Assembly: GCF_016839145.1 (NCBI RefSeq)
Contig: NZ_CP069303.1
Location: forward strand, 3,642,501-3,706,500
DNA length: 64,000 nucleotides
Source of the DNA: Shinella sp. PSBB067
GTDB taxonomy: Bacteria > Pseudomonadota > Alphaproteobacteria > Rhizobiales > Rhizobiaceae
Reading direction: 5' to 3'
The notes below the pieces were generated by a model. That model saw only the letters and a list, made by a program, of their open reading frames with translations, was not told where the DNA came from and made no database searches. The position numbers were made by a program, and so were the translations under genes. Positions 1 to 64,000 of this stretch are shown one piece after another (the stretch's first letter is position 1; each line of letters opens with the position of its first letter).

Positions 1-3000
1 ACATGCTGGCGCACGCCGTCGGACTGGCCGCGCATGCGCAGGTTCTCGCACATCTGGTCGAGCGTGTGCTGCATGTCCTGCGCATAGGAGGCGGCGCGCT
101 CGTTGAGGATCACGAGGTCTGCCGTCACGCCGCGGTGGCGCAGATATTCCTGCGCGCGCAGCGCCTCGCGGGCGACGTCGAGGTCGATCTCGTCGTTGAT
201 GCGCACGACGAAGATCGGGAAGTCGCCGGAAATGGCCAGCGGCCAGAGCGAGGACTGCGGGGCGAGCCCGGCCTGGATCGTGCCGGCATCGGCACGCAGG
301 TGCATGTCGGGATAGGTAAGGTAGCGGCCGAGCGTCTGGAAGCTCGCCGCCTCCTGTGAGGTCACGCCGACATGGCGCATATGCACCTGCGAGCGCGTCC
401 AGGCATGGATCATCTCGTGGTTGAAGCTGTCCGGGTGGCGGTAGCGGTCGATGGCCGCGTCAACCTCGGCCCGGCTCGGCGCCGCGATGGTCCAGAAGAT
501 CACCTTGACCTTCTTGCCGGCCGGAACGCGCACGACGCGGCGCAGCGCGATGACCGGGTCGAGCGTGAAGCCGTCCGTGCCGGAGAGCTGCGCGCCGGGA
601 TCGAAGGCGGCGGCCGTCGCCAGCGAGCGGCCGCGGCCGATGAAGCGGCGGCGGTCCGTCTCGATCTCGGTGCGGCGCGAGGGACCGGCATTGTCGACGA
701 TGAGATGGGCGATCGCCATGTCCGGTTCGTTCGGGTGGCGCTTGCGCCGCTCCGCGCGCACGACGTCGCCGCGCTTGCCGATCTCGGTGTGGATGAACAT
801 CTTGGAGAAGAGCGGGTGGGCGCTGTCGGCATCGTCGGTCGATATGACCGGCTCCATGTAGGAGGTCACCTCGATGAAGCGGTCCTCGGTGCCGGTGTTG
901 AGCAGCGTCAGGCGGCGGCCTTCTGCATCGTGCTCGGTGGCGACGATGCACTCGACCTCGCTCGTCAGCGTGCCGACGGTCTTGAGGAATTCCGCCTTGT
1001 CGTCGCCGAACTGCGTCTTCGTCTCCTCGCCCTCGATGCGCTTCGGCTCGGCGGTGGCGGACCACCATTCGTTCGTCGCCGTGTCGCGCAGGAAGAGGAA
1101 GGAGCCCCAGCGGTCTTCCGTCGGATCGGGCTTCCAGCGGGTGACGGCCTGGCCGTTCCAGCGCGAATAGCCCGCGCCCGTCGCCGTCAGCATCACGGAA
1201 TAGTGCCCGTTCGACAGGAACACGGCCTCGCGCTCGCGCGCGATCGGATCCTTGAAGATGCGGATTTCCGGGCGCAGCAGGTCGGCCTGCGTGCTGCCGA
1301 CGGTCTCCGGCTCGCGCTTGGCGTTGATGACCGGAATGTCGCGCGGCGCCTTTTCCTGCAGCAGCAGCTCGGCCGCCTCGATGACGGGATCGGAATGGAA
1401 GCGCTCGCGCAGCGCGCCGTTGAAGACGACATTGGCGACGGCGGCGATCGACATGCCGTGGTGGTGCGCCATGTAGTTGCGCACGACGGCGCAGGTCTTG
1501 CCCTCCGGCACGCGGGTCGGCGTGAAGTCGACGGCGTCGTGGAAGCCGTAGACGCCGAGCGCGCCGAGCTTGCGCAGCCGCTCGAGGTTCTCCAGCGCCG
1601 CCTTCGGGGCATATTGCGTGGCGAGCAGCGAGGCATAGGGCGCGATGACGGCGTTCTGGCCGAGGCCGCGCTTGAGGCCGAGCGTCGGCACGCCGAAATT
1701 GGTGTACTGGTAGGTCAGCTCGTGGTCGCGGGCGTTGAAGGCCGCCTCCGAGATGCCCCAGGGCGTGCCGAGGCGTCGGCCGTGGTTCATCTGCTCGACA
1801 ACCACCAGGTTGTTGGTCTGGTTGAGGATGCCGCCCTGGCGCTCCTGCATGACGAGCGGGGGCATCAGGTATTCGAACATCGAGCCCGACCAGGAGATGA
1901 GCGCCCCGCGCGAGCCGACCGGGACGACCGGCCGGCCGAGCTTGTACCAGTGCTCGGTGGGCAAATCCCCCTTGGCGATGGCAAAAAGGCTGGTAAGGCG
2001 GGCTTCGGAGGCGAGCAGGTCGTAGCAGGCTTCGTCCAGCTCGTTCGTCTCGACGCGGTAGCCGATGGACAGGAGGCGCCTCTCCGGGCGGAACAGGAAG
2101 CCGAAATCCATCGAGAAGGCGATGTCGCGCGCCCGGTCGCGCAGCACGACGAGCCGGTCGCGCAGCGCCTCGATGCTGCCGAGGTCGAAGACGCTGTCGG
2201 CGATATGCGCCTCGCAGGTCGAGACCAGCGCGCCCGCCCAGTGCACGACCTCCCCGCTCTGCGCCGACTTGATCTCGTGGTCGAGGTTGACGATGAGCTT
2301 GTTGACGTCGCGCGCCAGCACCGCAAGGTTGATGACGCGGATGGAGGCGAATTCGTGCTCGCGCTTGACGGCGGCGAGCGCGTTGTGGAAGCCGTCGATG
2401 CGCTCCTTGATGAGGCGGCGCAGCGGACGCACGGTCTTGCGGTCGTCCGGAAGCTGCTTCAGCGTCTCCGAGAGGATCGAGGCGACGTCGCCGATGCCGT
2501 CGAGGCTGCCGTGGAGATGCGCCGAGGGCGCTTCGGCCCATTCGCGGCACATGGAGGAGACGGCGATGAGGTGGCCGGCGAGGTTGCCGCTGTCGACCGC
2601 CGAGACATAGCGCGGGCCGAGCGTTTCCAGCGTGTTGGTGCGATACCAGTTGAAGAGGTGGCCGCGGTATTTCGGCATGCCGTCGACGGTTGAGATGGTC
2701 TGCTCGAGGCGGCGGACCGTTTCCTCGAAGCTGACCCAGCCGAAATCGCGCGCCGAGATGACCGAGAGCAGGTAGACGCCGATATTGGTGGGCGAAGTCC
2801 GCTCTGCGAGCACCGGCTGCGGGGTTTCCTGGAAATTGTCCGGCGGCAGGAAATGCTGCTCGGCGGTGACGAACTCCTCGAAGTAGCGCCATGTGCGCCG
2901 GGCGAACTTGCGCAGCTCGGCCGAGACGTGGTCGGAGACGACGAGCTGGTCCTCGGTCTCGGCCGTCTGGCTGACATACCAGGCGATGACGGGCGAAAGC

Positions 3001-6000
3001 ATCCAGACGAGGGCGAAGGGAACGCCGATGAAGGGCAGGCCCGTCTTCGAGACCATGGCGAGCGCCACGGAGAGAACGGCCAGCGCCGGGGCCTGCCACA
3101 TCGACTTGTAATGGGCGAGGATGCCGCCGCGCGCCGCGCTGTCGGCCTGCGCGGCCGTGCGCCATTCCAGCATCAGCCGGCGGCTGACGAAGGTGCGGTA
3201 GAGCGAGCGCACGATCGCATCGGCCATCAGCGCCGCCGAATGGGCGATGAAGGCGATGCGCAGGGCCACCTGCGCATTGGCCGCGCGGATGTCGGAGAAC
3301 ACGCGGTGGACATGGGCGCGCGCCACGATGTCGTTGCGGCGCGGCATGATGCCGGAGATCAGCGACAGCGTCGGGGCGACGAAGAGCAGGAAGATCAGCA
3401 CGAGCTGCCAGACGAGCGCCTGGCGCGGCTCCATGTAGTACCAGCCCATGACGGAGGCGACGAGCCAGCCGATCGGGATGAGGCTGCGGCGCAGGTTGTC
3501 GTACATCTTCCAGCGGCCGAGCATGGAAATGCCGCTCGACGGGCTGAAGAGATAGGGCAGGAGCTGCCAGTCGCCGCGTGCCCAGCGATGCTGGCGCGAC
3601 GTCTCGACGCCGTAGCGGGTCGGGAAGTCCTCGACGAGTTCGAGGTCCGTCACCAGCGCGCAGCGGGCGAGCGAGCCTTCGAGCAGGTCGTGGCTGAGCA
3701 CCGCGTTCTCGCCGATCCGCCCCTTCACCGCCGCCTCGAAGGCGTCGACATGGTAGAGGCCCTTGCCGGTGAAGGTGCCCTCGCCCACGAGGTCCTGGTA
3801 GACGTCGGAAACCGTGAAGACATAGGGATCGATGCCGCGGTCGGCGGAGAAGATGCGCTGGAAGGTTGACGCCTCCTTGCCCGTCGTCAGCGACGGCGTG
3901 ACGCGCGGCTGGAGGATGGCGTAGCCGGCGACGACCTCGCCCGTCGCCTCGTCGATGACGGGGCGGTTGATCGGGTGGTGCATCTTGCCGACGAGCTTGG
4001 TCACCGCGTCGCGCATCAGGCGCGTGTCGGAATCGAGCGTCATGACGTATTTGACGCCCGCCGGCACGACATTGGCGCCCGGCAGGAAGGTCGTGTCGCC
4101 GTCGCCGCGCAGGAGCAGGTTCAGCTCGTGCAGCTTGCCGCGCTTGCGCTCCCAGCCCATCCACACGCCTTCCGACGGATTGTAGAGGCGGCGGCGGTGC
4201 AGGAGGTAGAAGCGCGTGCGCCCGTCATAGGCATAGCGTGCGGAAAGCGCGGCGATCTCGCGCTTGGCATAGTCGAGGACCTCGAGGTCGGCGGGCGTCT
4301 CCTCGGACGGGCTGTCGGCCCAGTCGCTGATGAGGGCGAAATAGATCTCGCCGCGCGGATTGGCGAGGTAATGGACCTCGAGGTTGCGCACGAGCTCGTC
4401 GACATGGTCGCGCTTGGAAATGAGACAGGGCACCACGAGAAGCGTGCGCGCATCCTCGGGAATGCCGTCCTTGAATTCGTAGCCGACGAGCCGGGACGGC
4501 GTGACGAAGAACGTCACCAGCGTGTTGAAGAGGCCCGTCGCGCCTTCCGAGGCCGGCAGCGCGAAGAGGACGAGCATGATCAGCCATGCGCCGTTCGGAA
4601 TGTCGAGCTGGTCGAGGAAATAATAGACGGCGACCATCGCAAGCAGCGTCAGGGCGATGTTCGGGCCGGCAATGGCGAACCAGTCGAGCTTGCGGGTGAG
4701 GCGCACGATGCGCTGGACGAGCGAGGGGCGGTAGCCGATGCGCCTTTCGAGGAGCTTGCGCTTCTTGCCGACGAGGAAGGCGCCGACATTGGCCTCGTAG
4801 TCCGGGTCATCGGCATGGGCGGCGGCGTCTTCCGCCGTCATGGCAAGCGCCGTCTCGGTGACCTCGAGCTCGGTCTTGCCGGACCGGCGTGCGAAGCGCT
4901 CGATCGTGTTGCGGTACTTGTTGCGCGAGCCGAAATCGAGGTCGCTGTAGTCCGAACGCTGGCGCAGCGCCTCGTCGAGGCGGCTGACGCTCTCGAACCA
5001 GACCGGCCATTCCGTGTCGTCCACCGTGCGCAGGCTCTTGATGAGCGAGCTCATCGTGACATTGCCCGAGGAAAGGCGGTTGTTCTCCGCCACGATCAGC
5101 TCTTCCAGGTCGCTGCCGCGGCTCTCGATCTTGCGCTCCAGCCACTGCAGCACCGCGCCTGAGGCCTGCAGGCCGTCGCGCAGGCGGTAGAGGAGCTGGA
5201 TGACGAAGGTGTTGTCCTCGACGAAGCTCTCCATCGAGCGCAGATACGCGATGCCCTTCTCCGGATCGTTGAGGCGGATCAGCTCGTCGGCCACCTCGTT
5301 CGCCTTGAAGCGCATCTTGCGCGAGCGCTCGACGCGGCTGGAAATGCGCCGGAGGTTTTCCAGCAGCACGAAGCGGACGAAGGAGGGCAGCGCCCACAAT
5401 TCGCCGATCTTCAGCGCGTCGACCTTCTGGAAGCCCTGGACGAAGGCCGTCAGGCTCTCCTCGGAGATGCTGCTGTGCGTATGGGCGACATAGAGCCAGG
5501 CGAGCGCCAGGGTGCGCGGGATCGCCTGTCCGTCGACCTCCATGGTCGGAAGCTGGCGCAGGAAGCGACGGGGGAAGTCGCGCCGGACCTCCTGGATCGC
5601 CTCCTCGATGACGTAATAGTTGTCGAGCAGCCATTCGGCGGCGGGGGTGATCTGCGCGCCGGCCTCCACGTCCTTTGCGGTGGCCTGGTAGACGCGGAAG
5701 ATCTCCTTCTCGTTCTCCTTGTGCCGGGGGCGGAACTCGAAGGGCTGGTAGCCCGGCAGGGACACGGTCCTGTCGTGCGCGAGCGCCTCGCCGCATGCGG
5801 CGAGCTCCTCCAGCGTCAGATAGGTGGCGCGGATCGAATCGTTGTAGTCGATCTGCTTTGCGTCGGCATCGCGCGGGGCTTGCGGCGTATTTTGAAGGGG
5901 CATGTTTCTGATTCTGGATCCGGCCATGTTGAGCCATCCGGCGGCGGCCTTGGCGCCGGAGGGTTTTTCGCGGACAGGCTTCGTCTCGGCGCCGCGGTCA

Positions 6001-6005
6001 GCCAT
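1..6005 (-). CDS. ndvB: Cyclic beta-1,2-glucan synthase (NdvB/ChvB), 3' end outside window
   Basis: This very large inner-membrane enzyme makes periplasmic cyclic beta-1,2-glucan from UDP-glucose. About 2000 residues are in the window, and the frame is open through base 1. A central GT84 glycosyltransferase domain shows LDSDTRL near residue 655 and QHRWARGDWQ near residue 805, with hydrophobic membrane segments on either side. The part nearest the left edge belongs to the GH94-like phosphorylase region that controls chain length. Family members run to about 2800 residues, so roughly the last quarter is missing. The start is uncertain. In-frame ATGs lie at 6005, 5927 and 5903 (MPLQNTPQ), and none has a strong Shine-Dalgarno sequence. 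I give the longest. The large overlapping frames here are shadows. Identity is firm; the exact start is not. Confidence 0.93.
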   Translation of the reverse strand, partial: MADRGAETKPVREKPSGAKAAAGWLNMAGSRIRNMPLQNTPQAPRDADAKQIDYNDSIRATYLTLEELAACGEALAHDRTVSLPGYQPFEFRPRHKENEKEIFRVYQATAKDVEAGAQITPAAEWLLDNYYVIEEAIQEVRRDFPRRFLRQLPTMEVDGQAIPRTLALAWLYVAHTHSSISEESLTAFVQGFQKVDALKIGELWALPSFVRFVLLENLRRISSRVERSRKMRFKANEVADELIRLNDPEKGIAYLRSMESFVEDNTFVIQLLYRLRDGLQASGAVLQWLERKIESRGSDLEELIVAENNRLSSGNVTMSSLIKSLRTVDDTEWPVWFESVSRLDEALRQRSDYSDLDFGSRNKYRNTIERFARRSGKTELEVTETALAMTAEDAAAHADDPDYEANVGAFLVGKKRKLLERRIGYRPSLVQRIVRLTRKLDWFAIAGPNIALTLLAMVAVYYFLDQLDIPNGAWLIMLVLFALPASEGATGLFNTLVTFFVTPSRLVGYEFKDGIPEDARTLLVVPCLISKRDHVDELVRNLEVHYLANPRGEIYFALISDWADSPSEETPADLEVLDYAKREIAALSARYAYDGRTRFYLLHRRRLYNPSEGVWMGWERKRGKLHELNLLLRGDGDTTFLPGANVVPAGVKYVMTLDSDTRLMRDAVTKLVGKMHHPINRPVIDEATGEVVAGYAILQPRVTPSLTTGKEASTFQRIFSADRGIDPYVFTVSDVYQDLVGEGTFTGKGLYHVDAFEAAVKGRIGENAVLSHDLLEGSLARCALVTDLELVEDFPTRYGVETSRQHRWARGDWQLLPYLFSPSSGISMLGRWKMYDNLRRSLIPIGWLVASVMGWYYMEPRQALVWQLVLIFLLFVAPTLSLISGIMPRRNDIVARAHVHRVFSDIRAANAQVALRIAFIAHSAALMADAIVRSLYRTFVSRRLMLEWRTAAQADSAARGGILAHYKSMWQAPALAVLSVALAMVSKTGLPFIGVPFALVWMLSPVIAWYVSQTAETEDQLVVSDHVSAELRKFARRTWRYFEEFVTAEQHFLPPDNFQETPQPVLAERTSPTNIGVYLLSVISARDFGWVSFEETVRRLEQTISTVDGMPKYRGHLFNWYRTNTLETLGPRYVSAVDSGNLAGHLIAVSSMCREWAEAPSAHLHGSLDGIGDVASILSETLKQLPDDRKTVRPLRRLIKERIDGFHNALAAVKREHEFASIRVINLAVLARDVNKLIVNLDHEIKSAQSGEVVHWAGALVSTCEAHIADSVFDLGSIEALRDRLVVLRDRARDIAFSMDFGFLFRPERRLLSIGYRVETNELDEACYDLLASEARLTSLFAIAKGDLPTEHWYKLGRPVVPVGSRGALISWSGSMFEYLMPPLVMQERQGGILNQTNNLVVVEQMNHGRRLGTPWGISEAAFNARDHELTYQYTNFGVPTLGLKRGLGQNAVIAPYASLLATQYAPKAALENLERLRKLGALGVYGFHDAVDFTPTRVPEGKTCAVVRNYMAHHHGMSIAAVANVVFNGALRERFHSDPVIEAAELLLQEKAPRDIPVINAKREPETVGSTQADLLRPEIRIFKDPIAREREAVFLSNGHYSVMLTATGAGYSRWNGQAVTRWKPDPTEDRWGSFLFLRDTATNEWWSATAEPKRIEGEETKTQFGDDKAEFLKTVGTLTSEVECIVATEHDAEGRRLTLLNTGTEDRFIEVTSYMEPVISTDDADSAHPLFSKMFIHTEIGKRGDVVRAERRKRHPNEPDMAIAHLIVDNAGPSRRTEIETDRRRFIGRGRSLATAAAFDPGAQLSGTDGFTLDPVIALRRVVRVPAGKKVKVIFWTIAAPSRAEVDAAIDRYRHPDSFNHEMIHAWTRSQVHMRHVGVTSQEAASFQTLGRYLTYPDMHLRADAGTIQAGLAPQSSLWPLAISGDFPIFVVRINDEIDLDVAREALRAQEYLRHRGVTADLVILNERAASYAQDMQHTLDQMCENLRMRGQSDGVRQH

Positions 6006-6323
6006 GACACCGGACCGCGCCCTCATGGCGCTTCACGGATCGATATGGCTCAAGCGACACGCTGATGGGCATCCTGGCCGCGTGGTGCATGAAAACGGCA
6101 TTTTTTAGCCGTAAGGACAGAGACTTGCAACATGTCAACAGGACCGGACGGCGCAGCATGAAGCCCTCATCTGCGGTTTTGGTGATTCGCCCCTCCCCGA
6201 CGGGGCGAGCCTGAACAGGATGCAGGCGGAAGCGGAAATGCGCGGGGACAACAAAAGTTCCCGGTCTCTGTCGATAAGGCACGCCATTGACTTGGCCGGC
6301 CCGTGGCGCCAGTCTGCCGGCGT

Positions 6324-6508
6324 CAGGGTCTTCCGAGTCGAAAACGGCCGGAGGCTAAGAGGGAAGCCGGTGCGATGCTCCGAAAGGAGCGCCAAGGCCG
6401 GCGCTGCCCCCGCAACTGTGAACGGCGAGCTGCTGTCGATCGATGCCACTGGCGCGAAAGCGCCGGGAAGGCGCGGCAGAAGCGACGACCCGCAAGCCAG
6501 GAGACCTG
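6324..6508 (+). promoter_or_regulatory. Cobalamin (AdoCbl) riboswitch aptamer
   Basis: The stretch carries the hallmarks of a B12 riboswitch in order: AGAGGGAAGCCGGTG near 6357-6372, GCTGCCCCCGCAACTGTGA near 6402-6420, a GCCACTG element near 6445, and a perfect B12 box GCCAGGAGACCTGCC at 6496-6510. The closing P1 stem can pair CAGG-g-TCT (6324-6331) with AGACCTG (6502-6508). It lies 110 bases upstream of a 71-residue gene on the same strand. The aptamer class is well established; the boundaries are my estimate. Confidence 0.93.
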
Positions 6509-6598
6509 CCCCGACAGTTCGTAACGTCCATGGGCGGGGTGTCCCAAGGGTGCGCTTGCTCGCCGTCGGCGAATTCCAGCAGCGTGCGTCCGGCCATC

Positions 6599-6616
6599 CC
6601 CCAATTCCGATTGGGG
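6599..6616 (+). promoter_or_regulatory. Hairpin that sequesters the ribosome-binding site
   Basis: CCCCAAT (6599-6605) and ATTGGGG (6610-6616) form a perfect 7-bp stem with a TCCG loop. The GGGG of the right arm is the core of the GGGGAAG Shine-Dalgarno for the ATG at 6622. This is the layout expected of a translational expression platform for the riboswitch upstream. The control mechanism is inferred. Confidence 0.7.
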
Positions 6617-6621
6617 AAGAA

Positions 6622-6837
6622 ATGTCTCTATTCATCGAAAACCAGCCTTCCGGCAACGGGAAGCCGGAATCCGTCTTCATCTCCTGGCTGCTCTGGCAGC
6701 CGCGCGGCGCGGACCTCGCGGTCGAGGCGCTGAAGGAGGTGCAGAAGCTTTCCCGCTATGAAAACCCCGATCCGGACATCGCACGGCTCAAGGCCCTGTT
6801 CGCCTCACTCGCCGGTGCGGACGGGCCGCTGCACTAG
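6622..6837 (+). CDS. Small protein of unknown function under a cobalamin riboswitch (71 aa)
   Basis: This short frame encodes 71 residues beginning MSLFIENQPSG. I chose the ATG at 6622 because GGGGAAG sits just upstream and the frame extends backwards only into the riboswitch. The protein is soluble-looking, with no signal peptide or membrane segment. Residues 16-31 (ESVFISWLLWQPRGAD) are the most distinctive part, and they are followed by a predicted helical stretch rich in charged residues. I do not recognise a family. B12 riboswitches usually control B12 synthesis, cobalt or corrinoid uptake, or B12-independent isozymes, so a role in corrinoid or methionine metabolism is a fair guess. metH follows 84 bases downstream but has its own operator-like palindrome. 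Existence as a gene is likely; function is unknown. Confidence 0.7.
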   Translation: MSLFIENQPSGNGKPESVFISWLLWQPRGADLAVEALKEVQKLSRYENPDPDIARLKALFASLAGADGPLH

Positions 6838-6860
6838 GTCAATCGCATAAAGACATATTG

Positions 6861-6880
6861 ACATAAAGATACGTTTATGT
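6861..6880. promoter_or_regulatory. Palindromic operator upstream of metH
   Basis: ACATAAA (6861-6867) and TTTATGT (6874-6880) are perfect inverted arms around a 6-base spacer. A degenerate copy of the left arm, GCATAAAGACAT, begins at 6845. The site overlaps a TTGACA hexamer (6858-6863) and ends 40 bases before the metH start. ArsR-family regulators of the methionine cycle bind AT-rich palindromes in related bacteria; assigning this site to such a regulator is an inference. Confidence 0.5.
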
Positions 6881-6920
6881 GACTTCCGGCGTGATATGTT
6901 GCGCACCGGAGGGCTTCGCC

Positions 6921-10704
<3,784 letters not shown>

Positions 10705-10712
<8 letters not shown>

Positions 10713-10724
10713 GGCCTCAGGCCG
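10705..10724. terminator. Perfect palindrome over the convergent metH and yeiH stop codons
   Basis: Twenty bases form a perfect palindrome, giving an 8-bp stem (CGGCCTGA/TCAGGCCG) with a GGCC loop. Both genes end in GCCTGA, and both stop codons lie in the stem. There is no T-run, so any role in ending transcription or protecting RNA ends is inferred. Confidence 0.4.
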
Positions 10725-11751
10725 TCGCGAGGTTGAGCAGCAGCACCATGGCGTAGCTGGCGGCGACCAGCAGGCCGAGCGAGAGCACGACCGCCACTGT
10801 CACCCGCGGCCCGGCGCGCAGGACGCGCCTGACGTCGATGCCGAGGCCGAGCGCGGCCATGGAGAGGATGGTCAGCACGGTGGCGGCCTTGCCCATCGTC
10901 TCCGCCAGTCCCGCCTCGATGAGGCCGAAGCTGCGCGCGAAAAGCATGGCGAGGAAGCCGAGGATGAACCACGGCACCATCAGGTGCAGCGCCGGCCGGC
11001 GGCCGCCCGCCGTGCCGGAGACGAGCGACAGCACGAAGACGACCGGCCCGAGCATCAGCACGCGCACCAGCTTGACGAAGGTGCCGATCTGGATGCTGAG
11101 GGCGGAGACCGGGGCGGTGGCGGCCAAGACCTGCGGCACCGCATAGACCGTCATGCCCGCCATCACGCCATAGCCCGTCGCCGACAGGCCGAGCAGCGGC
11201 ACGAGCGCCGGCAGGAGCACCACCGTCACCATGCCGAGGACGGCGGTGAAGGCGATGGACGAGGCGACATCCTCCGCATCCGCGCGGATCACCGGCGCCG
11301 TGGCGGCGATCGCGGAATTGCCGCAGATGGAATTGCCGCAGGCAACCAGCAGCGCGACGCGGCGCGAAAGCCCGAGCCCCCGGCCGATCCCGTAGCTGGC
11401 GATCAGGACCGCGGCCACCACCACCGCGATGGCCCCGACCAGCGGCAGGCCCATGCCCCTGATCGCCGCCGCGCTGACGCTCGCGCCGAGCAGCACGATG
11501 GCGATCTCCAGGAAGTACTTCGCCGAGAAGGCGATGCCCGGATCGAAGCCCTCCGAGCGGCGAAGGAAGAGGCGGACGACGGCGCCGACGAGGATCGCCA
11601 GCACCAGCGCCTCGATCCACGCACCGCCCGTCAGCCGCACTTCCAGCCACTCCGCGACGACGGCGAGGCCGGAGACCAGCACCGAGAGGACGACGCCCGG
11701 CACCAGTGTGCGAATTCCACGGATCGGATGTTTCCTGGTTATTTTTTCCAT
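10717..11751 (-). CDS. YeiH/UPF0324 family inner membrane protein
   Basis: The 344-residue product is strongly hydrophobic, with about ten predicted membrane segments. It contains the conserved ACGNSICGNSAIAA motif (in the first half) typical of the PSE/YeiH family of putative anion exporters. The start at 11751 (MEKITRKHP) gives the usual family length; the open frame continues upstream without a homologous part. The LysR gene at 11827 is divergent, 75 bases away. The same arrangement, YeiE next to YeiH, is common in bacteria, so that regulator probably controls this gene. The substrate is not established; sulfite or another sulfur anion is an inference from YeiE work in enterobacteria. It converges on metH with a 4-base gap. 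Confidence 0.88.
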   Translation of the reverse strand: MEKITRKHPIRGIRTLVPGVVLSVLVSGLAVVAEWLEVRLTGGAWIEALVLAILVGAVVRLFLRRSEGFDPGIAFSAKYFLEIAIVLLGASVSAAAIRGMGLPLVGAIAVVVAAVLIASYGIGRGLGLSRRVALLVACGNSICGNSAIAATAPVIRADAEDVASSIAFTAVLGMVTVVLLPALVPLLGLSATGYGVMAGMTVYAVPQVLAATAPVSALSIQIGTFVKLVRVLMLGPVVFVLSLVSGTAGGRRPALHLMVPWFILGFLAMLFARSFGLIEAGLAETMGKAATVLTILSMAALGLGIDVRRVLRAGPRVTVAVVLSLGLLVAASYAMVLLLNLATA

Positions 11752-11826
11752 GCGAAGATCAATGCGCTTGAAAAAATATTCGATCCATCGGCAAATATCT
11801 GACATTTCATTCGATTGGATCGAACA

Positions 11827-12720
11827 ATGATGACGCTGGAGCAGCTCCGCATCTTCGTCGCCGTGGCGGAGCGCGAGCACCTCACCCGCGCCGCCGAGGC
11901 GCTGCACCTCACGCCGTCGGCCACAAGTTCGGCGATCCGCGTGCTGGAGGAGCGCTACGGCATCGCCCTCTTCCACCGCACGGGCCGGCGGATCGAGCTG
12001 ACGGAGGCGGGCCTTGCCTTCCTGCCGGAGGCCAAGGCGACGCTGGCGCGCGCGACGAGCGCGGACCTTTTCCTCACCGAGATCGGCGGCCTCAGGCGCG
12101 GCATGCTCGCCATCGCCGCGAGCCAGACGGTCGGCGGCTACTGGCTGCCGCCGTTCCTGATGCGCTTCCATGAAGCCTACCCGGCCATCGGAATCCGCAT
12201 GACGGGCGGCAATACCGAGCAGGCGGCCGAGGCCGTTCTGGAGGGACGGGCGGAGCTGGGGATCGTCGAGGGTGACGTGGACCACCCGGCCCTGTCGCAG
12301 CGCATCGTCGCCCGCGACCGGGTACTCGTCGTCGCGCCGGCGGGCCACCCGCTCGCCGGCCGGCCGGTCACGCCGCAGGAGCTGACGGGCGCCCGCTGGG
12401 TGCTGCGCGAACCCGGCTCCGGCACGCGCAGCGCGCTGACCTCGGTGCTGGACGAAACGGCACTGGAGATCGCCCTGTCGCTGCCTTCCAACGAGGCGGT
12501 GCGCAGCGCCGTGCTGGCGGGCGACGCGCTGACGGCCGTTTCGGAATATGTGGTGCGGGACGATCTGGCGGCGGGCCGCCTCGTGCCCGTCGCCTTCGAG
12601 CTGCCCGAGCGCGCCTTCCGCCTGCTGCGGCACAAGGAGCGCTATCGCTCCAGAGCCGCGCTCGCCTTCGAGGCATTGCTTGGGGACCGATCGGCAAGGC
12701 CGGATGCCGGCCGGCCCTAG
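11827..12720 (+). CDS. LysR family regulator, YeiE-like
   Basis: This 297-residue protein has an N-terminal winged helix-turn-helix (residues 1-60, with [17 protein letters not shown] as the recognition region) and a C-terminal periplasmic-binding-like effector domain. The sequence resembles the CysB/CbbR/YeiE branch. It is transcribed divergently from the YeiH-type gene, with both starts in a 75-base AT-rich interval, which suggests it controls that gene and perhaps itself. ATGs at 11827 and 11830 are both possible. Its last four bases overlap the 3' end of cobM on the opposite strand (12717-12720), so the two transcripts collide tail to tail. The effector is unknown. Confidence 0.9.
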
Positions 12721-13478
12721 TCGCCGCGGCCGCGGAAGCGGCGCTGGTAGGCGGGATCGTAAAGCGAGCTCTCGCGAAAATCCGCCGCGGAAAGCGTGCG
12801 GCCGACGAAGATCAGCGCGGTTCGCTCGATGGGCTCTTGCGCGACCCTGGCGGCGATGTCGGCGAGCGTGCCGCGCACGATCCGCTCGTCCGGCCAGGAG
12901 GCCTTGACCACGATGGCGACCGGGCAGTCGGCTCCATAGAGCGGCGTCAGGTCCTCGACCACCTTGTCGAGCGCATGGATGGCGAGATGGATGGCGAGCG
13001 TCGCCCCCGTCGCGCCGAACCCTTCCAGCGTCTCGCGGTTCGGCATGGGCGAGGCCCGGCCGGAAACGCGGGTGAGCACGAGGCTCTGCGCGACGGCCGG
13101 GATGGTCAGTTCGCGGCCGAGCGCGGCGGCGGCGGCGGCAAAGGAGGGCACGCCCGGCGTCATCGTATAGGCGATGCCGTGCGTCTCCAGCCGGCGGATC
13201 TGTTCGGCGACGGCACTCCAGACCGAGAGGTCGCCGGAATGCAGCCGCGCCACGTCCTCGCCGGCCGTGGCGGCGCGGACATACTCCGCCTCGATCTCGT
13301 CCAGCGACATCGGCGCCGTATCGACGATGCGCGCGCCGGGCGGGCAATATTGCAGCAGTTCCGGCGAGACGATGGAACCGGCATAGAGGCAGACCGGGCA
13401 CCTGCCGATGAGATCGCGGCCGCGGACGGTGATGAGGTCGGCGGCACCCGGGCCGGCGCCGATGAAGTGAACGGTCAT
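12717..13478 (-). CDS. cobM: Precorrin-4 C11-methyltransferase
   Basis: CobM methylates C11 of precorrin-4 using AdoMet to give precorrin-5 in the aerobic B12 pathway. The 253-residue product has the tetrapyrrole methylase pattern: [14 protein letters not shown] (residues 7-20), HSGDLSVW (80-87) and TPGVPSF (107-113). Length is typical. The ATG at 13478 lies one base beyond the cobL stop, so translation is probably coupled. It is the last gene of the cobL-cobM pair and overlaps the convergent LysR gene by four bases. Confidence 0.95.
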
Positions 13479-13479
13479 G

Positions 13480-14743
13480 TCATTCCTCGATATGTTTAGC
13501 CGGCTTCACCCAGCTCCATTGCGTCACCGGCATGGCCGGCCGCCAGCCGGTCATCCGCCCCACGGGCGAAGCCCGCGCGATGTCGATGCGGATGAGCGAA
13601 CCGCCGAGCCGGGCGTGATGGGCGAGAAGCACCGCTTCCATTTCCGTCGTCACCGCATTGGCGACGAGCCGTCCGCCGGGCTTGAGCCCCGCAAGCGCCG
13701 CGGCCATCACGCCCGCCTCGCTGCCGCCGCCGCCGATGAAGACGGCGTCGGGGGCGGCAAGCCCGGCCAGCGCGCCAGGCGCGGTGCCCTCCACGACGGA
13801 AAGCCCCGGCACGCCGAAGCCTCGCGCATTCCGGCGAATGCGGGCGGCACGCTCCGGGTTTCCCTCGACGGCGACGGCGCGCAGCGAGGGATCGGCCAGC
13901 ATCCACTCGATGCCGATGGAGCCGGAGCCCGCGCCGATGTCCCACAAAAGCTCGCCGCGCCGGGGCGCGAGCGCCGAGAGCGTCAGCGCGCGAACCTCGC
14001 GCTTGGTGATCTGGCCGTCATGCTCGAAAAGACTGTCATCGAGCCCCGGCGTATAGGCGAGGATGCGCGCCCCCCTCGCCGGCCGCGACCTCCACGGCGC
14101 AGACATTCAGCATGTCCGCATCCGCAAGCGCAAGGCGGTCGGCCCGATGGCTGCTCACCCGCTCCCGCGCGCCGCCAAGCGCCTCCAGCACGGTAAGCTG
14201 CGATGCGCCGAATCCGCTTTCGGCCAGCAAGGCCGCGAGCGCGGCCGGGCCGTCACTGTCCGAGGTGAGCGCGAGGATGCGGCTGCCGGGATGGAGATGC
14301 GGGCGGATGAGGTCGATGGGGCGGCCGTGCAGGGAGACGCAGGCCGTATCCTGCAGCGCCCAGCCCATGCGCGAGGCGGCGAGGCTGAAGGAGGAGGGCG
14401 CGGGGAAGACGCGCATTTCCACCCGCGCGATACGGCGCGAGAGCGTGACGCCGACGCCGTAGAAGAAGGGATCGCCCGAGGCGAGCACCACGACGGGACG
14501 CCCCCGCGCCGCCAGCACCGCCTCGACGGAGCGCTCGAAGGGGCTGAGCCAAGCGTGCCGTTCGCCGCGGATCGCCACATCGGCAAGCTCCAGATGCCGC
14601 GCGCCGCCGAAGATGAGTTCGGCTGCGGCGATGGCAGCCTTGGCCTCGTCGCCGAGACCGGCTAGACCGTCCTCGCCGATACCGACGATGGTGAGCCACG
14701 GGGCGGGCAAGGGAGCTGGATCAGGCGTGGACAAGGGACGCAT
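13480..14743 (-). pseudogene. cobL: cobL, precorrin-6Y C5,15-methyltransferase (decarboxylating), split by a frameshift
   Basis: CobL normally joins a CbiE domain (C5/C15 methylation) to a CbiT domain (C12 decarboxylation). Here the CbiE half (from 14743, WLTIVGIGEDGLAGL) reads into a stop at 14036. The CbiT half (DIGAGSGSIGIEW) continues in another frame to a stop at 13480. The break is a run of six G on the coding strand (C at 14070-14075). Dropping one G gives GEGARILAYTPGLDD and a single 420-residue product, close to the usual 400-413. This could be a real mutation, a base-calling error in a homopolymer, or slippage that restores the frame. The rest of the pathway is intact and under coding constraint, so an error or slippage is at least as likely as loss. 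Start options are 14743 and 14749. Confidence 0.85.
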
Positions 14744-15497
14744 CCTCATACTGGGCGGAACGACGGAGGCCCGCGACCTTGCGGCCCGGCTTGCCCGACG
14801 GGCCGATCTCGACGTCACGCTGTCGCTCGCCGGCCGCACGCTCGACCCCGCGCCGCAGCCCGTCCCGGTGCGCAGCGGCGGCTTCGGCGGCGTCGAAGGA
14901 CTTGCCGCCTATCTCCACGAGGAGGCCGTCGATCTCCTCATCGACGCGACCCATCCCTTCGCAAGGCAGATTTCCGCCAATGCCCGCGCTGCGAGCCACG
15001 CCGCCGGCATTCCCCTGCTGCGGCTGGAACGCCTCGGCTGGGAGGAGACGCAGGGCGACCGCTGGACGCGCGTCGCCTCGATCGCCGGGGCCGTCGCGGC
15101 GCTGGGCGAAGAGCCGCGCCGCGTCTTCCTCGCCATCGGCCGGCAGGAGGCAAAGGCCTTCGACGCCGCCCCGCAGCATCACTATCTCGTGCGCAGCGTC
15201 GATCCGGTCACCCCGCCGCTGGATGCGCCCGATGTGGAATACCTGCTCGCGCGCGGCCCCTTCGCCGTCGAGGCGGAGGTGGAATTGCTGCAGGACCGCC
15301 GCATCGAGGTCATCGTCAGCAAGAATTCCGGCGGCGAGGCCACGCAGGGCAAGATCGTCGCCGCGCGCATCCTCGGCCTGCCGGTCGTTCTGGTCGAACG
15401 GGCGGCAGCGGACGATGGCCACCGCGCCGGGACGGTCGGGGAGGCGTTGCGGCTCGCCGATCATCTGCTCGGCGCCTTCAGGAAGCGGGGCGTGTAG
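14727..15497 (+). CDS. cobK: Precorrin-6A reductase
   Basis: CobK uses NADPH to reduce precorrin-6A to dihydro-precorrin-6. The product has the N-terminal Rossmann-like ILGGTTEARDLAARL and the family motif DATHPFA. I chose GTG at 14727 (256 residues) because AAGGGAGC lies about ten bases upstream and the conserved region starts at once; an ATG at 14688 would add 13 residues. It is the only plus-strand gene in the cob cluster. Its 5' end overlaps the divergent cobL start by about 17-23 bases, and its 3' end overlaps cobJ by 37 bases, so it is antisense to neighbours at both ends. Confidence 0.93.
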   Translation: MDKGRILILGGTTEARDLAARLARRADLDVTLSLAGRTLDPAPQPVPVRSGGFGGVEGLAAYLHEEAVDLLIDATHPFARQISANARAASHAAGIPLLRLERLGWEETQGDRWTRVASIAGAVAALGEEPRRVFLAIGRQEAKAFDAAPQHHYLVRSVDPVTPPLDAPDVEYLLARGPFAVEAEVELLQDRRIEVIVSKNSGGEATQGKIVAARILGLPVVLVERAAADDGHRAGTVGEALRLADHLLGAFRKRGV

Positions 15498-16225
15498 ACG
15501 AGGTCCGGCAAATCCGGGCGTGCGATGATGCGCGTTTCCGGCGAGCCGATGACGACGCAGGTCGCCATGTCGGCCCGCTCTGCCTCGGCCTTGCCGAGCG
15601 GCATCACCAGCATGCGCTCGTCCGGCCGGCCCGCGGCACGGCCGAAGATGACCGGCGTTTGCGCCGGCAGGACTTCCCTCAATATCTCGAAGGCCTTGCC
15701 GAGCTGCCACGGCCGCGCCTTGCTGGTCGGGTTGTAGAGCGCGATGACGAGGCCGGCCTCTGCGACCATGCTCAGCCGCTTCTCGATGATTTCCCAGGGC
15801 TTCAGGTTGTCCGAGAGCGAGATGGCGCAGAAATCGTGGCCGAGCGGCGCGCCGATGCGGGCGGCAACCGCCAGCATGGCGGTGACGCCGGGCACCACGA
15901 CGAGATCGACGGACTTCCATTCCTCCGGTCCCGCATCGATGGCCTCGCAGACCGCCGCGGCCATGGCGAAGACGCCGGGATCGCCGCCCGAGACGACGCA
16001 GACAGTCACGCCCGCCGCGGCCCGCGCCAGCGCCGCCTCGGCGCGGTTCAGCTCCTCGCGGTTGTCCGAGGCGACCTTGACCTGGTCCGGCCGGAGATTC
16101 AGCCGGTCGATATAGGGGAAATAGCCGAAGAACTCGCTGGAGGCCTCGACCGCGCGGAGCGCCTCGGGCGTCATCTGGTCCGGATTTCCGGGGCCGGTGC
16201 CGATCACATGCAGCCGGCCGGTCAT
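15461..16225 (-). CDS. cobJ: Precorrin-3B C17-methyltransferase
   Basis: CobJ methylates C17 and drives the ring contraction that gives precorrin-4. The 254-residue protein shows GTGPGNPDQMTPEA near the N-terminus, SGGDPGVF at residues 79-86 and a PGVTAM loop, all typical of AdoMet-dependent tetrapyrrole methylases. Its ATG overlaps the cobI stop by four bases (16222-16225), implying translational coupling. Its 3' end runs 37 bases into the convergent cobK. Confidence 0.96.
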   Translation of the reverse strand: MTGRLHVIGTGPGNPDQMTPEALRAVEASSEFFGYFPYIDRLNLRPDQVKVASDNREELNRAEAALARAAAGVTVCVVSGGDPGVFAMAAAVCEAIDAGPEEWKSVDLVVVPGVTAMLAVAARIGAPLGHDFCAISLSDNLKPWEIIEKRLSMVAEAGLVIALYNPTSKARPWQLGKAFEILREVLPAQTPVIFGRAAGRPDERMLVMPLGKAEAERADMATCVVIGSPETRIIARPDLPDLVYTPRFLKAPSR

Positions 16226-16947
16226 GAACGACCACTCCAGCCGGGCACGAGCACCAGCGAGAAATAGGGCGCGGTATCGTCGAGCTTTTCCGAGAGACGC
16301 ATGGACTTGCCGGCCGGCGTGGTGCCGCGCTCGACATAGACCGCTTCGCCGAGCCGGCCGGCACTGGAAAGCGCCCGGCGGATCTTCGGCAGGTTGCGGC
16401 CGACCTTCATGATCACGGCCGCCTGGGTATCCACCAGCCGGCGCGACAATTGCTCCTCGCCCATCGTGCCCGGCAGTACGGAGAGCACGTCGTCGCCCTG
16501 CACGATCGGCAGGCCGGAGAGCGACCAGCAGCCGGACATGGCGGTGATGCCGGGAATGACCTCCGTCGGGAAGCGGCCGGCAAGGCGCACATGCAGGTGC
16601 ATGTAGGAGCCGTAGAACATCGGGTCGCCTTCGGAAAGGATCGCGACCGTGCGGCCGGCGCCAAGATGCTCGGCGACCGCCGCGGCGGAGGCGTCATAGA
16701 AGGCCGTGATCTGGCTCTTGTAGTCGTCGTGCTCCTTCTCGATCTCGACCGTGACGGGATAGTAGAGCGGAAGCTCGACCATGCCCGGCTTGAGCAGGCC
16801 CTCGACGATGGTGCGCCCGTTGCCCGGCCGGCCGGCCTTGGCGAAGTAGGCCAGCACATCGGCCTCGCCGATGGCGCGCACGGCCTTCAGTGTCAGGAGT
16901 TCCGGGTCGCCCGGGCCGGTGCCCACGCCGTAAAGTCGTCCCGTCAT
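16222..16947 (-). CDS. cobI: Precorrin-2 C20-methyltransferase
   Basis: CobI converts precorrin-2 to precorrin-3A with AdoMet. The product shows GVGTGPGDPELLTLKA near the start, SEGDPMFYGSY around residues 105-115 and a PGITAMSGC loop. Two ATGs are in frame. The first, at 16953, overlaps the cobH stop, but GGGAG lies almost against it. The one at 16947 (MTGRLYGVG) has that GGGAG at ideal spacing and starts at the conserved region, so I prefer it (241 residues). Confidence 0.95.
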   Translation of the reverse strand: MTGRLYGVGTGPGDPELLTLKAVRAIGEADVLAYFAKAGRPGNGRTIVEGLLKPGMVELPLYYPVTVEIEKEHDDYKSQITAFYDASAAAVAEHLGAGRTVAILSEGDPMFYGSYMHLHVRLAGRFPTEVIPGITAMSGCWSLSGLPIVQGDDVLSVLPGTMGEEQLSRRLVDTQAAVIMKVGRNLPKIRRALSSAGRLGEAVYVERGTTPAGKSMRLSEKLDDTAPYFSLVLVPGWSGRS

Positions 16948-16949
16948 GG

Positions 16950-17582
16950 TCATACTCCCGGCCTTGCCAGCGAATTGAGGGCGGCGGCCGTCATGGCGCT
17001 GCCGCCGAGGCGGCCGCGGACGATGGCAAAGGGCACGCCGTAGGCATTCTCCGCCAGCGCGTCCTTCGATTCCGCCGCGCCGACGAATCCGACCGGCATG
17101 CCGAGGATCGCCGCCGGCTTCGGCGCGCCATCGCGCAGGAGTTCGAGCAGGTAGAAGAGGGCCGTCGGCGCATTGCCGATGGCGACGACCGAGCCGGCCA
17201 TGCGCTCCAGCCAGAGGCGGATGGCGGCGGCCGAGCGGGTGTTGCCGATCTCCCTGGCGATGTCGGGCGTGCGCGGATCGCGCAGCGTGCAGATCACGTC
17301 GTTCCCCGCCGGCAGGCGGGCGGCGGTGACGCCGCGGGCGACCATTTCGGCATCGCAGAAGATCGGCGCGCCGGCCTGAAGCGCGGCGCGGGCCGCGCCC
17401 ACGAAGTCCGGCGAGAAGACGAAATGCGCCGCCGCCTCGACGAGGCCGGCGGCATGGATCATCCGCACGGCGACATCGGCTTCCACCTCGGAGAAGCGCG
17501 AAAGATCCGCCTCGGCGCGGATGATCGCGAAGGATTTCTCATAGATGGCCGTGCCATCCTTGATGTAGTCGTACTGTGTCAT
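16950..17582 (-). CDS. cobH: Precorrin-8X methylmutase
   Basis: CobH moves the methyl group from C11 to C12 to give hydrogenobyrinic acid. The 210-residue length matches the well-studied Pseudomonas denitrificans enzyme. The catalytic histidine falls at residue 43 in MIHAAGL, as in that protein. The start at 17582 (MTQYDYIKDG) overlaps the cobG stop by four bases. A much longer open frame upstream is a shadow of cobG. It sits between cobG and cobI in an evidently single transcript. Confidence 0.96.
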   Translation of the reverse strand: MTQYDYIKDGTAIYEKSFAIIRAEADLSRFSEVEADVAVRMIHAAGLVEAAAHFVFSPDFVGAARAALQAGAPIFCDAEMVARGVTAARLPAGNDVICTLRDPRTPDIAREIGNTRSAAAIRLWLERMAGSVVAIGNAPTALFYLLELLRDGAPKPAAILGMPVGFVGAAESKDALAENAYGVPFAIVRGRLGGSAMTAAALNSLARPGV

Positions 17583-18904
17583 TGCTGGCCTTGATATACG
17601 GAAACGAGTGTAGCGGGCGCGGTGCGGTCGAGAAGGTTCCTCGCCGTCTCGCCCTCCATGCGGCGCGCGCTGAGGAGGGTGCCGAGGCGCTGGATCGCCG
17701 GCTTGAGGTCGCCGGCAGGCAGCGTGGCGGCAGGGGCGTCGCTTGCCCGTCCCCCAAGGACGAGACCGACGCCGGCGGCCGTGCCGCATAGTGTGACGGC
17801 GGCGCGCGCCGGATGGGCGCAGCCCTTCGGGCAGCCGGAAATGTGCACGTCGATCGAGCCGTCCAGCAGGCCTCCCGCCGCCGCCACCACGGCGTCGGCC
17901 GCCGCATGGGTATCGAAGCGCGCCGAGGCGCATCCGGCGGCACCGGCGCAGATCGAAACGGCCCGGCCGGGGGCGGTCTGCGTGCACCAGAAGCCTTCGC
18001 GGACCGCACAGGCCTGCGCAGCCACAAGCGCGTCTTCGGAAAGGCCGCGCACCAGAAGCGTCCGGTGCGGTGCGAGGCGGAATTCGAAAGCGCCGCAGGC
18101 GGCAAGGCCCTTGACGAGGGCGGCAAGCCTGTCGGCATGCACCTGGCCATAGGCGGGCGCAACGCCGAGCAGGCTTTCCCCGAAGATGCGGTGAATGCCG
18201 AGCGGATGGTGCGAAACAGCATCTTCGGCGACGGGTTGCGAAACAGTGCCGAACCGTGCGGCAAGCGCCGCAGCATCGAGATCGCGCCCCCGGGCGGCCG
18301 GGCCGAGCGCGGCAAGGGCAGAAACGACGGCCATCGCGCCATCGATGATGCGATCCGCCGCAAGCACCGCGACCGGCCGCGCCGTCCGCCGGTCGCCGCC
18401 GACCGAAAGCCGCCATGCCGGACCATCGGCCAGCGCATCGAGCCGGATATCGGCGACCATGTCGGCCAGCGACAGCATTCCGCCGCCATCGACGACGATG
18501 GCGAGCTTTGGCGCAAGCGCGAGCGATGCCGCCGCGATGGCCTTGCGCAGATCATTGGCGACAGGCGTCGCATCGGCGGTCTCGGAGGGATCGATGCCGG
18601 ACAGCGGCGGGATCTCGATGGCGACACCCGTCTGCGGCACGATGCCGGCGGCGGAAAGCCCGGCGGCAAGGCGCGGCACCGAGGCCTCCATCAGGCCGCG
18701 AAGCTGGAGATTGCCGCGGGCGGTGATCTCAATGAGGCCGTTGCCGTGTTCGCGGGCGAGGCCGGCAAGCGCGAGCAGGTCTTCGCCCGTCAACGCCGGA
18801 GCGGCCGGGCGCAGGCGCACGAGCAGGCCGTCGCCGGTCTGCATCGGCGCGGAAAGCGACGGGCAGGCGCCGCGGCGCAGGGTGTCCGGTGTGAAGGCCG
18901 TCAT
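17579..18904 (-). CDS. cobG: Precorrin-3B synthase (iron-sulfur monooxygenase)
   Basis: CobG oxidises precorrin-3A to precorrin-3B and marks the aerobic, oxygen-dependent B12 route. The 441-residue protein has two nitrite/sulfite reductase-like half domains. The cysteines CAGAAGC (C-x5-C) and CPKGC (C-x3-C) in the C-terminal half are the pattern that ligates a 4Fe-4S cluster. The start at 18904 (MTAFTPDTLRRG) overlaps the cobF stop by four bases. Confidence 0.95.
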   Translation of the reverse strand: MTAFTPDTLRRGACPSLSAPMQTGDGLLVRLRPAAPALTGEDLLALAGLAREHGNGLIEITARGNLQLRGLMEASVPRLAAGLSAAGIVPQTGVAIEIPPLSGIDPSETADATPVANDLRKAIAAASLALAPKLAIVVDGGGMLSLADMVADIRLDALADGPAWRLSVGGDRRTARPVAVLAADRIIDGAMAVVSALAALGPAARGRDLDAAALAARFGTVSQPVAEDAVSHHPLGIHRIFGESLLGVAPAYGQVHADRLAALVKGLAACGAFEFRLAPHRTLLVRGLSEDALVAAQACAVREGFWCTQTAPGRAVSICAGAAGCASARFDTHAAADAVVAAAGGLLDGSIDVHISGCPKGCAHPARAAVTLCGTAAGVGLVLGGRASDAPAATLPAGDLKPAIQRLGTLLSARRMEGETARNLLDRTAPATLVSVYQGQQ

Positions 18905-19674
18905 GCCGCGTCCTCCTCGCCGGCCGGGCGGCGGATCAGGTAGGTGTCCATGATCCAGCCGTGTTCCGCGCGCGCCTTGGCCCGGGTTTGCGTGATGGTC
19001 TCGGCCATGTCGGCGAGCCGGCCGGACAGGAGGATTTCGTGCGGCGTGCCGAGATAGGCGCCCCACCAGATCTCCGCTTCAGGGTCCGTCACCGTGCGGA
19101 AGGCCTGCACGCCGTCGAGCATGACGAGCGCATCGCGGGAAGATTGCGGCCAGCCCTCGGCAAGGCGGCGGCCGGTGGTGATCTCGACGGGCAGGCCGAT
19201 GCGGTTGAGCGCAATGCCGTGGCCCGCGCAGAGCGCCTGCACGCTTGTGATGCCGGGAATGACCTCCGTCTCGAAGGCGACGCGGCCGGCGGCGCGCACA
19301 TGCCCGACGATCCGCAGCGTGCTGTCGTAGAGCATCGGATCGCCCCAGACGAGGAGGCCAAGCGCCTGGTCCTCGCCGAGCTCGTCAAGCAGCGTGCGCT
19401 CGTAGATGCCGGCGATGGCGCGGTGCCAGTCGTGGACGCCGTCCTCGTAGGACCCGTCGGCGCGGCGCACCGGCACGGCATAGTCGAGGATGCGGCAGGC
19501 GGGGTTTTCGAGGAAACGGTCGCAGATCTCGCGGCGCACCTCGGCAAGGTAGGCCTTTTCCGCGCCCTTGGTCGGGATGAGCAGCACATCCGCGCGGTTC
19601 AGCGCCTTGATGGCCTGAACGGTCATGTGCTCGGGATTGCCCGCGCCGATCCCGATGACCAGTATCTTTCTCAA
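18901..19674 (-). CDS. cobF: Precorrin-6A synthase (deacetylating)
   Basis: CobF removes the acetyl group and methylates C1 to give precorrin-6A. The product contains IGIGAGNPEHMT at the N-terminus, WGDPMLYDSTL and PGITSVQAL, all tetrapyrrole methylase motifs. I chose TTG at 19674 (257 residues) because GGGAG stands eight bases upstream and the conserved sequence starts with the next codon; the ATG at 19731 would add 19 residues with no family resemblance. It is the first gene of the cobF-G-H-I-J run, in which every junction overlaps by a few bases. No riboswitch is visible upstream. Confidence 0.93.
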   Translation of the reverse strand: MRKILVIGIGAGNPEHMTVQAIKALNRADVLLIPTKGAEKAYLAEVRREICDRFLENPACRILDYAVPVRRADGSYEDGVHDWHRAIAGIYERTLLDELGEDQALGLLVWGDPMLYDSTLRIVGHVRAAGRVAFETEVIPGITSVQALCAGHGIALNRIGLPVEITTGRRLAEGWPQSSRDALVMLDGVQAFRTVTDPEAEIWWGAYLGTPHEILLSGRLADMAETITQTRAKARAEHGWIMDTYLIRRPAGEEDAA

Positions 19675-19806
19675 CGTCCGTCTCCCGTGCGGCTGGCGCT
19701 CCCGGTTCGCGGCCCGACATGGGTCCCGCACCCTTTCCTAATCCCAAATGCCGGCGGAAAACAGTCCCCGGATCGCGTCCTTTGCCGGTCTTTTTGAGAC
19801 GCGGGC

Positions 19807-20628
19807 TCACGCGGCCTTGCGGCTCGTCAGGTAGGCGCGCGGCGAGGCGCCCAGCATGCGCTTGAACATGGTGGTGAAGGCCGGCACGCTCTCATAGCCG
19901 GCATCGAGGGCGACGCGCGTCACCGGTTCTCCGGCGGCAAGGCGCGGCAGGCAGGCGAAGAGGCAGGCCTGCTGGCGCCAGGTGACGAAGCTGACGCCCA
20001 TTTCCTGCCGGAAGAAGCGGGTGAAGGTGCGCCGGCTCATGTTGAGCCGCCTTGCCCATTCGTCGATCTTCGCCGTGGGCGATGGCTGGTCGACGAAGTC
20101 CCGGCAGAGGCCGGCAAGCCGGCCGCTCACCGGAAAGGGCAGACCCAGCCGGCGCTCCGGCAGGCGGCCGATCTCGTCGATGAGGAGCGCCATGATCAGC
20201 TCCGCCCGCGCATGCTCCTCCGCCAGCGCGCCCTTGCGCACGGCCTCGGCGATGAGCTGGCGCGCGAGGTCCGTCACCTCCAGGACGGTCGGCTCCAGCG
20301 AGGCCGCCCTTCCGACCGGCGAATAGATATAGACCGAACGCATGCTGACATCGCTGTACATCTCGACGGAATGCTCCAGCCCGCGGGGAATGAGCAGGGC
20401 ATGGCCGGGCGGGATCATCCAGCGGCCGCGATCGGTCGCCACCAGCACGACGCCGGAGAAGACACAGAGGAACTGCGTGCGGCGATGACGGTGCCGCGGC
20501 ACGATATAGCCACCCGGAATCTCCGAACTGTGGACGAGAATGTCCTCGTTCGACTGCTCCATGCGGGCGAGGTTGCTGATGTGGTCGGCATCCAGCGCTT
20601 TCAGCCGTGCGGCGTTGAGTTTTTCCAT
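19807..20628 (-). CDS. AraC family regulator with cupin sensor domain
   Basis: The 273-residue protein has an N-terminal cupin-like domain (HRHRRTQFLCVFSG near residues 45-60) and a C-terminal pair of helix-turn-helix motifs (WARRLNMSRRTFTRFFRQE, then AGYESVPAFTTMFKRMLG). The start at 20628 begins just before the sensor domain; the frame extends further upstream but without family-like sequence. It is divergent from the exporter gene at 20735 across about 106 bases. AraC genes of this type are often paired with Fsr-like exporters in alphaproteobacteria, so it probably controls that gene. The inducer is unknown. Confidence 0.9.
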   Translation of the reverse strand: MEKLNAARLKALDADHISNLARMEQSNEDILVHSSEIPGGYIVPRHRHRRTQFLCVFSGVVLVATDRGRWMIPPGHALLIPRGLEHSVEMYSDVSMRSVYIYSPVGRAASLEPTVLEVTDLARQLIAEAVRKGALAEEHARAELIMALLIDEIGRLPERRLGLPFPVSGRLAGLCRDFVDQPSPTAKIDEWARRLNMSRRTFTRFFRQEMGVSFVTWRQQACLFACLPRLAAGEPVTRVALDAGYESVPAFTTMFKRMLGASPRAYLTSRKAA

Positions 20629-20734
20629 CTTTGGCCCAATCGCGTAAGAAATGGACCTCACCACAAAAGCAGGCCGCCGGCAATACTTGTATTTCAGCAA
20701 AAACGCCAAGCTGGCGGTTCATTTCGAGGCCCAT

Positions 20735-21934
20735 ATGTCGACTGTCGTTCCAGCGGCGCCGCGCGGCGCTGCCACTGCCACCTATTCCATCATCGTCGCC
20801 GTCAGCGCGTGCCACATGCTGAACGACATCATGCAGTCGCTGCTGACGTCGCTCTATCCGCTCCTCAAGGAGAACTATGCGCTCGACTTCGTGCAGATCG
20901 GCCTTTTGACCATGGCGTTCCAGGTGACGGCCTCGCTGCTGCAGCCGGCCGTCGGCATCGTGACGGACCGCTGGCCGATGCCCTTCTCGCTGCCGGTCGG
21001 CATGGGCAGCACCTTCGTCGGGCTGATCATGCTCGCCTATGCGCATTCCTTCCCGGTGCTCGTCCTCGGTGCCTGCCTGATCGGTCTCGGCTCGGCGATC
21101 TTCCACCCGGAATCCTCACGCGTCGCGCGCCTCGCCTCCGGCGGGCGGCACGGCCTGGCACAGTCGATGTTCCAGGTCGGCGGCAATGCCGGCACGGCGC
21201 TCGGCCCGCTGCTGGCCGCCTTCATCGTGCTGCCCTTCGGCCAGGCGAGCGTCGCCTGGTTCTCGGCCGTCGCCCTTCTCGGCATGGTCATCCTCACCTG
21301 GGTCGGCAACTGGTATGCCGGCGAGCGCCGCCTTGCGGCCGGCCGCCCGGCCGCCAGCCGCACGCTGCCGCTGCCGCGCGGCAGGGTCGCCTGGGCGCTG
21401 GCCGTCCTCGTCCTCCTGACGACGACGAAGAACGCCTATCTCGCCAGCATATCGAGCTATTTCACCTTCTACACGATCGACCGCTTCGGCCTCGACGTGC
21501 AGCAGGCGCAGCTCATGCTGTTCCTCTTCCTCGGCGCTTCCGCGCTCGGCGTCTTCATGGGCGGCCCGATCGGCGACCGGCTCGGCACGCGCTTCGTCAT
21601 CTGGTTCTCGATCCTCGGCGTCATCCCCTTCGCGCTGATGCTGCCCTATGCGAACCTCTTCTGGACGGGTGTGCTGACGGTGCTGATCGGCCTGATCTTC
21701 TCGTCGGCCTTCTCCGCCATCGTCGTCTTCGCGCAGGAACTGATACCGGGCCGCGTCGGCATGATCGCCGGCATCTTCTTCGGCTTCGCCTTCGGCGCGG
21801 GCGGCCTCGGCGCGGCCCTGCTCGGCGGCGTCGCCGACAGCCACGGCATCGAGTTCGTCTACAAGATCTGCTCCTACATGCCGCTCCTCGGCATCCTCAC
21901 GGTCTTCCTGCCGCGCCTGCCGGCAAAGCACTGA
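20735..21934 (+). CDS. MFS exporter, fosmidomycin resistance (Fsr) type
   Basis: This 399-residue inner-membrane protein has twelve predicted membrane segments and MFS signatures, including CHMLNDIMQSLLTSLYPLLK in helix 1 and FHPESSRVARLASGGRHG after helix 4, which are typical of the Fsr branch. I chose ATG 20735 (MSTVVPAAPRG) because GAGG lies upstream and the hydrophobic core begins soon after. The substrate is not known; Fsr homologues export fosmidomycin and other small compounds. The divergent AraC gene is the likely regulator. A strong hairpin terminator follows. Confidence 0.9.
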   Translation: MSTVVPAAPRGAATATYSIIVAVSACHMLNDIMQSLLTSLYPLLKENYALDFVQIGLLTMAFQVTASLLQPAVGIVTDRWPMPFSLPVGMGSTFVGLIMLAYAHSFPVLVLGACLIGLGSAIFHPESSRVARLASGGRHGLAQSMFQVGGNAGTALGPLLAAFIVLPFGQASVAWFSAVALLGMVILTWVGNWYAGERRLAAGRPAASRTLPLPRGRVAWALAVLVLLTTTKNAYLASISSYFTFYTIDRFGLDVQQAQLMLFLFLGASALGVFMGGPIGDRLGTRFVIWFSILGVIPFALMLPYANLFWTGVLTVLIGLIFSSAFSAIVVFAQELIPGRVGMIAGIFFGFAFGAGGLGAALLGGVADSHGIEFVYKICSYMPLLGILTVFLPRLPAKH

Positions 21935-21953
21935 AACCCTCCACCTCAAAAGC

Positions 21954-21981
21954 AAAACGCCCGGCGAGAGCCGGGCGTTTT
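21954..21981. terminator. Bidirectional rho-independent terminator
   Basis: AAAACGCCCGGC and GCCGGGCGTTTT form a perfect 12-bp stem with a GAGA loop. T-runs exist on both strands. It lies between the convergent exporter gene and FAD oxidase gene and can serve both. Confidence 0.9.
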
Positions 21982-21998
21982 CGCTTCGGGCGGCGCTG

Positions 21999-23303
21999 TC
22001 AGAGCCCGAAGGCGTCCTTGAACTGGTACCACCAGGAGCCGATGGTGGAATATTGCGCGCGGAACATGCGCCCGCCGGGGAAGGGGATCCACGGCAGCTT
22101 CTCGAACTGGCTGAAGCGCGACAGGTCGCCGTCGATCGCCTCGCTGAGGATCCTGCCGAAGAGATGCGAGCCGGTGACGCCGTGGCCGCTGTAGCCATGG
22201 GCGAAATAGGTGTTTTTGCCGATCTTGCCCATCTGCGGCACGCGCGAGAAGGAAAGCGCGAAATTGCCGCTCCAGGCATAGTCGATCTTCACGCCCTTGA
22301 GCGACGGGAAGACCTTTTCCATGTTCGGCCGGATCTTGGCACGCACATCCGCCGGATCGGTGCCGCCATAGACGGTGCCGCCGCCGAAGATCATGCGCTT
22401 GTCGGCCGAAAGACGGAAATAATCGAGGATGTAGCGCACGTCCTCCACGCACATGTCGCTCGGGATCAGCGCGTCGGCGCGCGCGCCGAGCGGTTCGGTG
22501 GCGATCATCTGCGTGGAGACCGGCATGACGCGCGAGACGAGCTTCGGCACGACGTGGCCGAGATAGGCATTGCCGCAGAGCACGGCGACATTTGCCGTGA
22601 CGCTCCCCTTTTCCGTATGGATGACGGGCTTTTCCGCCTCGTGCTCGACGCGGATGACGGGCGACTGCTCGTAGATCACGCCGCCGAGCGTCTCCAGTGC
22701 CTTCGCCTCGCCGAGGGTGAGGTTGAGCGGATGCAAGTGGCCGCCGGTCGTGTCCAGCATGCCGCCGATATAGGCGTCGGTGTCCACCAGCTTTCGCATG
22801 GCCGCCTTGTCCAGCATCTGGTGGTCGTCCATGCCGTAGCTCTTCCACAGCGCCTTCTTGTGCTCCAACTCCTTCATGTGGGCGGGCGTGTAGGCGGCGT
22901 AGATGCTGCCGTTCTTCAGGTCGCAGTCGATCTCGTATTGCGAGACGAGACGGCGGATGATCCTGCCGCCTTCCTGCACCAGGCTGCCGACGAAGGCGCC
23001 GGCCTGGTCGCCGTAGCGGCGCTTGATCGTGTCGAGGCTGGCATTGAGGCCGTTGACGACCTGACCGCCGTTGCGCCCGGAGGCGCCCCAGCCGATGCCG
23101 GCGCCTTCCACCATCACGACCTTGTAGCCCTTTTCGGCGAGGTGGATGGCGGTGGAAAGGCCGGAATAGCCGGCGCCGAGCACGACGACGTCGGCCGTGA
23201 CCGCGCCCTCCAGCACCTTCGGCGTGCGGATGATGTTGCGGGAGGCGGCGTAGTAGCTGTCGGGATAGGCGCCGTTGCCGGCATAGGAAGCTTTGTTGGC
23301 CAT
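21999..23303 (-). CDS. FAD-dependent oxidoreductase, gamma-glutamylputrescine oxidase-like
   Basis: The 434-residue protein belongs to the DAO/PuuB family. It shows the FAD Rossmann motif DVVVLGAGYSGLSTAIHLAEKG near residues 38-59, GASGRNGGQV soon after, and GYSGHGVTGSHLFGR near the C-terminus. Its ATG at 23303 overlaps the stop of the glutamine synthetase-like gene by one base (TGATG), so the two are translationally coupled. That pairing resembles PuuA-PuuB, in which an amine is gamma-glutamylated and then oxidised to an aldehyde. The family is firm; putrescine as substrate is inferred from the neighbour. Confidence 0.88.
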   Translation of the reverse strand: MANKASYAGNGAYPDSYYAASRNIIRTPKVLEGAVTADVVVLGAGYSGLSTAIHLAEKGYKVVMVEGAGIGWGASGRNGGQVVNGLNASLDTIKRRYGDQAGAFVGSLVQEGGRIIRRLVSQYEIDCDLKNGSIYAAYTPAHMKELEHKKALWKSYGMDDHQMLDKAAMRKLVDTDAYIGGMLDTTGGHLHPLNLTLGEAKALETLGGVIYEQSPVIRVEHEAEKPVIHTEKGSVTANVAVLCGNAYLGHVVPKLVSRVMPVSTQMIATEPLGARADALIPSDMCVEDVRYILDYFRLSADKRMIFGGGTVYGGTDPADVRAKIRPNMEKVFPSLKGVKIDYAWSGNFALSFSRVPQMGKIGKNTYFAHGYSGHGVTGSHLFGRILSEAIDGDLSRFSQFEKLPWIPFPGGRMFRAQYSTIGSWWYQFKDAFGL

Positions 23304-24652
23304 CAGACGATTTCCAGATAGGCGCTGAATTCGAAGTCGGTGACCTGTTCGGCAAAACCGGCGATTTCCTGCCGTTTGCAGGCGATCATCATGGAGCGGA
23401 GGTCCTGGTCGAAGATCTCCGAGATGATCGAGCCGTTCTCGAAGGCGGTCACGGCCGAGCCCCATTCGCCGGGGATGCGCGGCAGTTGCGAGAGATAGGC
23501 CCGGCCCGAAACGGGCTTCGGCGGCTCCCATTTGTTGCGGATGCCGACAAGGGCGGCCCCGAGGATGCCGGCCATGACCAGATAGGGGTTGGCATCGGCG
23601 CCGGCGACGCGGTGCTCGATGCGCCGCGCCTTGTTGTCGCCGCCGGGGATGCGGATCGCCGCGGTGCGGTTCTCGTAGCCCCAGGAGATCGAGGTCGGGG
23701 CGTGGGTGTCGGGACGAAGGCGCCGGTAGGAATTGTAGTGCGGGGCGAAGAGCAGGGTCGATTCCGCCATTCCGCTCGTCAGGCCCGCCACGGCATGCTT
23801 CATGATCGCCGACCCCTCGGGCGTGCCGTCGTCGAAGACGTTGTTGCCGTCCTCGTCGATCACCGAGAAATGCATGTGCATGCCGCTGCCCGAGCGCATG
23901 CCGTAGGGCTTGGCCATGAAGGTGGCGGCAAAGCCGTGCTTGCGCGCGACGCCCTTGATGATGCGCTTGAAGAACAGCGCGTCGTCCGCCGCCTTCAGCG
24001 GATCGTCGGAATGGACGAGGTTGATCTCGAACTGGCCGATGCCGTTTTCCGCCACCGCCGAATCCGCCGGCACGTTCTGCCGCTCGCATTCCGCATAGAC
24101 GTCGGAGAAGAACTGGCCGAAGTCGTCGAGCTCGTCGATGGAGAGGATCGCATCGGAATCGAGGCGCTTGCCGGTATAGGGCGAGATCGGCGGCTCGGCA
24201 TGGTCGGGCTCGGCGTCGATCAGGTAGAATTCCATCTCCGAGGCGACGACGGGACGAAGGCCGAGTTCGTTGTACTGCCGCACGATATGGGCGAGCGCCT
24301 GGCGCGGATCGGCAAGGAAGGGTTCGCCGCTCTCCTTGAACAGCCACAGCGGCACGACGGCGGAGGGCTTCAGCGTCCAGCTCACGGGCAGCGCGCCGCG
24401 GCCGGTCGCCGCGCAGATGCCGTCCATGTCGCCCGAGGCGAAGACGTGGCTGGAGCCGACGATGTCCTCGCCCCACACGTCGACGCCGACGATGGAAAGC
24501 GGCATGCGGATGCCGCCCTTCAGCACCTTCTGCGCCTGCCCGACGGGCACGCGCTTGCCCCGCAGGATGCCGTTGAGGTCGCAGACGACGGCCTGGATGC
24601 TTTCCACGCCGTCGGCATTGATGAGCCAGTCGGAATCGTCGTTCGGCGTCAT
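23303..24652 (-). CDS. Glutamine synthetase family protein, likely gamma-glutamylputrescine synthetase
   Basis: This 449-residue ATP-dependent ligase has glutamine synthetase signatures: SEMEFYL, ENGIGQFEINL, GSGMHMHFSV and NRTAAIRIPGG. The first glutamate-rich site and the ammonia-site region look more like PuuA/GlnT-type enzymes than like GlnA, and the partner gene is a PuuB-like oxidase. It probably joins glutamate to putrescine or another amine. I chose ATG 24652 (MTPNDDSDW) because a GAGGGG sequence precedes it; an ATG seven codons upstream is less likely. The divergent GntR gene is the probable regulator. Confidence 0.85.
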   Translation of the reverse strand: MTPNDDSDWLINADGVESIQAVVCDLNGILRGKRVPVGQAQKVLKGGIRMPLSIVGVDVWGEDIVGSSHVFASGDMDGICAATGRGALPVSWTLKPSAVVPLWLFKESGEPFLADPRQALAHIVRQYNELGLRPVVASEMEFYLIDAEPDHAEPPISPYTGKRLDSDAILSIDELDDFGQFFSDVYAECERQNVPADSAVAENGIGQFEINLVHSDDPLKAADDALFFKRIIKGVARKHGFAATFMAKPYGMRSGSGMHMHFSVIDEDGNNVFDDGTPEGSAIMKHAVAGLTSGMAESTLLFAPHYNSYRRLRPDTHAPTSISWGYENRTAAIRIPGGDNKARRIEHRVAGADANPYLVMAGILGAALVGIRNKWEPPKPVSGRAYLSQLPRIPGEWGSAVTAFENGSIISEIFDQDLRSMMIACKRQEIAGFAEQVTDFEFSAYLEIV

Positions 24653-24668
24653 GATCCCCTCATTCCAT

Positions 24669-24694
24669 ATCACATAATTATTTTTGTGATCACA
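24669..24694. promoter_or_regulatory. Overlapping palindromes upstream of the glutamine synthetase-like gene
   Basis: ATCACA (24669-24674) and TGTGAT (24685-24690) are inverted with a 10-base spacer. TGTGATCACA (24685-24694) is itself a perfect palindrome. The site lies 17 bases upstream of the gene start and is a candidate operator for the divergent GntR protein; binding is not shown. Confidence 0.45.
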
Positions 24695-24740
24695 TTTTCA
24701 AGATATGCACACTTTTTTGTCATGGGTCAAGCTGCTAGAA

Positions 24741-24781
24741 CCTGTCACAAGGCATAGGATGGCAATCGACAGCCTGTCACA
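24741..24781. promoter_or_regulatory. Direct repeat CCTGTCACA before the GntR gene
   Basis: CCTGTCACA occurs at 24741-24749 and again at 24773-24781, 32 bases apart or about three helical turns. The second copy adjoins the GGAGG ribosome-binding site of the GntR gene. Autoregulation is an inference. Confidence 0.4.
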
Positions 24782-24792
24782 GGAGGGATGGA

Positions 24793-25488
24793 TTGGGCAA
24801 CTTGGCGCTTGAGCCGCTGGAGCGGCCGGAAGGCATGACGACGCATGAATATGCGCATCGGCGCCTGCGCCAGGCGATCATGGTGGGCTCGATCCGGCCG
24901 GGCGAGGCGCTGACCATCCGCGGCATCGCCGAGGCGATGGAGAGCAGCCCCACGCCGGTGCGCGAGGCCTTGCGGCGGCTTTCCTCCGAGGGCGCGCTGC
25001 GCGTGCTCGACAACCGCCGCATCATGGTGCCGCGCATGACGGCGGACCGGTTCAGCGAGCTCATCTCGCTGCGTGCCGTCCTCGAGCAGCACGCCGCCCG
25101 CCGCGCCGTCCCGCACATCACCGAACGCCGCATCGACCGTCTCGCCGAGATCGACAAGGCGCAGGACGAGGCGATCTCGCGCAAGGACGACGCCACCGCG
25201 CTGCTGCTGAACCAGGAGTTCCATCGCACGCTATACACCGCCAATCCCGAGCAGGTGATCATGCCGATGGTGGAGAGCATCTGGCTGCAGCTCGGCCCGT
25301 TCCTCGGCATCGCCATGGAGCACGTCGCCCAGCTCTATGTCGTCGACCGACACCAGGAGGCGATCGCGGCCCTGCGCAAGCGCGACGAGGACGCCGTGGC
25401 CGCCGCGATCCGCGCCGACATCTCCGAGGGCATCGGCGGCTTCGAGCGCGCGGCCATCGAGAACCTGCTGCGGCTCGCCGGCCAGTAG
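24793..25488 (+). CDS. GntR family regulator with FCD domain
   Basis: The 231-residue product has an N-terminal winged helix (residues 18-80, with SSPTPVREALRRLSSEGAL) and a C-terminal FCD ligand-binding domain (EFHRTLYTANP, DRHQEAIAALRKRD). The start is TTG at 24793: GGAGG lies six bases upstream, and the ATG at 24788 is in another frame. It is divergent from the glutamine synthetase-like gene and followed by the DadA-like gene, so it probably responds to an amine or organic acid and controls these neighbours. The ligand is unknown. Confidence 0.9.
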   Translation: MGNLALEPLERPEGMTTHEYAHRRLRQAIMVGSIRPGEALTIRGIAEAMESSPTPVREALRRLSSEGALRVLDNRRIMVPRMTADRFSELISLRAVLEQHAARRAVPHITERRIDRLAEIDKAQDEAISRKDDATALLLNQEFHRTLYTANPEQVIMPMVESIWLQLGPFLGIAMEHVAQLYVVDRHQEAIAALRKRDEDAVAAAIRADISEGIGGFERAAIENLLRLAGQ

Positions 25489-25564
25489 CCGCGTGCGGGG
25501 TGTTGCCTTGCGCAAAACGCCCATGCATTGATGGGCACGGCAGATTCTCCCTTGGGGCATTAAG

Positions 25565-26818
25565 ATGAAGACGGATGTCATTGTTCTCGGCGCGGGCGTT
25601 GTCGGCATTTCGGCGGCGATCCATCTGGCGCGGCGCGGCAAGTCGGTGGTGCTGGTCGACCGCCGGGGCGTTGCCGAGGAGACCTCCTACGGCAATGCCG
25701 GCCTCATCCAGCGCGAGGGCGTCTATCCCTACGGCTTCCCACACGATTTCGGCGCGCTCTTCCGCTATGCGCTGAACAACACGATCGACGCACATTACCA
25801 CCCCTCGGCGATCCCCGGCATCATCCCCTTCCTCGCCCGCTACTGGTGGCATTCCGGCTTCCGCCAGCACCAGAGCATCGCCCATCTCTATGCCCCGCTC
25901 ATCGAGCATTCGATCAGCGAGCACGCCGACCTGATCGCCGCCTCCGGCGCCGACGACCTCATCCGCAAGGACGGCTGGATGAAGGTCTTTCGCACGGAGA
26001 AGGTGCGGGATGCGGCCTATGCGGAGGCGGAAAAGCTTTCGGCCAATTTCGGCGTCAACCACCAGAAGCTGACGACCGCCGAGGTCGCCGCCGCCGAGCC
26101 GCATATCCGCGCAGACCTGACCGGCGGGCTGCGCTGGACCGACCCGTGGTCGATCCGCGACCCGCAGAGCCTGCTGAAGCGCTATCTCGCCTATTTCCAG
26201 TCGCTCGGCGGCGCGCTGAAATCGGGCGATGCGGCAACCATCGAGCATGTGCTGGAAGGCGAGGGCTGGCGTATCGCGACGCCCGAAGGCCCGCTGGAGG
26301 CGAAGGACGTCGTCGTGGCGCTCGGCCCCTGGGCCGATACGGTGACGCGCAAGCTCGGCTACCATTTCCCCCTCGCCGTCAAGCGCGGCTATCACATGCA
26401 CTACGGCGCGGAGGAAAGCGCGACGCTCAACAACTGGGTGCTCGACGCCGAGCGCGGCTATTTCCTCGCGCCCATGCTGCGCGGCATCCGCCTCACCACC
26501 GGCGCGGAATTTGCCAAGCGCGACGCGCGCAAGACGCCGGTGCAGCTCCGCCGCGCCGAAAAGGTGGCACGCGAATTCTTCCCCCTCGCCGAGCGCCGCG
26601 ACGAGGAGCCCTGGATGGGCGCCCGCCCCTGCACGCCGGACATGATGCCGATCATCGGCAAGGCCCCGCGCCACGCCGGCCTCTGGTTCGCCTTCGGCCA
26701 CGCCCACCACGGCATGACCCTCGGCCCCGTCACCGGCCGCGTCCTGGCGGAGAAGATGCTCGGCGAGCGCACGACGATCAATATCGGGCCGTACCGGCCG
26801 GAGCGGTTCATCGCTTGA
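25565..26818 (+). CDS. FAD-dependent amino acid dehydrogenase, DadA-like
   Basis: This 417-residue flavoprotein of the DAO family carries DVIVLGAGVVGISAAIHLAR at residues 3-22 and the C-terminal pattern GHAHHGMTLGPVTGR that closes the FAD site. It resembles the small subunit of D-amino acid dehydrogenase, which passes electrons to the respiratory chain. It follows the GntR gene by 76 bases and may share its transcript. Which amino acid it oxidises cannot be read from sequence. It is one of three related FAD amine oxidases within 15 kb. Confidence 0.85.
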   Translation: MKTDVIVLGAGVVGISAAIHLARRGKSVVLVDRRGVAEETSYGNAGLIQREGVYPYGFPHDFGALFRYALNNTIDAHYHPSAIPGIIPFLARYWWHSGFRQHQSIAHLYAPLIEHSISEHADLIAASGADDLIRKDGWMKVFRTEKVRDAAYAEAEKLSANFGVNHQKLTTAEVAAAEPHIRADLTGGLRWTDPWSIRDPQSLLKRYLAYFQSLGGALKSGDAATIEHVLEGEGWRIATPEGPLEAKDVVVALGPWADTVTRKLGYHFPLAVKRGYHMHYGAEESATLNNWVLDAERGYFLAPMLRGIRLTTGAEFAKRDARKTPVQLRRAEKVAREFFPLAERRDEEPWMGARPCTPDMMPIIGKAPRHAGLWFAFGHAHHGMTLGPVTGRVLAEKMLGERTTINIGPYRPERFIA

Positions 26819-26858
26819 AGTGAGTATCCCCTGGATACGGTGACGCCGGCAGCACCCA

Positions 26859-26953
26859 CCGTCGTCATCCTCGGGCTTGACCCGAGGATCATACCCCGAA
26901 CTCTCACCTGCCGCGTGGGTGGATCCTCGGGTCAAGCCCGAGGATGACGACGG
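26859..26953. repeat. Rhizobial palindromic intergenic repeat (REP-like)
   Basis: Two perfect 32-base inverted arms, 26859-26890 and 26922-26953, are separated by 31 bases. Each arm holds a smaller inverted repeat (CCTCGGG-cttga-CCCGAGG), so nested hairpins can form. Elements built on GTCATCCTCGGG...CCCGAGGAT are, as I recall, spread through intergenic regions of Rhizobiaceae genomes. It lies between the convergent DadA-like and Lrp genes, where it may also act as a terminator or protect RNA ends. Only one copy is present here. Confidence 0.8.
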
Positions 26954-27045
26954 AGAGGGGGATGCGGAAAATCGTAGGCTGAGACGGCAGAGCGATGACA
27001 GCCTCTTGATAGCGCTCCCCCCGTCATCCGCTCCACACCCCTCGC

Positions 27046-27498
27046 CTATCGCCTGATTCGCGTCGACAGGATGATCGAGGACAGCGTTCGCTCCACGCCG
27101 TCGATGACACCGATGCGGTCGATCAGGTGGTCCAGCTCCGCAATCGACGCGGCCTCGACCACGGCGATGAGGTCGAAGCTGCCGCTGACCGAGTGCAGCG
27201 TGCGCACGGCGGAGATGGCGTGCAGCTCCGTCGTGATGCGCGCGAGCGTCTTCGGCGCGATGGTGATCAGCACATGCGCCTTCACCATGCCGCTCTCATA
27301 GGCGTCGGAGAGCTTCACGCCGTAGCCGGCGATCACCCCGTCGCGCTCCAGCCGGTCGATCTTCGCCTGCACGGTCGTGCGCGACAGGCCCAGCTTGCGG
27401 GCAATGGTCGCGGTCTGCTCGCGGGCGTTCTCGCTGAGGATGGCGAGAAGCTCGCGATCCTTGGGGGCTAGCGTCGAAATGCTCATTTTCACCGTCAT
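27046..27498 (-). CDS. Lrp/AsnC family regulator, probable lysine-responsive
   Basis: The 150-residue protein has an N-terminal helix-turn-helix (ARKLGLSRTTVQAKIDRLERDG, part of residues 33-54) and a C-terminal RAM/ASNC amino acid-binding domain (SGSFDLIAVVEA). Starts at 27498 and 27486 (MSISTLAPKD) are both possible. It is divergent from lysine 6-dehydrogenase, with 101 bases between the two starts. A small amino acid-sensing regulator next to an amino acid dehydrogenase suggests it switches lysine breakdown on when lysine is plentiful. Family assignment is firm; the effector is inferred. Confidence 0.92.
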   Translation of the reverse strand: MTVKMSISTLAPKDRELLAILSENAREQTATIARKLGLSRTTVQAKIDRLERDGVIAGYGVKLSDAYESGMVKAHVLITIAPKTLARITTELHAISAVRTLHSVSGSFDLIAVVEAASIAELDHLIDRIGVIDGVERTLSSIILSTRIRR

Positions 27499-27599
27499 TC
27501 TGCCGATATCGATAACGCATTATGCCAGATACGGCGCTTTAAATCGACAGGTCCTGCCCTCAAAATAGACGCATCAATTCATGCCGGAGGGAAATCAAC

Positions 27600-28700
27600 A
27601 TGAAGGACATCGTCGTCATCGGCGCAGGCAAGATCGGCTCGACCATCACGCGCATGCTGGCCCATAGCGGGGACTACCGCGTCACCGTCGCCGACCGCTC
27701 GGACGAGCAGCTCGCCGCCATCGAGCGCCACGCCGCCGTTTCGACCGCCGTCGTCGACATCGCCGACGCCGACGCCATGAAGGCGCTGCTCACCGGCAAG
27801 TTCGCCGTTCTCTCCGCTGCGCCCTACCACCTCACCGTCGCCATCGCCGAGGCCGCCGCCGCTGCCGGCGTGCACTATCTCGACCTTACGGAAGACGTCG
27901 AATCCACCCGCCAGGTCAAGCGCATCGCCGCCAACGCCAAGACGGCCTTCATCCCGCAGTGCGGCCTCGCACCGGGCTTCATCTCCATCGTCGCCAACGA
28001 CCTCGCCAGCCGCTTCGACACGCTCGAAAGCGTGCGCATGCGTGTCGGCGCGCTGCCGCAGTACCCGTCCAACGCCCTCAACTACAACCTGACCTGGAGC
28101 ACGGACGGCGTCATCAACGAATATATCGAGCCCTGCGAAGCCATCGTCGAAGGCGCGCTGATCGAGGTGCCGGCGCTTGAAGAGCGCGAGGAGTTCTCGC
28201 TCGACGGCGTGACCTACGAGGCCTTCAACACCTCGGGCGGCCTCGGCACGCTCTGCGAATCGCTGAAGGGCAAGGTCCGCACCCTGAACTACCGCACGAT
28301 CCGCTATCCGGGCCACGCCGCCATCATGAAGGCGCTGCTGAACGACCTGGGCCTGCGTCATCGCCGCGAAGTCCTGAAGGACATCTTCGAAAACGCCCTG
28401 CCGACCACCACGCAGGACGTCGTCATCATCTTCGTGACCGTTTCCGGTCGCAAGGGCGGTCGCCTGATCCAGGAAACCTACGCCAACAAGGTCTATAGCG
28501 CCCCGGTCGCCGGCGTGCTGCATTCCGCCATCCAGATCACGACGGCGGGCTCGATCTGCGCCGTGCTCGACATGCTGGCCGATGGCTCGCTGCGCGCCGA
28601 AGGCTTCGTCCGCCAGGAAGAAATCGCCCTCGACGCCTTCCTCGCCAACCGCTTCGGTCATTACTACGCCCAGGAACACCACGGCGCCCGCGCCGCCTGA
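27600..28700 (+). CDS. L-lysine 6-dehydrogenase (saccharopine dehydrogenase-like)
   Basis: The enzyme deaminates the epsilon amino group of L-lysine with NAD, giving 2-aminoadipate 6-semialdehyde, which cyclises to piperideine-6-carboxylate. The 366-residue product opens with the dinucleotide-binding motif VIGAGKIGSTI (residues 5-15) and contains TEDVESTRQVK, QCGLAPGFISI and FNTSGGLGTLCE. These match my recollection of the Agrobacterium lysine 6-dehydrogenase better than a true saccharopine dehydrogenase. GGAGGG stands before the ATG at 27600. The convergent operon at 28853-34464 encodes the downstream steps, which supports this call over the generic family name. Confidence 0.87.
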   Translation: MKDIVVIGAGKIGSTITRMLAHSGDYRVTVADRSDEQLAAIERHAAVSTAVVDIADADAMKALLTGKFAVLSAAPYHLTVAIAEAAAAAGVHYLDLTEDVESTRQVKRIAANAKTAFIPQCGLAPGFISIVANDLASRFDTLESVRMRVGALPQYPSNALNYNLTWSTDGVINEYIEPCEAIVEGALIEVPALEEREEFSLDGVTYEAFNTSGGLGTLCESLKGKVRTLNYRTIRYPGHAAIMKALLNDLGLRHRREVLKDIFENALPTTTQDVVIIFVTVSGRKGGRLIQETYANKVYSAPVAGVLHSAIQITTAGSICAVLDMLADGSLRAEGFVRQEEIALDAFLANRFGHYYAQEHHGARAA

Positions 28701-28719
28701 TCCTCGTTCACCCTTTCAG

Positions 28720-28741
28720 CGCCCCGGCAGGAACCGGGGCG
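28720..28741 (+). terminator. Hairpin after lysine 6-dehydrogenase
   Basis: CGCCCCGG and CCGGGGCG pair around CAGGAA, 20 bases past the stop. The T-run is poor, so it may be a pause or a stability hairpin upstream of the stronger terminator at 28805. Confidence 0.5.
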
Positions 28742-28804
28742 TTGTCGCATCTGTGGCCTGGCCGCGGGGAAGAGAGAACGCCAAAAGGCGCGGACGATAA
28801 AAAT

Positions 28805-28824
28805 GGGGCCTCTTGCGAGGCCCC
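28805..28824. terminator. Bidirectional rho-independent terminator
   Basis: GGGGCCTC and GAGGCCCC form an 8-bp stem with a TTGC loop. TTTTCTTTT follows on the plus strand and ATTTTTAT on the minus strand. It separates the convergent lysine 6-dehydrogenase gene and the aminotransferase operon. Confidence 0.85.
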
Positions 28825-28852
28825 TTTTCTTTTACCGTACTGATGGCGCAGA

Positions 28853-30091
<1,239 letters not shown>

Positions 30092-31615
30092 TTACTCGAT
30101 ATCGAAGGAGACGCCCTGGGCGAGCGGCAGGGCCTTCGAATAGTTCACCGTGTTGGTGGCGCGGCGCATATAGGCCTTCCAGGCGTCGGAGCCGGATTCG
30201 CGGCCACCGCCGGTTTCCTTCTCGCCGCCGAATGCGCCGCCGATCTCGGCGCCCGAGGTGCCGATATTGACATTGGCGATGCCGCAGTCCGAACCGTCGG
30301 CCGACAGGAAACGCTCGGCTTCCTGGACGTTTAGCGTGAAGATCGACGAGGAGAGACCGGCCGAAACGGCGTTATGGTCTTCCAGCGCCTTGTCGAAGTC
30401 GGAATACTTCATGACATAGAGGATCGGCGCGAAGGTCTCTTCGAGGACCGGGCCGGCCTGCTTCGGCATTTCGACGATGGCGGGCTTCACATAGTAGGCC
30501 GTTTCCTTGCCGGCCTCGGTGACGCGCTCGCCGCCGGTGACTGTGCCGCCCTCGGCCTTGGCGGCTTCCAGCGCCTTCTGCATGCCGTCGAAGGCCTGCT
30601 TGTCGACCAGCGGACCAACGAGAGCGGAGGTCTCCAGCGGGTTGCCGACGGAAACGCTGGTATAGGCCTTCTTCAGGCGCGGAACGAGCTGGTCGTAGAC
30701 GCTGTCATGCACGAAGAGGCGGCGCAGCGTCGTGCAGCGCTGGCCAGCGGTACCCATGGCGCCGAAGGCGATGGCGCGCAGCGCCATGTCGAGATCGGCC
30801 GAGGGGCAGACGATGCCGGCATTGTTGCCGCCGAGCTCGAGGATCGAGCGGGCGAAACGCTTGGCGAGACGCGGGCCGACTTCCTTGCCCATGCGGGTGG
30901 AGCCGGTGGCCGAGACGAGCGCGACCTTGTGGTTGTCGACGAGGGCTTCGCCGATGGCGCGGTCGCCGATGAGAACCTGCGACAGGTTCGCCGGCGCATC
31001 GCCGAAGCGGGCGAGCGCGCGCTCGAAGATCGCCTGCGAGGCAAGCGCCGTCAGCGGGGTCTTTTCAGACGGCTTCCAGACGATGGCATTGCCGGCGACG
31101 AGCGCCAGAGCGGCGTTCCACGACCAGACGGCGACCGGGAAGTTGAAGGCCGAGATGATGCCGACGACGCCGAGCGGATGCCAGGTTTCCATCATGCGGT
31201 GGCCGGGACGCTCGGTGGCGATGGTGAGGCCGTAGAGCTGGCGGGAAAGGCCGACGGCGAAATCGCAGATGTCGATCATTTCCTGCACTTCGCCGAGGCC
31301 CTCGGAGGTGATCTTGCCGGCTTCGATAGAAACGAGGCGGCCGAGATCGGCCTTGGCGGCGCGCAGCTCCTCGCCGAGCAGGCGGACCAGCTCGCCGCGC
31401 TTGGGCGCCGGAACGAGACGCCAGGCCTTGAAGGCTTCATGGGCGGCGTCGATGGCCTTGTCGGTGTCAGCGGCGGAAACGGTCTTCAGCTTGCCGATCT
31501 CCTCGCCGCTGACGGGGCTGAAGGAGGCCATGTCGCCGCCCTGCCAGGCAGCGCGGGCAACGCCGAGCTTGTCGAGAAGGGCTGCGGTTTCGGTTTTCAC
31601 GTCGACTTTCGTCAT
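30092..31615 (-). CDS. Aldehyde dehydrogenase, probable L-2-aminoadipate semialdehyde (piperideine-6-carboxylate) dehydrogenase
   Basis: The 507-residue protein is an NAD(P)-dependent aldehyde dehydrogenase with the catalytic glutamate in ELGGNNAGIV (near residue 262) and the nucleophilic cysteine in GQRCTTLRR (near residue 296). AFNFPVAVWSWN and the NIGTSGAEIGGAFGGEKETGGGRESG region near the C-terminus are typical of the ALDH7/AmaB (antiquitin-like) branch, which oxidises 2-aminoadipate 6-semialdehyde. GGGAG precedes the ATG at 31615. Its place after lysine 6-dehydrogenase in the pathway fits this substrate. Confidence 0.9.
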   Translation of the reverse strand: MTKVDVKTETAALLDKLGVARAAWQGGDMASFSPVSGEEIGKLKTVSAADTDKAIDAAHEAFKAWRLVPAPKRGELVRLLGEELRAAKADLGRLVSIEAGKITSEGLGEVQEMIDICDFAVGLSRQLYGLTIATERPGHRMMETWHPLGVVGIISAFNFPVAVWSWNAALALVAGNAIVWKPSEKTPLTALASQAIFERALARFGDAPANLSQVLIGDRAIGEALVDNHKVALVSATGSTRMGKEVGPRLAKRFARSILELGGNNAGIVCPSADLDMALRAIAFGAMGTAGQRCTTLRRLFVHDSVYDQLVPRLKKAYTSVSVGNPLETSALVGPLVDKQAFDGMQKALEAAKAEGGTVTGGERVTEAGKETAYYVKPAIVEMPKQAGPVLEETFAPILYVMKYSDFDKALEDHNAVSAGLSSSIFTLNVQEAERFLSADGSDCGIANVNIGTSGAEIGGAFGGEKETGGGRESGSDAWKAYMRRATNTVNYSKALPLAQGVSFDIE

Positions 31616-31636
31616 CGGGTATCTCCCTGTTGTCTC

Positions 31637-33067
31637 TCAGAAGGTGATGGCGCCGAGCGGGCCCGGCGAAGTGATGGTTTTCAACCCGGCCGCAAGCCTG
31701 CGGATCTCGTCCGGGGTGTATCTGTCGTAGAAGGCCTGGTTCTTGCGGCCGATGGCATGCTCGGCGGAAAAGCTTCCCTCGAACCGCTCGACCGCCACGG
31801 TGAAGACCCATTCGCGCAGGTCCGCCTCGAAATCGGGATCGGCAAGCCGCGGATCGTCCTTGGCGACAACGAGGTTGAAGTGCACGCCGCCATCGCCGAT
31901 ATGGCCGAAGTCGCAGATCGTCACATCCTCGAAGTGATCAGGCATTTCCGCCTTCATATGGGCGAGGAAGGGCATGATGTCACCCCGGCGGAAGGCAAGA
32001 TCGAAGGCGATCAATCGCCCGCTATGCTTCACGCCCTCGGACAGCGCATGGCGCAGCGCCCAGATCTCGTGCGGTGGGCCGACGAAGGCGTCTGCCAGCG
32101 GCGCGTCCTCCCGCTCCCAGATCGCGGCCAGCACCTCTTCCAGCACCGCGTCGAGCGGCTGCTCGCCCTCGCGCGGCTGATTGGAGCGGGAGATTTCCGC
32201 AAGGATGACGAAGTCGGGCACGATGCCGCCCTGGAAGGGATTGCGCAGCGAAGGCACATGATCGAGCGCGGCGCGGACGGCATTGCCGGACATACCCTCG
32301 AAGGCCGAAAGATAGCTGCCGAGCGCATCTTCCATGGTGACCAGCAGGGCCGCGACCTGTTCTTCCGAGGTCGGCACGAGGAGCGCCGTCGCCGACTGCT
32401 TCGGCGCAGGCTCCAAGTTCAAGACGCATTCGGTGACGATGCCGAAGGCGCCGGAAGTGCCGATGAAGAGCTGCTTCCAGTCGACGCCGGTATTGTTCTT
32501 GCGCAGGCCGGACGAGAGGTCGAGCACGGTGCCCGCCTCGTCGGCGAGAACGACGGTGAGGCCGAGCGTGTTGCGGCGCACGTCCCCGTAGCGCAGGAAG
32601 CGCGAGCCGCCGGTATTCGTCGCGATCATGCCGCCGAGGCGCGGGTCGGCACCAAGGTCGATCGGGAAGAAGAGGCCGGTTTCCTCCAGCCTGCCGTTGA
32701 GATCGGAAAGGCGCAGGCCCGCGCCTGCCTTCACCGTGCGGTTGACGCGGTCCAGTTCGAAGGGTGCAGTCAGCCGGTCGAGGCTGAGAATGCCCTGGCG
32801 GCCGCTCCCATCCGGCGTCGAGCCGGAAACGAGGCCGGTATTGCCGGATTGCGGCACGAGGGCAATGGCGTTCCGCACACAGTAGGAAACGACGGCGGAG
32901 ACCTCGGCGGTCGTCGCCGGGCGGGCGACGAAGGCGGCGCGGCCCTTGTCGTAGCGCGCGCCGGTCTCGTATGCGGCCATGTAGGCGGGCCCGGTGAGAA
33001 GACCCTTCTCACCGACGAGGCTTTTCAGCGCTTCGATATGCCCTGCCTCGATCATGCTGGCGTCCAT
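31637..33067 (-). CDS. FAD-linked oxidase, probable D-2-hydroxyglutarate dehydrogenase
   Basis: The 476-residue flavoprotein has an N-terminal FAD-binding type 4 domain (PQSGNTGLVSGSTP, then GGMIATNTGGSRFLRYGDVRR) and a C-terminal FAD-oxidase domain with metal-site motifs HIGDGGVHFNL and EHAIGRKN. This is the D-2-hydroxyglutarate/D-lactate dehydrogenase family. The start at 33067 overlaps the hglS stop by one base (TAATG), so the two are coupled. HglS produces D-2-hydroxyglutarate, which this enzyme would oxidise to 2-oxoglutarate. An upstream ATG at 33106 lies within hglS and is less likely. Confidence 0.9.
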   Translation of the reverse strand: MDASMIEAGHIEALKSLVGEKGLLTGPAYMAAYETGARYDKGRAAFVARPATTAEVSAVVSYCVRNAIALVPQSGNTGLVSGSTPDGSGRQGILSLDRLTAPFELDRVNRTVKAGAGLRLSDLNGRLEETGLFFPIDLGADPRLGGMIATNTGGSRFLRYGDVRRNTLGLTVVLADEAGTVLDLSSGLRKNNTGVDWKQLFIGTSGAFGIVTECVLNLEPAPKQSATALLVPTSEEQVAALLVTMEDALGSYLSAFEGMSGNAVRAALDHVPSLRNPFQGGIVPDFVILAEISRSNQPREGEQPLDAVLEEVLAAIWEREDAPLADAFVGPPHEIWALRHALSEGVKHSGRLIAFDLAFRRGDIMPFLAHMKAEMPDHFEDVTICDFGHIGDGGVHFNLVVAKDDPRLADPDFEADLREWVFTVAVERFEGSFSAEHAIGRKNQAFYDRYTPDEIRRLAAGLKTITSPGPLGAITF

Positions 33068-34464
33068 TATTCCGCGGCGGCCGCCATGTTGACGATGCCG
33101 AGGCACATTTCAAGCGAGGCGCGCTGGATGCCGGCATAATGCGCGAATTCATCGAGCACCGCGCCGCCGAGATCGCGCTCGAACATCACCTGGTTGGGGC
33201 TGGCGACGAAGTCCTGCGTCGCATCGTCGCCGAGATTCGACTGGAAGATGCCCGCGGCGCTGACCGGCAGGAAATCCTCGTAGACGAGCGGGTCGAACTG
33301 GATGAGGCCGGCTTCGATGGCGGTTTCCAGATCGGCGTTGCGGCCGGTGACGGACTTGCCCTTCTCGGTCAGTGAATAGCGGAAATAGCCGAGGCCCGTC
33401 TTGCGGATGCCGTCCCAGTCGTCCGGGAAGGCCTTGAAGACGTCGGCGAGCGCCGCTTCGTATTCGCCGGCATTGGAGCCGTCGGCGGCCGGGCGCACGC
33501 GGGCGCGGGTCTCGTTCAGCAACTGGTCGTAGAGCGCGCGGCCCTTCGGCGTCAACGCCACGCCGCGCTGCTCGATCTCGCCGAAGCGGGCGGTGTGCGA
33601 GCCCTCCTGCCAGTGTCCGTCTTCACCGATGAAGGAGACGGCCTCTTCCAGCGCCTTGAACGAGGTCTGGCGCAGGAGGATCGGGCATTTGCGGGTCGGC
33701 GGTCCCTCGACGACGGCCTTCGGGGCGACCCCCTCTTCCGGCATGCGCGCCTGCACCTTGTCGATGTCGAGCGTGCGCGGCGTCAGGTGGTTGATGTGCG
33801 GGCCCTTGAAGGAGACGACGTCGGCGACCAGGCGGTGCGCGTCGTGCAGGCGCCTGTACATGTCGGCGCTGACGATGGCGTGGTCGTGCCAGCGGAAGGC
33901 TTCCAGCACTTGCGCGACGAAACGGGCGGCATCGGCCGCATCGAGCCCGCCGTCACGCTCGGCCTTTTCGACCAGCGCGACCGCCTCGTCGGTGAAGATC
34001 TTTCGCGCGGCCAGAACCGCGGCCGCCTCCTCGCGCAGCGCGGCATCGGCAATGAGGTCGAGGCGCAGCAGCGAAGTGAAGACGCGGAACGGGTTGCGGC
34101 TGAGGCTTTCCGCGCCGACCGGGCGGAAGGCGGTGGAATGGACCGGCACGCCGGCCGTGGAGAGATCGTAGTAGCCGACCGGGAACATGCCCATGACCGC
34201 GAAGACGCGGCGCATCATGGAAAGCTCTGCCGGCGTGCCGAGGCGGATGGCGCCGTGGCGCTCCTCGGAAATGCGCTCCAGCGAATCCGTCGCGTCGAGA
34301 CGCGCCTTCAGGTGCGGGTCGGCGGCGAGCGTCTTCTCGTTCACATCCGCGACCAGCGACATCAGCGTGCCATAGGCCGGAACCTCGTCGCGATACATGG
34401 CGGACATGGCCGAGGAAAAATCCGAGCGGATCTCGTCGGCGCAAATGTACGAATTTGCTTTCAT
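33067..34464 (-). CDS. hglS: 2-oxoadipate dioxygenase/decarboxylase (HglS, DUF1338)
   Basis: HglS is an Fe(II) enzyme that turns 2-oxoadipate into D-2-hydroxyglutarate with loss of CO2. With the start at 34464 (MKANSYICADEI) the protein is 465 residues. His70 and Arg74 fall in ERHGAIR and His226 in GPHINHLTPR, positions I recall for metal and substrate residues of the Pseudomonas putida enzyme; a glutamate near 296-298 in FGEIEQRG would be the third ligand. The numbering agreement supports this start over ATGs at 34479 and 34539. It heads the operon and faces a divergent LysR gene. Confidence 0.92.
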   Translation of the reverse strand: MKANSYICADEIRSDFSSAMSAMYRDEVPAYGTLMSLVADVNEKTLAADPHLKARLDATDSLERISEERHGAIRLGTPAELSMMRRVFAVMGMFPVGYYDLSTAGVPVHSTAFRPVGAESLSRNPFRVFTSLLRLDLIADAALREEAAAVLAARKIFTDEAVALVEKAERDGGLDAADAARFVAQVLEAFRWHDHAIVSADMYRRLHDAHRLVADVVSFKGPHINHLTPRTLDIDKVQARMPEEGVAPKAVVEGPPTRKCPILLRQTSFKALEEAVSFIGEDGHWQEGSHTARFGEIEQRGVALTPKGRALYDQLLNETRARVRPAADGSNAGEYEAALADVFKAFPDDWDGIRKTGLGYFRYSLTEKGKSVTGRNADLETAIEAGLIQFDPLVYEDFLPVSAAGIFQSNLGDDATQDFVASPNQVMFERDLGGAVLDEFAHYAGIQRASLEMCLGIVNMAAAAE

Positions 34465-34580
34465 GGGAAGCGGTCTCATCTTACAAGGGTGGGAGGCCCT
34501 GTTCATTCTCAAAACGGATAATACCGGATCGTTTCTCAACGCGATTGCGACCGTTCTGACTATGTTGATGCGAGGAAAGA

Positions 34581-35474
34581 ATGAAGCTTAGTCGCAGGCT
34601 GATCCCGGACGTCACCACGCTGCAGGCGTTCGAATGTGCTGCCCGCCACGGCAGCTTCACGCAGGCCGCGCACGAGTTGAACCTCACCCAGAGCGCCGTC
34701 AGCCGACAGATCAAGGACCTCGAAGAGCAGCTCGGCGTGCTGCTCTTCGAGCGCGTGCGCCAGCGCGTGGTGCTGTCCGACGACGGCCGGCGCTTCCTGC
34801 CGGAAGTGCGCAAGCTGCTGCACCAGACGGAAGAGACCATGCTGCGCGCCATGGCGTCGGCCTCCTCCGAGCACAGCCTCGCCATCGCCACGCTGCCGAC
34901 CTTCGGCAGCCGATGGCTCACCCCGCGCATTCCCGGCTTCCTCGCCGAACATCCAGGCACGATCATCAACATCGCCTCCCGCTCGGCGCCGTTCGATTTC
35001 GACGAGGAGAATTTCGATCTCGCGATCCATTACGGCCAGCCCGTCTGGGCGCGCGCGGCCTGCTCCTATCTGTGCAGCGAGGAGATCCTTCCCGCCGCGA
35101 ACCCCGAGCTTCTGAAGTCCTGGAACCTCTGCGAGCCGAAGGACCTGGAGCAGGCGCCGCTGCTGCACCTTGCCACGCGCCCCAAGCTCTGGGCGCAATG
35201 GTTCGAGCTGAACGGCGCATCCGCCGACACGGCCTACCGCGGCCACCGTTTCGACCAGTTCTCCATGGTGATCGAATCGGCCGTCGCGGGCCTCGGCTTC
35301 GCGCTGCTGCCCAAATACCTCATCGAGCAGGAGCTTGCGAACGGCCGCCTCGCCGTCGTCTTCGACCGGCCGATGGAGACGGAGAACAGCTATTATCTCG
35401 TCGTGCCGGAGGGAAAGCTGGAAAACCCGCTGAGCCAGGCCTTTCGCGCCTGGATCGCCGGGCAGGTGCCCTGA
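34581..35474 (+). CDS. LysR family regulator, GcvA-like
   Basis: The 297-residue protein has an N-terminal helix-turn-helix (HGSFTQAAHELNLTQSAVSR) and a LysR substrate-binding domain of the GcvA/AmpR branch. GAGG lies just before the ATG at 34581. It is divergent from hglS across 116 bases, where both promoters must sit, so it likely controls the hglS operon in response to a lysine breakdown product. It may also act on the FAD oxidase gene that follows. Confidence 0.92.
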   Translation: MKLSRRLIPDVTTLQAFECAARHGSFTQAAHELNLTQSAVSRQIKDLEEQLGVLLFERVRQRVVLSDDGRRFLPEVRKLLHQTEETMLRAMASASSEHSLAIATLPTFGSRWLTPRIPGFLAEHPGTIINIASRSAPFDFDEENFDLAIHYGQPVWARAACSYLCSEEILPAANPELLKSWNLCEPKDLEQAPLLHLATRPKLWAQWFELNGASADTAYRGHRFDQFSMVIESAVAGLGFALLPKYLIEQELANGRLAVVFDRPMETENSYYLVVPEGKLENPLSQAFRAWIAGQVP

Positions 35475-35638
35475 CCTGCCCGGCAAGGATACCTGCCGGC
35501 CCGGCGTCGCGCAGCCCGGAACAAATTCATCCGCTTCATGCGGGCAAGGCATGACCCGGTTCTGATTTTTTGCTTTAGTGATGACACCGCATCGTCGATG
35601 GTGCGACGATCATCCTCCTTCCGAAAAGACAGACCACC

Positions 35639-36922
35639 ATGCTCAACGACCCGCGCTCCCATGGCCTCTGGGAGATGACCGCTCCGCCGGCCCCCGAAAC
35701 CACCGCTTTCTCCGGCAAGGCGGAGGCGGATGTGGTGATCGTCGGTGGCGGCTATACCGGCTTTTCCACCGCGCTGCACCTTGCCGAGCGCGGCACGCGG
35801 GTGATCCTGCTGGAAGGCGCGGAAATCGGCTATGGCGGCTCGGGCCGCAATGTCGGTCTCGTCAATGCCGGCATGTGGGTCATGCCCGACGAACTGCCCG
35901 GCGTGCTCGGCGACCTCTATGGCAGCCGCCTGCTGGAGCTTCTCGGCAATGCGCCACGCCTCGTCTTCGACCTCGTCGGGAAACACGCCATCGACTGCGA
36001 GATCAACCCGGCCGGAACGCTGCACTGCGCCGTCGGCCAGTCCGGCTTCGACGAACTCAAGCAGCGCGCCGAGCAATGGGCGCGCCGCGGCGCACCGGTG
36101 CGCCTGCTCGACGCTGCCGAGACGGCCGCGAAGGTCGGCACCGAGGCCTATGCGGGCTCGCTGCTCGACATGCGCGCCGGCACGATCCAGCCGCTCGCCT
36201 ATGCGCGCGGCCTTGCCCGCGCCGCCATCGCCGCCGGCGCTCATGTCTTCACCGGCAGCCCCGTGACGGGCGCCGAGCGGACCGGAAAGCGCTGGACGGT
36301 CAACACCCCGCGCGGCTCCGTGACGGCGGACTGGGTGGTGGTCGCCACCAATGCCTATACGGTCGCCCCGTGGAACGAGGTGCGCGCCGAACTCGTGCAC
36401 CTTCCCTATTTCAACTTCGCCACCGTGCCGCTGTCGGCGGAGATGCAGGCGAAGATCCTGCCGGAACGGCAGGGCGCCTGGGACACGAAGGAAGTGCTTT
36501 CCTCCTTCCGTTTCGACAAGCGCGGCCGGCTGGTCTTCGGCAGCGTCGGGGCGCTGCGCGGCACCGGCGCGGTCATCCACAAGGAGTGGGCGCGCCGCGC
36601 CCTGAAGAAACTGTTCCCCGCCATCGGCGACGTCGCCTTCGAGGCCGAATGGTACGGCAAGATCGGCATGACCGCGGACAACCTGCCGCGCTTCCACCGC
36701 CTCGGCGAGAACGTCATCGGCTTTTCCGGCTATAACGGCCGCGGCATCGCGCCCGGCACCGTCTTCGGCCGCACCCTCGCCCAGCTCGTCTCCGGCGAGA
36801 TCGCCGAAATGGACCTGCCCCTGCCGGTAACCGATCCCGAGGCCCAGTCCTTCCGCTCGATGCGCGAAGGCTATTACGAACTCGGCGCCCAGATCGCCCA
36901 CTTCGCCGGCGCGCGCCTCTAG
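35639..36922 (+). CDS. FAD-dependent amine oxidase, candidate L-pipecolate oxidase (AmaA-like)
   Basis: This 427-residue DAO-family flavoprotein has DVVIVGGGYTGFSTALHLAE near residues 31-50, YGGSGRNVGLVNAGMW shortly after, and a C-terminal FSGYNGRGIAPGTVFGR. It resembles bacterial L-pipecolate oxidases that feed piperideine-6-carboxylate into the lysine route. Its neighbours supply every later step of that route, which supports the call, but glycine- or sarcosine-type substrates remain possible. A hairpin terminator follows. Confidence 0.75.
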   Translation: MLNDPRSHGLWEMTAPPAPETTAFSGKAEADVVIVGGGYTGFSTALHLAERGTRVILLEGAEIGYGGSGRNVGLVNAGMWVMPDELPGVLGDLYGSRLLELLGNAPRLVFDLVGKHAIDCEINPAGTLHCAVGQSGFDELKQRAEQWARRGAPVRLLDAAETAAKVGTEAYAGSLLDMRAGTIQPLAYARGLARAAIAAGAHVFTGSPVTGAERTGKRWTVNTPRGSVTADWVVVATNAYTVAPWNEVRAELVHLPYFNFATVPLSAEMQAKILPERQGAWDTKEVLSSFRFDKRGRLVFGSVGALRGTGAVIHKEWARRALKKLFPAIGDVAFEAEWYGKIGMTADNLPRFHRLGENVIGFSGYNGRGIAPGTVFGRTLAQLVSGEIAEMDLPLPVTDPEAQSFRSMREGYYELGAQIAHFAGARL

Positions 36923-36946
36923 GCGCTCCCCGCTCCGCATGAACAG

Positions 36947-36972
36947 AAAGGCCGGCGTTTCCGCCGGCCTTT
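36947..36972. terminator. Bidirectional terminator
   Basis: AAAGGCCGGC and GCCGGCCTTT form a perfect 10-bp stem around GTTTCC. It lies between the convergent FAD oxidase and purU genes. Confidence 0.85.
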
Positions 36973-36987
36973 GTCATTTGCGCCCTG

Positions 36988-37872
36988 TCAGCCCATGCGC
37001 TCGGAAGCGTAGCTTCCCGGGCTCGGCGGGAAGACGATGGTCTTGTTGCCGTTCATGAAGACGCGGTGGTGGATGTGGGCGTGCACCGCGCGGGCGAGCA
37101 CCTGGCTCTCGACGTCCCGGCCGATCGAGACATAGTCCTCCGCCGACTGCGCATGCGTGATGCGCGCGACGTCCTGCTCGATGATCGGGCCCTCGTCGAG
37201 GTCCTCGGTGACGTAGTGCGCCGTCGCGCCGATCAGCTTCACGCCGCGCTCGAAGGCCTGCTTGTAGGGGTTCGCCCCCTTGAAGGACGGCAGGAACGAG
37301 TGGTGGATGTTGATGATCCGCCCCGACATCTTCTTGCAGACGGCATCCGACAGCACCTGCATGTAGCGGGCCAGCACGATGAGTTCCGCGCCGGACTGCT
37401 CGACCACCTCCATCAGCCGCGCCTCGGCCTGCGGCTTGTTGTCCTTCGTCACCTTGATGTGGTGGAAGGGGATGTCGTGGTTGACGATGACCTTCTGGTA
37501 GTCGAAGTGGTTGGAGACGACGCCGACGATGTCGATCGGCAGGGCGCCGATCTTCCAGCGGTAGAGCAGGTCGTTGAGGCAATGGCCGAAGCGCGAGACC
37601 ATCAGCAGCACCTTCATGCGCTCGTCGCTGTCGTTGAAGCGCCAGGTCATGGCGAATTTCTTGGCGACCGGGGCGAAGCCCGACTTGATCTCGTCCTCCG
37701 ACACGCCCTCTTGGGACAGGAAGGTCAGGCGCATGAAGAACAGGCCAGTTTCCAGGTCGTCGAACTGCGAGGAGTCGGAGATGTAACACCCCTTCTCGGC
37801 GAGGTAGCCGGTGATCGCAGCGACGATGCCGCGGGTCGATTGGCAGGATACGGTCAGGACGTGGCTTTTCAT
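36988..37872 (-). CDS. purU: Formyltetrahydrofolate deformylase
   Basis: PurU hydrolyses 10-formyltetrahydrofolate to formate and tetrahydrofolate, balancing one-carbon pools. The 294-residue product has an N-terminal ACT domain (HVLTVSCQSTRGIVAAIT) and a C-terminal formyltransferase fold. VVSNHFDY, NIHHSFLPSFKGANPY and TAHYVTEDLDEGPIIEQDV carry the conserved catalytic asparagine, histidine and aspartate. The start at 37872 (MKSHVLTVS) matches the family; a longer upstream frame is not coding-like. It stands alone between two terminated units. Confidence 0.95.
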   Translation of the reverse strand: MKSHVLTVSCQSTRGIVAAITGYLAEKGCYISDSSQFDDLETGLFFMRLTFLSQEGVSEDEIKSGFAPVAKKFAMTWRFNDSDERMKVLLMVSRFGHCLNDLLYRWKIGALPIDIVGVVSNHFDYQKVIVNHDIPFHHIKVTKDNKPQAEARLMEVVEQSGAELIVLARYMQVLSDAVCKKMSGRIINIHHSFLPSFKGANPYKQAFERGVKLIGATAHYVTEDLDEGPIIEQDVARITHAQSAEDYVSIGRDVESQVLARAVHAHIHHRVFMNGNKTIVFPPSPGSYASERMG

Positions 37873-38187
37873 CGGTTTCAATCTCGCGTTCGGCCGGTGC
37901 TGCGGGCAGGCAACGGCGATCCCCTTTTGATGCGGCCGCATTCGCGGCTCGACGCATATTTCAGGCCGCCTGCGGCTGCGCAAGCCCCTGCAATGGCGAG
38001 AAGCTACGCCGACCCTTGCAAGGAATCCCTCCGGTTCGCGACATCCAATGCGTCGAAAATGCCAAGCGGCCCGCTGCGGACGCCCGTTCGCCCCTGCCGG
38101 CCGGCCTGCGGTGATCCCGCCTGAGGGAGGCAGCCGGCGTTTTCTTTCAGAAATGCGAGACGGCCGGGACACCGGCAAGAATCCATC
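37873..38187. other. GC-rich leader region upstream of purU, no gene seen
   Basis: This stretch of about 315 bases has no convincing coding frame. It contains several inverted repeats, including the perfect 12-base palindrome ATGCGGCCGCAT at 37930-37941, and would form a structured leader if transcribed towards purU. I cannot match it to a known RNA family with confidence. Confidence 0.4.
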
Positions 38188-38225
38188 TGGACACTATTAT
38201 GGACACATGTTCTATAAAATGGACA
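38188..38225 (+). promoter_or_regulatory. Triple TGGACA motif before an unknown gene
   Basis: TGGACA occurs at 38188-38193, 38200-38205 and 38220-38225, ending 19 bases before the start at 38245. The middle copy sits in ATTATGGACACAT, which resembles the TATTGGACATAT site before the importer operon at 47628-47651 (read on the minus strand). A shared regulator, probably the local IclR protein, is inferred. Confidence 0.5.
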
Positions 38226-38244
38226 GATTCGACGGGAGCACGCC

Positions 38245-39432
38245 ATGCATCTTTCCATGTGGACCTATCCCTGGGACATCCAGGACCAGGGGCTGGAGGC
38301 GCTCGCCGCCGACCTTGCCGGCCGCGCCGGGCTGAACACGGTCAGCATGGCCACCTCCTACCATGCCGGCCGCTTCCTGCAGCCCCGCAGCCCGCGGCAG
38401 AAGGCCTATTTCCCGGAGGATGGCACGGTCTATTTTAGGCCGGACGAAAGCCTCTGGCAGGACAAGACGATCCGCCCGCTGATGGCCGAAAACGTCGCCG
38501 AGCGCGGCGACATGCTGGCGGCGCTGACGAAGGCACGGGCACAGACCGGCCTCAAGGTCTCCTGCTGGACGGTCTGCCTACACAACAGCCGCCTCGGCAT
38601 GCTGCATCCCGGGCATGTCACCCGCAACGCGTTCGGCAATGCCAACTATTACAATCTCTGCCCCTCCAGCCCCGCCGCGCGCGATTATGTCGTGACCCTC
38701 GTCCGCGACATCACGGCGAACTACCGGCCCGACATGCTGGAGCTGGAAAGCCCGAACTTCATGGGCTTTGCCCATGAATACCACCACGAGAAGGACGGCG
38801 TCGGCCTCAATGCCGAGGACGACTTCCTGCTCTCGCTCTGCTTCTGCGACCATTGCACCGCGCGGGCCGAAAAGTCCGGCGTGCCGGTGGAGGGCGCGCG
38901 CAGGACGGTCGCCCGCTTCGTCGCCGAGCTTTGCGAGCGCGCCGTGCCGGAACGGCAGTTCCCCGATTTCCCTGAGGCCGGCATCGACGCCTTCCGCGCC
39001 CATCCCGAGCTTCACGCCTTCCTTGCCTGGCGCAGCGAGCCGGTGACGAGCCTGATCGGCGAGATCAGGGCCGCCGCCGACCCGGCGACGCGCATCGTGC
39101 TGATCGACCTCAAGGACGGCTGGCTCGGCGGCGTCGATCTTGCCGCCGTCGGCAGGCTCTGCGACGGGGCGATCCTCTGCTGCTACGACATGACGCCCGA
39201 GGCCGTCGGCGAGGTCATCCGCACCGGCCGGGCGCTGCTCGGGCCGGACAAGTTCCTGGGACTCGGCCTTCGCGTCTTCTATCCCGAGGTCGACGGCCCT
39301 GATATCCTGACGGCGCGCGTGAAAAACGCCGTCGAAGCGGGCGTCGACGGCGTCAATTTCTATAATTACGGGCTCATTCCGGCCAGGCGCCTCGACTGGG
39401 TGGGCGAGGCGGTGGCGGCGATCAGCCGCTGA
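38245..39432 (+). CDS. Protein of unknown function, TIM-barrel glycosidase-like (395 aa)
   Basis: I do not recognise a named family. The protein begins MHLSMWTYPWDIQDQG. Alternating strand-helix patterns and phrases such as DMLELESPNFMGFAHEY, LIDLKDGWLGGVD and GVDGVNFYNYGLIP suggest a TIM barrel like those of GH10-type or related hydrolases. A CFCDHC motif near residue 204 could bind a metal. No signal peptide is visible, so it is probably cytoplasmic. GGGAG precedes the ATG. It converges on the unassigned catabolic operon, overlapping its last gene by 11 bases, and may share its operator motif, so a role with the same substrate is likely. Confidence 0.8.
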   Translation: MHLSMWTYPWDIQDQGLEALAADLAGRAGLNTVSMATSYHAGRFLQPRSPRQKAYFPEDGTVYFRPDESLWQDKTIRPLMAENVAERGDMLAALTKARAQTGLKVSCWTVCLHNSRLGMLHPGHVTRNAFGNANYYNLCPSSPAARDYVVTLVRDITANYRPDMLELESPNFMGFAHEYHHEKDGVGLNAEDDFLLSLCFCDHCTARAEKSGVPVEGARRTVARFVAELCERAVPERQFPDFPEAGIDAFRAHPELHAFLAWRSEPVTSLIGEIRAAADPATRIVLIDLKDGWLGGVDLAAVGRLCDGAILCCYDMTPEAVGEVIRTGRALLGPDKFLGLGLRVFYPEVDGPDILTARVKNAVEAGVDGVNFYNYGLIPARRLDWVGEAVAAISR

Positions 39433-40435
39433 TCGGCTCGGCCACCTGGATCAGGCAGTCGCCGGGCTGGCTATCGGTGTGCAGCCGGTGGGAAATGACG
39501 ATGCCGCCCTCGGCGAAGCGCAGCGTCTCCTCGCCGTCGTCCAGCCGCTCCAGATCGTGATACCAGCCGGCAAGGTCGCCGGCGGCGACATGCGCGCCGA
39601 GCGCGGCGGCCGGCTCGAACCAGCCGCGCCGGTTCGCATAGATGCCCTGGCTGTGCCGCGACAGCGAGAGAAGCTGCAGCGCGGGCGGTGCGGGCAGGAC
39701 CTGCCGCGACAGGACGGGCTTCTCGACGATGCCGAGCGCCAGGAGCAGCCGGTCGATGGCCGCCGCCGTGAAGGCCATGCTGTCCGGCGTCACCGTTCCG
39801 CCGCCGCCGAATTCGCCGGAAAGGCCGATCGTGCCGGCACGGCCCGCCGCGCCCATCGAGGTCGGCGCCGCCGGCCCGTTGTCGGCGATGAAGGCATGGG
39901 CCGCGCCCATCGCCCGCATCAGCTCGAGCGAGCGCTCGAAGCGCGCGGCATCGGCCTGCCGCTCGATGAGCGTGCAGGCCAGATGCGCCATGGAGGTGCC
40001 GCCGGAATGGAGGTCGAGCACCGCGTCGTGTTGCGGGAACAGCGTGTGTTCGAGGAAATGCGCCAGCCGCACCGTCGGCGTGCCGGCGGGATCGCCCGGA
40101 AAGGCGCGATTGAGATTGCCGCCGTCGAAGGGCGAGCAGCGCTTCGCCGCCATCACCGCCGGCAGGTTCGCCATCGGCAGGATGGTGACGGCGCCGCGGA
40201 TCGTCGCCGCATCGAGAAGCCGCATCAGCCGCCCGAGCTGAAGCTCACCCTCATATTCGTCGCCATGGTTGCCCGCTATCAGCAGAAGGCTCGGTCCCGC
40301 GCCGTTCTTCAGGCGCAGGATCGGGATGCGGATCTGGTAATAGGGCGAGCGGTCGACCGAATAGGGAATGGCGAGATGCCCGGCCTGCCGGCCGTCCAGC
40401 GCGAAATCGATCGGGTTGACAAGTCCGCTGTGCAT
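39422..40435 (-). CDS. Zinc-dependent AstE/AspA family hydrolase
   Basis: The 337-residue enzyme belongs to the succinylglutamate desuccinylase/aspartoacylase (M14-like) family. Zinc ligands are seen in NHGDEYE (His57, Glu60) and DLHSGG (His143), with NLNRAFPGDP at 107-116 forming the substrate site. Members remove acyl groups from amino acids or related amides. GGAGA precedes the ATG at 40435. It ends the unassigned operon, and its 3' end overlaps the convergent gene at 38245 by 11 bases. The substrate is unknown. Confidence 0.87.
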   Translation of the reverse strand: MHSGLVNPIDFALDGRQAGHLAIPYSVDRSPYYQIRIPILRLKNGAGPSLLLIAGNHGDEYEGELQLGRLMRLLDAATIRGAVTILPMANLPAVMAAKRCSPFDGGNLNRAFPGDPAGTPTVRLAHFLEHTLFPQHDAVLDLHSGGTSMAHLACTLIERQADAARFERSLELMRAMGAAHAFIADNGPAAPTSMGAAGRAGTIGLSGEFGGGGTVTPDSMAFTAAAIDRLLLALGIVEKPVLSRQVLPAPPALQLLSLSRHSQGIYANRRGWFEPAAALGAHVAAGDLAGWYHDLERLDDGEETLRFAEGGIVISHRLHTDSQPGDCLIQVAEPISG

Positions 40436-40465
40436 GGGGGTCTCCAGTCCGGGCAGGGGCCACCC

Positions 40466-40810
40466 TCAGAGGGCGGCGACGGCGGTCATCTCGACGCGCA
40501 GGTCGGGATCGGCAAGGCGGGCCTCGACGCAGGCGCGGGCCGGCGGATTCGCCGGATCGATCCAGGCGTCATAGACGCCGTTCATCGCATCGAAATCCAC
40601 GATCGCCGGCAGGAAGACGTTGACGGCGAGGAGCTTCGAGCGATCCGTGCCGGCTTCCTTCAGAAGGGCGTCGATCTTGCCGAGCACGTCCTGCGTCTGG
40701 GCTTCGATGCCGGCCTTGCGGTCTTCGGCGACCTGGCCGGCAATGTAGACGAGACCGCCATAGCTGACGGCCTGGCTCATGCGCGAACCCTTCTGGTAAC
40801 GCTGGATCAT
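40466..40810 (-). CDS. RidA family enamine/imine deaminase
   Basis: This 114-residue protein has the RidA (YjgF) fold pattern, with GGLVYIAGQVAED near residue 20 and the arginine-bearing PARACVEARLAD near residue 90. RidA proteins hydrolyse reactive enamines and imines, such as 2-aminoacrylate, released by PLP enzymes. It lies directly after a DSD1-type PLP enzyme, so it probably clears that enzyme's product. AAGGA precedes the ATG. Confidence 0.9.
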   Translation of the reverse strand: MIQRYQKGSRMSQAVSYGGLVYIAGQVAEDRKAGIEAQTQDVLGKIDALLKEAGTDRSKLLAVNVFLPAIVDFDAMNGVYDAWIDPANPPARACVEARLADPDLRVEMTAVAAL

Positions 40811-40848
40811 CGCGTGTTTTCCTTTTCTTTATGCTTGCTTGGGGAGGA

Positions 40849-42159
40849 TCAGCCGAAGCTGGTGAGATAGGCCACTGTCACCGTATGGTCCGGGTCGAGG
40901 CCGTAGAGGATGGCGTGCCGGTCGAGGCAGGTGCAGGGATGCGAGATGCCGAATTCGACCACGTCGCCGACGGCAACGTCGCTTGCCCCCGGCAGGACGA
41001 CGAAGGCGTGCTGGTCGTTGAGGCGCAGCACCTCGGCGCCGGTGAAATCGCCAAGCCGCGCGCCGTTCCGGTAAAGCGCCAGCGGCCGCGGCAGGCCCTG
41101 GTCGATGGCGACGTCGCGAAGGCCCATGCCGCAGATCGCAAGGCCCGGCTCGGGGCGCGACAGCACCTCCGCCCAGACCCTGAGCGCCGGCCGGAAGCCC
41201 CCGGAGGCCGACGCGGTCTCCTCGCCGATGCGGAAGCCGCCGCGCGCATCGAGGCCGGCAAGGCCGCGCTCGTAGATACCGTGGTCGTGGAAGAAGATCG
41301 CCCCGCAGCGCAGCACCATCCGGCAATCGGGATCGGCCCTGACGGCGGCGGAAAGCCCGGCGACGACCCGGTCGAAGAAGACCGAACCGCCTGCCGTCAC
41401 CAAGAGCGGCCGCTCGCTGCCGATGCGGGCACGCACCTTCGGCAGGAAATCCGCCGTGAGCTGCATCAGGCCGTCGATCCGGCTCAGCGTCTCATCGGCA
41501 TCGGCGGTCGCGGCGGCGCCCTCATAGGCGGCGATGCCGGTCAGCCGGAAGTTTGGCGTTTCCGCCGCAAGGATGGCGTCGAGGATCGCCCCGGCGGCCT
41601 CGGCGCTGCGCGCACCGGCACGGCCGGCGCCGAACTCGACGAGGAGGCCGAGCGGCGGCAGGTCGCCGCGTTCCTGCCAGGCCGTGCGCAGCGCCTCGGC
41701 CAACGGGAGCGAATCGACAAAAATATGCACCTCGGCCGTCGGATAGCCGGCGAGCAGCGCGGCGAGGCGGCGGGCGGCGGCAAGGCCGCCGATCTCGTTG
41801 GCAAGCAGCAGCCGGCGCTGGCCGGCCTTGAGCAGCACGGCGGCCTGGCGGATATCGGCGACGGTCGTGCCCCACGCGCCCGCGGCGAGCAGCGCGCCGG
41901 AAATCGCCGTCGACATCGGCGTCTTGGCATGCGGGGCGATCTCGACGCCCTGGCCTTTCACATAGGCCATCATCAGGTCGACATTGGCGGCGAAGGCCTG
42001 CCGGTCGAGCGAGATCAGCGGCAGCGCCATATTGCCGTCGAAGGGCTTCCAGCCCTGCTTGCCGATGGCATCGAGCGCAAGCGGCGCATGGCCCGGCGGA
42101 AAGCCGCGGATGCGGTCGTCGATCATTGGATTGTCGGTGGCGGCGTGAAGGTCAGACAT
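40849..42159 (-). CDS. DSD1/D-threonine aldolase-like PLP enzyme (amino acid deaminase)
   Basis: The 436-residue protein is a fold-type III PLP enzyme with an alanine racemase-like N-terminal barrel; the probable PLP lysine is Lys79 in PHAKT. The C-terminal domain keeps the zinc-site pattern of eukaryotic-type D-serine dehydratase (DQHAFVVL and ISHPCTCLDRH). Relatives dehydrate D-serine or cleave D-threonine. I chose ATG 42159 (MSDLHAATDN) because GGGAGA lies just upstream; the frame upstream shadows the amidohydrolase. It overlaps that gene by eight bases. A D-beta-hydroxy amino acid is the likely substrate type, and RidA downstream would handle the imine. Confidence 0.85.
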   Translation of the reverse strand: MSDLHAATDNPMIDDRIRGFPPGHAPLALDAIGKQGWKPFDGNMALPLISLDRQAFAANVDLMMAYVKGQGVEIAPHAKTPMSTAISGALLAAGAWGTTVADIRQAAVLLKAGQRRLLLANEIGGLAAARRLAALLAGYPTAEVHIFVDSLPLAEALRTAWQERGDLPPLGLLVEFGAGRAGARSAEAAGAILDAILAAETPNFRLTGIAAYEGAAATADADETLSRIDGLMQLTADFLPKVRARIGSERPLLVTAGGSVFFDRVVAGLSAAVRADPDCRMVLRCGAIFFHDHGIYERGLAGLDARGGFRIGEETASASGGFRPALRVWAEVLSRPEPGLAICGMGLRDVAIDQGLPRPLALYRNGARLGDFTGAEVLRLNDQHAFVVLPGASDVAVGDVVEFGISHPCTCLDRHAILYGLDPDHTVTVAYLTSFG

Positions 42160-43087
42160 GGTGTTCTCCCATCCCGAGGCGGTAGGTCTCGTTGGCGGTC
42201 GTGAAGAAAAGGGCGCGCTGCTCGTCGAGCGAAAGAGGCGCGGCGACGGTGCGGAAGACGGCGTAGACCTCGTCGAAGGAGGCATGCAAGCCGGCCACGG
42301 GGAAATCGCTGGCGAACATCGCGCGCGCCGGCCCGAAGCAATCGAGCCCGTGCTCGATGACCGGCCGCAGGCTTTCGAGCGCCCAGTCGTTGTCATAGGC
42401 GACGAGGTCGGAGATCTTCAGCCGCACGTTCGGCTCGCGGCCGAGCGCCCGCAGGCCGCTCCTCCAGAGCGCCATGCCCGCCTCGCTCCGGTCCGCCGGG
42501 CTGCCGGCATGGTTGAGCACGAAGAGCGTGTCGGGAAAGGCGCGCACGAGATCGACCGCCTCGTCCATCTGCCAGGGATAGAGCATCAGGTCGAAGACGA
42601 GGCCGAGGCGGGCAAGATGGGCAAGCCCGCGGCGCCAGGCGGGGTCGGCCATGCGATGCGGGCGCGGCGCAAAGCTCTTTGCCGGCTCCGGGTGCCAGCT
42701 CACGATATCGCGGATGCCGATGACATTCGGATTGGCCGCTTCCGTTTCGAGCAGGCGAAGGACATCGGGACTGTCGAGGGGGACGCGGGCAACATAGCGC
42801 CGCGCGATGCCCGAGGAACGGTCGAGCCCGTCCAGCCAACGGCTTTCCTCCAGCGGATGCGCATCCGACCAGCCGGCCTCGACATGCACCGTGGCGACGA
42901 TGTCCTGCCGCACGGCATCGGCGCGATATTCGGCGATGCCGTAGTCCTTCAGGATCGGCGCGAGGCTGCCATAGACCATCTCGCCGCCGGTCGCCCGCGC
43001 CTTTTCCAGCCAGGGATGACGCCCGAGCGAAAGATCCCAGAGATGGTGGTGCGGGTCGATGACCGGCCCACCGTAACGCACCGTCAT
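42152..43087 (-). CDS. Amidohydrolase-2 family metal hydrolase, lactonase-like
   Basis: This 311-residue TIM-barrel protein starts with the metal motif DPHHHLWDL (residues 11-19) and ends with FASDFPVAGLHASFDEVY. It resembles the family that includes L-fuconolactonase and L-rhamnono-lactonase (COG3618). It may open a sugar lactone or cleave a related ring. It overlaps the upstream permease gene by four bases and the downstream DSD1-like gene by eight, so it belongs firmly to the operon. Confidence 0.88.
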   Translation of the reverse strand: MTVRYGGPVIDPHHHLWDLSLGRHPWLEKARATGGEMVYGSLAPILKDYGIAEYRADAVRQDIVATVHVEAGWSDAHPLEESRWLDGLDRSSGIARRYVARVPLDSPDVLRLLETEAANPNVIGIRDIVSWHPEPAKSFAPRPHRMADPAWRRGLAHLARLGLVFDLMLYPWQMDEAVDLVRAFPDTLFVLNHAGSPADRSEAGMALWRSGLRALGREPNVRLKISDLVAYDNDWALESLRPVIEHGLDCFGPARAMFASDFPVAGLHASFDEVYAVFRTVAAPLSLDEQRALFFTTANETYRLGMGEHHV

Positions 43088-44025
43088 CGCCGCGCCTCGC
43101 GGCCGGAAATGAGCAGCAGCGCAAGAATCAGCGTGCCGAACATGATCGAGCGCCAGCCGGGCGAGGCATTGACCACCGTGATCAGCGCCGTCGTGGTGAC
43201 GAGCAGGATCGCGCCGGGAATGGTGCCGGCATAGGTGCCGCGCCCGCCGAGGATGGAGGTGCCGCCGAGCACGACGGCCGCGATCGACGTCAGGAGATAG
43301 GGATCGCCGATGCCGACATAGCCCTGCCGGTTCATGCCGAGCACCAGGATGCCGGCAAGGCCGGCGAAGAAGCCGGAAAGCGCATAGAGGATCAGCGTGT
43401 TGCGCGTGACGCTGACGCCGGAAAGCCGCGTCGCCAGCGGATTGGCCCCGAGCGCGAGGAAGCGCGCGCCGATGGGCATGCGGTGGATGAGCAGCAGCAC
43501 GCCGGCCGAGACGACGACCCAGAGGATCACGCCGGCGGGAATGCCGAGCGGCCGGGCCTGCCCGAGCAGGATGACGGCCGGATTGCTGACGGTGACCGCA
43601 CTGCCGCCGGCGACGATGACGAGCAGGCCCTGCAGGAAGGTCGCCATGGCGAGCGTCATGATGATCGGGGGCACGCGGAGATAGGCCGCCCCCGCGCCGT
43701 TGAGAAAGCCGATGCCGGCGGCAATCGCCAGCGCAAGGACGATGCCGACGAGGCCCGTCGGGTCCCAGACGGGCGAGATCAGCGGCAGGAGGATCGCCGT
43801 GACGGTGATGACCGCGCCGACCGAAAGGTCGATGCCGCCCATCAGGATGACGAGCGTCTGGCCGGCGGCCGCGATGCCGATGACGGCGGCCAGCTCCAGA
43901 AGGTAGCGCAGGTGCCCGTAGGCGCCGAAGCCGCGCAGCGTGAGGCCGGCGACGAGCCAGACGAGCGCCACCAGCACGAAGGTCAGGAACGGCGGGTTAC
44001 GGAACAGGGATCGCACTGCATTCAT
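43084..44025 (-). CDS. ABC sugar importer permease (RbsC-like)
   Basis: The 313-residue inner-membrane protein has about eight to ten predicted membrane segments and the family pattern IGIAAAGQTLVILMGGIDLSVG near residue 50, with VVLGGTSILGGRGTYAGTIPG near residue 240. These are typical of ribose/rhamnose-type permeases. The start at 44025 (MNAVRSLFRN) overlaps the preceding permease stop by four bases. It pairs with the next permease to form the channel. Confidence 0.92.
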   Translation of the reverse strand: MNAVRSLFRNPPFLTFVLVALVWLVAGLTLRGFGAYGHLRYLLELAAVIGIAAAGQTLVILMGGIDLSVGAVITVTAILLPLISPVWDPTGLVGIVLALAIAAGIGFLNGAGAAYLRVPPIIMTLAMATFLQGLLVIVAGGSAVTVSNPAVILLGQARPLGIPAGVILWVVVSAGVLLLIHRMPIGARFLALGANPLATRLSGVSVTRNTLILYALSGFFAGLAGILVLGMNRQGYVGIGDPYLLTSIAAVVLGGTSILGGRGTYAGTIPGAILLVTTTALITVVNASPGWRSIMFGTLILALLLISGREARR

Positions 44026-44987
44026 CGCCTTGCCCTCCAGACGCCGAGAAGTTCCGGCACCGCGACGGCGCCGACGATGATCAGGCCCTGCGCGACATAT
44101 TGCGCGACGGGCGGGAAGCCGAGGAAGAACATCACGTTGATCATGACGGAAAGCAGCAGGCTGCCGCAGATCGCCCCGCGCATCGTGCCCTTGCCGCCGA
44201 GGAAGCCGACGCCGCCGAGCACGGCCGCGGCAATCGAGTTCAGCGTGAAGGGCGTGCCGATGACCGGGTCGCCCGAGCCGGTCTGTGCCGCGACGAAGAG
44301 GCCGGCCAGCGCCGCCAGCAGGCCGGAAAGCGCGAAGGAGACGATCTTCACCCGCTCGACCGGAACGCCGGAGCGGAAGGCGCCGACGGGATTGTCGCCC
44401 GCCGCATAGATGCCGAGGCCGAGCGGCGTTGCCAGAAACGCCTTCCAGAGCACGAGGACGGCGACGAGCAGCAGGAAGGCGACCGGCGTGTGGCCGGCGA
44501 GCGTCGTCGAAAGCCAGCCGGGAATGAAGCCGCCCGGACGCGGCAGGAGGATCAGCGCGACGCCGGTGATGATGAAGGAGCCGGCCAGCGTCACGATGAT
44601 CGCCGGCAGGCGCAGATGCGCGACGATGGCCCCAGTGACAGCGCCGATGGCAAGGCCGGTGAAGGCGACGGCGAGGAAGCCGCCCGGCACGCCGAGGACG
44701 CCCTCCATGGTGGTCGCGGCGATGACCGCGCCGAGGCTGACGAGCGGGCCGATGGCGAGCGTGATGCCGCCGTTCAGCATCAGGAGCGCCTGCGCCATGG
44801 TGACGAGCGCCAGCGGGAACCAGTTCTGCGTGAACTTGGAGAAGCCGCCGACGGAAAGGATGCCTGGAAAGAGCACGGCATAAAGGATGAGGAAGGCGGC
44901 GACGACGAGGTAGAGGCCGCCGAGGCCGCGATTGCGACGGCGCTGGACGGCGCCGTAGAGCCAGCCGGAGGACGAAACGGTGCTCAT
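44022..44987 (-). CDS. ABC sugar importer permease (RbsC-like)
   Basis: This second permease of 321 residues shows MAQALLMLNGGITLAIGPLVS and AAVLGGVGFLGGKGTMRGAI, the same landmarks as its partner, with several membrane helices. Two unlike permeases in one system suggest a heterodimeric channel, as in rhamnose- and autoinducer-2-type importers. Its ATG overlaps the stop of the ATPase gene by four bases. Confidence 0.92.
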   Translation of the reverse strand: MSTVSSSGWLYGAVQRRRNRGLGGLYLVVAAFLILYAVLFPGILSVGGFSKFTQNWFPLALVTMAQALLMLNGGITLAIGPLVSLGAVIAATTMEGVLGVPGGFLAVAFTGLAIGAVTGAIVAHLRLPAIIVTLAGSFIITGVALILLPRPGGFIPGWLSTTLAGHTPVAFLLLVAVLVLWKAFLATPLGLGIYAAGDNPVGAFRSGVPVERVKIVSFALSGLLAALAGLFVAAQTGSGDPVIGTPFTLNSIAAAVLGGVGFLGGKGTMRGAICGSLLLSVMINVMFFLGFPPVAQYVAQGLIIVGAVAVPELLGVWRARR

Positions 44988-46492
44988 GCGGCCGCTCCCT
45001 TTCTGTCGATGCCCATGGCCGCGCCGACGATGGCCTCTTCACTGATGGCGTCGCCCGACAGCGTCGCCGCGACGCGGCCCTCGCGCAGCACCACGACGCG
45101 GTCGCACAAATGCACGAGCTCGGGCGTATCGGAGCTTGCGAGGATGACGAGCCGGCCCTCGGCGGCGAAGGCGCGCAGCATGAGATAGATCTCGCGCTTG
45201 GTCTCGATGTCGACGCCGCGCGTCGGATCGTTGAGCAGCAGCACGGACGGGTCGAGCGGCAGCCACTTGGCGAGCGCCACCTTCTGCTGGTTGCCGCCCG
45301 AAAGCGCCTGCACCGGGCGGGCGACGTCGCCCTTGATGGTGAGCCGGCGGGCGAGATCGGCGATCAGCCCGGTTTCCGCGGCCCTGTCGCGCAGGCCCCC
45401 GCGCGCAAGCCGGCCGAGGGAGGGCAGGATGAGGTTGGAGGCGATGGAATGCGGCAGCACCAGCCCCTCGTGCTTGCGGTCGGCCGGCACATAGACGATG
45501 CCGGCCGCATTGGCCGCCTCGACATGGACGGGCAGGCCGTTCTTCCCCGAGACCTCGGCCTTGTCGGCCCTTGCGGGGATCGCGCCGTAAAGGCCGAGCA
45601 GCAGGTCTTCCTGCCCCTGCCCGACAAGGCCGCCGATGCCGACGATCTCGCCCGCGTGGGCGGAAAAGCCGATGTCGCGCACGAGGCCGGCGGAAAAGCC
45701 CTCGACGCCGATGCGCAGCGCGCCGGGAGCGGGAACGGGGCGCGGCGGGAAGAGATCGCCCGTCTCGCGGCCGACCATGAGGCGCACCAGCCCCTCCCCG
45801 TCGATGCCGGCGAGCGACTGGTCGGCGGTGACGCCGCCATCCTTCAGCACGGTGACATGGGAGCAGAGCGCCTGCACCTCGTTGAGGCGATGGGAAATGT
45901 AGAGCAGCGCCGTGCCGCGGTCGCGCAGCGTCTCGATGAGGCGGGCGAGGATGCCGGCCTCATGGGCGGAGAGCGAGGAGGTCGGCTCGTCGAGGATGAG
46001 CACGCGGGGCTTGCGGAAGAGCGCCTTGGCGATCTCCACCATCTGGCGGCGGCCGAGCGCGAGGTCGGCGACCGGCATGTCGAGCGGCTCGGTGAGGCCC
46101 ACCATGTCGCAGACCTCCCGCACGCCGCGGTGGAGCGCGGCATAATCGATGAGGCCGAAGCGGCGCGGGAAGGCGCCGAGGCCGATATTCTCGGCGATCG
46201 ACAGGTCGGCCGTCAGGCTCAGCTCCTGCTGCACCACGGCGATGCCGGCCGCGCGGGCGGCGGCCGGGCTGAAGCGCCCGACCGGCTTGCCGTCGACGGA
46301 AATCGTGCCGCTGTCCGGCTGGAGAGCGCCGGACAGCAGATTGATCAGCGTGGATTTTCCCGCGCCGTTCTCGCCGAGCAGGGCGTGGACCCTGCCCGGC
46401 AGAAGGGCGATATCGACGCCCTTCAGAACCGGATTGCCGAAAAATCCCTTGAACACCTGCCGGGCTTCCAGCAGGGGCCTTGGTTCCGTCAT
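44984..46492 (-). CDS. ABC sugar importer ATPase (RbsA-like, two domains)
   Basis: The 502-residue protein contains two nucleotide-binding domains. The first has a good Walker A (GENGAGKST, residues 40-48) and Walker B (VLILDEPTSSLS), with LALGRRQ in place of the usual LSGGQ. The second lacks a normal Walker A (GIGGLVGQGQED) but keeps LSGGNQQK, a known pattern in ribose-type ATPases. It starts 20 bases after the binding-protein stop. Confidence 0.94.
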   Translation of the reverse strand: MTEPRPLLEARQVFKGFFGNPVLKGVDIALLPGRVHALLGENGAGKSTLINLLSGALQPDSGTISVDGKPVGRFSPAAARAAGIAVVQQELSLTADLSIAENIGLGAFPRRFGLIDYAALHRGVREVCDMVGLTEPLDMPVADLALGRRQMVEIAKALFRKPRVLILDEPTSSLSAHEAGILARLIETLRDRGTALLYISHRLNEVQALCSHVTVLKDGGVTADQSLAGIDGEGLVRLMVGRETGDLFPPRPVPAPGALRIGVEGFSAGLVRDIGFSAHAGEIVGIGGLVGQGQEDLLLGLYGAIPARADKAEVSGKNGLPVHVEAANAAGIVYVPADRKHEGLVLPHSIASNLILPSLGRLARGGLRDRAAETGLIADLARRLTIKGDVARPVQALSGGNQQKVALAKWLPLDPSVLLLNDPTRGVDIETKREIYLMLRAFAAEGRLVILASSDTPELVHLCDRVVVLREGRVAATLSGDAISEEAIVGAAMGIDRKGAAA

Positions 46493-46511
46493 GACGGCGT
46501 CCTCTTCGGCT

Positions 46512-47582
46512 TTACTGCGCGATCAGCTTGTCGAACAGCGCCTGGTCGTAATCCGAATAGATGTAGCCGTCGGCCGGGAACTGGTCGGCGCGGGCGAGGT
46601 AGCCGTCGATCGAGCTGTCGTCGATGACCGGCAGCGGCACCTTGATGAAGGCGGGAACGTCCTTGCCTTCCAGCGCCTGCACGGCCGTGTAGACGGAAAG
46701 CGCGCCCAGCCAGTTCGGCTGCATCGTCGCCCAGCCCTTCAGGCCCTTTTCCTTCCACAGCTCCAGGAACTGGCGGGCATTCTCGCCGGTGATCGGAACC
46801 TGCTCGCGGCCCTGGCGGTCGAAGGCCATGACGGAACCGGCCGAAAGCGCGCCGCCGAGCGAGAGCACGCCGTCGATCTCCGGATTGGCGAAGAGCAGGC
46901 TCGTCATCGCCTCCTGCGCCGGGGCGACATTGTATTCGGTGTTCGTCTCGGTGATGATCTCGAGGCCCGGATTGGCGTCGAGCACCGGCTGGGCACCCTT
47001 GCGGCGGTCGTCGCTGACCGAGATGCCGGCCGGGCCGTTCATGACGATGATCTTGCCCTTGCCGCCGAGCTGGTCGGCAAGCCACTTGGCGGCGCCCGCG
47101 CCCCATTCGTTGGAATCGGTGTTGATCTTCGCCGTCACCTTGTCGGTGTTGACGAGGCTGTCGAAATTCACGACGGCGATGCCCTTGTCGCAGGCATCCG
47201 AGATGACGCGGTCGAGCGCGTTGGACGAGCCGGCGATGACGACGATGGCGTCGACATTGGCGTCGATCATCGACTGGATGTGCTGGATCTGCGTCTGGGC
47301 GTTGCCCTGCGCGTCCGTGATCATCAGGTCCTTGACGAGGCCATCCTTCTTCAGCGTCTCGACCTCGGCGGCAATCGTGCCTTCGGTCTGCTTCATCCAG
47401 GTCGGCACCGAATAGATGTTGGCCCAGCCGATCGTGTAGGGCGCCTTGCGATCGCCCTTGATGCAGTTGGCGGCGGCCGACGCCGTGCCGGCGCCAAGGA
47501 CGAGAAGAGCCGCGGCGGCAGCGGCACCCGCGAGAAGGCGGCTGCGCAGCGAGGCGGACGGGCGGTGCTTGGAAATGTTCAT
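46512..47582 (-). CDS. Sugar ABC importer periplasmic binding protein
   Basis: The 356-residue product starts with a Sec signal peptide: basic residues, then an alanine/leucine-rich core, with likely cleavage after ASA near residue 36. The mature part is a type I periplasmic binding protein of the ribose/xylitol class (QGNAQTQIQHIQSMIDANVDAIVVIAG is split over the first lobe; GVLSLGG in the second). I chose ATG 47582 because AAGGGG lies about seven bases upstream. As first gene after the divergent IclR regulator it heads the eight-gene operon. The ligand is not deducible. Confidence 0.93.
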   Translation of the reverse strand: MNISKHRPSASLRSRLLAGAAAAAALLVLGAGTASAAANCIKGDRKAPYTIGWANIYSVPTWMKQTEGTIAAEVETLKKDGLVKDLMITDAQGNAQTQIQHIQSMIDANVDAIVVIAGSSNALDRVISDACDKGIAVVNFDSLVNTDKVTAKINTDSNEWGAGAAKWLADQLGGKGKIIVMNGPAGISVSDDRRKGAQPVLDANPGLEIITETNTEYNVAPAQEAMTSLLFANPEIDGVLSLGGALSAGSVMAFDRQGREQVPITGENARQFLELWKEKGLKGWATMQPNWLGALSVYTAVQALEGKDVPAFIKVPLPVIDDSSIDGYLARADQFPADGYIYSDYDQALFDKLIAQ

Positions 47583-47627
47583 GTCGATCCCCTTTTGTGC
47601 GGCAGCAGGAACGGGCTTGCCATCCGT

Positions 47628-47651
47628 ATATGTCCAATATAATGTACATAT
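47628..47651. promoter_or_regulatory. Inverted repeat operator between importer operon and IclR gene
   Basis: ATATGTCC (47628-47635) and GTACATAT (47644-47651) are inverted with one mismatch around an AT-only 8-base spacer. The core TGGACA on the minus strand recurs three times before the gene at 38245. It is a candidate IclR binding site. Confidence 0.5.
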
Positions 47652-47805
47652 GATCTTTATACCGGACGGCGCGATCTTATGCCGATTTTCCTGCCTCGCA
47701 AGAGGGGCATGAAAATTTCCCTGCCGGGGACGGAAAACGAGCGGATTGACAGATGTCGCAGCCGGCGTGACAAGCTGGCGCGACGAAAAGCGGGGACCCA
47801 CGCGA

Positions 47806-48591
47806 ATGGATGCAATTGCAGACGATGCAGGCGGCAAGCGCGCCCGGGGGCTCGACCGGGCCTTCGAGATCCTCGATTTCCTGCGCCAGAAACGCCAGCC
47901 GCTGAAGCCGAACGAGATCGCCGCGCAGATCGGCGCGCCGCGCTCATCGGTCTACGAGCTGGTGAACCTCCTCTTGCGCAACGGCATTCTGGAATTCACC
48001 GGCGGCGAGGGCCGCGTCTATCTCGGCCGCAAGCTCTATTTCCTCGGCGCGGCCTACGAGAACCATTTCGATTTCACCCGCGAATGCGAGGCAACACTCG
48101 ACCGGCTCGCCGACGAGACGCGCGAAACCGCGCAGTTCTGCATGCTGGACGGCAACAAATACACGGTCGTGCGCATGCGCGAGGGCGCACGCCCCTTCCG
48201 CATCTCCACGGACATCGGCCAGTCGGTGCCGATCCCGTGGACCGCCTCGGGCCGGCTTCTGGTCGCCCATATGACGGATGCGGAGATCCTCGCCTTCATC
48301 CCCCCGGAGGATTTTCGCCTGCCGGGTGGCGAATGGCTCGATCCGCAGGCGTTCCTGGCGGAGGTTCGGCAATCGGCGACCGAAGGCTTCTTCACCTTCA
48401 ACAGCATCGTCGACAGTTTCACCCACTGCTTCGCCGTGCCCGTCATGGACGAGGAAGGCCATGCCGCCGCGACGCTCTGCCTCGTCGCCCCGCGCGCCGA
48501 CGGCCTTGCCAATCGCGACCGCTACCTCGCCTGCCTGAGGGACGCCGCCGCCGGCCTCAGCCACGTTCCGGCACGGGCAAAACGCGCCTGA
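47806..48591 (+). CDS. IclR family regulator
   Basis: The 261-residue protein has an N-terminal winged helix (LKPNEIAAQIGAPRSSVYELVNLLL) and a C-terminal IclR effector domain (AETREFTAQ-like region DETRETAQFCMLDG, then PIPWTASGRLLVAHM). I prefer ATG 47806 (MDAIADDAGG), with GGGGA about ten bases upstream; an ATG at 47746 would add 20 residues. It is divergent from the importer operon and the obvious candidate to control it. The effector is presumably the imported compound or an intermediate. Confidence 0.9.
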   Translation: MDAIADDAGGKRARGLDRAFEILDFLRQKRQPLKPNEIAAQIGAPRSSVYELVNLLLRNGILEFTGGEGRVYLGRKLYFLGAAYENHFDFTRECEATLDRLADETRETAQFCMLDGNKYTVVRMREGARPFRISTDIGQSVPIPWTASGRLLVAHMTDAEILAFIPPEDFRLPGGEWLDPQAFLAEVRQSATEGFFTFNSIVDSFTHCFAVPVMDEEGHAAATLCLVAPRADGLANRDRYLACLRDAAAGLSHVPARAKRA

Positions 48592-48596
48592 CCCGC

Positions 48597-49811
48597 CTAT
48601 CCGGTCCGGTTGGATAGCCAGCGATCCATCCCGAGCGCGGCCGCCCGGCCTGTCGCAAGACACGCCGTCAGCAGGTAGCCGCCGGTCGGCGCCTCCCAGT
48701 CGATCATTTCGCCGGCGACGAAGACGCCGGGCAGCGCCCTCAGCATGTAGTCCTCGTCGATGGCGTCGAACCTCACGCCGCCCTCCGACGAGATCGCCTC
48801 GGCAATCGGCCGCGTGCGCACGGGACGGAGCGGCACCGCCTTGATCGCCGCCGCAAGAGCCCCGGGAATCAGCCTGGCGACATCGGGAATGCAGGCCCGC
48901 AGCAGCGCCGCCTTGACCCCGTCGAGCCCGGCGCCCTTGCGCAGCCGGGTGGAGAAGCTCGCCTTGCCACCCTGCCGCGCGAGATCCGCAGCCAGCCGCT
49001 CCACCGTGCGGCCCGGCGCGAGATCGAGCGTCAGAATCGCCGTCCCGGTCCCGTCCAGCGCATCGCGCAGCGCTGCCGCATGGGCATAGATCAGGCTGCC
49101 CTCGACGCCCGAGGCCGAGATGACGAATTCGCCGGGGATCGTCCCGGCCGCCGAGCGCGCCGTAACGCCCTTGACCGGCGCGCCCGCGAATTTCTCCACG
49201 AAGAACGCGGGCCAATCGACATCGAAACCGCAATTGGCCGGCCGGAAGGGCGCGATATCGACGCCCCTTTCGGCAAGCGCACCGACCCAGGCGGCATCCG
49301 AGCCGAGCCGCGGCCAGCTCGCCCCGCCGAGCGCCAGGAGGATCGCATCGAAGGCCATCGTCACCGCGCCGCCGGGCGTCTCGACCGCCAGCCCTTCCGG
49401 CGCGAAGCCCGTGCAGCGGTGGCGCACGCGGATATCGACCCCCTGCCCTTCCAGCCGCGCCCGCCAGGCCCGCAGCAAAGGCGAGGCCTTCATCACGGTC
49501 GGAAACACCCGGCCGGACGAGCCGACGAAGGTCTGCGTGCCGAGCCCTAATGCCCAGTCCCGCAGATCGACCGGCGGGAAGGCATCGAGCGCCGCGCGCA
49601 GATGCCCGTTTGCCGCGCCGAAACGGATGGCGAAGCGCTCATAGGGTTCGGAATGGGTGATGTTGAGGCCCGACTTGCCGGCCAGCAGGAACTTTCGCCC
49701 GACCGTCGGCATCGCCTCCAGCACCGTCACGGCATGGCCCCGCGCGGACAGCATCTCTGCCGCCATCAGCCCGGCCGGCCCACCGCCGACGATCCCGATC
49801 CGCCCTGCCAT
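48597..49811 (-). CDS. HI0933/YhiN-type flavoprotein (TIGR03862-like)
   Basis: The 404-residue protein has the FAD-binding GIVGGGPAGLMAAEMLSARG at residues 5-24, GRKFLLAGKSGLNITH soon after, and a C-terminal GVFVAGEMIDWEAPTGGYLL typical of the HI0933 family. Members are predicted NAD(P)/FAD-dependent oxidoreductases whose reaction is not established. GGGAACGAG precedes the ATG. It converges on the IclR gene with a five-base gap and is divergent from the cupin gene. Confidence 0.88.
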   Translation of the reverse strand: MAGRIGIVGGGPAGLMAAEMLSARGHAVTVLEAMPTVGRKFLLAGKSGLNITHSEPYERFAIRFGAANGHLRAALDAFPPVDLRDWALGLGTQTFVGSSGRVFPTVMKASPLLRAWRARLEGQGVDIRVRHRCTGFAPEGLAVETPGGAVTMAFDAILLALGGASWPRLGSDAAWVGALAERGVDIAPFRPANCGFDVDWPAFFVEKFAGAPVKGVTARSAAGTIPGEFVISASGVEGSLIYAHAAALRDALDGTGTAILTLDLAPGRTVERLAADLARQGGKASFSTRLRKGAGLDGVKAALLRACIPDVARLIPGALAAAIKAVPLRPVRTRPIAEAISSEGGVRFDAIDEDYMLRALPGVFVAGEMIDWEAPTGGYLLTACLATGRAAALGMDRWLSNRTG

Positions 49812-49910
49812 CTCGTTCCCGCGCGTTGAAAACCTTCGCTGCCCTCATAAATCGTCTCCGCCGGCTCCGCCAGCCGGTGTATGCTCGTTCGAGACAGCAA
49901 GGAGACGGAC

Positions 49911-50312
49911 ATGGAGATCACGCGCAACGGCACCAGCCCCTCGACGGCAGGCCCGGCCGCCTATTTCACCGGCACCGTGCGGCTCGACACGCCTTTCAAG
50001 GCCGAAGCGCCCGGCCGTGCCGGCGGCGCGATCGTCACCTTCGAGCCAGGCGCCCGCACCGCATGGCACACCCATCCGCTCGGCCAGACCGTCATCGTCA
50101 CGTCCGGTCTCGGCTGGGCGCAGCGCGAGGGCGGCCCCGTCGAGGAGATCCGCCCGGGCGACGTCGTCTGGTTCCCGCCGGGCGAAAAGCACTGGCACGG
50201 CGCCACCGACCGGACCGCCATGACCCATGTGGCCATCGCCGAATCGCAGGACGGCACGCCGGTGACCTGGCTGGAACCGGTGACGGACGAACAGTATCTC
50301 GGCAAAGGCTAG
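49911..50312 (+). CDS. Small cupin domain protein
   Basis: This 133-residue single-domain cupin has the first motif in [19 protein letters not shown] and the second in [19 protein letters not shown], with histidines placed to bind one metal. Related small cupins act as mandelonitrile lyases or have no assigned reaction. AAGGAGA lies just before the ATG at 49911. It stands alone between divergent and convergent neighbours, so context gives no clue. Confidence 0.88.
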
Positions 50313-50336
50313 CCCAAGCCCGCGGATGAAGGTGCC

Positions 50337-51959
50337 TCAGCCGGAAAGGCCCGGCGCCTCGTGCCCGGTCTGGGCGACATATTCGGTATAGCCGCCCGGA
50401 TACTGGTGGATGTCATCGCCGTTGAGCTCCAGCACCCGGTTCGACAGCGCGCCGAGGAAATGGCGGTCGTGCGAGACGAAGAGCATGGTGCCCTCGTATT
50501 CCGACAGCGCCTTGATCAGCATCTCCTTGGTGTCGAGATCGAGATGGTTGGTCGGCTCGTCGAGGATGAGGAAGTTTGGCGGATCGAACAGCATCGCCGC
50601 CATGACGAGCCGCGCCTTCTCGCCGCCGGAAAGCACCCGGCACTTCTTCTCCACGTCGTCGCCGGAAAAGCCGAAGCAGCCGGCCAGCGTGCGCAGCGGC
50701 CCCTGCCCCGCCCGCGGAAACTCCGCCTCCAGCCATTCGAACACGGTCAGGTCGCCGTCGAGGAGATCCATCGCATGCTGTGCGAAATAGCCGACCTTGA
50801 CGCTCGCCCCGATCGTCACGCTGCCGGCATCGGGCGCCGCGGCACCGGCGACGAGCTTCAGCAGCGTCGACTTGCCCGCGCCGTTGATGCCCATCACGCA
50901 CCAGCGTTCCCGGCGGCGGACCAGGAAGGTGAAGTCCCGATAGATCGCCCGGCTGCCATAGGCCTTGCCGACATTCTTGAGGCTGACCACGTCTTCGCCC
51001 GAGCGCGGCGCCGGCTGGAACTCGAACATCACCGTCTGGCGCCGACGCGGCGGCTCGACGCGCTCGATCTTGTCGAGCTTCTTCACCCGGCTCTGCACCT
51101 GCGCGGCATGCGAGGCGCGCGCCTTGAAGCGCTCGATGAACTTGATCTCCTTGGCGAGCATCGCCTGCTGGCGCTCGAACTGCGCCTGCTGCTGCTTCTC
51201 GTTCTGTGCGCGCTGCTGCTCGTAGAAGCCGTAGTCGCCGGAATAGGTGGTCAGCGAGCCGGCATCGATCTCGATGATCTTGTTGACGATGCGGTTCATG
51301 AACTCGCGGTCGTGCGAGGTCATCAGCAGCGCCCCGTCATAGCCCTTGAGGAACTGCTCCAGCCAGATCAGGCTTTCGAGGTCGAGATGGTTGCTCGGCT
51401 CGTCGAGCAGCATGACATCCGGCCGCATGAGCAGGATGCGGGCGAGCGCGACGCGCATCTTCCAGCCGCCCGAGAGCTTGCCGACATCGCCGTCCATCAT
51501 CTCCTGGCTGAAGCTGAGGCCCGCCAGCACCTCGCGCGCCCGGCTCTCCAGCCCGTAGCCGTCGAGTTCCTCGTAGCGCGCCTGCACCTCGCCGTAGCGC
51601 TCGATGATCGCATCCATCTCGTCCAGCCGGGCGGGATCGACCATCGCCGCCTCGAGTTCGCGCAGCTCCGCCGCGACGGAGCTCACCGGCCCCGCCCCGT
51701 CCATCACCTCGGTGACCGCGCTGCGCCCCGCCATCTCGCCGACATCCTGGCTGAAATAGCCGATGGAGACATGCTTCTCGACCGAGACCTGCCCCTCGTC
51801 CGGCAGCTCCCGCCCGGTGATCATGCGGAAGAGCGTCGTCTTGCCCGCCCCGTTCGGGCCGACCAGCCCGATCTTCTCCCCGCGGTTCAGCGCGGCGGAG
51901 GCCTCGATAAAGAGGATGCGGTGGCTGTTGGACTTGCTGATATTCTCGATGCGGATCAT
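50337..51959 (-). CDS. ABC-F family ATPase
   Basis: The 540-residue protein has two ATP-binding cassettes and no membrane segments. Walker A motifs are GPNGAGKTT (34-42) and GINGAGKST. Signature motifs are KLSGGWKMR and LSGGEKARL, and both Walker B motifs read DEPSNHLD or DEPTNHLD. A charged coiled linker rich in Gln and Lys (EQQRAQNEKQQQAQFERQ) lies between them. ABC-F proteins of this type act on ribosomes. The start at 51959 (MIRIENISKSN) matches the family; the longer upstream frame does not. Confidence 0.93.
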   Translation of the reverse strand: MIRIENISKSNSHRILFIEASAALNRGEKIGLVGPNGAGKTTLFRMITGRELPDEGQVSVEKHVSIGYFSQDVGEMAGRSAVTEVMDGAGPVSSVAAELRELEAAMVDPARLDEMDAIIERYGEVQARYEELDGYGLESRAREVLAGLSFSQEMMDGDVGKLSGGWKMRVALARILLMRPDVMLLDEPSNHLDLESLIWLEQFLKGYDGALLMTSHDREFMNRIVNKIIEIDAGSLTTYSGDYGFYEQQRAQNEKQQQAQFERQQAMLAKEIKFIERFKARASHAAQVQSRVKKLDKIERVEPPRRRQTVMFEFQPAPRSGEDVVSLKNVGKAYGSRAIYRDFTFLVRRRERWCVMGINGAGKSTLLKLVAGAAAPDAGSVTIGASVKVGYFAQHAMDLLDGDLTVFEWLEAEFPRAGQGPLRTLAGCFGFSGDDVEKKCRVLSGGEKARLVMAAMLFDPPNFLILDEPTNHLDLDTKEMLIKALSEYEGTMLFVSHDRHFLGALSNRVLELNGDDIHQYPGGYTEYVAQTGHEAPGLSG

Positions 51960-52209
51960 GGAAGGAGGCCTCGTCGTGTCCGGCGCCCTATGCCATGACG
52001 CGCCGCCGGAAGTCCACCGGCTTCGCCGGCCGCATTGTCTTCGAGAGGGGGAATGCTCGCGGAAAAACCCGGCTCGTGCCGACCTGCAATTGTGCGCGCC
52101 CGTTCGCGGCGACCGCCCTTGCAAACCTCTCCGCCCTGATATTCCATCGCAAACGGGCGCGCCGAGGATCGGCCGCCCTGGAAGGCCTTTCCTCGCGAGG
52201 TGCTGAAAA

Positions 52210-52752
52210 ATGGAACCCATCGAAACCGATCGCCTCGTTCTCAGGGCCTTCCGCAGGGATGACGCCGCCGACCTCCTTGCCTATCTGCGTGAACCCGGCG
52301 CCAGTTGCTTCCTGTCGCTCAGGCTGGCGGACATGGAGGAAGCTGAAGCCGAGGCAGAGAAGAGAAGCGCGGACGGCGAGCATATGGCCGTCTGCCTGAA
52401 AGCCACGGGCCGCCTCATCGGCGACCTCTTCGCCGTGGCCGAAAGCGACACTTTCTCGGTCGGCTGGAATTTCAATCCCGATTTCGGCGGGCACGGCTAT
52501 GCGCTCGAAGCTGCAAGGGCCCTGTTCCGCCATCTTTTCGAGAAAGGCGGCGCGCGCCGCCTCTACGCCTATGTCGAGGACCACAACGCGCCCTCGCAAC
52601 GCCTCTGCGAAAGGCTGGGAATGCGCAAGGAAGGGCTGTTCGTGGAATTCGTCTCGTTCACCAGCGACGATGCCGGCAATCCGATCTATGAGAACACCAT
52701 GCAATATGCCGTTCTGCGCCGGGAGTGGATGCCGGAGGCGGCCAGCGCCTGA
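52210..52752 (+). CDS. GNAT family N-acetyltransferase (RimJ/RimL-like)
   Basis: The 180-residue protein begins with ETDRLVLRAFRRDDAADLLAYL, the usual start of RimJ/RimL-type acetyltransferases. It has the acetyl-CoA loop region GGHGYALEAARALF and EDHNAPSQRLCERLGMRKEG near the C-terminus. GAGG precedes the ATG. The substrate is unknown, and the neighbours are unrelated. Confidence 0.88.
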   Translation: MEPIETDRLVLRAFRRDDAADLLAYLREPGASCFLSLRLADMEEAEAEAEKRSADGEHMAVCLKATGRLIGDLFAVAESDTFSVGWNFNPDFGGHGYALEAARALFRHLFEKGGARRLYAYVEDHNAPSQRLCERLGMRKEGLFVEFVSFTSDDAGNPIYENTMQYAVLRREWMPEAASA

Positions 52753-52812
52753 CCGCGCCGTCTCCTGAGCGATCGATGCGGTGCCGGCCGGCCCCGGCCG
52801 GGATCCCCTGCC

Positions 52813-53880
52813 TCAGGTCCGCGCAAGGGCGGCGCTGGCCGCATTGTGCCCCGACCGCACCTTCTTGCGATACTGCAGCGGCGACATCCCCTTCCAGCGC
52901 TTGAAGGCGAGCGTGAAGGGTGGCGTCGACGAATAGTCGAGCAGTCCGGCGATCCGCTCGATCGGGGCATCGGATTCCGTCAGCAGCCGCAGGGCCATGT
53001 TCTGCCGCACCTTTTCCAGTATTTCGGAAAAGCTGGTGTTTTCGCTCGCCAGCGTTCGCTGCAACCGCTTGACGTTGGTGCCCAGGGCTTCGGCAACCAG
53101 CTCGATATTGCAGTTGCCGGTGCCGATGACGCTCGGGATCGTCAGCTCCACGGTTACGGTGGCCGACTGGTCGTAGACCGGCAGTTGATCGATCCGGTAG
53201 CGGATGAAGCGGTTCACCAGCGGCTGGAACAGGCGGAAATTGCCGCTCGTCCTGAGCTGGAGGAGCGCGTCGGGGAAGACGAACTCGTCATGGGCGGCGT
53301 CGAACTCGATCGGGCAGCGGAAGATGTTCTCGTGCAGGGAAAGATCGGCCGGCTTCTTGTGGCTGAAACGGATGAGCGAGGGACGTTCGTCCGGCCTGTT
53401 ACATGCCTTTCGCGCGAGCATCACGATGAGCGCGAATATATGTTCGGTCTGCTGGCGCGATGTCAGCGCGAAGGAATCGCACGTATAGCGGAAACATACC
53501 TCCCCCGGCCGGTCCGGCTCGACCTGCCGCAGCACATAGGCATTGGTGTGGTAGGTGAGCGATCTGAGGCCGAGATCCAGCCATTCGCGAAAATCGGCCG
53601 TCACGAATTCGAGCAGGGTGAGCGGGCCGAGGTTCTGGAAATGCGGCTGTGACGCGATCGCCCATTCCAGCCCGAAGGACGGCCTGCCGAGGCGCTGGGC
53701 GGAAAGCTCGAGCAGGATGGCGCAACGCCGGAACGAGACCAGCATGTCCACGTCCTTGAGGATGGACGGGGAAAGGCCGGCCTCGAGAAGCAGCGAATCG
53801 GGATCACCGCCGAGCTTCCTCGCAAGCTCGACAAAGCCGATCAGCGCGCAGGCGCGTATGTAGCTTCCGTTGGAGATCAT
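52813..53880 (-). CDS. AraC family regulator (arabinose-binding type N-domain)
   Basis: The 355-residue protein has a long N-terminal domain like that of OruR/ArgR-type AraC proteins and a C-terminal AraC DNA-binding domain (VAEALGTNVKRLQRTLASE, then IAGLLDYSSTPPFTLAFKRWKG). It is divergent from the autotransporter gene, with an AT-rich interval of about 290 bases between the starts, so it may control that gene. The inducer is unknown. Confidence 0.9.
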   Translation of the reverse strand: MISNGSYIRACALIGFVELARKLGGDPDSLLLEAGLSPSILKDVDMLVSFRRCAILLELSAQRLGRPSFGLEWAIASQPHFQNLGPLTLLEFVTADFREWLDLGLRSLTYHTNAYVLRQVEPDRPGEVCFRYTCDSFALTSRQQTEHIFALIVMLARKACNRPDERPSLIRFSHKKPADLSLHENIFRCPIEFDAAHDEFVFPDALLQLRTSGNFRLFQPLVNRFIRYRIDQLPVYDQSATVTVELTIPSVIGTGNCNIELVAEALGTNVKRLQRTLASENTSFSEILEKVRQNMALRLLTESDAPIERIAGLLDYSSTPPFTLAFKRWKGMSPLQYRKKVRSGHNAASAALART

Positions 53881-53940
53881 GCACTGTCAAATGCCCCAGA
53901 AACGCAAGGTGCGCAAGATGTTGAAACTTTGCTTTTCCTG

Positions 53941-54120
53941 TCCTGCAATATTAAATATTGAAGTACTTAAAGATAAAAACAAGAACATTACATAATAAGT
54001 TCGCGGATTAGATATATAAAATTCCTATCTCTAAAACATTAACATGTAAAAATTAGACGTTACTTGTAATATTATACTTCCATTAATCATTGATTGTTAC
54101 TAAAAGCTCATTATTGATTT
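53941..54120. other. Very AT-rich intergenic segment
   Basis: By direct count these 180 bases hold 42 G or C (about 23%), against well over 60% in flanking genes. There is no coding frame. It lies between the AraC and autotransporter starts and must hold their promoters. Such segments are typical binding targets for xenogeneic silencers such as MucR or Ros-type proteins in rhizobia; that link is inferred. Confidence 0.7.
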
Positions 54121-54172
54121 GCAAGTCCTTAACTACGATTTGCACGAACTTGTTGTCCAAGGGGGCTTCAGA

Positions 54173-57100
54173 ATGAGAACTTCCAATACACGGCGGCTGG
54201 CGCATAGCGATCTCGGAGCAAATCGTCGCAGAAGGTTCTGGCTTTCATCGGTAGCGCTGGCCGTGATCGCGATTTCGCCCGGCGCACCCTCCTGGGCGGG
54301 CAATTCGGTGACGGTTGGCGGAACGGACGCGAGCGCCTCTTACGTAAGTCCGACCACGGGGCAGGTGTCGGTCGCCAATGATTCGGGAGCGATCGGCGTC
54401 ACCATCGATACCGCCATCGGAACGCCGGCAACGCCGGCCTCGGGCAACGGGGTCTACGCTACGTCGACCCGGTCGATCGACGTCAATTCGTCCGCCGACA
54501 TCAACGCGACGGGCTGGGCGATCGGGATCGACAGCAACGACAACACGGCCGCCCCGTCGGAAGTGACCGTCACGGCGACAGGCGCCAATGTCTCGACCGG
54601 CGCCACGGCAGTCCAGATCATCGACGTGAACGGCGCGGTCAATATCGACGGCGGGGGCAGCGGAACGATCGACGGTGCCGATTACGGCATCTCCATTTTC
54701 GGCGGAAGCCCCGACGTTTCGATCACGAACTTCTCCTCCATCGTCGGCAACAACCGCTCGATCTACATCGACAGCAACAACGGCAATGTCTCGATCCAGG
54801 GCATCGGGCAGGTCGGCGACGCAAGCTCGGCCGACGACGGCATCTATGTCGACGCCAAGGACGGCGGCAATATAAATATCGGCGGGACGACCGCGATCGG
54901 CGCCGTCACCGGCGGCGACGACGGCATCGAGACCTACACGAACGGCACGGGTACGACGACGATCAAGGCCGGCAGGGTGACGGCCCGCGACATGGGCATC
55001 TATGCGCGCGGCGAACAGGGTGCAATGAACATCACCGTGGACGGCGGCACGGTCGAGGCCACCAACACGAACGCCATCGACGCCTATACGACGACCGGCC
55101 GCATCGCCGTTGCGGGCACCGCCGGTTCGGCCGTCGTCGGCGACGATGTCGGCATCCGCGCGGAGAGCGACGGCGGGGATGTGGAAATCTCCGGCTTCGA
55201 CACCATCGACGGCCGCGGCTTGGGCATCTACGCCCTGAGCGGCGGCGGCGATCTGTCCATCCTGGACAACGGCCCGATCACAGCTATCGACGAGGCCGGC
55301 ATCTACGCCAGCGCCGAGACCGGAAACGGCAGCGTGACGATCCGCGGCAATGGCGCGATCGACGTCACCTCGGGCTACGGCATCGTCGCCTCCTCCTACG
55401 GTACCGGCGTGACGACGATCGACCAGGCGGCCGACGTGACGGGCGAGCGGGCCATCGGAGCCTTCGCGCAACAGGGAGGGATCGTCATGGACCTCCACGA
55501 CGCCACCTTCACCGGCACGTCCGGCAACGGCATCTACGCGCATACGGAAAACACCGGAGCCATCAGCATCGCCGGCACGGGCGGGGCGACCGTCAGCGGC
55601 GTCGCCACGGCGATCTATGCCGATGCGGACTTCGGCAACATCTCCATCCAGGGCATCGGCGGGGGGATCACCTCCAGCACCGGCGACGGCATCTACGCCA
55701 ATGCCGATGCAAACGGCAACATCAACATCGGCGATACGGCCAGCAACGGCGCGATCTCCGGCAAGGACGACGGCATCGAAGCCTACACGACCGGAACCGG
55801 TTCCGTGACGATCGCCGTCGACCACGACGTCACGGGAACCGATACCCGCGGCATCGTGGCGACGGCAGCCGGAAGCGGCACGGTGAAGATCGACGTCGGC
55901 TCGGCCGCAACCGTCGCCGGCGACGATTTCGGCATGGTCGTCTTCTCGGGAACCGGCGGCTCGACCGTCAACAACGCCGGCACGATCCGCAACCTGCCCG
56001 ATACCGGCGCGCCGGATTACACGACGGGCGAGGTCGCCTTCTTCAGCGACAACGGCGCCACTGTACTCAACAACACCGGCACGATCATCGGCCAGGTGGA
56101 TGCGGACGGCGGCCAGTTGACCTTCAACAATTCGGGCTCGTGGTATGCGGGCAGCGGCGGCAACGACTTCAACAATGTCGACGACGCATTGAACAATTCC
56201 GGCACCATCTATATCCGCAGCGGCAACACCGCCTTCAACGGCCTTGAAAGCTTCCTCAACACGGCGACGGGCCTGGTCACCATGAGCTACAGCAACCCGG
56301 CCATTGGTCTGGCGAGCCCGTCCTATGCCAGGAGCGCGCTGGACACGCTGACCGTCGTCAACCTCACCACCGAGGCGGGGGCGCAGTTCACCTTCGACTT
56401 CGACGCGGCGGCGGCCAACAACGCCGCCGCCGGTTCCGACATTTCCGAGGACGGGATGGGAACGGCAGACACGATCGTCGTTTCGGGCATCGCAACGCCG
56501 ACGGCCGGCACGATCGTCAACATCAACGCGCTGAACGGCGATGCCACCGGCAAGTGGGGTTCGGTCGCCCTCATCGCGGCAAACGGCGGCAGCGTGGCGA
56601 CGCCCGTTCCCGGCGGGCATGTCACGGACTCCAGCTACTATATCTTCGGCACGAGCGATCTCGTCAGCGCCGCGACGGCCTATCACCTCGTCGATGACGG
56701 CATGGGCGGCGTCTATCTGCAATGGCTTCCCAACCTCACCGGCGCGACCCTCGGCGCATTCGCCGGCGGCGATCTGTCGGATCCGGCCTCGCCGGGCAGC
56801 GCGATCGCCTTCGCCGCTTCGGCCTTCTCCGGCATCGGCGGCATCGGTGGAATGGGCGGCCTGAACGGCGGCGGGGCGACCGGCGCGATCGGCGACCGGG
56901 CGGCCTTCAACACCAACCGCTTCGGCACTTTGGAAGACCGGAGCTGCGATGGCCAACACGCGCTGAATGCCTGGACGCAGACCGACGGCAATCTGCTGAC
57001 GGGCCGCGGCTCGAGCGGCCAGAGCGCCTCTGCTTCCTTCGGCATCGAGCGTGACCTGTCGGATGTTTCCGGGGCAGCCTGCGGGCAGTTCGCCGCGGGC

Positions 57101-57724
57101 CTCTTCGGCGGGATCGGCCATGCCGGCATCGACTGGGCGACAGGCAGCTCCTCGATGCACAACTATTTCGCCGGCGGCTACGTCCGCTATTCGTCGGACA
57201 CCGGCTTCTACGCCACCGCACTCGGCGCCGTATCCTGGGCGAAGGCAAATCTGACGAATTCCATCTTTGCCTCCACCGCCGACCAATCCTCCCTCGCCTT
57301 CGCCGGCACCGCCGCCGCCGGCTATGTCATGCCCGCCGGTGCCGACGGCTATCTCGATCTGCGCAGCTTCGCCTCTTACGGCACCGTCGACGGCAATGGA
57401 TTTACCGACAGCACCGGCATCGTCGTCGACGGGTCGGACAACAGGATCGCGACCCTTGGCCTGACCGCGAGGTACATCCACGACCTCAGCGAGGCGACGC
57501 AGGGCTTCGTGGGCACCGGCCTCAAGTGGGCGCATGCCGAACGCAGCCTCTCCGCCTTCGGCACGGAAGCCAGCGGCAAGACCGATGCCCTCTTCGGCTC
57601 GGTTGCCGCCGGGGTCAGGAGCAGGCTGGCCGGGAAGGTCGACCTCGACGCTTCCGTCTATAGCGACTTTGCCGAAAAGGTCGCCACGATCGGCGGAAAT
57701 GTCCGGCTGTCGGTCAAGTTCTGA
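54173..57724 (+). CDS. Autotransporter (type Va) with beta-helix passenger
   Basis: This 1183-residue secreted protein has three parts. Residues 1-43 form an extended signal peptide ending near APSWAG. A long passenger rich in Gly, Asp, Thr and Asn follows, with short repeats such as DDGIYVDAKDGGNINIGG. The last 270 or so residues form an autotransporter beta-barrel ending in LSVKF, with the terminal aromatic needed for outer-membrane insertion. No protease or lipase motif is visible in the passenger, so adhesion or surface display is the likely role. I chose ATG 54173 (MRTSNTRRL) because AAGGGGG lies upstream; an ATG at 54119 is less likely. A 1200-residue antisense frame here is a codon-bias shadow. 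Confidence 0.9.
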   Translation: MRTSNTRRLAHSDLGANRRRRFWLSSVALAVIAISPGAPSWAGNSVTVGGTDASASYVSPTTGQVSVANDSGAIGVTIDTAIGTPATPASGNGVYATSTRSIDVNSSADINATGWAIGIDSNDNTAAPSEVTVTATGANVSTGATAVQIIDVNGAVNIDGGGSGTIDGADYGISIFGGSPDVSITNFSSIVGNNRSIYIDSNNGNVSIQGIGQVGDASSADDGIYVDAKDGGNINIGGTTAIGAVTGGDDGIETYTNGTGTTTIKAGRVTARDMGIYARGEQGAMNITVDGGTVEATNTNAIDAYTTTGRIAVAGTAGSAVVGDDVGIRAESDGGDVEISGFDTIDGRGLGIYALSGGGDLSILDNGPITAIDEAGIYASAETGNGSVTIRGNGAIDVTSGYGIVASSYGTGVTTIDQAADVTGERAIGAFAQQGGIVMDLHDATFTGTSGNGIYAHTENTGAISIAGTGGATVSGVATAIYADADFGNISIQGIGGGITSSTGDGIYANADANGNINIGDTASNGAISGKDDGIEAYTTGTGSVTIAVDHDVTGTDTRGIVATAAGSGTVKIDVGSAATVAGDDFGMVVFSGTGGSTVNNAGTIRNLPDTGAPDYTTGEVAFFSDNGATVLNNTGTIIGQVDADGGQLTFNNSGSWYAGSGGNDFNNVDDALNNSGTIYIRSGNTAFNGLESFLNTATGLVTMSYSNPAIGLASPSYARSALDTLTVVNLTTEAGAQFTFDFDAAAANNAAAGSDISEDGMGTADTIVVSGIATPTAGTIVNINALNGDATGKWGSVALIAANGGSVATPVPGGHVTDSSYYIFGTSDLVSAATAYHLVDDGMGGVYLQWLPNLTGATLGAFAGGDLSDPASPGSAIAFAASAFSGIGGIGGMGGLNGGGATGAIGDRAAFNTNRFGTLEDRSCDGQHALNAWTQTDGNLLTGRGSSGQSASASFGIERDLSDVSGAACGQFAAGLFGGIGHAGIDWATGSSSMHNYFAGGYVRYSSDTGFYATALGAVSWAKANLTNSIFASTADQSSLAFAGTAAAGYVMPAGADGYLDLRSFASYGTVDGNGFTDSTGIVVDGSDNRIATLGLTARYIHDLSEATQGFVGTGLKWAHAERSLSAFGTEASGKTDALFGSVAAGVRSRLAGKVDLDASVYSDFAEKVATIGGNVRLSVKF

Positions 57725-58412
57725 CCGCAGCCCGGAAAGTTCATCTCCCGCATCCACCCAAGCGAGCGGCAGATGATAAAGCGGCGGCTCCCCCCGGGCC
57801 GCCGCACCCGTTTCTGCCCGGCGAAACGCTTCGGGACAGCAGTCCAAGTCGGTCGCCTTGGCACTCCTGCATCACCTGGCAGGCATGCGGATCACAGCCG
57901 CCATGAAGGCTCGTGACCGCCCAGGATACAGGACGACAGAATTCGCAACGCGACATAGCCGATCATGGACACGGCCACGATCGGCACAACTGCTCGACGG
58001 TCGCTCCAGAACGACGACGAACGCCGCCATCAGCCCTTGCACGGCGCCGAAGAAGTAGCCGCCATCCCAAGGATTGCGCCAGGAGCGATGCTCGCCACGC
58101 CAACCGCAATTGCACCAGACCGCAAGACGGCCCGCTACCGTCCAAGCGGAAAACGCTTTCGAGAGAACACGCGGACAGCAGAAAGCCTCGGCTTTGCGAT
58201 AGGAACAGGCATCCGGGAGACTCCGGCCAATGGCGCTGAACCCGCCATTCTCGCGCCAGGCCGGCATTCGTCATGCCAACGCCATCATCCTTTTTACGCC
58301 ACCAAATCCCACGCTCCGGCCTCGCCGGCCTCGTCAACGCCGACCCACCAATCATCGTCTCGCCGGTCGTGCCTATATCGACATGAGGGGAAATCGGCTG
58401 CGGGAAGCAGAA
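57725..58412. other. Intergenic region without a confident gene
   Basis: These 688 bases separate the autotransporter from tRNA-Ser. Several short frames exist on both strands, but none has a good start signal or recognisable family. On the minus strand, fragments in two frames (IAVGVASIAPGAILGMAAT and VVPIVAVSMIGYVALRIL) look like membrane segments, which could be traces of a decayed gene. Confidence 0.35.
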
Positions 58413-58502
58413 TGGCGGAGAGGGTGGGATTCGAACCCACGATACCCTTGCAGGTATGCCGCATTTCGAGTGCGGTGCATTCGACCACTCTGCCACCTCT
58501 CC
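58413..58502 (-). tRNA. tRNA-Ser (anticodon CGA)
   Basis: Read on the minus strand, GGAGAGG and CCTCTCC form the acceptor stem, the anticodon arm is CCGCA-CTCGAAA-TGCGG, and a long variable arm (ACCTGCAAGGGT) and a GGTTCGAATCC T-arm follow. The anticodon CGA reads UCG serine codons. The discriminator G is followed by an encoded CCA. The 90-base length with a long variable arm is typical of serine tRNA. Confidence 0.97.
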
Positions 58503-58536
58503 GGATGCCGGTCGGCGCCCTGGGAGCGCGGGGCGG

Positions 58537-58565
58537 TACATAGCGGGTGTCGGGCGGGGTTGCAA
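58537..58565 (-). promoter_or_regulatory. Promoter of tRNA-Ser
   Basis: On the minus strand TTGCAA (58565-58560) and TATGTA (58542-58537) are separated by 17 bases, with the -10 about 35 bases upstream of the tRNA. This is close to the housekeeping sigma factor consensus. Confidence 0.6.
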
Positions 58566-58607
58566 GGGGGCAGAATGCATCTAAATGCAACGGTGACGGA
58601 AATCTCC

Positions 58608-58636
58608 TTGACAGTTTTCATCCACTCACCTATTGC
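58608..58636 (+). promoter_or_regulatory. Promoter of rplU-rpmA
   Basis: A perfect TTGACA (58608-58613) is followed after 17 bases by TATTGC (58631-58636). This leaves a leader of nearly 190 bases before rplU. The leader ends in a hairpin (CGTGCC/GGCACG) close to the start, which may serve autoregulation by L21. Confidence 0.6.
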
Positions 58637-58832
58637 GCAAGGTGCAGTGGCATGGGTCTTACCCGTGCCGCGACGATGGTTCTCGTGCCGCACTTTACCC
58701 GCATTGCGAGATCGGGCCGCGGGGACCGATAGAACCGGCGGCGCGCCAATGCCCCGCCATCCGTAGCGACTGACAAAAAGACGGCCGTGCCCTTGAGGGC
58801 AAAGAGCCGGCACGAACATGAAAGGATATAAA

Positions 58833-59207
58833 ATGTTCGCAGTCATCAAGACCGGCGGTAAGCAGTACCGCGTGGCCGCCAACGACGTCCTGACAATTGA
58901 AAAGCTGTCCGGCGAAGCTGGTGCGAAGATCGAATTCACCGAAGTGCTGATGGTCGGCGTCGGCGCCGATGCCACGATCGGTGCGCCCTTCGTCGAAGGC
59001 GCCGTCGTGACCGCCGAAGTCGTCGAGCATGGCCGTGGCAAGAAGGTCATCGCCTTCAAGAAGCGCCGCCGCCAGAACTCCAAGCGCTCGCGCGGCCATC
59101 GCCAGCACAACACGACTGTCCGCATCGTCGATATCGCGGCAGCCGGCGGCAAGGCAAAGAAGGCTTCCAAGAAGTCTGAAGCCGAAGCCGTTGCAGCAGC
59201 CGAATAA
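58833..59207 (+). CDS. rplU: 50S ribosomal protein L21
   Basis: L21 binds 23S rRNA in the large subunit. The 124-residue protein begins [14 protein letters not shown] and contains the signature [19 protein letters not shown]. It carries the lysine/alanine/glutamate-rich C-terminal tail of alphaproteobacterial forms, making it longer than the 103 residues of E. coli. I chose ATG 58833 because AAAGGA lies seven bases upstream; the ATG at 58818 is part of that leader. Confidence 0.97.
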
Positions 59208-59232
59208 TCCGGACAGGTAAAGGAGAACTCCC

Positions 59233-59502
59233 ATGGCACACAAGAAAGCTGGCGGTTCCTCGCGCAACGGTCGCGATTCCCAGTCCAAGCGCCTCGGCGT
59301 GAAGAAGTTCGGCGGCGAAGCCGTCCTCGCAGGCAACATTATCGTGCGCCAGCGCGGCACGCAGTGGCATCCCGGCGCCAATGTCGGCCTCGGCAAGGAT
59401 CACACGATCTTCGCCCTTACGGCTGGCAATGTGAATTTCCGTACGAAGGCCAACGGTCGCGTCTACGTGTCTGTAATGCCGAAAGCGGAAGCAGCGGAAT
59501 AA
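59233..59502 (+). CDS. rpmA: 50S ribosomal protein L27
   Basis: L27 reaches the peptidyl transferase centre with its N-terminus. The 89-residue protein reads [20 protein letters not shown], with the unprocessed N-terminus usual for proteobacteria, and [15 protein letters not shown] in the middle. AAAGGAGA precedes the ATG. It follows rplU by 25 bases in the same transcript. Confidence 0.98.
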
Positions 59503-59572
59503 GCCGGTAGCGCTCTAAAACAGCCGGCGTCTCATCGACCCGGCTGATGCTACAGGTTTCGGACCTGCAGGA

Positions 59573-59611
59573 AAAAAGGGGAGATGAGGCAAGACCTTAT
59601 CTCCCCTTTTT
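59573..59611 (+). terminator. Rho-independent terminator after rpmA
   Basis: AAAAAGGGGAGAT (59573-59585) and ATCTCCCCTTTTT (59599-59611) are perfect 13-base arms around 13 bases, with a T-run. It ends the ribosomal protein transcript just before the acetyltransferase pair. Confidence 0.85.
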
Positions 59612-59629
59612 GCTCTGGAGGAACGAGCC

Positions 59630-60262
59630 ATGCAAACCGAACTGTTGCGGGAAGACCAATCGCGGTCTCCCCAGGAAAGGCTGAGGCCCGACCGGTCGAG
59701 GACCGATTGCCCGATCTTGCTGTCGCAAAGGCTCGTCATGAGAGCCCCGCACGAAGACGACATCGACGCCCTTGCCCATCTCGCCAACAACGCCAACATC
59801 GCCACCATGGTCGCCCGCATGCCGCACCCCTACACGGTCGCGGATGCCGCCGATTTCGTGCGACGCACACGCGCCGGCGCGATTGGCAAGTGCGTCTATG
59901 CCATTACGAAAGCCGACAACGGCGCCTTCCTCGGCTGCTGCGGGATCGAGCCGCACGAGGACGGGCGCACGGTCGAGCTCGGCTATTGGCTGGGCGAGCC
60001 CTTCTGGAACCAGGGCTATGCCACCGAGGCGGCGCACACGCTGGTCGACATGGTCTTCCGCACCCGCGACATCGAGCAGATCGATGCGCGCTGCCGGGTC
60101 ATGAACATCCCCTCACGCCGGGTCATCCAGAAGTGCGGCTTCCAGTTCCAGGCGACCGGCATGGTGCAGAGCCTCGCCGTCGGCGGCATGGTGCCCGTCG
60201 AATGGTACCGGCTGGACCGCAAGACCTGGGTTTCGCTGAAGAGCTGGGGAGGCATGCGATGA
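59630..60262 (+). CDS. GNAT family N-acetyltransferase
   Basis: The 210-residue protein has a 30-residue charged N-terminal extension, then the RimJ/RimL pattern LSQRLVMRAPHEDDIDALAHL, GYWLGEPFWNQGYATEAAHTLV and MNIPSRRVIQKCGFQ. GGAGG lies before the ATG. Its stop overlaps the start of a second acetyltransferase by four bases. This position between rpmA and obgE is usual in Rhizobiaceae; the substrate is not known. Confidence 0.9.
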   Translation: MQTELLREDQSRSPQERLRPDRSRTDCPILLSQRLVMRAPHEDDIDALAHLANNANIATMVARMPHPYTVADAADFVRRTRAGAIGKCVYAITKADNGAFLGCCGIEPHEDGRTVELGYWLGEPFWNQGYATEAAHTLVDMVFRTRDIEQIDARCRVMNIPSRRVIQKCGFQFQATGMVQSLAVGGMVPVEWYRLDRKTWVSLKSWGGMR

Positions 60263-60849
60263 ACGCCATGCAGCCCCAAAGGGAATGCGAGCGCGTCACC
60301 GGGCCCGGCCCCTGCCCGACCATCCGGACGGCGCGCCTCACCCTGCGCCCGCACCGCATGTCCGACGCGGACGCCATCGCCCAGTCGCTCGGCGATTTCG
60401 AGGTCACGCGCATGCTGGCGCGGGCCCCCGCCCCCTATGACCGGCAGGACGCGGCCGAATGGCTGGCGATCGCGACCGCCGGTCTCGACGACGGCTGGGC
60501 CTTCGCCATCACCACCGGAGACGACGTGCATATCGGCTGCGTCGCCTTCGAGCGGCACGGCGACACATGGGAACTCGGCTACTGGCTGAACCGCTTCTAC
60601 TGGCGGCGGGGCTACATGAGCGAGGCCGTTCATGCGGCAACGGCGCGGTTCCTGATGCGAATGCCCGGCACGGACATCCAGTCCGGCGTCTTCGCCGACA
60701 ATCCCGCCTCGCTGAGGGTGCAGGAGAAGACGGGCTTTTGCATCACCGGATGCAGCGACCTCTACTGCGTCGCCCGCGGAACGATGGTCCCGCACATCAA
60801 GACGCGGCTGGAGCCGGGCGACTTCCGGCCGGCGATGCCGCGGCGGTAA
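60259..60849 (+). CDS. GNAT family N-acetyltransferase
   Basis: This 196-residue protein has TIRTARLTLRPHRMSDADAIAQSL, GYWLNRFYWRRGYMSEAVHAAT and DNPASLRVQEKTGFCITG, the same fold landmarks as the gene before it. The ATGA overlap at 60259-60262 implies coupled translation. The two proteins differ widely outside these motifs, so they are paralogues with diverged roles rather than a recent copy. Confidence 0.9.
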   Translation: MNAMQPQRECERVTGPGPCPTIRTARLTLRPHRMSDADAIAQSLGDFEVTRMLARAPAPYDRQDAAEWLAIATAGLDDGWAFAITTGDDVHIGCVAFERHGDTWELGYWLNRFYWRRGYMSEAVHAATARFLMRMPGTDIQSGVFADNPASLRVQEKTGFCITGCSDLYCVARGTMVPHIKTRLEPGDFRPAMPRR

Positions 60850-60855
60850 GGACGG

Positions 60856-60879
60856 GCGGGGCGGAGCGATCCGCCCCGC
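60856..60879. terminator. Hairpin between convergent acetyltransferase and phosphatase genes
   Basis: GCGGGGCGGA and TCCGCCCCGC pair perfectly around GCGA. There is no T-run, so strength is uncertain. Confidence 0.55.
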
Positions 60880-60886
60880 TTGCGCA

Positions 60887-61747
60887 TCAGGAGAGCTCGA
60901 ACCACACCGGCATGTGGTCGGAGCCGAAGGCGGTTTCATCGACCCAGGCGTCCTTGAGACGCTCCACGAGGCCGTGGCTGAGGAAACAGTAATCGAGGAA
61001 GAGACGGTCGGCATGGTCCCTGGGATTGATCCAGCTGAAGCTCGCCGCATGGCGCTTGCCGAGGCCGGCCAGCGCATCGACCGGGTTGGTGGCGCGGATC
61101 TGCCGTCCGTAGAGCGGATCGACGCCGCCGGCCATTTCGCAATATTCCGGCGATTCCGGCACCATGTTGAAGTCGCCCATCAGCACGTAGTCCTCGGGGA
61201 CCGGCGGCTCGGCAAGGCCGAATTCGTGCGCGCCGGAAATGGCGCCGCCCTCCACGCCATAGAGCCGGGCGCGGTCCTTGAGGTAGCGGATCTGCGCGAT
61301 GCGCTCGTCGCGATGGACATGGTCGAGATGGACGGAATAGACGCGGACCGGACCGCCGGGCGTTGCGATCACCGCCTCGGTGGCGCCGCGCTGCAGGTTC
61401 AGCTTGTCGAGGGTGCGCGTGCGCGGCAGCGGGATCAGGCGGGTCGACAGGATCGGCCAGCGCGAGAACACCATGTTGCCGAACTGGAAGCGGCGGTTGA
61501 CCACGCGCCCCTTCTCGATCGCCGAGCCTGCATCGAGGTCGCTGGCCGGCCAGTAGACGGAATAGTGATTGGCGAGCAGCGTGCGCAGCTCCGCCACCAT
61601 GTCGACATGGCCGTTGCGGTGGAAATTGCGGGTCACTTCCTGCAGCGCGATGATGTCGGCGCCGTGGATGCTGGAGACGATGCGCGGCAGGTCGAGGCGA
61701 TCATCGAGGCCGATGCCGTACTGGACGTTGTAGCTGACGAATTTCAC
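60887..61747 (-). CDS. Endonuclease/exonuclease/phosphatase (EEP) family protein
   Basis: The 286-residue protein shows the full EEP set: SYNVQYG at the start, ALQEVTRNF, SVHLDHVHRDERI, LMGDFNMVPES and GSDHMPVWFEL. These residues bind metal and cleave phosphodiesters or phosphomonoesters in the DNase I/sphingomyelinase superfamily. No signal peptide is seen, so it is cytoplasmic. It is divergent from obgE with 85 bases between the starts. The substrate is not known. Confidence 0.9.
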   Translation of the reverse strand: MKFVSYNVQYGIGLDDRLDLPRIVSSIHGADIIALQEVTRNFHRNGHVDMVAELRTLLANHYSVYWPASDLDAGSAIEKGRVVNRRFQFGNMVFSRWPILSTRLIPLPRTRTLDKLNLQRGATEAVIATPGGPVRVYSVHLDHVHRDERIAQIRYLKDRARLYGVEGGAISGAHEFGLAEPPVPEDYVLMGDFNMVPESPEYCEMAGGVDPLYGRQIRATNPVDALAGLGKRHAASFSWINPRDHADRLFLDYCFLSHGLVERLKDAWVDETAFGSDHMPVWFELS

Positions 61748-61811
61748 GATAGTCTTTGACCTCTGCGGGAAGCGTCTATATCGAAGACGGCAAAATGACC
61801 CTGACGATTAG

Positions 61812-62837
<1,026 letters not shown>

Positions 62838-62838
62838 G

Positions 62839-64000
62839 ATGACGAAGAACCGCAAACCGCTCGGGAAACACCGCCGGATTGTGATCAAGATCGGCTCGGC
62901 CCTGCTCGTCGACCGGGCGACGGGCCTCAGGAAGGCCTGGCTCGACGCCATGTGCCGGGACATCGCGGCGCTCCGGGCGGGCGGCACGGACGTGCTCGTC
63001 GTCTCCTCCGGCGCCATTGCGCTCGGCCGTTCGGTGCTGAAGGTGCCGGCCGGGGCGCTGAAGCTGGAGGAAAGCCAGGCCGCGGCCGCCGTCGGCCAGA
63101 TCGCGCTTGCCCGCGCCTGGTCGGAGAGCCTGTCGGCGGACGGCATCGTCGCCGGCCAGATCCTGCTGACGCTGGGCGATACGGAGGAGCGCCGCCGCTA
63201 CCTCAACGCCCGCGCGACGATCAACCAGCTCCTCAAGCTCGGCGCCGTGCCGATCATCAACGAAAACGACACGGTCGCCACCACGGAAATCCGCTACGGC
63301 GACAACGACCGCCTCGCCGCCCGCGTCGCCACCATGACAGGTGCCGACCTGCTTGTGCTGCTTTCCGATATCGACGGCCTCTATACCGCCCCGCCGCATC
63401 TCGATCCCGACGCGCGTTTCCTCGAAACCATCGACGCCATCACGCCGGAGATCGAGGCGATGGCCGGCGGCGCCGCGTCGGAACTCTCGCGCGGCGGCAT
63501 GCGCACCAAGATCGATGCCGGCAAGATCGCGACGGGCGCGGGCTGCGCCATGGTCATCGCTTCCGGCAAGGTCGACCATCCGCTGCGCGCCATCGAGGAG
63601 GGCGCCCGCTCCTCCTGGTTCGCACCCTCCGGCTCGCCGGTGACGGCGCGAAAGACGTGGATCGCCGGGCAGTTGCAGCCGGCCGGCCGGCTGGAGATCG
63701 ATGCCGGCGCGGAAACGGCGCTTTCGGCCGGCAAGAGCCTGCTGCCTGCCGGCGTGCGCGGCGTCTGGGGTTCCTTCTCGCGCGGCGACACCGTCTCGAT
63801 CTACGGCACGAACGGCCGCGAGATCGCCCGCGGCCTTGCCGGCTATGACGCGGACGAGGCGCGGCTGATCGTCGGCAAGAAATCGGCGGAGATCGCCGCC
63901 GTCCTCGGCTATGCCGGACGCGCCGCGATGGTGCACAGGGACGACCTCGTGGTGACCGGGCTTTCGGCGCCGACCACCCAGGCGGGAAGGGATTTGAGCC
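62839..64000 (+). CDS. proB: Glutamate 5-kinase, 3' end outside window
   Basis: ProB phosphorylates glutamate in the first step of proline synthesis. The frame starts [25 protein letters not shown] and is still open at base 64000 after 387 codons. The kinase domain shows [26 protein letters not shown] and [11 protein letters not shown]-terminal PUA domain follows ([22 protein letters not shown]). Only a few residues can be missing. Spacing to obgE suggests one transcript; proA is expected next. Confidence 0.97.

Follow-up and report, generated by a model that had tools for sequence, protein, structure and literature searches.

A conserved ten-gene set in soil bacteria

The window (the whole stretch of DNA that was analysed, 64,000 nucleotides from Shinella sp. 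PSBB067) carries a ten-gene set, conserved in soil bacteria, that comprises an importer, an IclR-family regulator and five enzymes. By their ORF coordinates, eight of the genes (39422-47582, minus strand) are closely packed, with overlaps of 4, 4, 4 and 8 bp among the ATPase, permease, amidohydrolase and PLP enzyme genes and remaining gaps of 19, 38 and 30 bp, and the IclR gene is divergent from them. The genes and candidate sites are the following:

38188-38205 and 38208-38225, no strand: two imperfect copies of the candidate operator, directly before the barrel gene
38245..39432, plus strand: glycoside-hydrolase-like TIM barrel by its AF2 model, 395 aa, tail-to-tail with the AstE gene
39422..40435, minus strand: AstE/AspA-type N-deacylase, DoeB-like (AstE_AspA_cat PF24827, 157 bits)
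40466..40810, minus strand: RidA-family protein (Ribonuc_L-PSP PF01042, 90.7 bits)
40849..42159, minus strand: fold-type III PLP deaminase of the D-serine deaminase/OngC superfamily (D-ser_dehydrat PF14031, Ala_racemase_N PF01168)
42152..43087, minus strand: COG3618-type amidohydrolase, sugar-lactonase-like (Amidohydro_2, 119 bits)
43084..44025, minus strand: ABC permease 2, ribose type (BPD_transp_2 PF02653)
44022..44987, minus strand: ABC permease 1, ribose type (BPD_transp_2 PF02653)
44984..46492, minus strand: twin ATPase, AraG/RbsA type (two ABC_tran stretches; AraG model 442.6 of 689 bits)
46512..47582, minus strand: periplasmic binding protein, ribose type (Peripla_BP_4 PF13407, 176.7 bits)
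47631..47648, no strand: candidate operator TGTCCAATATAATGTACA, between the IclR and binding-protein genes
47806..48591, plus strand: IclR-family regulator (PF01614, PF09339); the ORF spans 47746-48591 and the likely start at 47806 was judged from sequence

The first-pass annotation had described an eight-gene operon at this place; its genes are present and tightly packed, but the description was incomplete, having missed the plus-strand gene at 38245-39432, and with the regulator the set amounts to ten.

We collected 80 loci by similarity to the window PLP enzyme, with no row dropped, and required at least 42% identity and half coverage before scoring a gene as present. The eight genes and the barrel gene occur together in 66 of the 80 loci, which provides the conserved copies in other genomes that the first-pass annotation had named beforehand as a check. 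The enzyme genes also keep company with the importer elsewhere, as the same annotation supposed: the importer genes are present in 71 loci, the AstE gene in 75 and the RidA gene in 72, far above the counts of three window neighbours outside the set (5, 1 and 10 of 80), and this company therefore goes beyond chance. The barrel gene was found in 68 loci, the homologue in locus L105 (35% identity) being scored as missing because of the 42% threshold; several loci are truncated at contig ends, for example L058 (3444 bases) and L105 (8887), and ORFs in the relative loci were picked by a simple base-composition rule instead of a gene finder.

The set has been kept despite rearrangements, such as the inversion of the amidohydrolase gene in Mesorhizobium and the displacement of the AstE and RidA genes in Aureimonas, and across divergence that lowers PLP protein identity to 53-60%, while the flanking genes are lost. 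Rhizobiales account for most of the 80 loci, and PLP genes without the rest of the set also occur (L051, L059 and L064, for example). A further gene, found in 11 loci, was considered as a DoeA-type peptidase and discarded, as its sequence by eye is that of a LacI-family regulator. The promoter and terminator scan gave no excess over shuffles (1 against 0.9 and 5 against 5.8).

Protein families encoded by the set

Pfam and NCBIfam profiles bore out the families that had been named from the letters alone, i.e., a sugar-type importer, a deacylase, a lactonase-type protein, a PLP enzyme and RidA. The importer is of the ribose type (CUT2), as profile matches of Peripla_BP_4, the twin ATPase and the BPD_transp_2 permeases indicate. 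The PLP enzyme carries the motifs PHAKT and HPC (in several rows the motif search caught a different HPD stretch, and those rows were left unused), and its best solved relative is 3gwq, named D-serine deaminase (180 bits). In the tree it falls in a clade of its own, sister to the OngC clade (95/90 against 99/98); OngC-type rows were chosen by gene content with the published OngC sequence not included, and ten rows, mostly ong-type, failed the composition test. The clade on the OngC side may also hold D-serine deaminases. The window enzyme was rejected as an OngC orthologue on account of its place in the sister clade.

The AstE-type protein, with the motifs HGDE, NLNR, DLHSGG and GEFGG, has as its best NCBIfam model DoeB TIGR02994, at 187 bits and under the cut-off of 402.7; an ectoine-type pathway was discarded on that score and because no other ectoine gene stands among the ten scanned. 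The amidohydrolase reaches 101.3 bits with the L-fucono-1,5-lactonase equivalog (cut-off 400). The regulator scores best with BhcR (70.5 of 350 bits), and its best paralogue in its own genome is only 25% identical.

The tenth gene product matches no Pfam or NCBIfam family. Its AF2 model (pLDDT 88.4, pTM 0.90) resembles the PgaB C-terminal domain, GH42, GH156 and Cwp19, the first Foldseek match being PgaB in complex with GlcNAc, and a glycoside-hydrolase-like protein fits, as far as the model goes, with a sugar conjugate. The invariant residues are E168, H177, H180, H181, E182 and N374; as strand 7 lacks an invariant acid, a canonical retaining glycosidase is unsupported. Among the 17 places examined of 38 listed, barrel homologues keep varied company, including Gfo/Idh/MocA dehydrogenases, a second ribose-type importer with PTE-type and creatininase-type proteins (L118), and an EF_0837-type amidohydrolase with a BhcC-like PLP enzyme and RidA (L125).

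A predicted operator shared by two promoters

Of 72 regions upstream of binding-protein genes, that of the window among them, 60 contain a site of the operator form with at most one mismatch. The two copies before the barrel gene have weight-matrix scores of 14.6 and 13.7 and rank second and third in the whole window; 200 simulated 64-kb windows gave no site scoring 13.7 or more, and two unrelated sites in the actual genome, at 15.6 and 18.9, exceed both barrel sites. The predicted operator is thus common to the importer promoter and the separately transcribed barrel gene. The one-mismatch pattern occurs at six places in the 5.77 Mb genome (11 strand matches, against 3 for the backward control pattern): two are the known promoters, three others fall within ORFs and the remaining one (L161) has no chosen ORF nearby. 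No further regulon member was recognised by eye within 1.5 kb on each side of these other four. Operator sites are absent from the divergent amidohydrolase/PLP promoter in Mesorhizobium-type loci, and a strong site is absent from eight loci in which the barrel gene has its own promoter.

Related clusters and a probable link to amino-sugar acids

The window regulator is 56%, 55% and 46% identical to the IclR proteins adjoining a PLP relative in loci L144, L145 and L146, respectively. L144, where the closest one sits in a RidA-PLP-kinase cluster, and L145 carry KdgK-like kinases (392 and 380 bits; cut-off 400) and lack the operator near the IclR gene; L146 has OngB-like, RidA and SSS genes together with a perfect operator (score 26.6). 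In L153 a PLP relative stands with a GntP gluconate permease, an OngB-like gene and RidA. The L149 cluster comprises a barrel homologue (33%), SDR, OngC-like and OngB-like genes, DgoK and DgoA (NF006600, 281.5 over 207), and reads as a putative complete amino-aldonate route. The presence of KdgK-like kinase, DgoK/DgoA and gluconate permease genes next to PLP relatives speaks for sugar acids. Across the PLP-relative loci examined (20 of 46 genomes matched), an OngB-like gene lies near the PLP relative in 14 and the barrel gene occurs in only one. A D-aminoacylase-like gene is found in 7 of the 80 loci (8 with L104); it was rejected as an OngB orthologue, the one member scanned (L067) giving 280 bits with D-aminoacylase against 241 with PpOngB.

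A candidate pathway and its alternatives

From the observed gene families, conserved company and shared operator we infer every activity, the substrate and the order of steps in a candidate pathway: the ten genes would form an IclR regulon for import and catabolism of an N-acyl-2-amino-2-deoxy-aldonate (hexonate), its lactone or a small glycoside, a reading to which we give about an even chance. Following uptake by the ribose-type ABC importer, the barrel protein would split a glycosidic or related bond, the COG3618-type protein would open the lactone and the AstE-type protein would remove the N-acyl group, setting free a D-2-amino-3-hydroxy acid, for instance D-glucosaminate. The PLP enzyme would then eliminate water, giving an enamine/imine and hence a 2-keto-3-deoxy-aldonate and ammonia, with RidA speeding or detoxifying the imine, and a KDG kinase and KDPG aldolase encoded elsewhere would complete the breakdown; for the kinase, the genome has a KdgK-like gene (271 of 400 bits), and for the aldolase a match of 233 bits, both outside the set. 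The net effect would be to turn an oxidised N-acylated amino sugar into ordinary sugar-acid food. Against this reading, the window set holds no KDG kinase or aldolase, and no oxidase or LPMO linked to the regulon was found. The sister-clade place of the PLP enzyme, the missing operator near the IclR genes of L144 and L145, the sites outside the set that outscore those of the barrel gene, the promoters with no site or no strong one, the barrel's lack of an invariant acid on strand 7, the other company kept by barrel relatives and the single barrel gene among the PLP-relative loci examined also count against it. The first-pass annotation had proposed a sugar-like conjugate releasing a D-beta-hydroxy amino acid whose enamine RidA removes; the importer, deacylase, lactonase-type and PLP/RidA families agree with it, but the amino acid is likely to be itself an amino-sugar acid, a 2-amino-2-deoxy-aldonate, rather than hung on a sugar.

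In the main rival reading, the compound broken down is a simple D-beta-hydroxy amino acid (D-serine, D-threonine or D-3-hydroxyaspartate, for example) that is N-acylated and may also be glycosylated or lactonised, with the amidohydrolase and barrel acting on the conjugate. The name of 3gwq, the acceptance of D-Ser and D-Thr by OngC according to parts of the published account (PMC9537276), a polar-amino-acid ABC transporter in 8 of the 80 loci and the D-aminoacylase-like gene with its better D-aminoacylase score all speak for it; however, the importer is of the ribose type, lactonase-like and glycosidase-like proteins would be unneeded, and the genes beside the PLP relatives indicate sugar acids, so that we hold it somewhat unlikely. 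The varied company of the barrel homologues and invariant residues unlike those of a canonical retaining glycosidase would suit a different amino-sugar-related compound (an amino-uronate, a diamino sugar, a nucleoside-antibiotic fragment or a rhizosphere opine-like conjugate), the barrel being an isomerase or lyase and not a hydrolase, but the L149 cluster argues against this and we consider it improbable. Chance or recent common descent could also have brought together an unrelated importer and enzymes, given the predominance of Rhizobiales and the lone PLP genes; this is already disfavoured and very improbable, because the set survives rearrangement and divergence that the flanking genes do not and because the predicted operator is common to the two promoters.

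Extending the amino-aldonate reading, the set might give Rhizobiales and some other soil bacteria a second route, convergent for the most part, by which C1-oxidised amino sugars are used, with an IclR regulon, its own ABC importer, a Pfam-less GH-like family to split the oxidised glycoside, a dedicated amino-aldonolactonase, an AstE-type aldonate deacylase and its own PLP clade with RidA. We advance this only tentatively. The substrates would be N-acetyl-hexosaminate lactones and their glycosides, which lytic chitin oxidation or sugar oxidases leave behind in soil and the rhizosphere. For marine bacteria, PMC9537276 describes oxidative chitin use that extends beyond the lytic monooxygenases; if the reading is true, plant-associated soil bacteria would perform the same chemistry with other enzymes, a nameless glycosidase-like family would be placed, the generic AstE-type and COG3618 families would gain a sugar-acid substrate, and the unexplained RidA requirement of amino-aldonate chemistry could be tested in a second system.

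Comparison with known systems

In the open-access literature searched (most subscription journals being outside this scope) no description of the gene set was found. The main text of a rhizosphere transcriptome paper (PMC3333776) gave, as far as it was covered, no mention of its features, and the sections covered of an IclR survey (PMC8222616) mention COG3618 only in a broad comment and in the reference list.

Individual proteins have relatives in described systems. BhcC, the D-3-hydroxyaspartate aldolase, belongs to the same fold-III PLP superfamily as the window enzyme but to a separate tree branch; a beta-hydroxyaspartate cycle was discarded, its score being 79 of 690 bits. DoeB/EutE, the N-acetyl-L-2,4-diaminobutanoate deacetylase of ectoine catabolism, shares the AstE/AspA family with the window deacylase, which stays far from the equivalog cut-off. 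The fold closest to the amidohydrolase is that of the COG3618 L-fucono-1,5-lactonase 4dlf (28% identity), and the barrel is only 11-14% identical to the PgaB C-terminal glycoside hydrolase domain, Cwp19 and GHL10.

The closest system overall is the ong cluster of the marine Pseudoalteromonas prydzensis ACAM 620, for which we rely on parts of the published account (PMC9537276). It encodes an oxidative chitin pathway for GlcNAc1A (N-acetyl-glucosaminate), in which OngA is a glycosidase, OngB an N-deacetylase and OngC a fold-III PLP deaminase converting GlcN1A into KDG and NH3, and the RidA protein OngD is required for growth. The first-pass annotation knew of no described pathway with this set; the ong pathway has the same chemistry, and what stands of that statement is that the protein families differ at most steps. 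The types of step predicted for the window set match those of ong (glycosidase, N-deacylase, fold-III PLP deaminase, RidA, importer and repressor), and RidA beside the deaminase, an ong feature, recurs here as the PF01042 match. However, the ong importer is an SSS symporter with a TBDR and the window importer a ribose-type ABC system; the deacylases are D-aminoacylase-type (OngB) and AstE-type, the ong glycosidase is a GH20 and its putative counterpart a GH-like barrel, and the regulators are MurR/RpiR and IclR. The KDG kinase is part of the ong cluster and absent from the window set, and the COG3618-type protein is an addition of the window. With the L067 protein as query, the window's own genome gave only local OngB-like matches (29 and 24 bits), and a search for GH20 hexosaminidase (PF00728) gave no match, so the barrel and AstE-type proteins would fill those steps. 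The two PLP deaminases belong to sister clades, and the ong-like cluster L146 combines an IclR protein 46% identical to that of the window with the same predicted operator.

Composition and conservation of the gene set

The eight genes named in the first-pass annotation, and their families, were all recovered by Pfam and NCBIfam scans (four importer genes, an amidohydrolase, a PLP protein, RidA and AstE). They are tightly spaced, with overlaps of 4-8 bp or else gaps of 19-38 bp, and an IclR gene in divergent orientation stands at the head of the operon. All eight assignments were correct, but one member had been overlooked, a glycoside-hydrolase-like TIM barrel protein ("barrel") with zero Pfam or NCBIfam matches and no PDB match by sequence at E 1.

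Genes of the set referred to individually
38245-39432 (+), barrel gene, 395 aa, convergent with the AstE gene
40849-42159 (-), PLP gene, fold-type III deaminase
47806-48591 (+), IclR gene

The host Shinella genome comprises 5.77 Mb in 4 contigs, its nearest named relative being Shinella zoogloeoides PQ7, at 97% for the PLP protein. Scanning this protein against a genome-contig collection gave 196 relatives, and the best 80 of the 196 loci were used, so that all counts of gene company are conditional on the PLP gene. The importer, enzyme and barrel genes were jointly present in 66 of these 80 PLP-picked loci, the conserved copies in other genomes that the first-pass annotation had proposed looking for, and the enzyme genes keep the importer's company elsewhere, each of the four importer genes being found in 71. 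The amidohydrolase gene was present in 70, RidA in 72, AstE in 75, barrel in 68 and IclR in 62. Of the non-set neighbours taken as comparison, an HI0933-like gene recurred in 10/80 loci; the FAD-dependent oxidoreductase and PurU-type genes that adjoin the set at 35639-37957, outside the top operator scores described below, were kept in 1/80 and 5/80.

The full set was seen in Shinella, Rhizobium, Mesorhizobium, Sinorhizobium, Labrys, Nitratireductor, Aureimonas and Brucella/Ochrobactrum, and its internal rearrangements across genera argue that it does not merely reflect unbroken recent descent. At least one member is missing in 14/80 loci: an Inquilinus locus (L097) lacks RidA and barrel, in three Azospirillum loci PLP, RidA and AstE are accompanied by a polar-amino-acid ABC transporter that takes the importer's place, and in L051, L059 and L064 the PLP gene occurs with the remainder absent. 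Of 247 genomes of the family, 36 gave a barrel match and 86 a PLP-protein match at 1e-10; reading the lists by hand, a close barrel gene (>500 bits) was found in 25 and a close PLP gene (>480 bits) in 16, with both in 14 genomes, 13 of these within 18 kb.

In Shinella daejeonensis (L051/L113) the lone PLP gene is flanked by HI0933-like and PurU-type formyl transferase genes, as though this site had lost the other members of the set. At a locus of the same genus (L119), only IclR (91%) and barrel (82%) were found, beside an HI0933-like gene; two operator copies (14.6 and 11.7) precede the barrel gene, and a search of that genome (G011) for a close PLP gene found none. In R. johnstonii pRL10 (L106:14105-21308) a separate gene set lies downstream of the barrel gene, annotated as aldolase/decarboxylase, polar amino-acid ABC importer, SDR, NAC regulator, aminotransferase and PxpA.

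For the R. johnstonii 3841 binding protein the computed mass is 37.92 kDa and the pI 5.17, equal to those of pRL100415 in Table 5 of PMC7105596, an identity by mass and charge only. According to that paper, pRL100415 was measured in pea-nodule bacteroids, with a reduced level when gmcA was mutated (-0.79, P 0.0492).

A common predicted operator

A palindromic site, TGTCYR-N6-YRGACA, lies upstream of the binding-protein gene, and 60/72 binding-protein upstream regions carry it with at most one mismatch. A weight matrix built from 24 distinct sites, with barrel-gene upstream regions excluded from training, gave its top score over the 64-kb window at 47631 (25.9), the IclR spacer itself; ranks 2 and 3, at 38188 (14.6) and 38208 (13.7), lie directly before the barrel gene, and rank 4 scores 11.4. 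The value of 13.7 was never reached in 200 simulated windows with the same first-order base statistics, and among 20,000 local-composition segments three had one site at or above it and none had two. The actual genome gives a noisier background than the simulated sequence: a one-mismatch pattern search gave six places, two being the IclR-spacer and barrel promoters and the other four scoring 12.9, 13.2, 15.6 and 18.9.

Across loci, 34/69 barrel upstream regions exceeded the 99.9% level (10.7, from 4396 random segments), sites that are not independent because every one belongs to a Shinella or Rhizobium locus in which the barrel gene has its own promoter. In 27 of the remaining 35 the barrel gene is co-directional behind the operon; eight loci with their own barrel promoter lack a strong site, namely L052 (with a LacI-type regulator), L062, L063, L065, L067, L072, L074 and L079. 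Upstream sites over the 99% level were found for 0/72 amidohydrolase, 0/73 RidA, 0/76 AstE and 1/81 PLP genes. The latter is the lone PLP gene of L064 (L064:9971-11314), near sigma-70 and primase genes, where the promoter operator is among the best copies (26.4) and the neighbourhood showed neither an importer nor an IclR gene from the set. Taken together, the set's company and the common predicted operator uphold the original observation and enlarge it to one putative regulon of ten genes.

Related clusters and the proposed substrate

Gene content of clusters with relatives of the barrel or PLP gene
L115, L116, L117, L118, L121: barrel gene (72-76%) adjoining a second, different ribose-type importer
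L125: more distant barrel homologue, EF_0837-type deacetylase, two Gfo/Idh/MocA dehydrogenases, SDR, BhcC-like PLP enzyme, RidA
L144, L145: RidA, IclR, PLP relative, KdgK-like kinase
L146: GH3, PLP relative, IclR (46%), OngB-like, RidA, SSS
L149: carbohydrate ABC importer, RidA, 33% barrel homologue, SDR, OngC-like, HexR-like regulator, OngB-like, DgoK, DgoA
L153: PLP relative, GntP gluconate permease, OngB-like, RidA

From the families and gene company we infer all activities, and we see an about even chance that the regulon takes up and breaks down an N-acyl-2-amino-2-deoxy-aldonate or else its lactone or glycoside. Among 398 genomes drawn from the phylum, 46 had a PLP relative (1e-30); 20 of the 46 were fetched, and in 14/20 an OngB-like gene (OngA-OngD being the enzymes of ong, the oxidative chitin, or GlcNAc1A, pathway) lies near it. 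Scans confirmed GH20 in L138, L139 and L147, the symporter family SSS in L138, L146 and L147, and a KdgK-like kinase (390 of 400 bits) with KDPG aldolase in L134. The IclR of L144/L145 is 55-56% identical to that of the window, whose best home paralogue reaches 25%; no operator was found near the L144/L145 gene. In L146 the IclR gene is preceded by two sites, one a perfect operator (26.6) and the other scoring 17.0.

The chief rival, in which the substrate would be N-acyl D-beta-hydroxy amino acids, we consider less likely. L149 is the sole cluster (1/20 fetched) directly joining the barrel family to an amino-aldonate route, and the kinase and aldolase genes there point to a galacto-configured keto acid at that locus. 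Against such a link, 5/11 close barrel loci without the PLP gene have another ribose-type importer (L118 also PTE-type and creatininase-type proteins by scan), so the barrel is not bound exclusively to amino-acid release; this arrangement is perhaps another undescribed sugar-derivative pathway. The L125 type, whose EF_0837-type amidohydrolase scored 389.6 against NF006689 (over 371), is perhaps a further kind of cluster, and distant homologues in L110 and L126-L130 have partly similar company (BLAST label or by eye).

Comparison with the ong pathway

Of the pathways described so far, the ong route of Pseudoalteromonas comes closest. According to PMC9537276, OngA is a beta-hexosaminidase cleaving C1-oxidised chitooligosaccharides, the D-aminoacylase-like OngB (described also in PMC12017989) deacetylates GlcNAc1A, the fold-III PLP enzyme OngC converts GlcN1A to KDG and ammonia, KdgK acts after OngC, and OngD is a RidA protein required for the route, its role there unexplained. 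The Shinella genome gave no GH20 match, and only local matches, up to 29 bits, to an OngB-like protein. The first-pass annotation had known of no described pathway with this gene set; the ong route has like step types, every one with a window counterpart except the kinase, but the importer, glycosidase and deacylase belong to unlike families and the window set has an extra lactonase-like step. On the favoured substrate reading, the regulon would be a new version of an ong-kind pathway.
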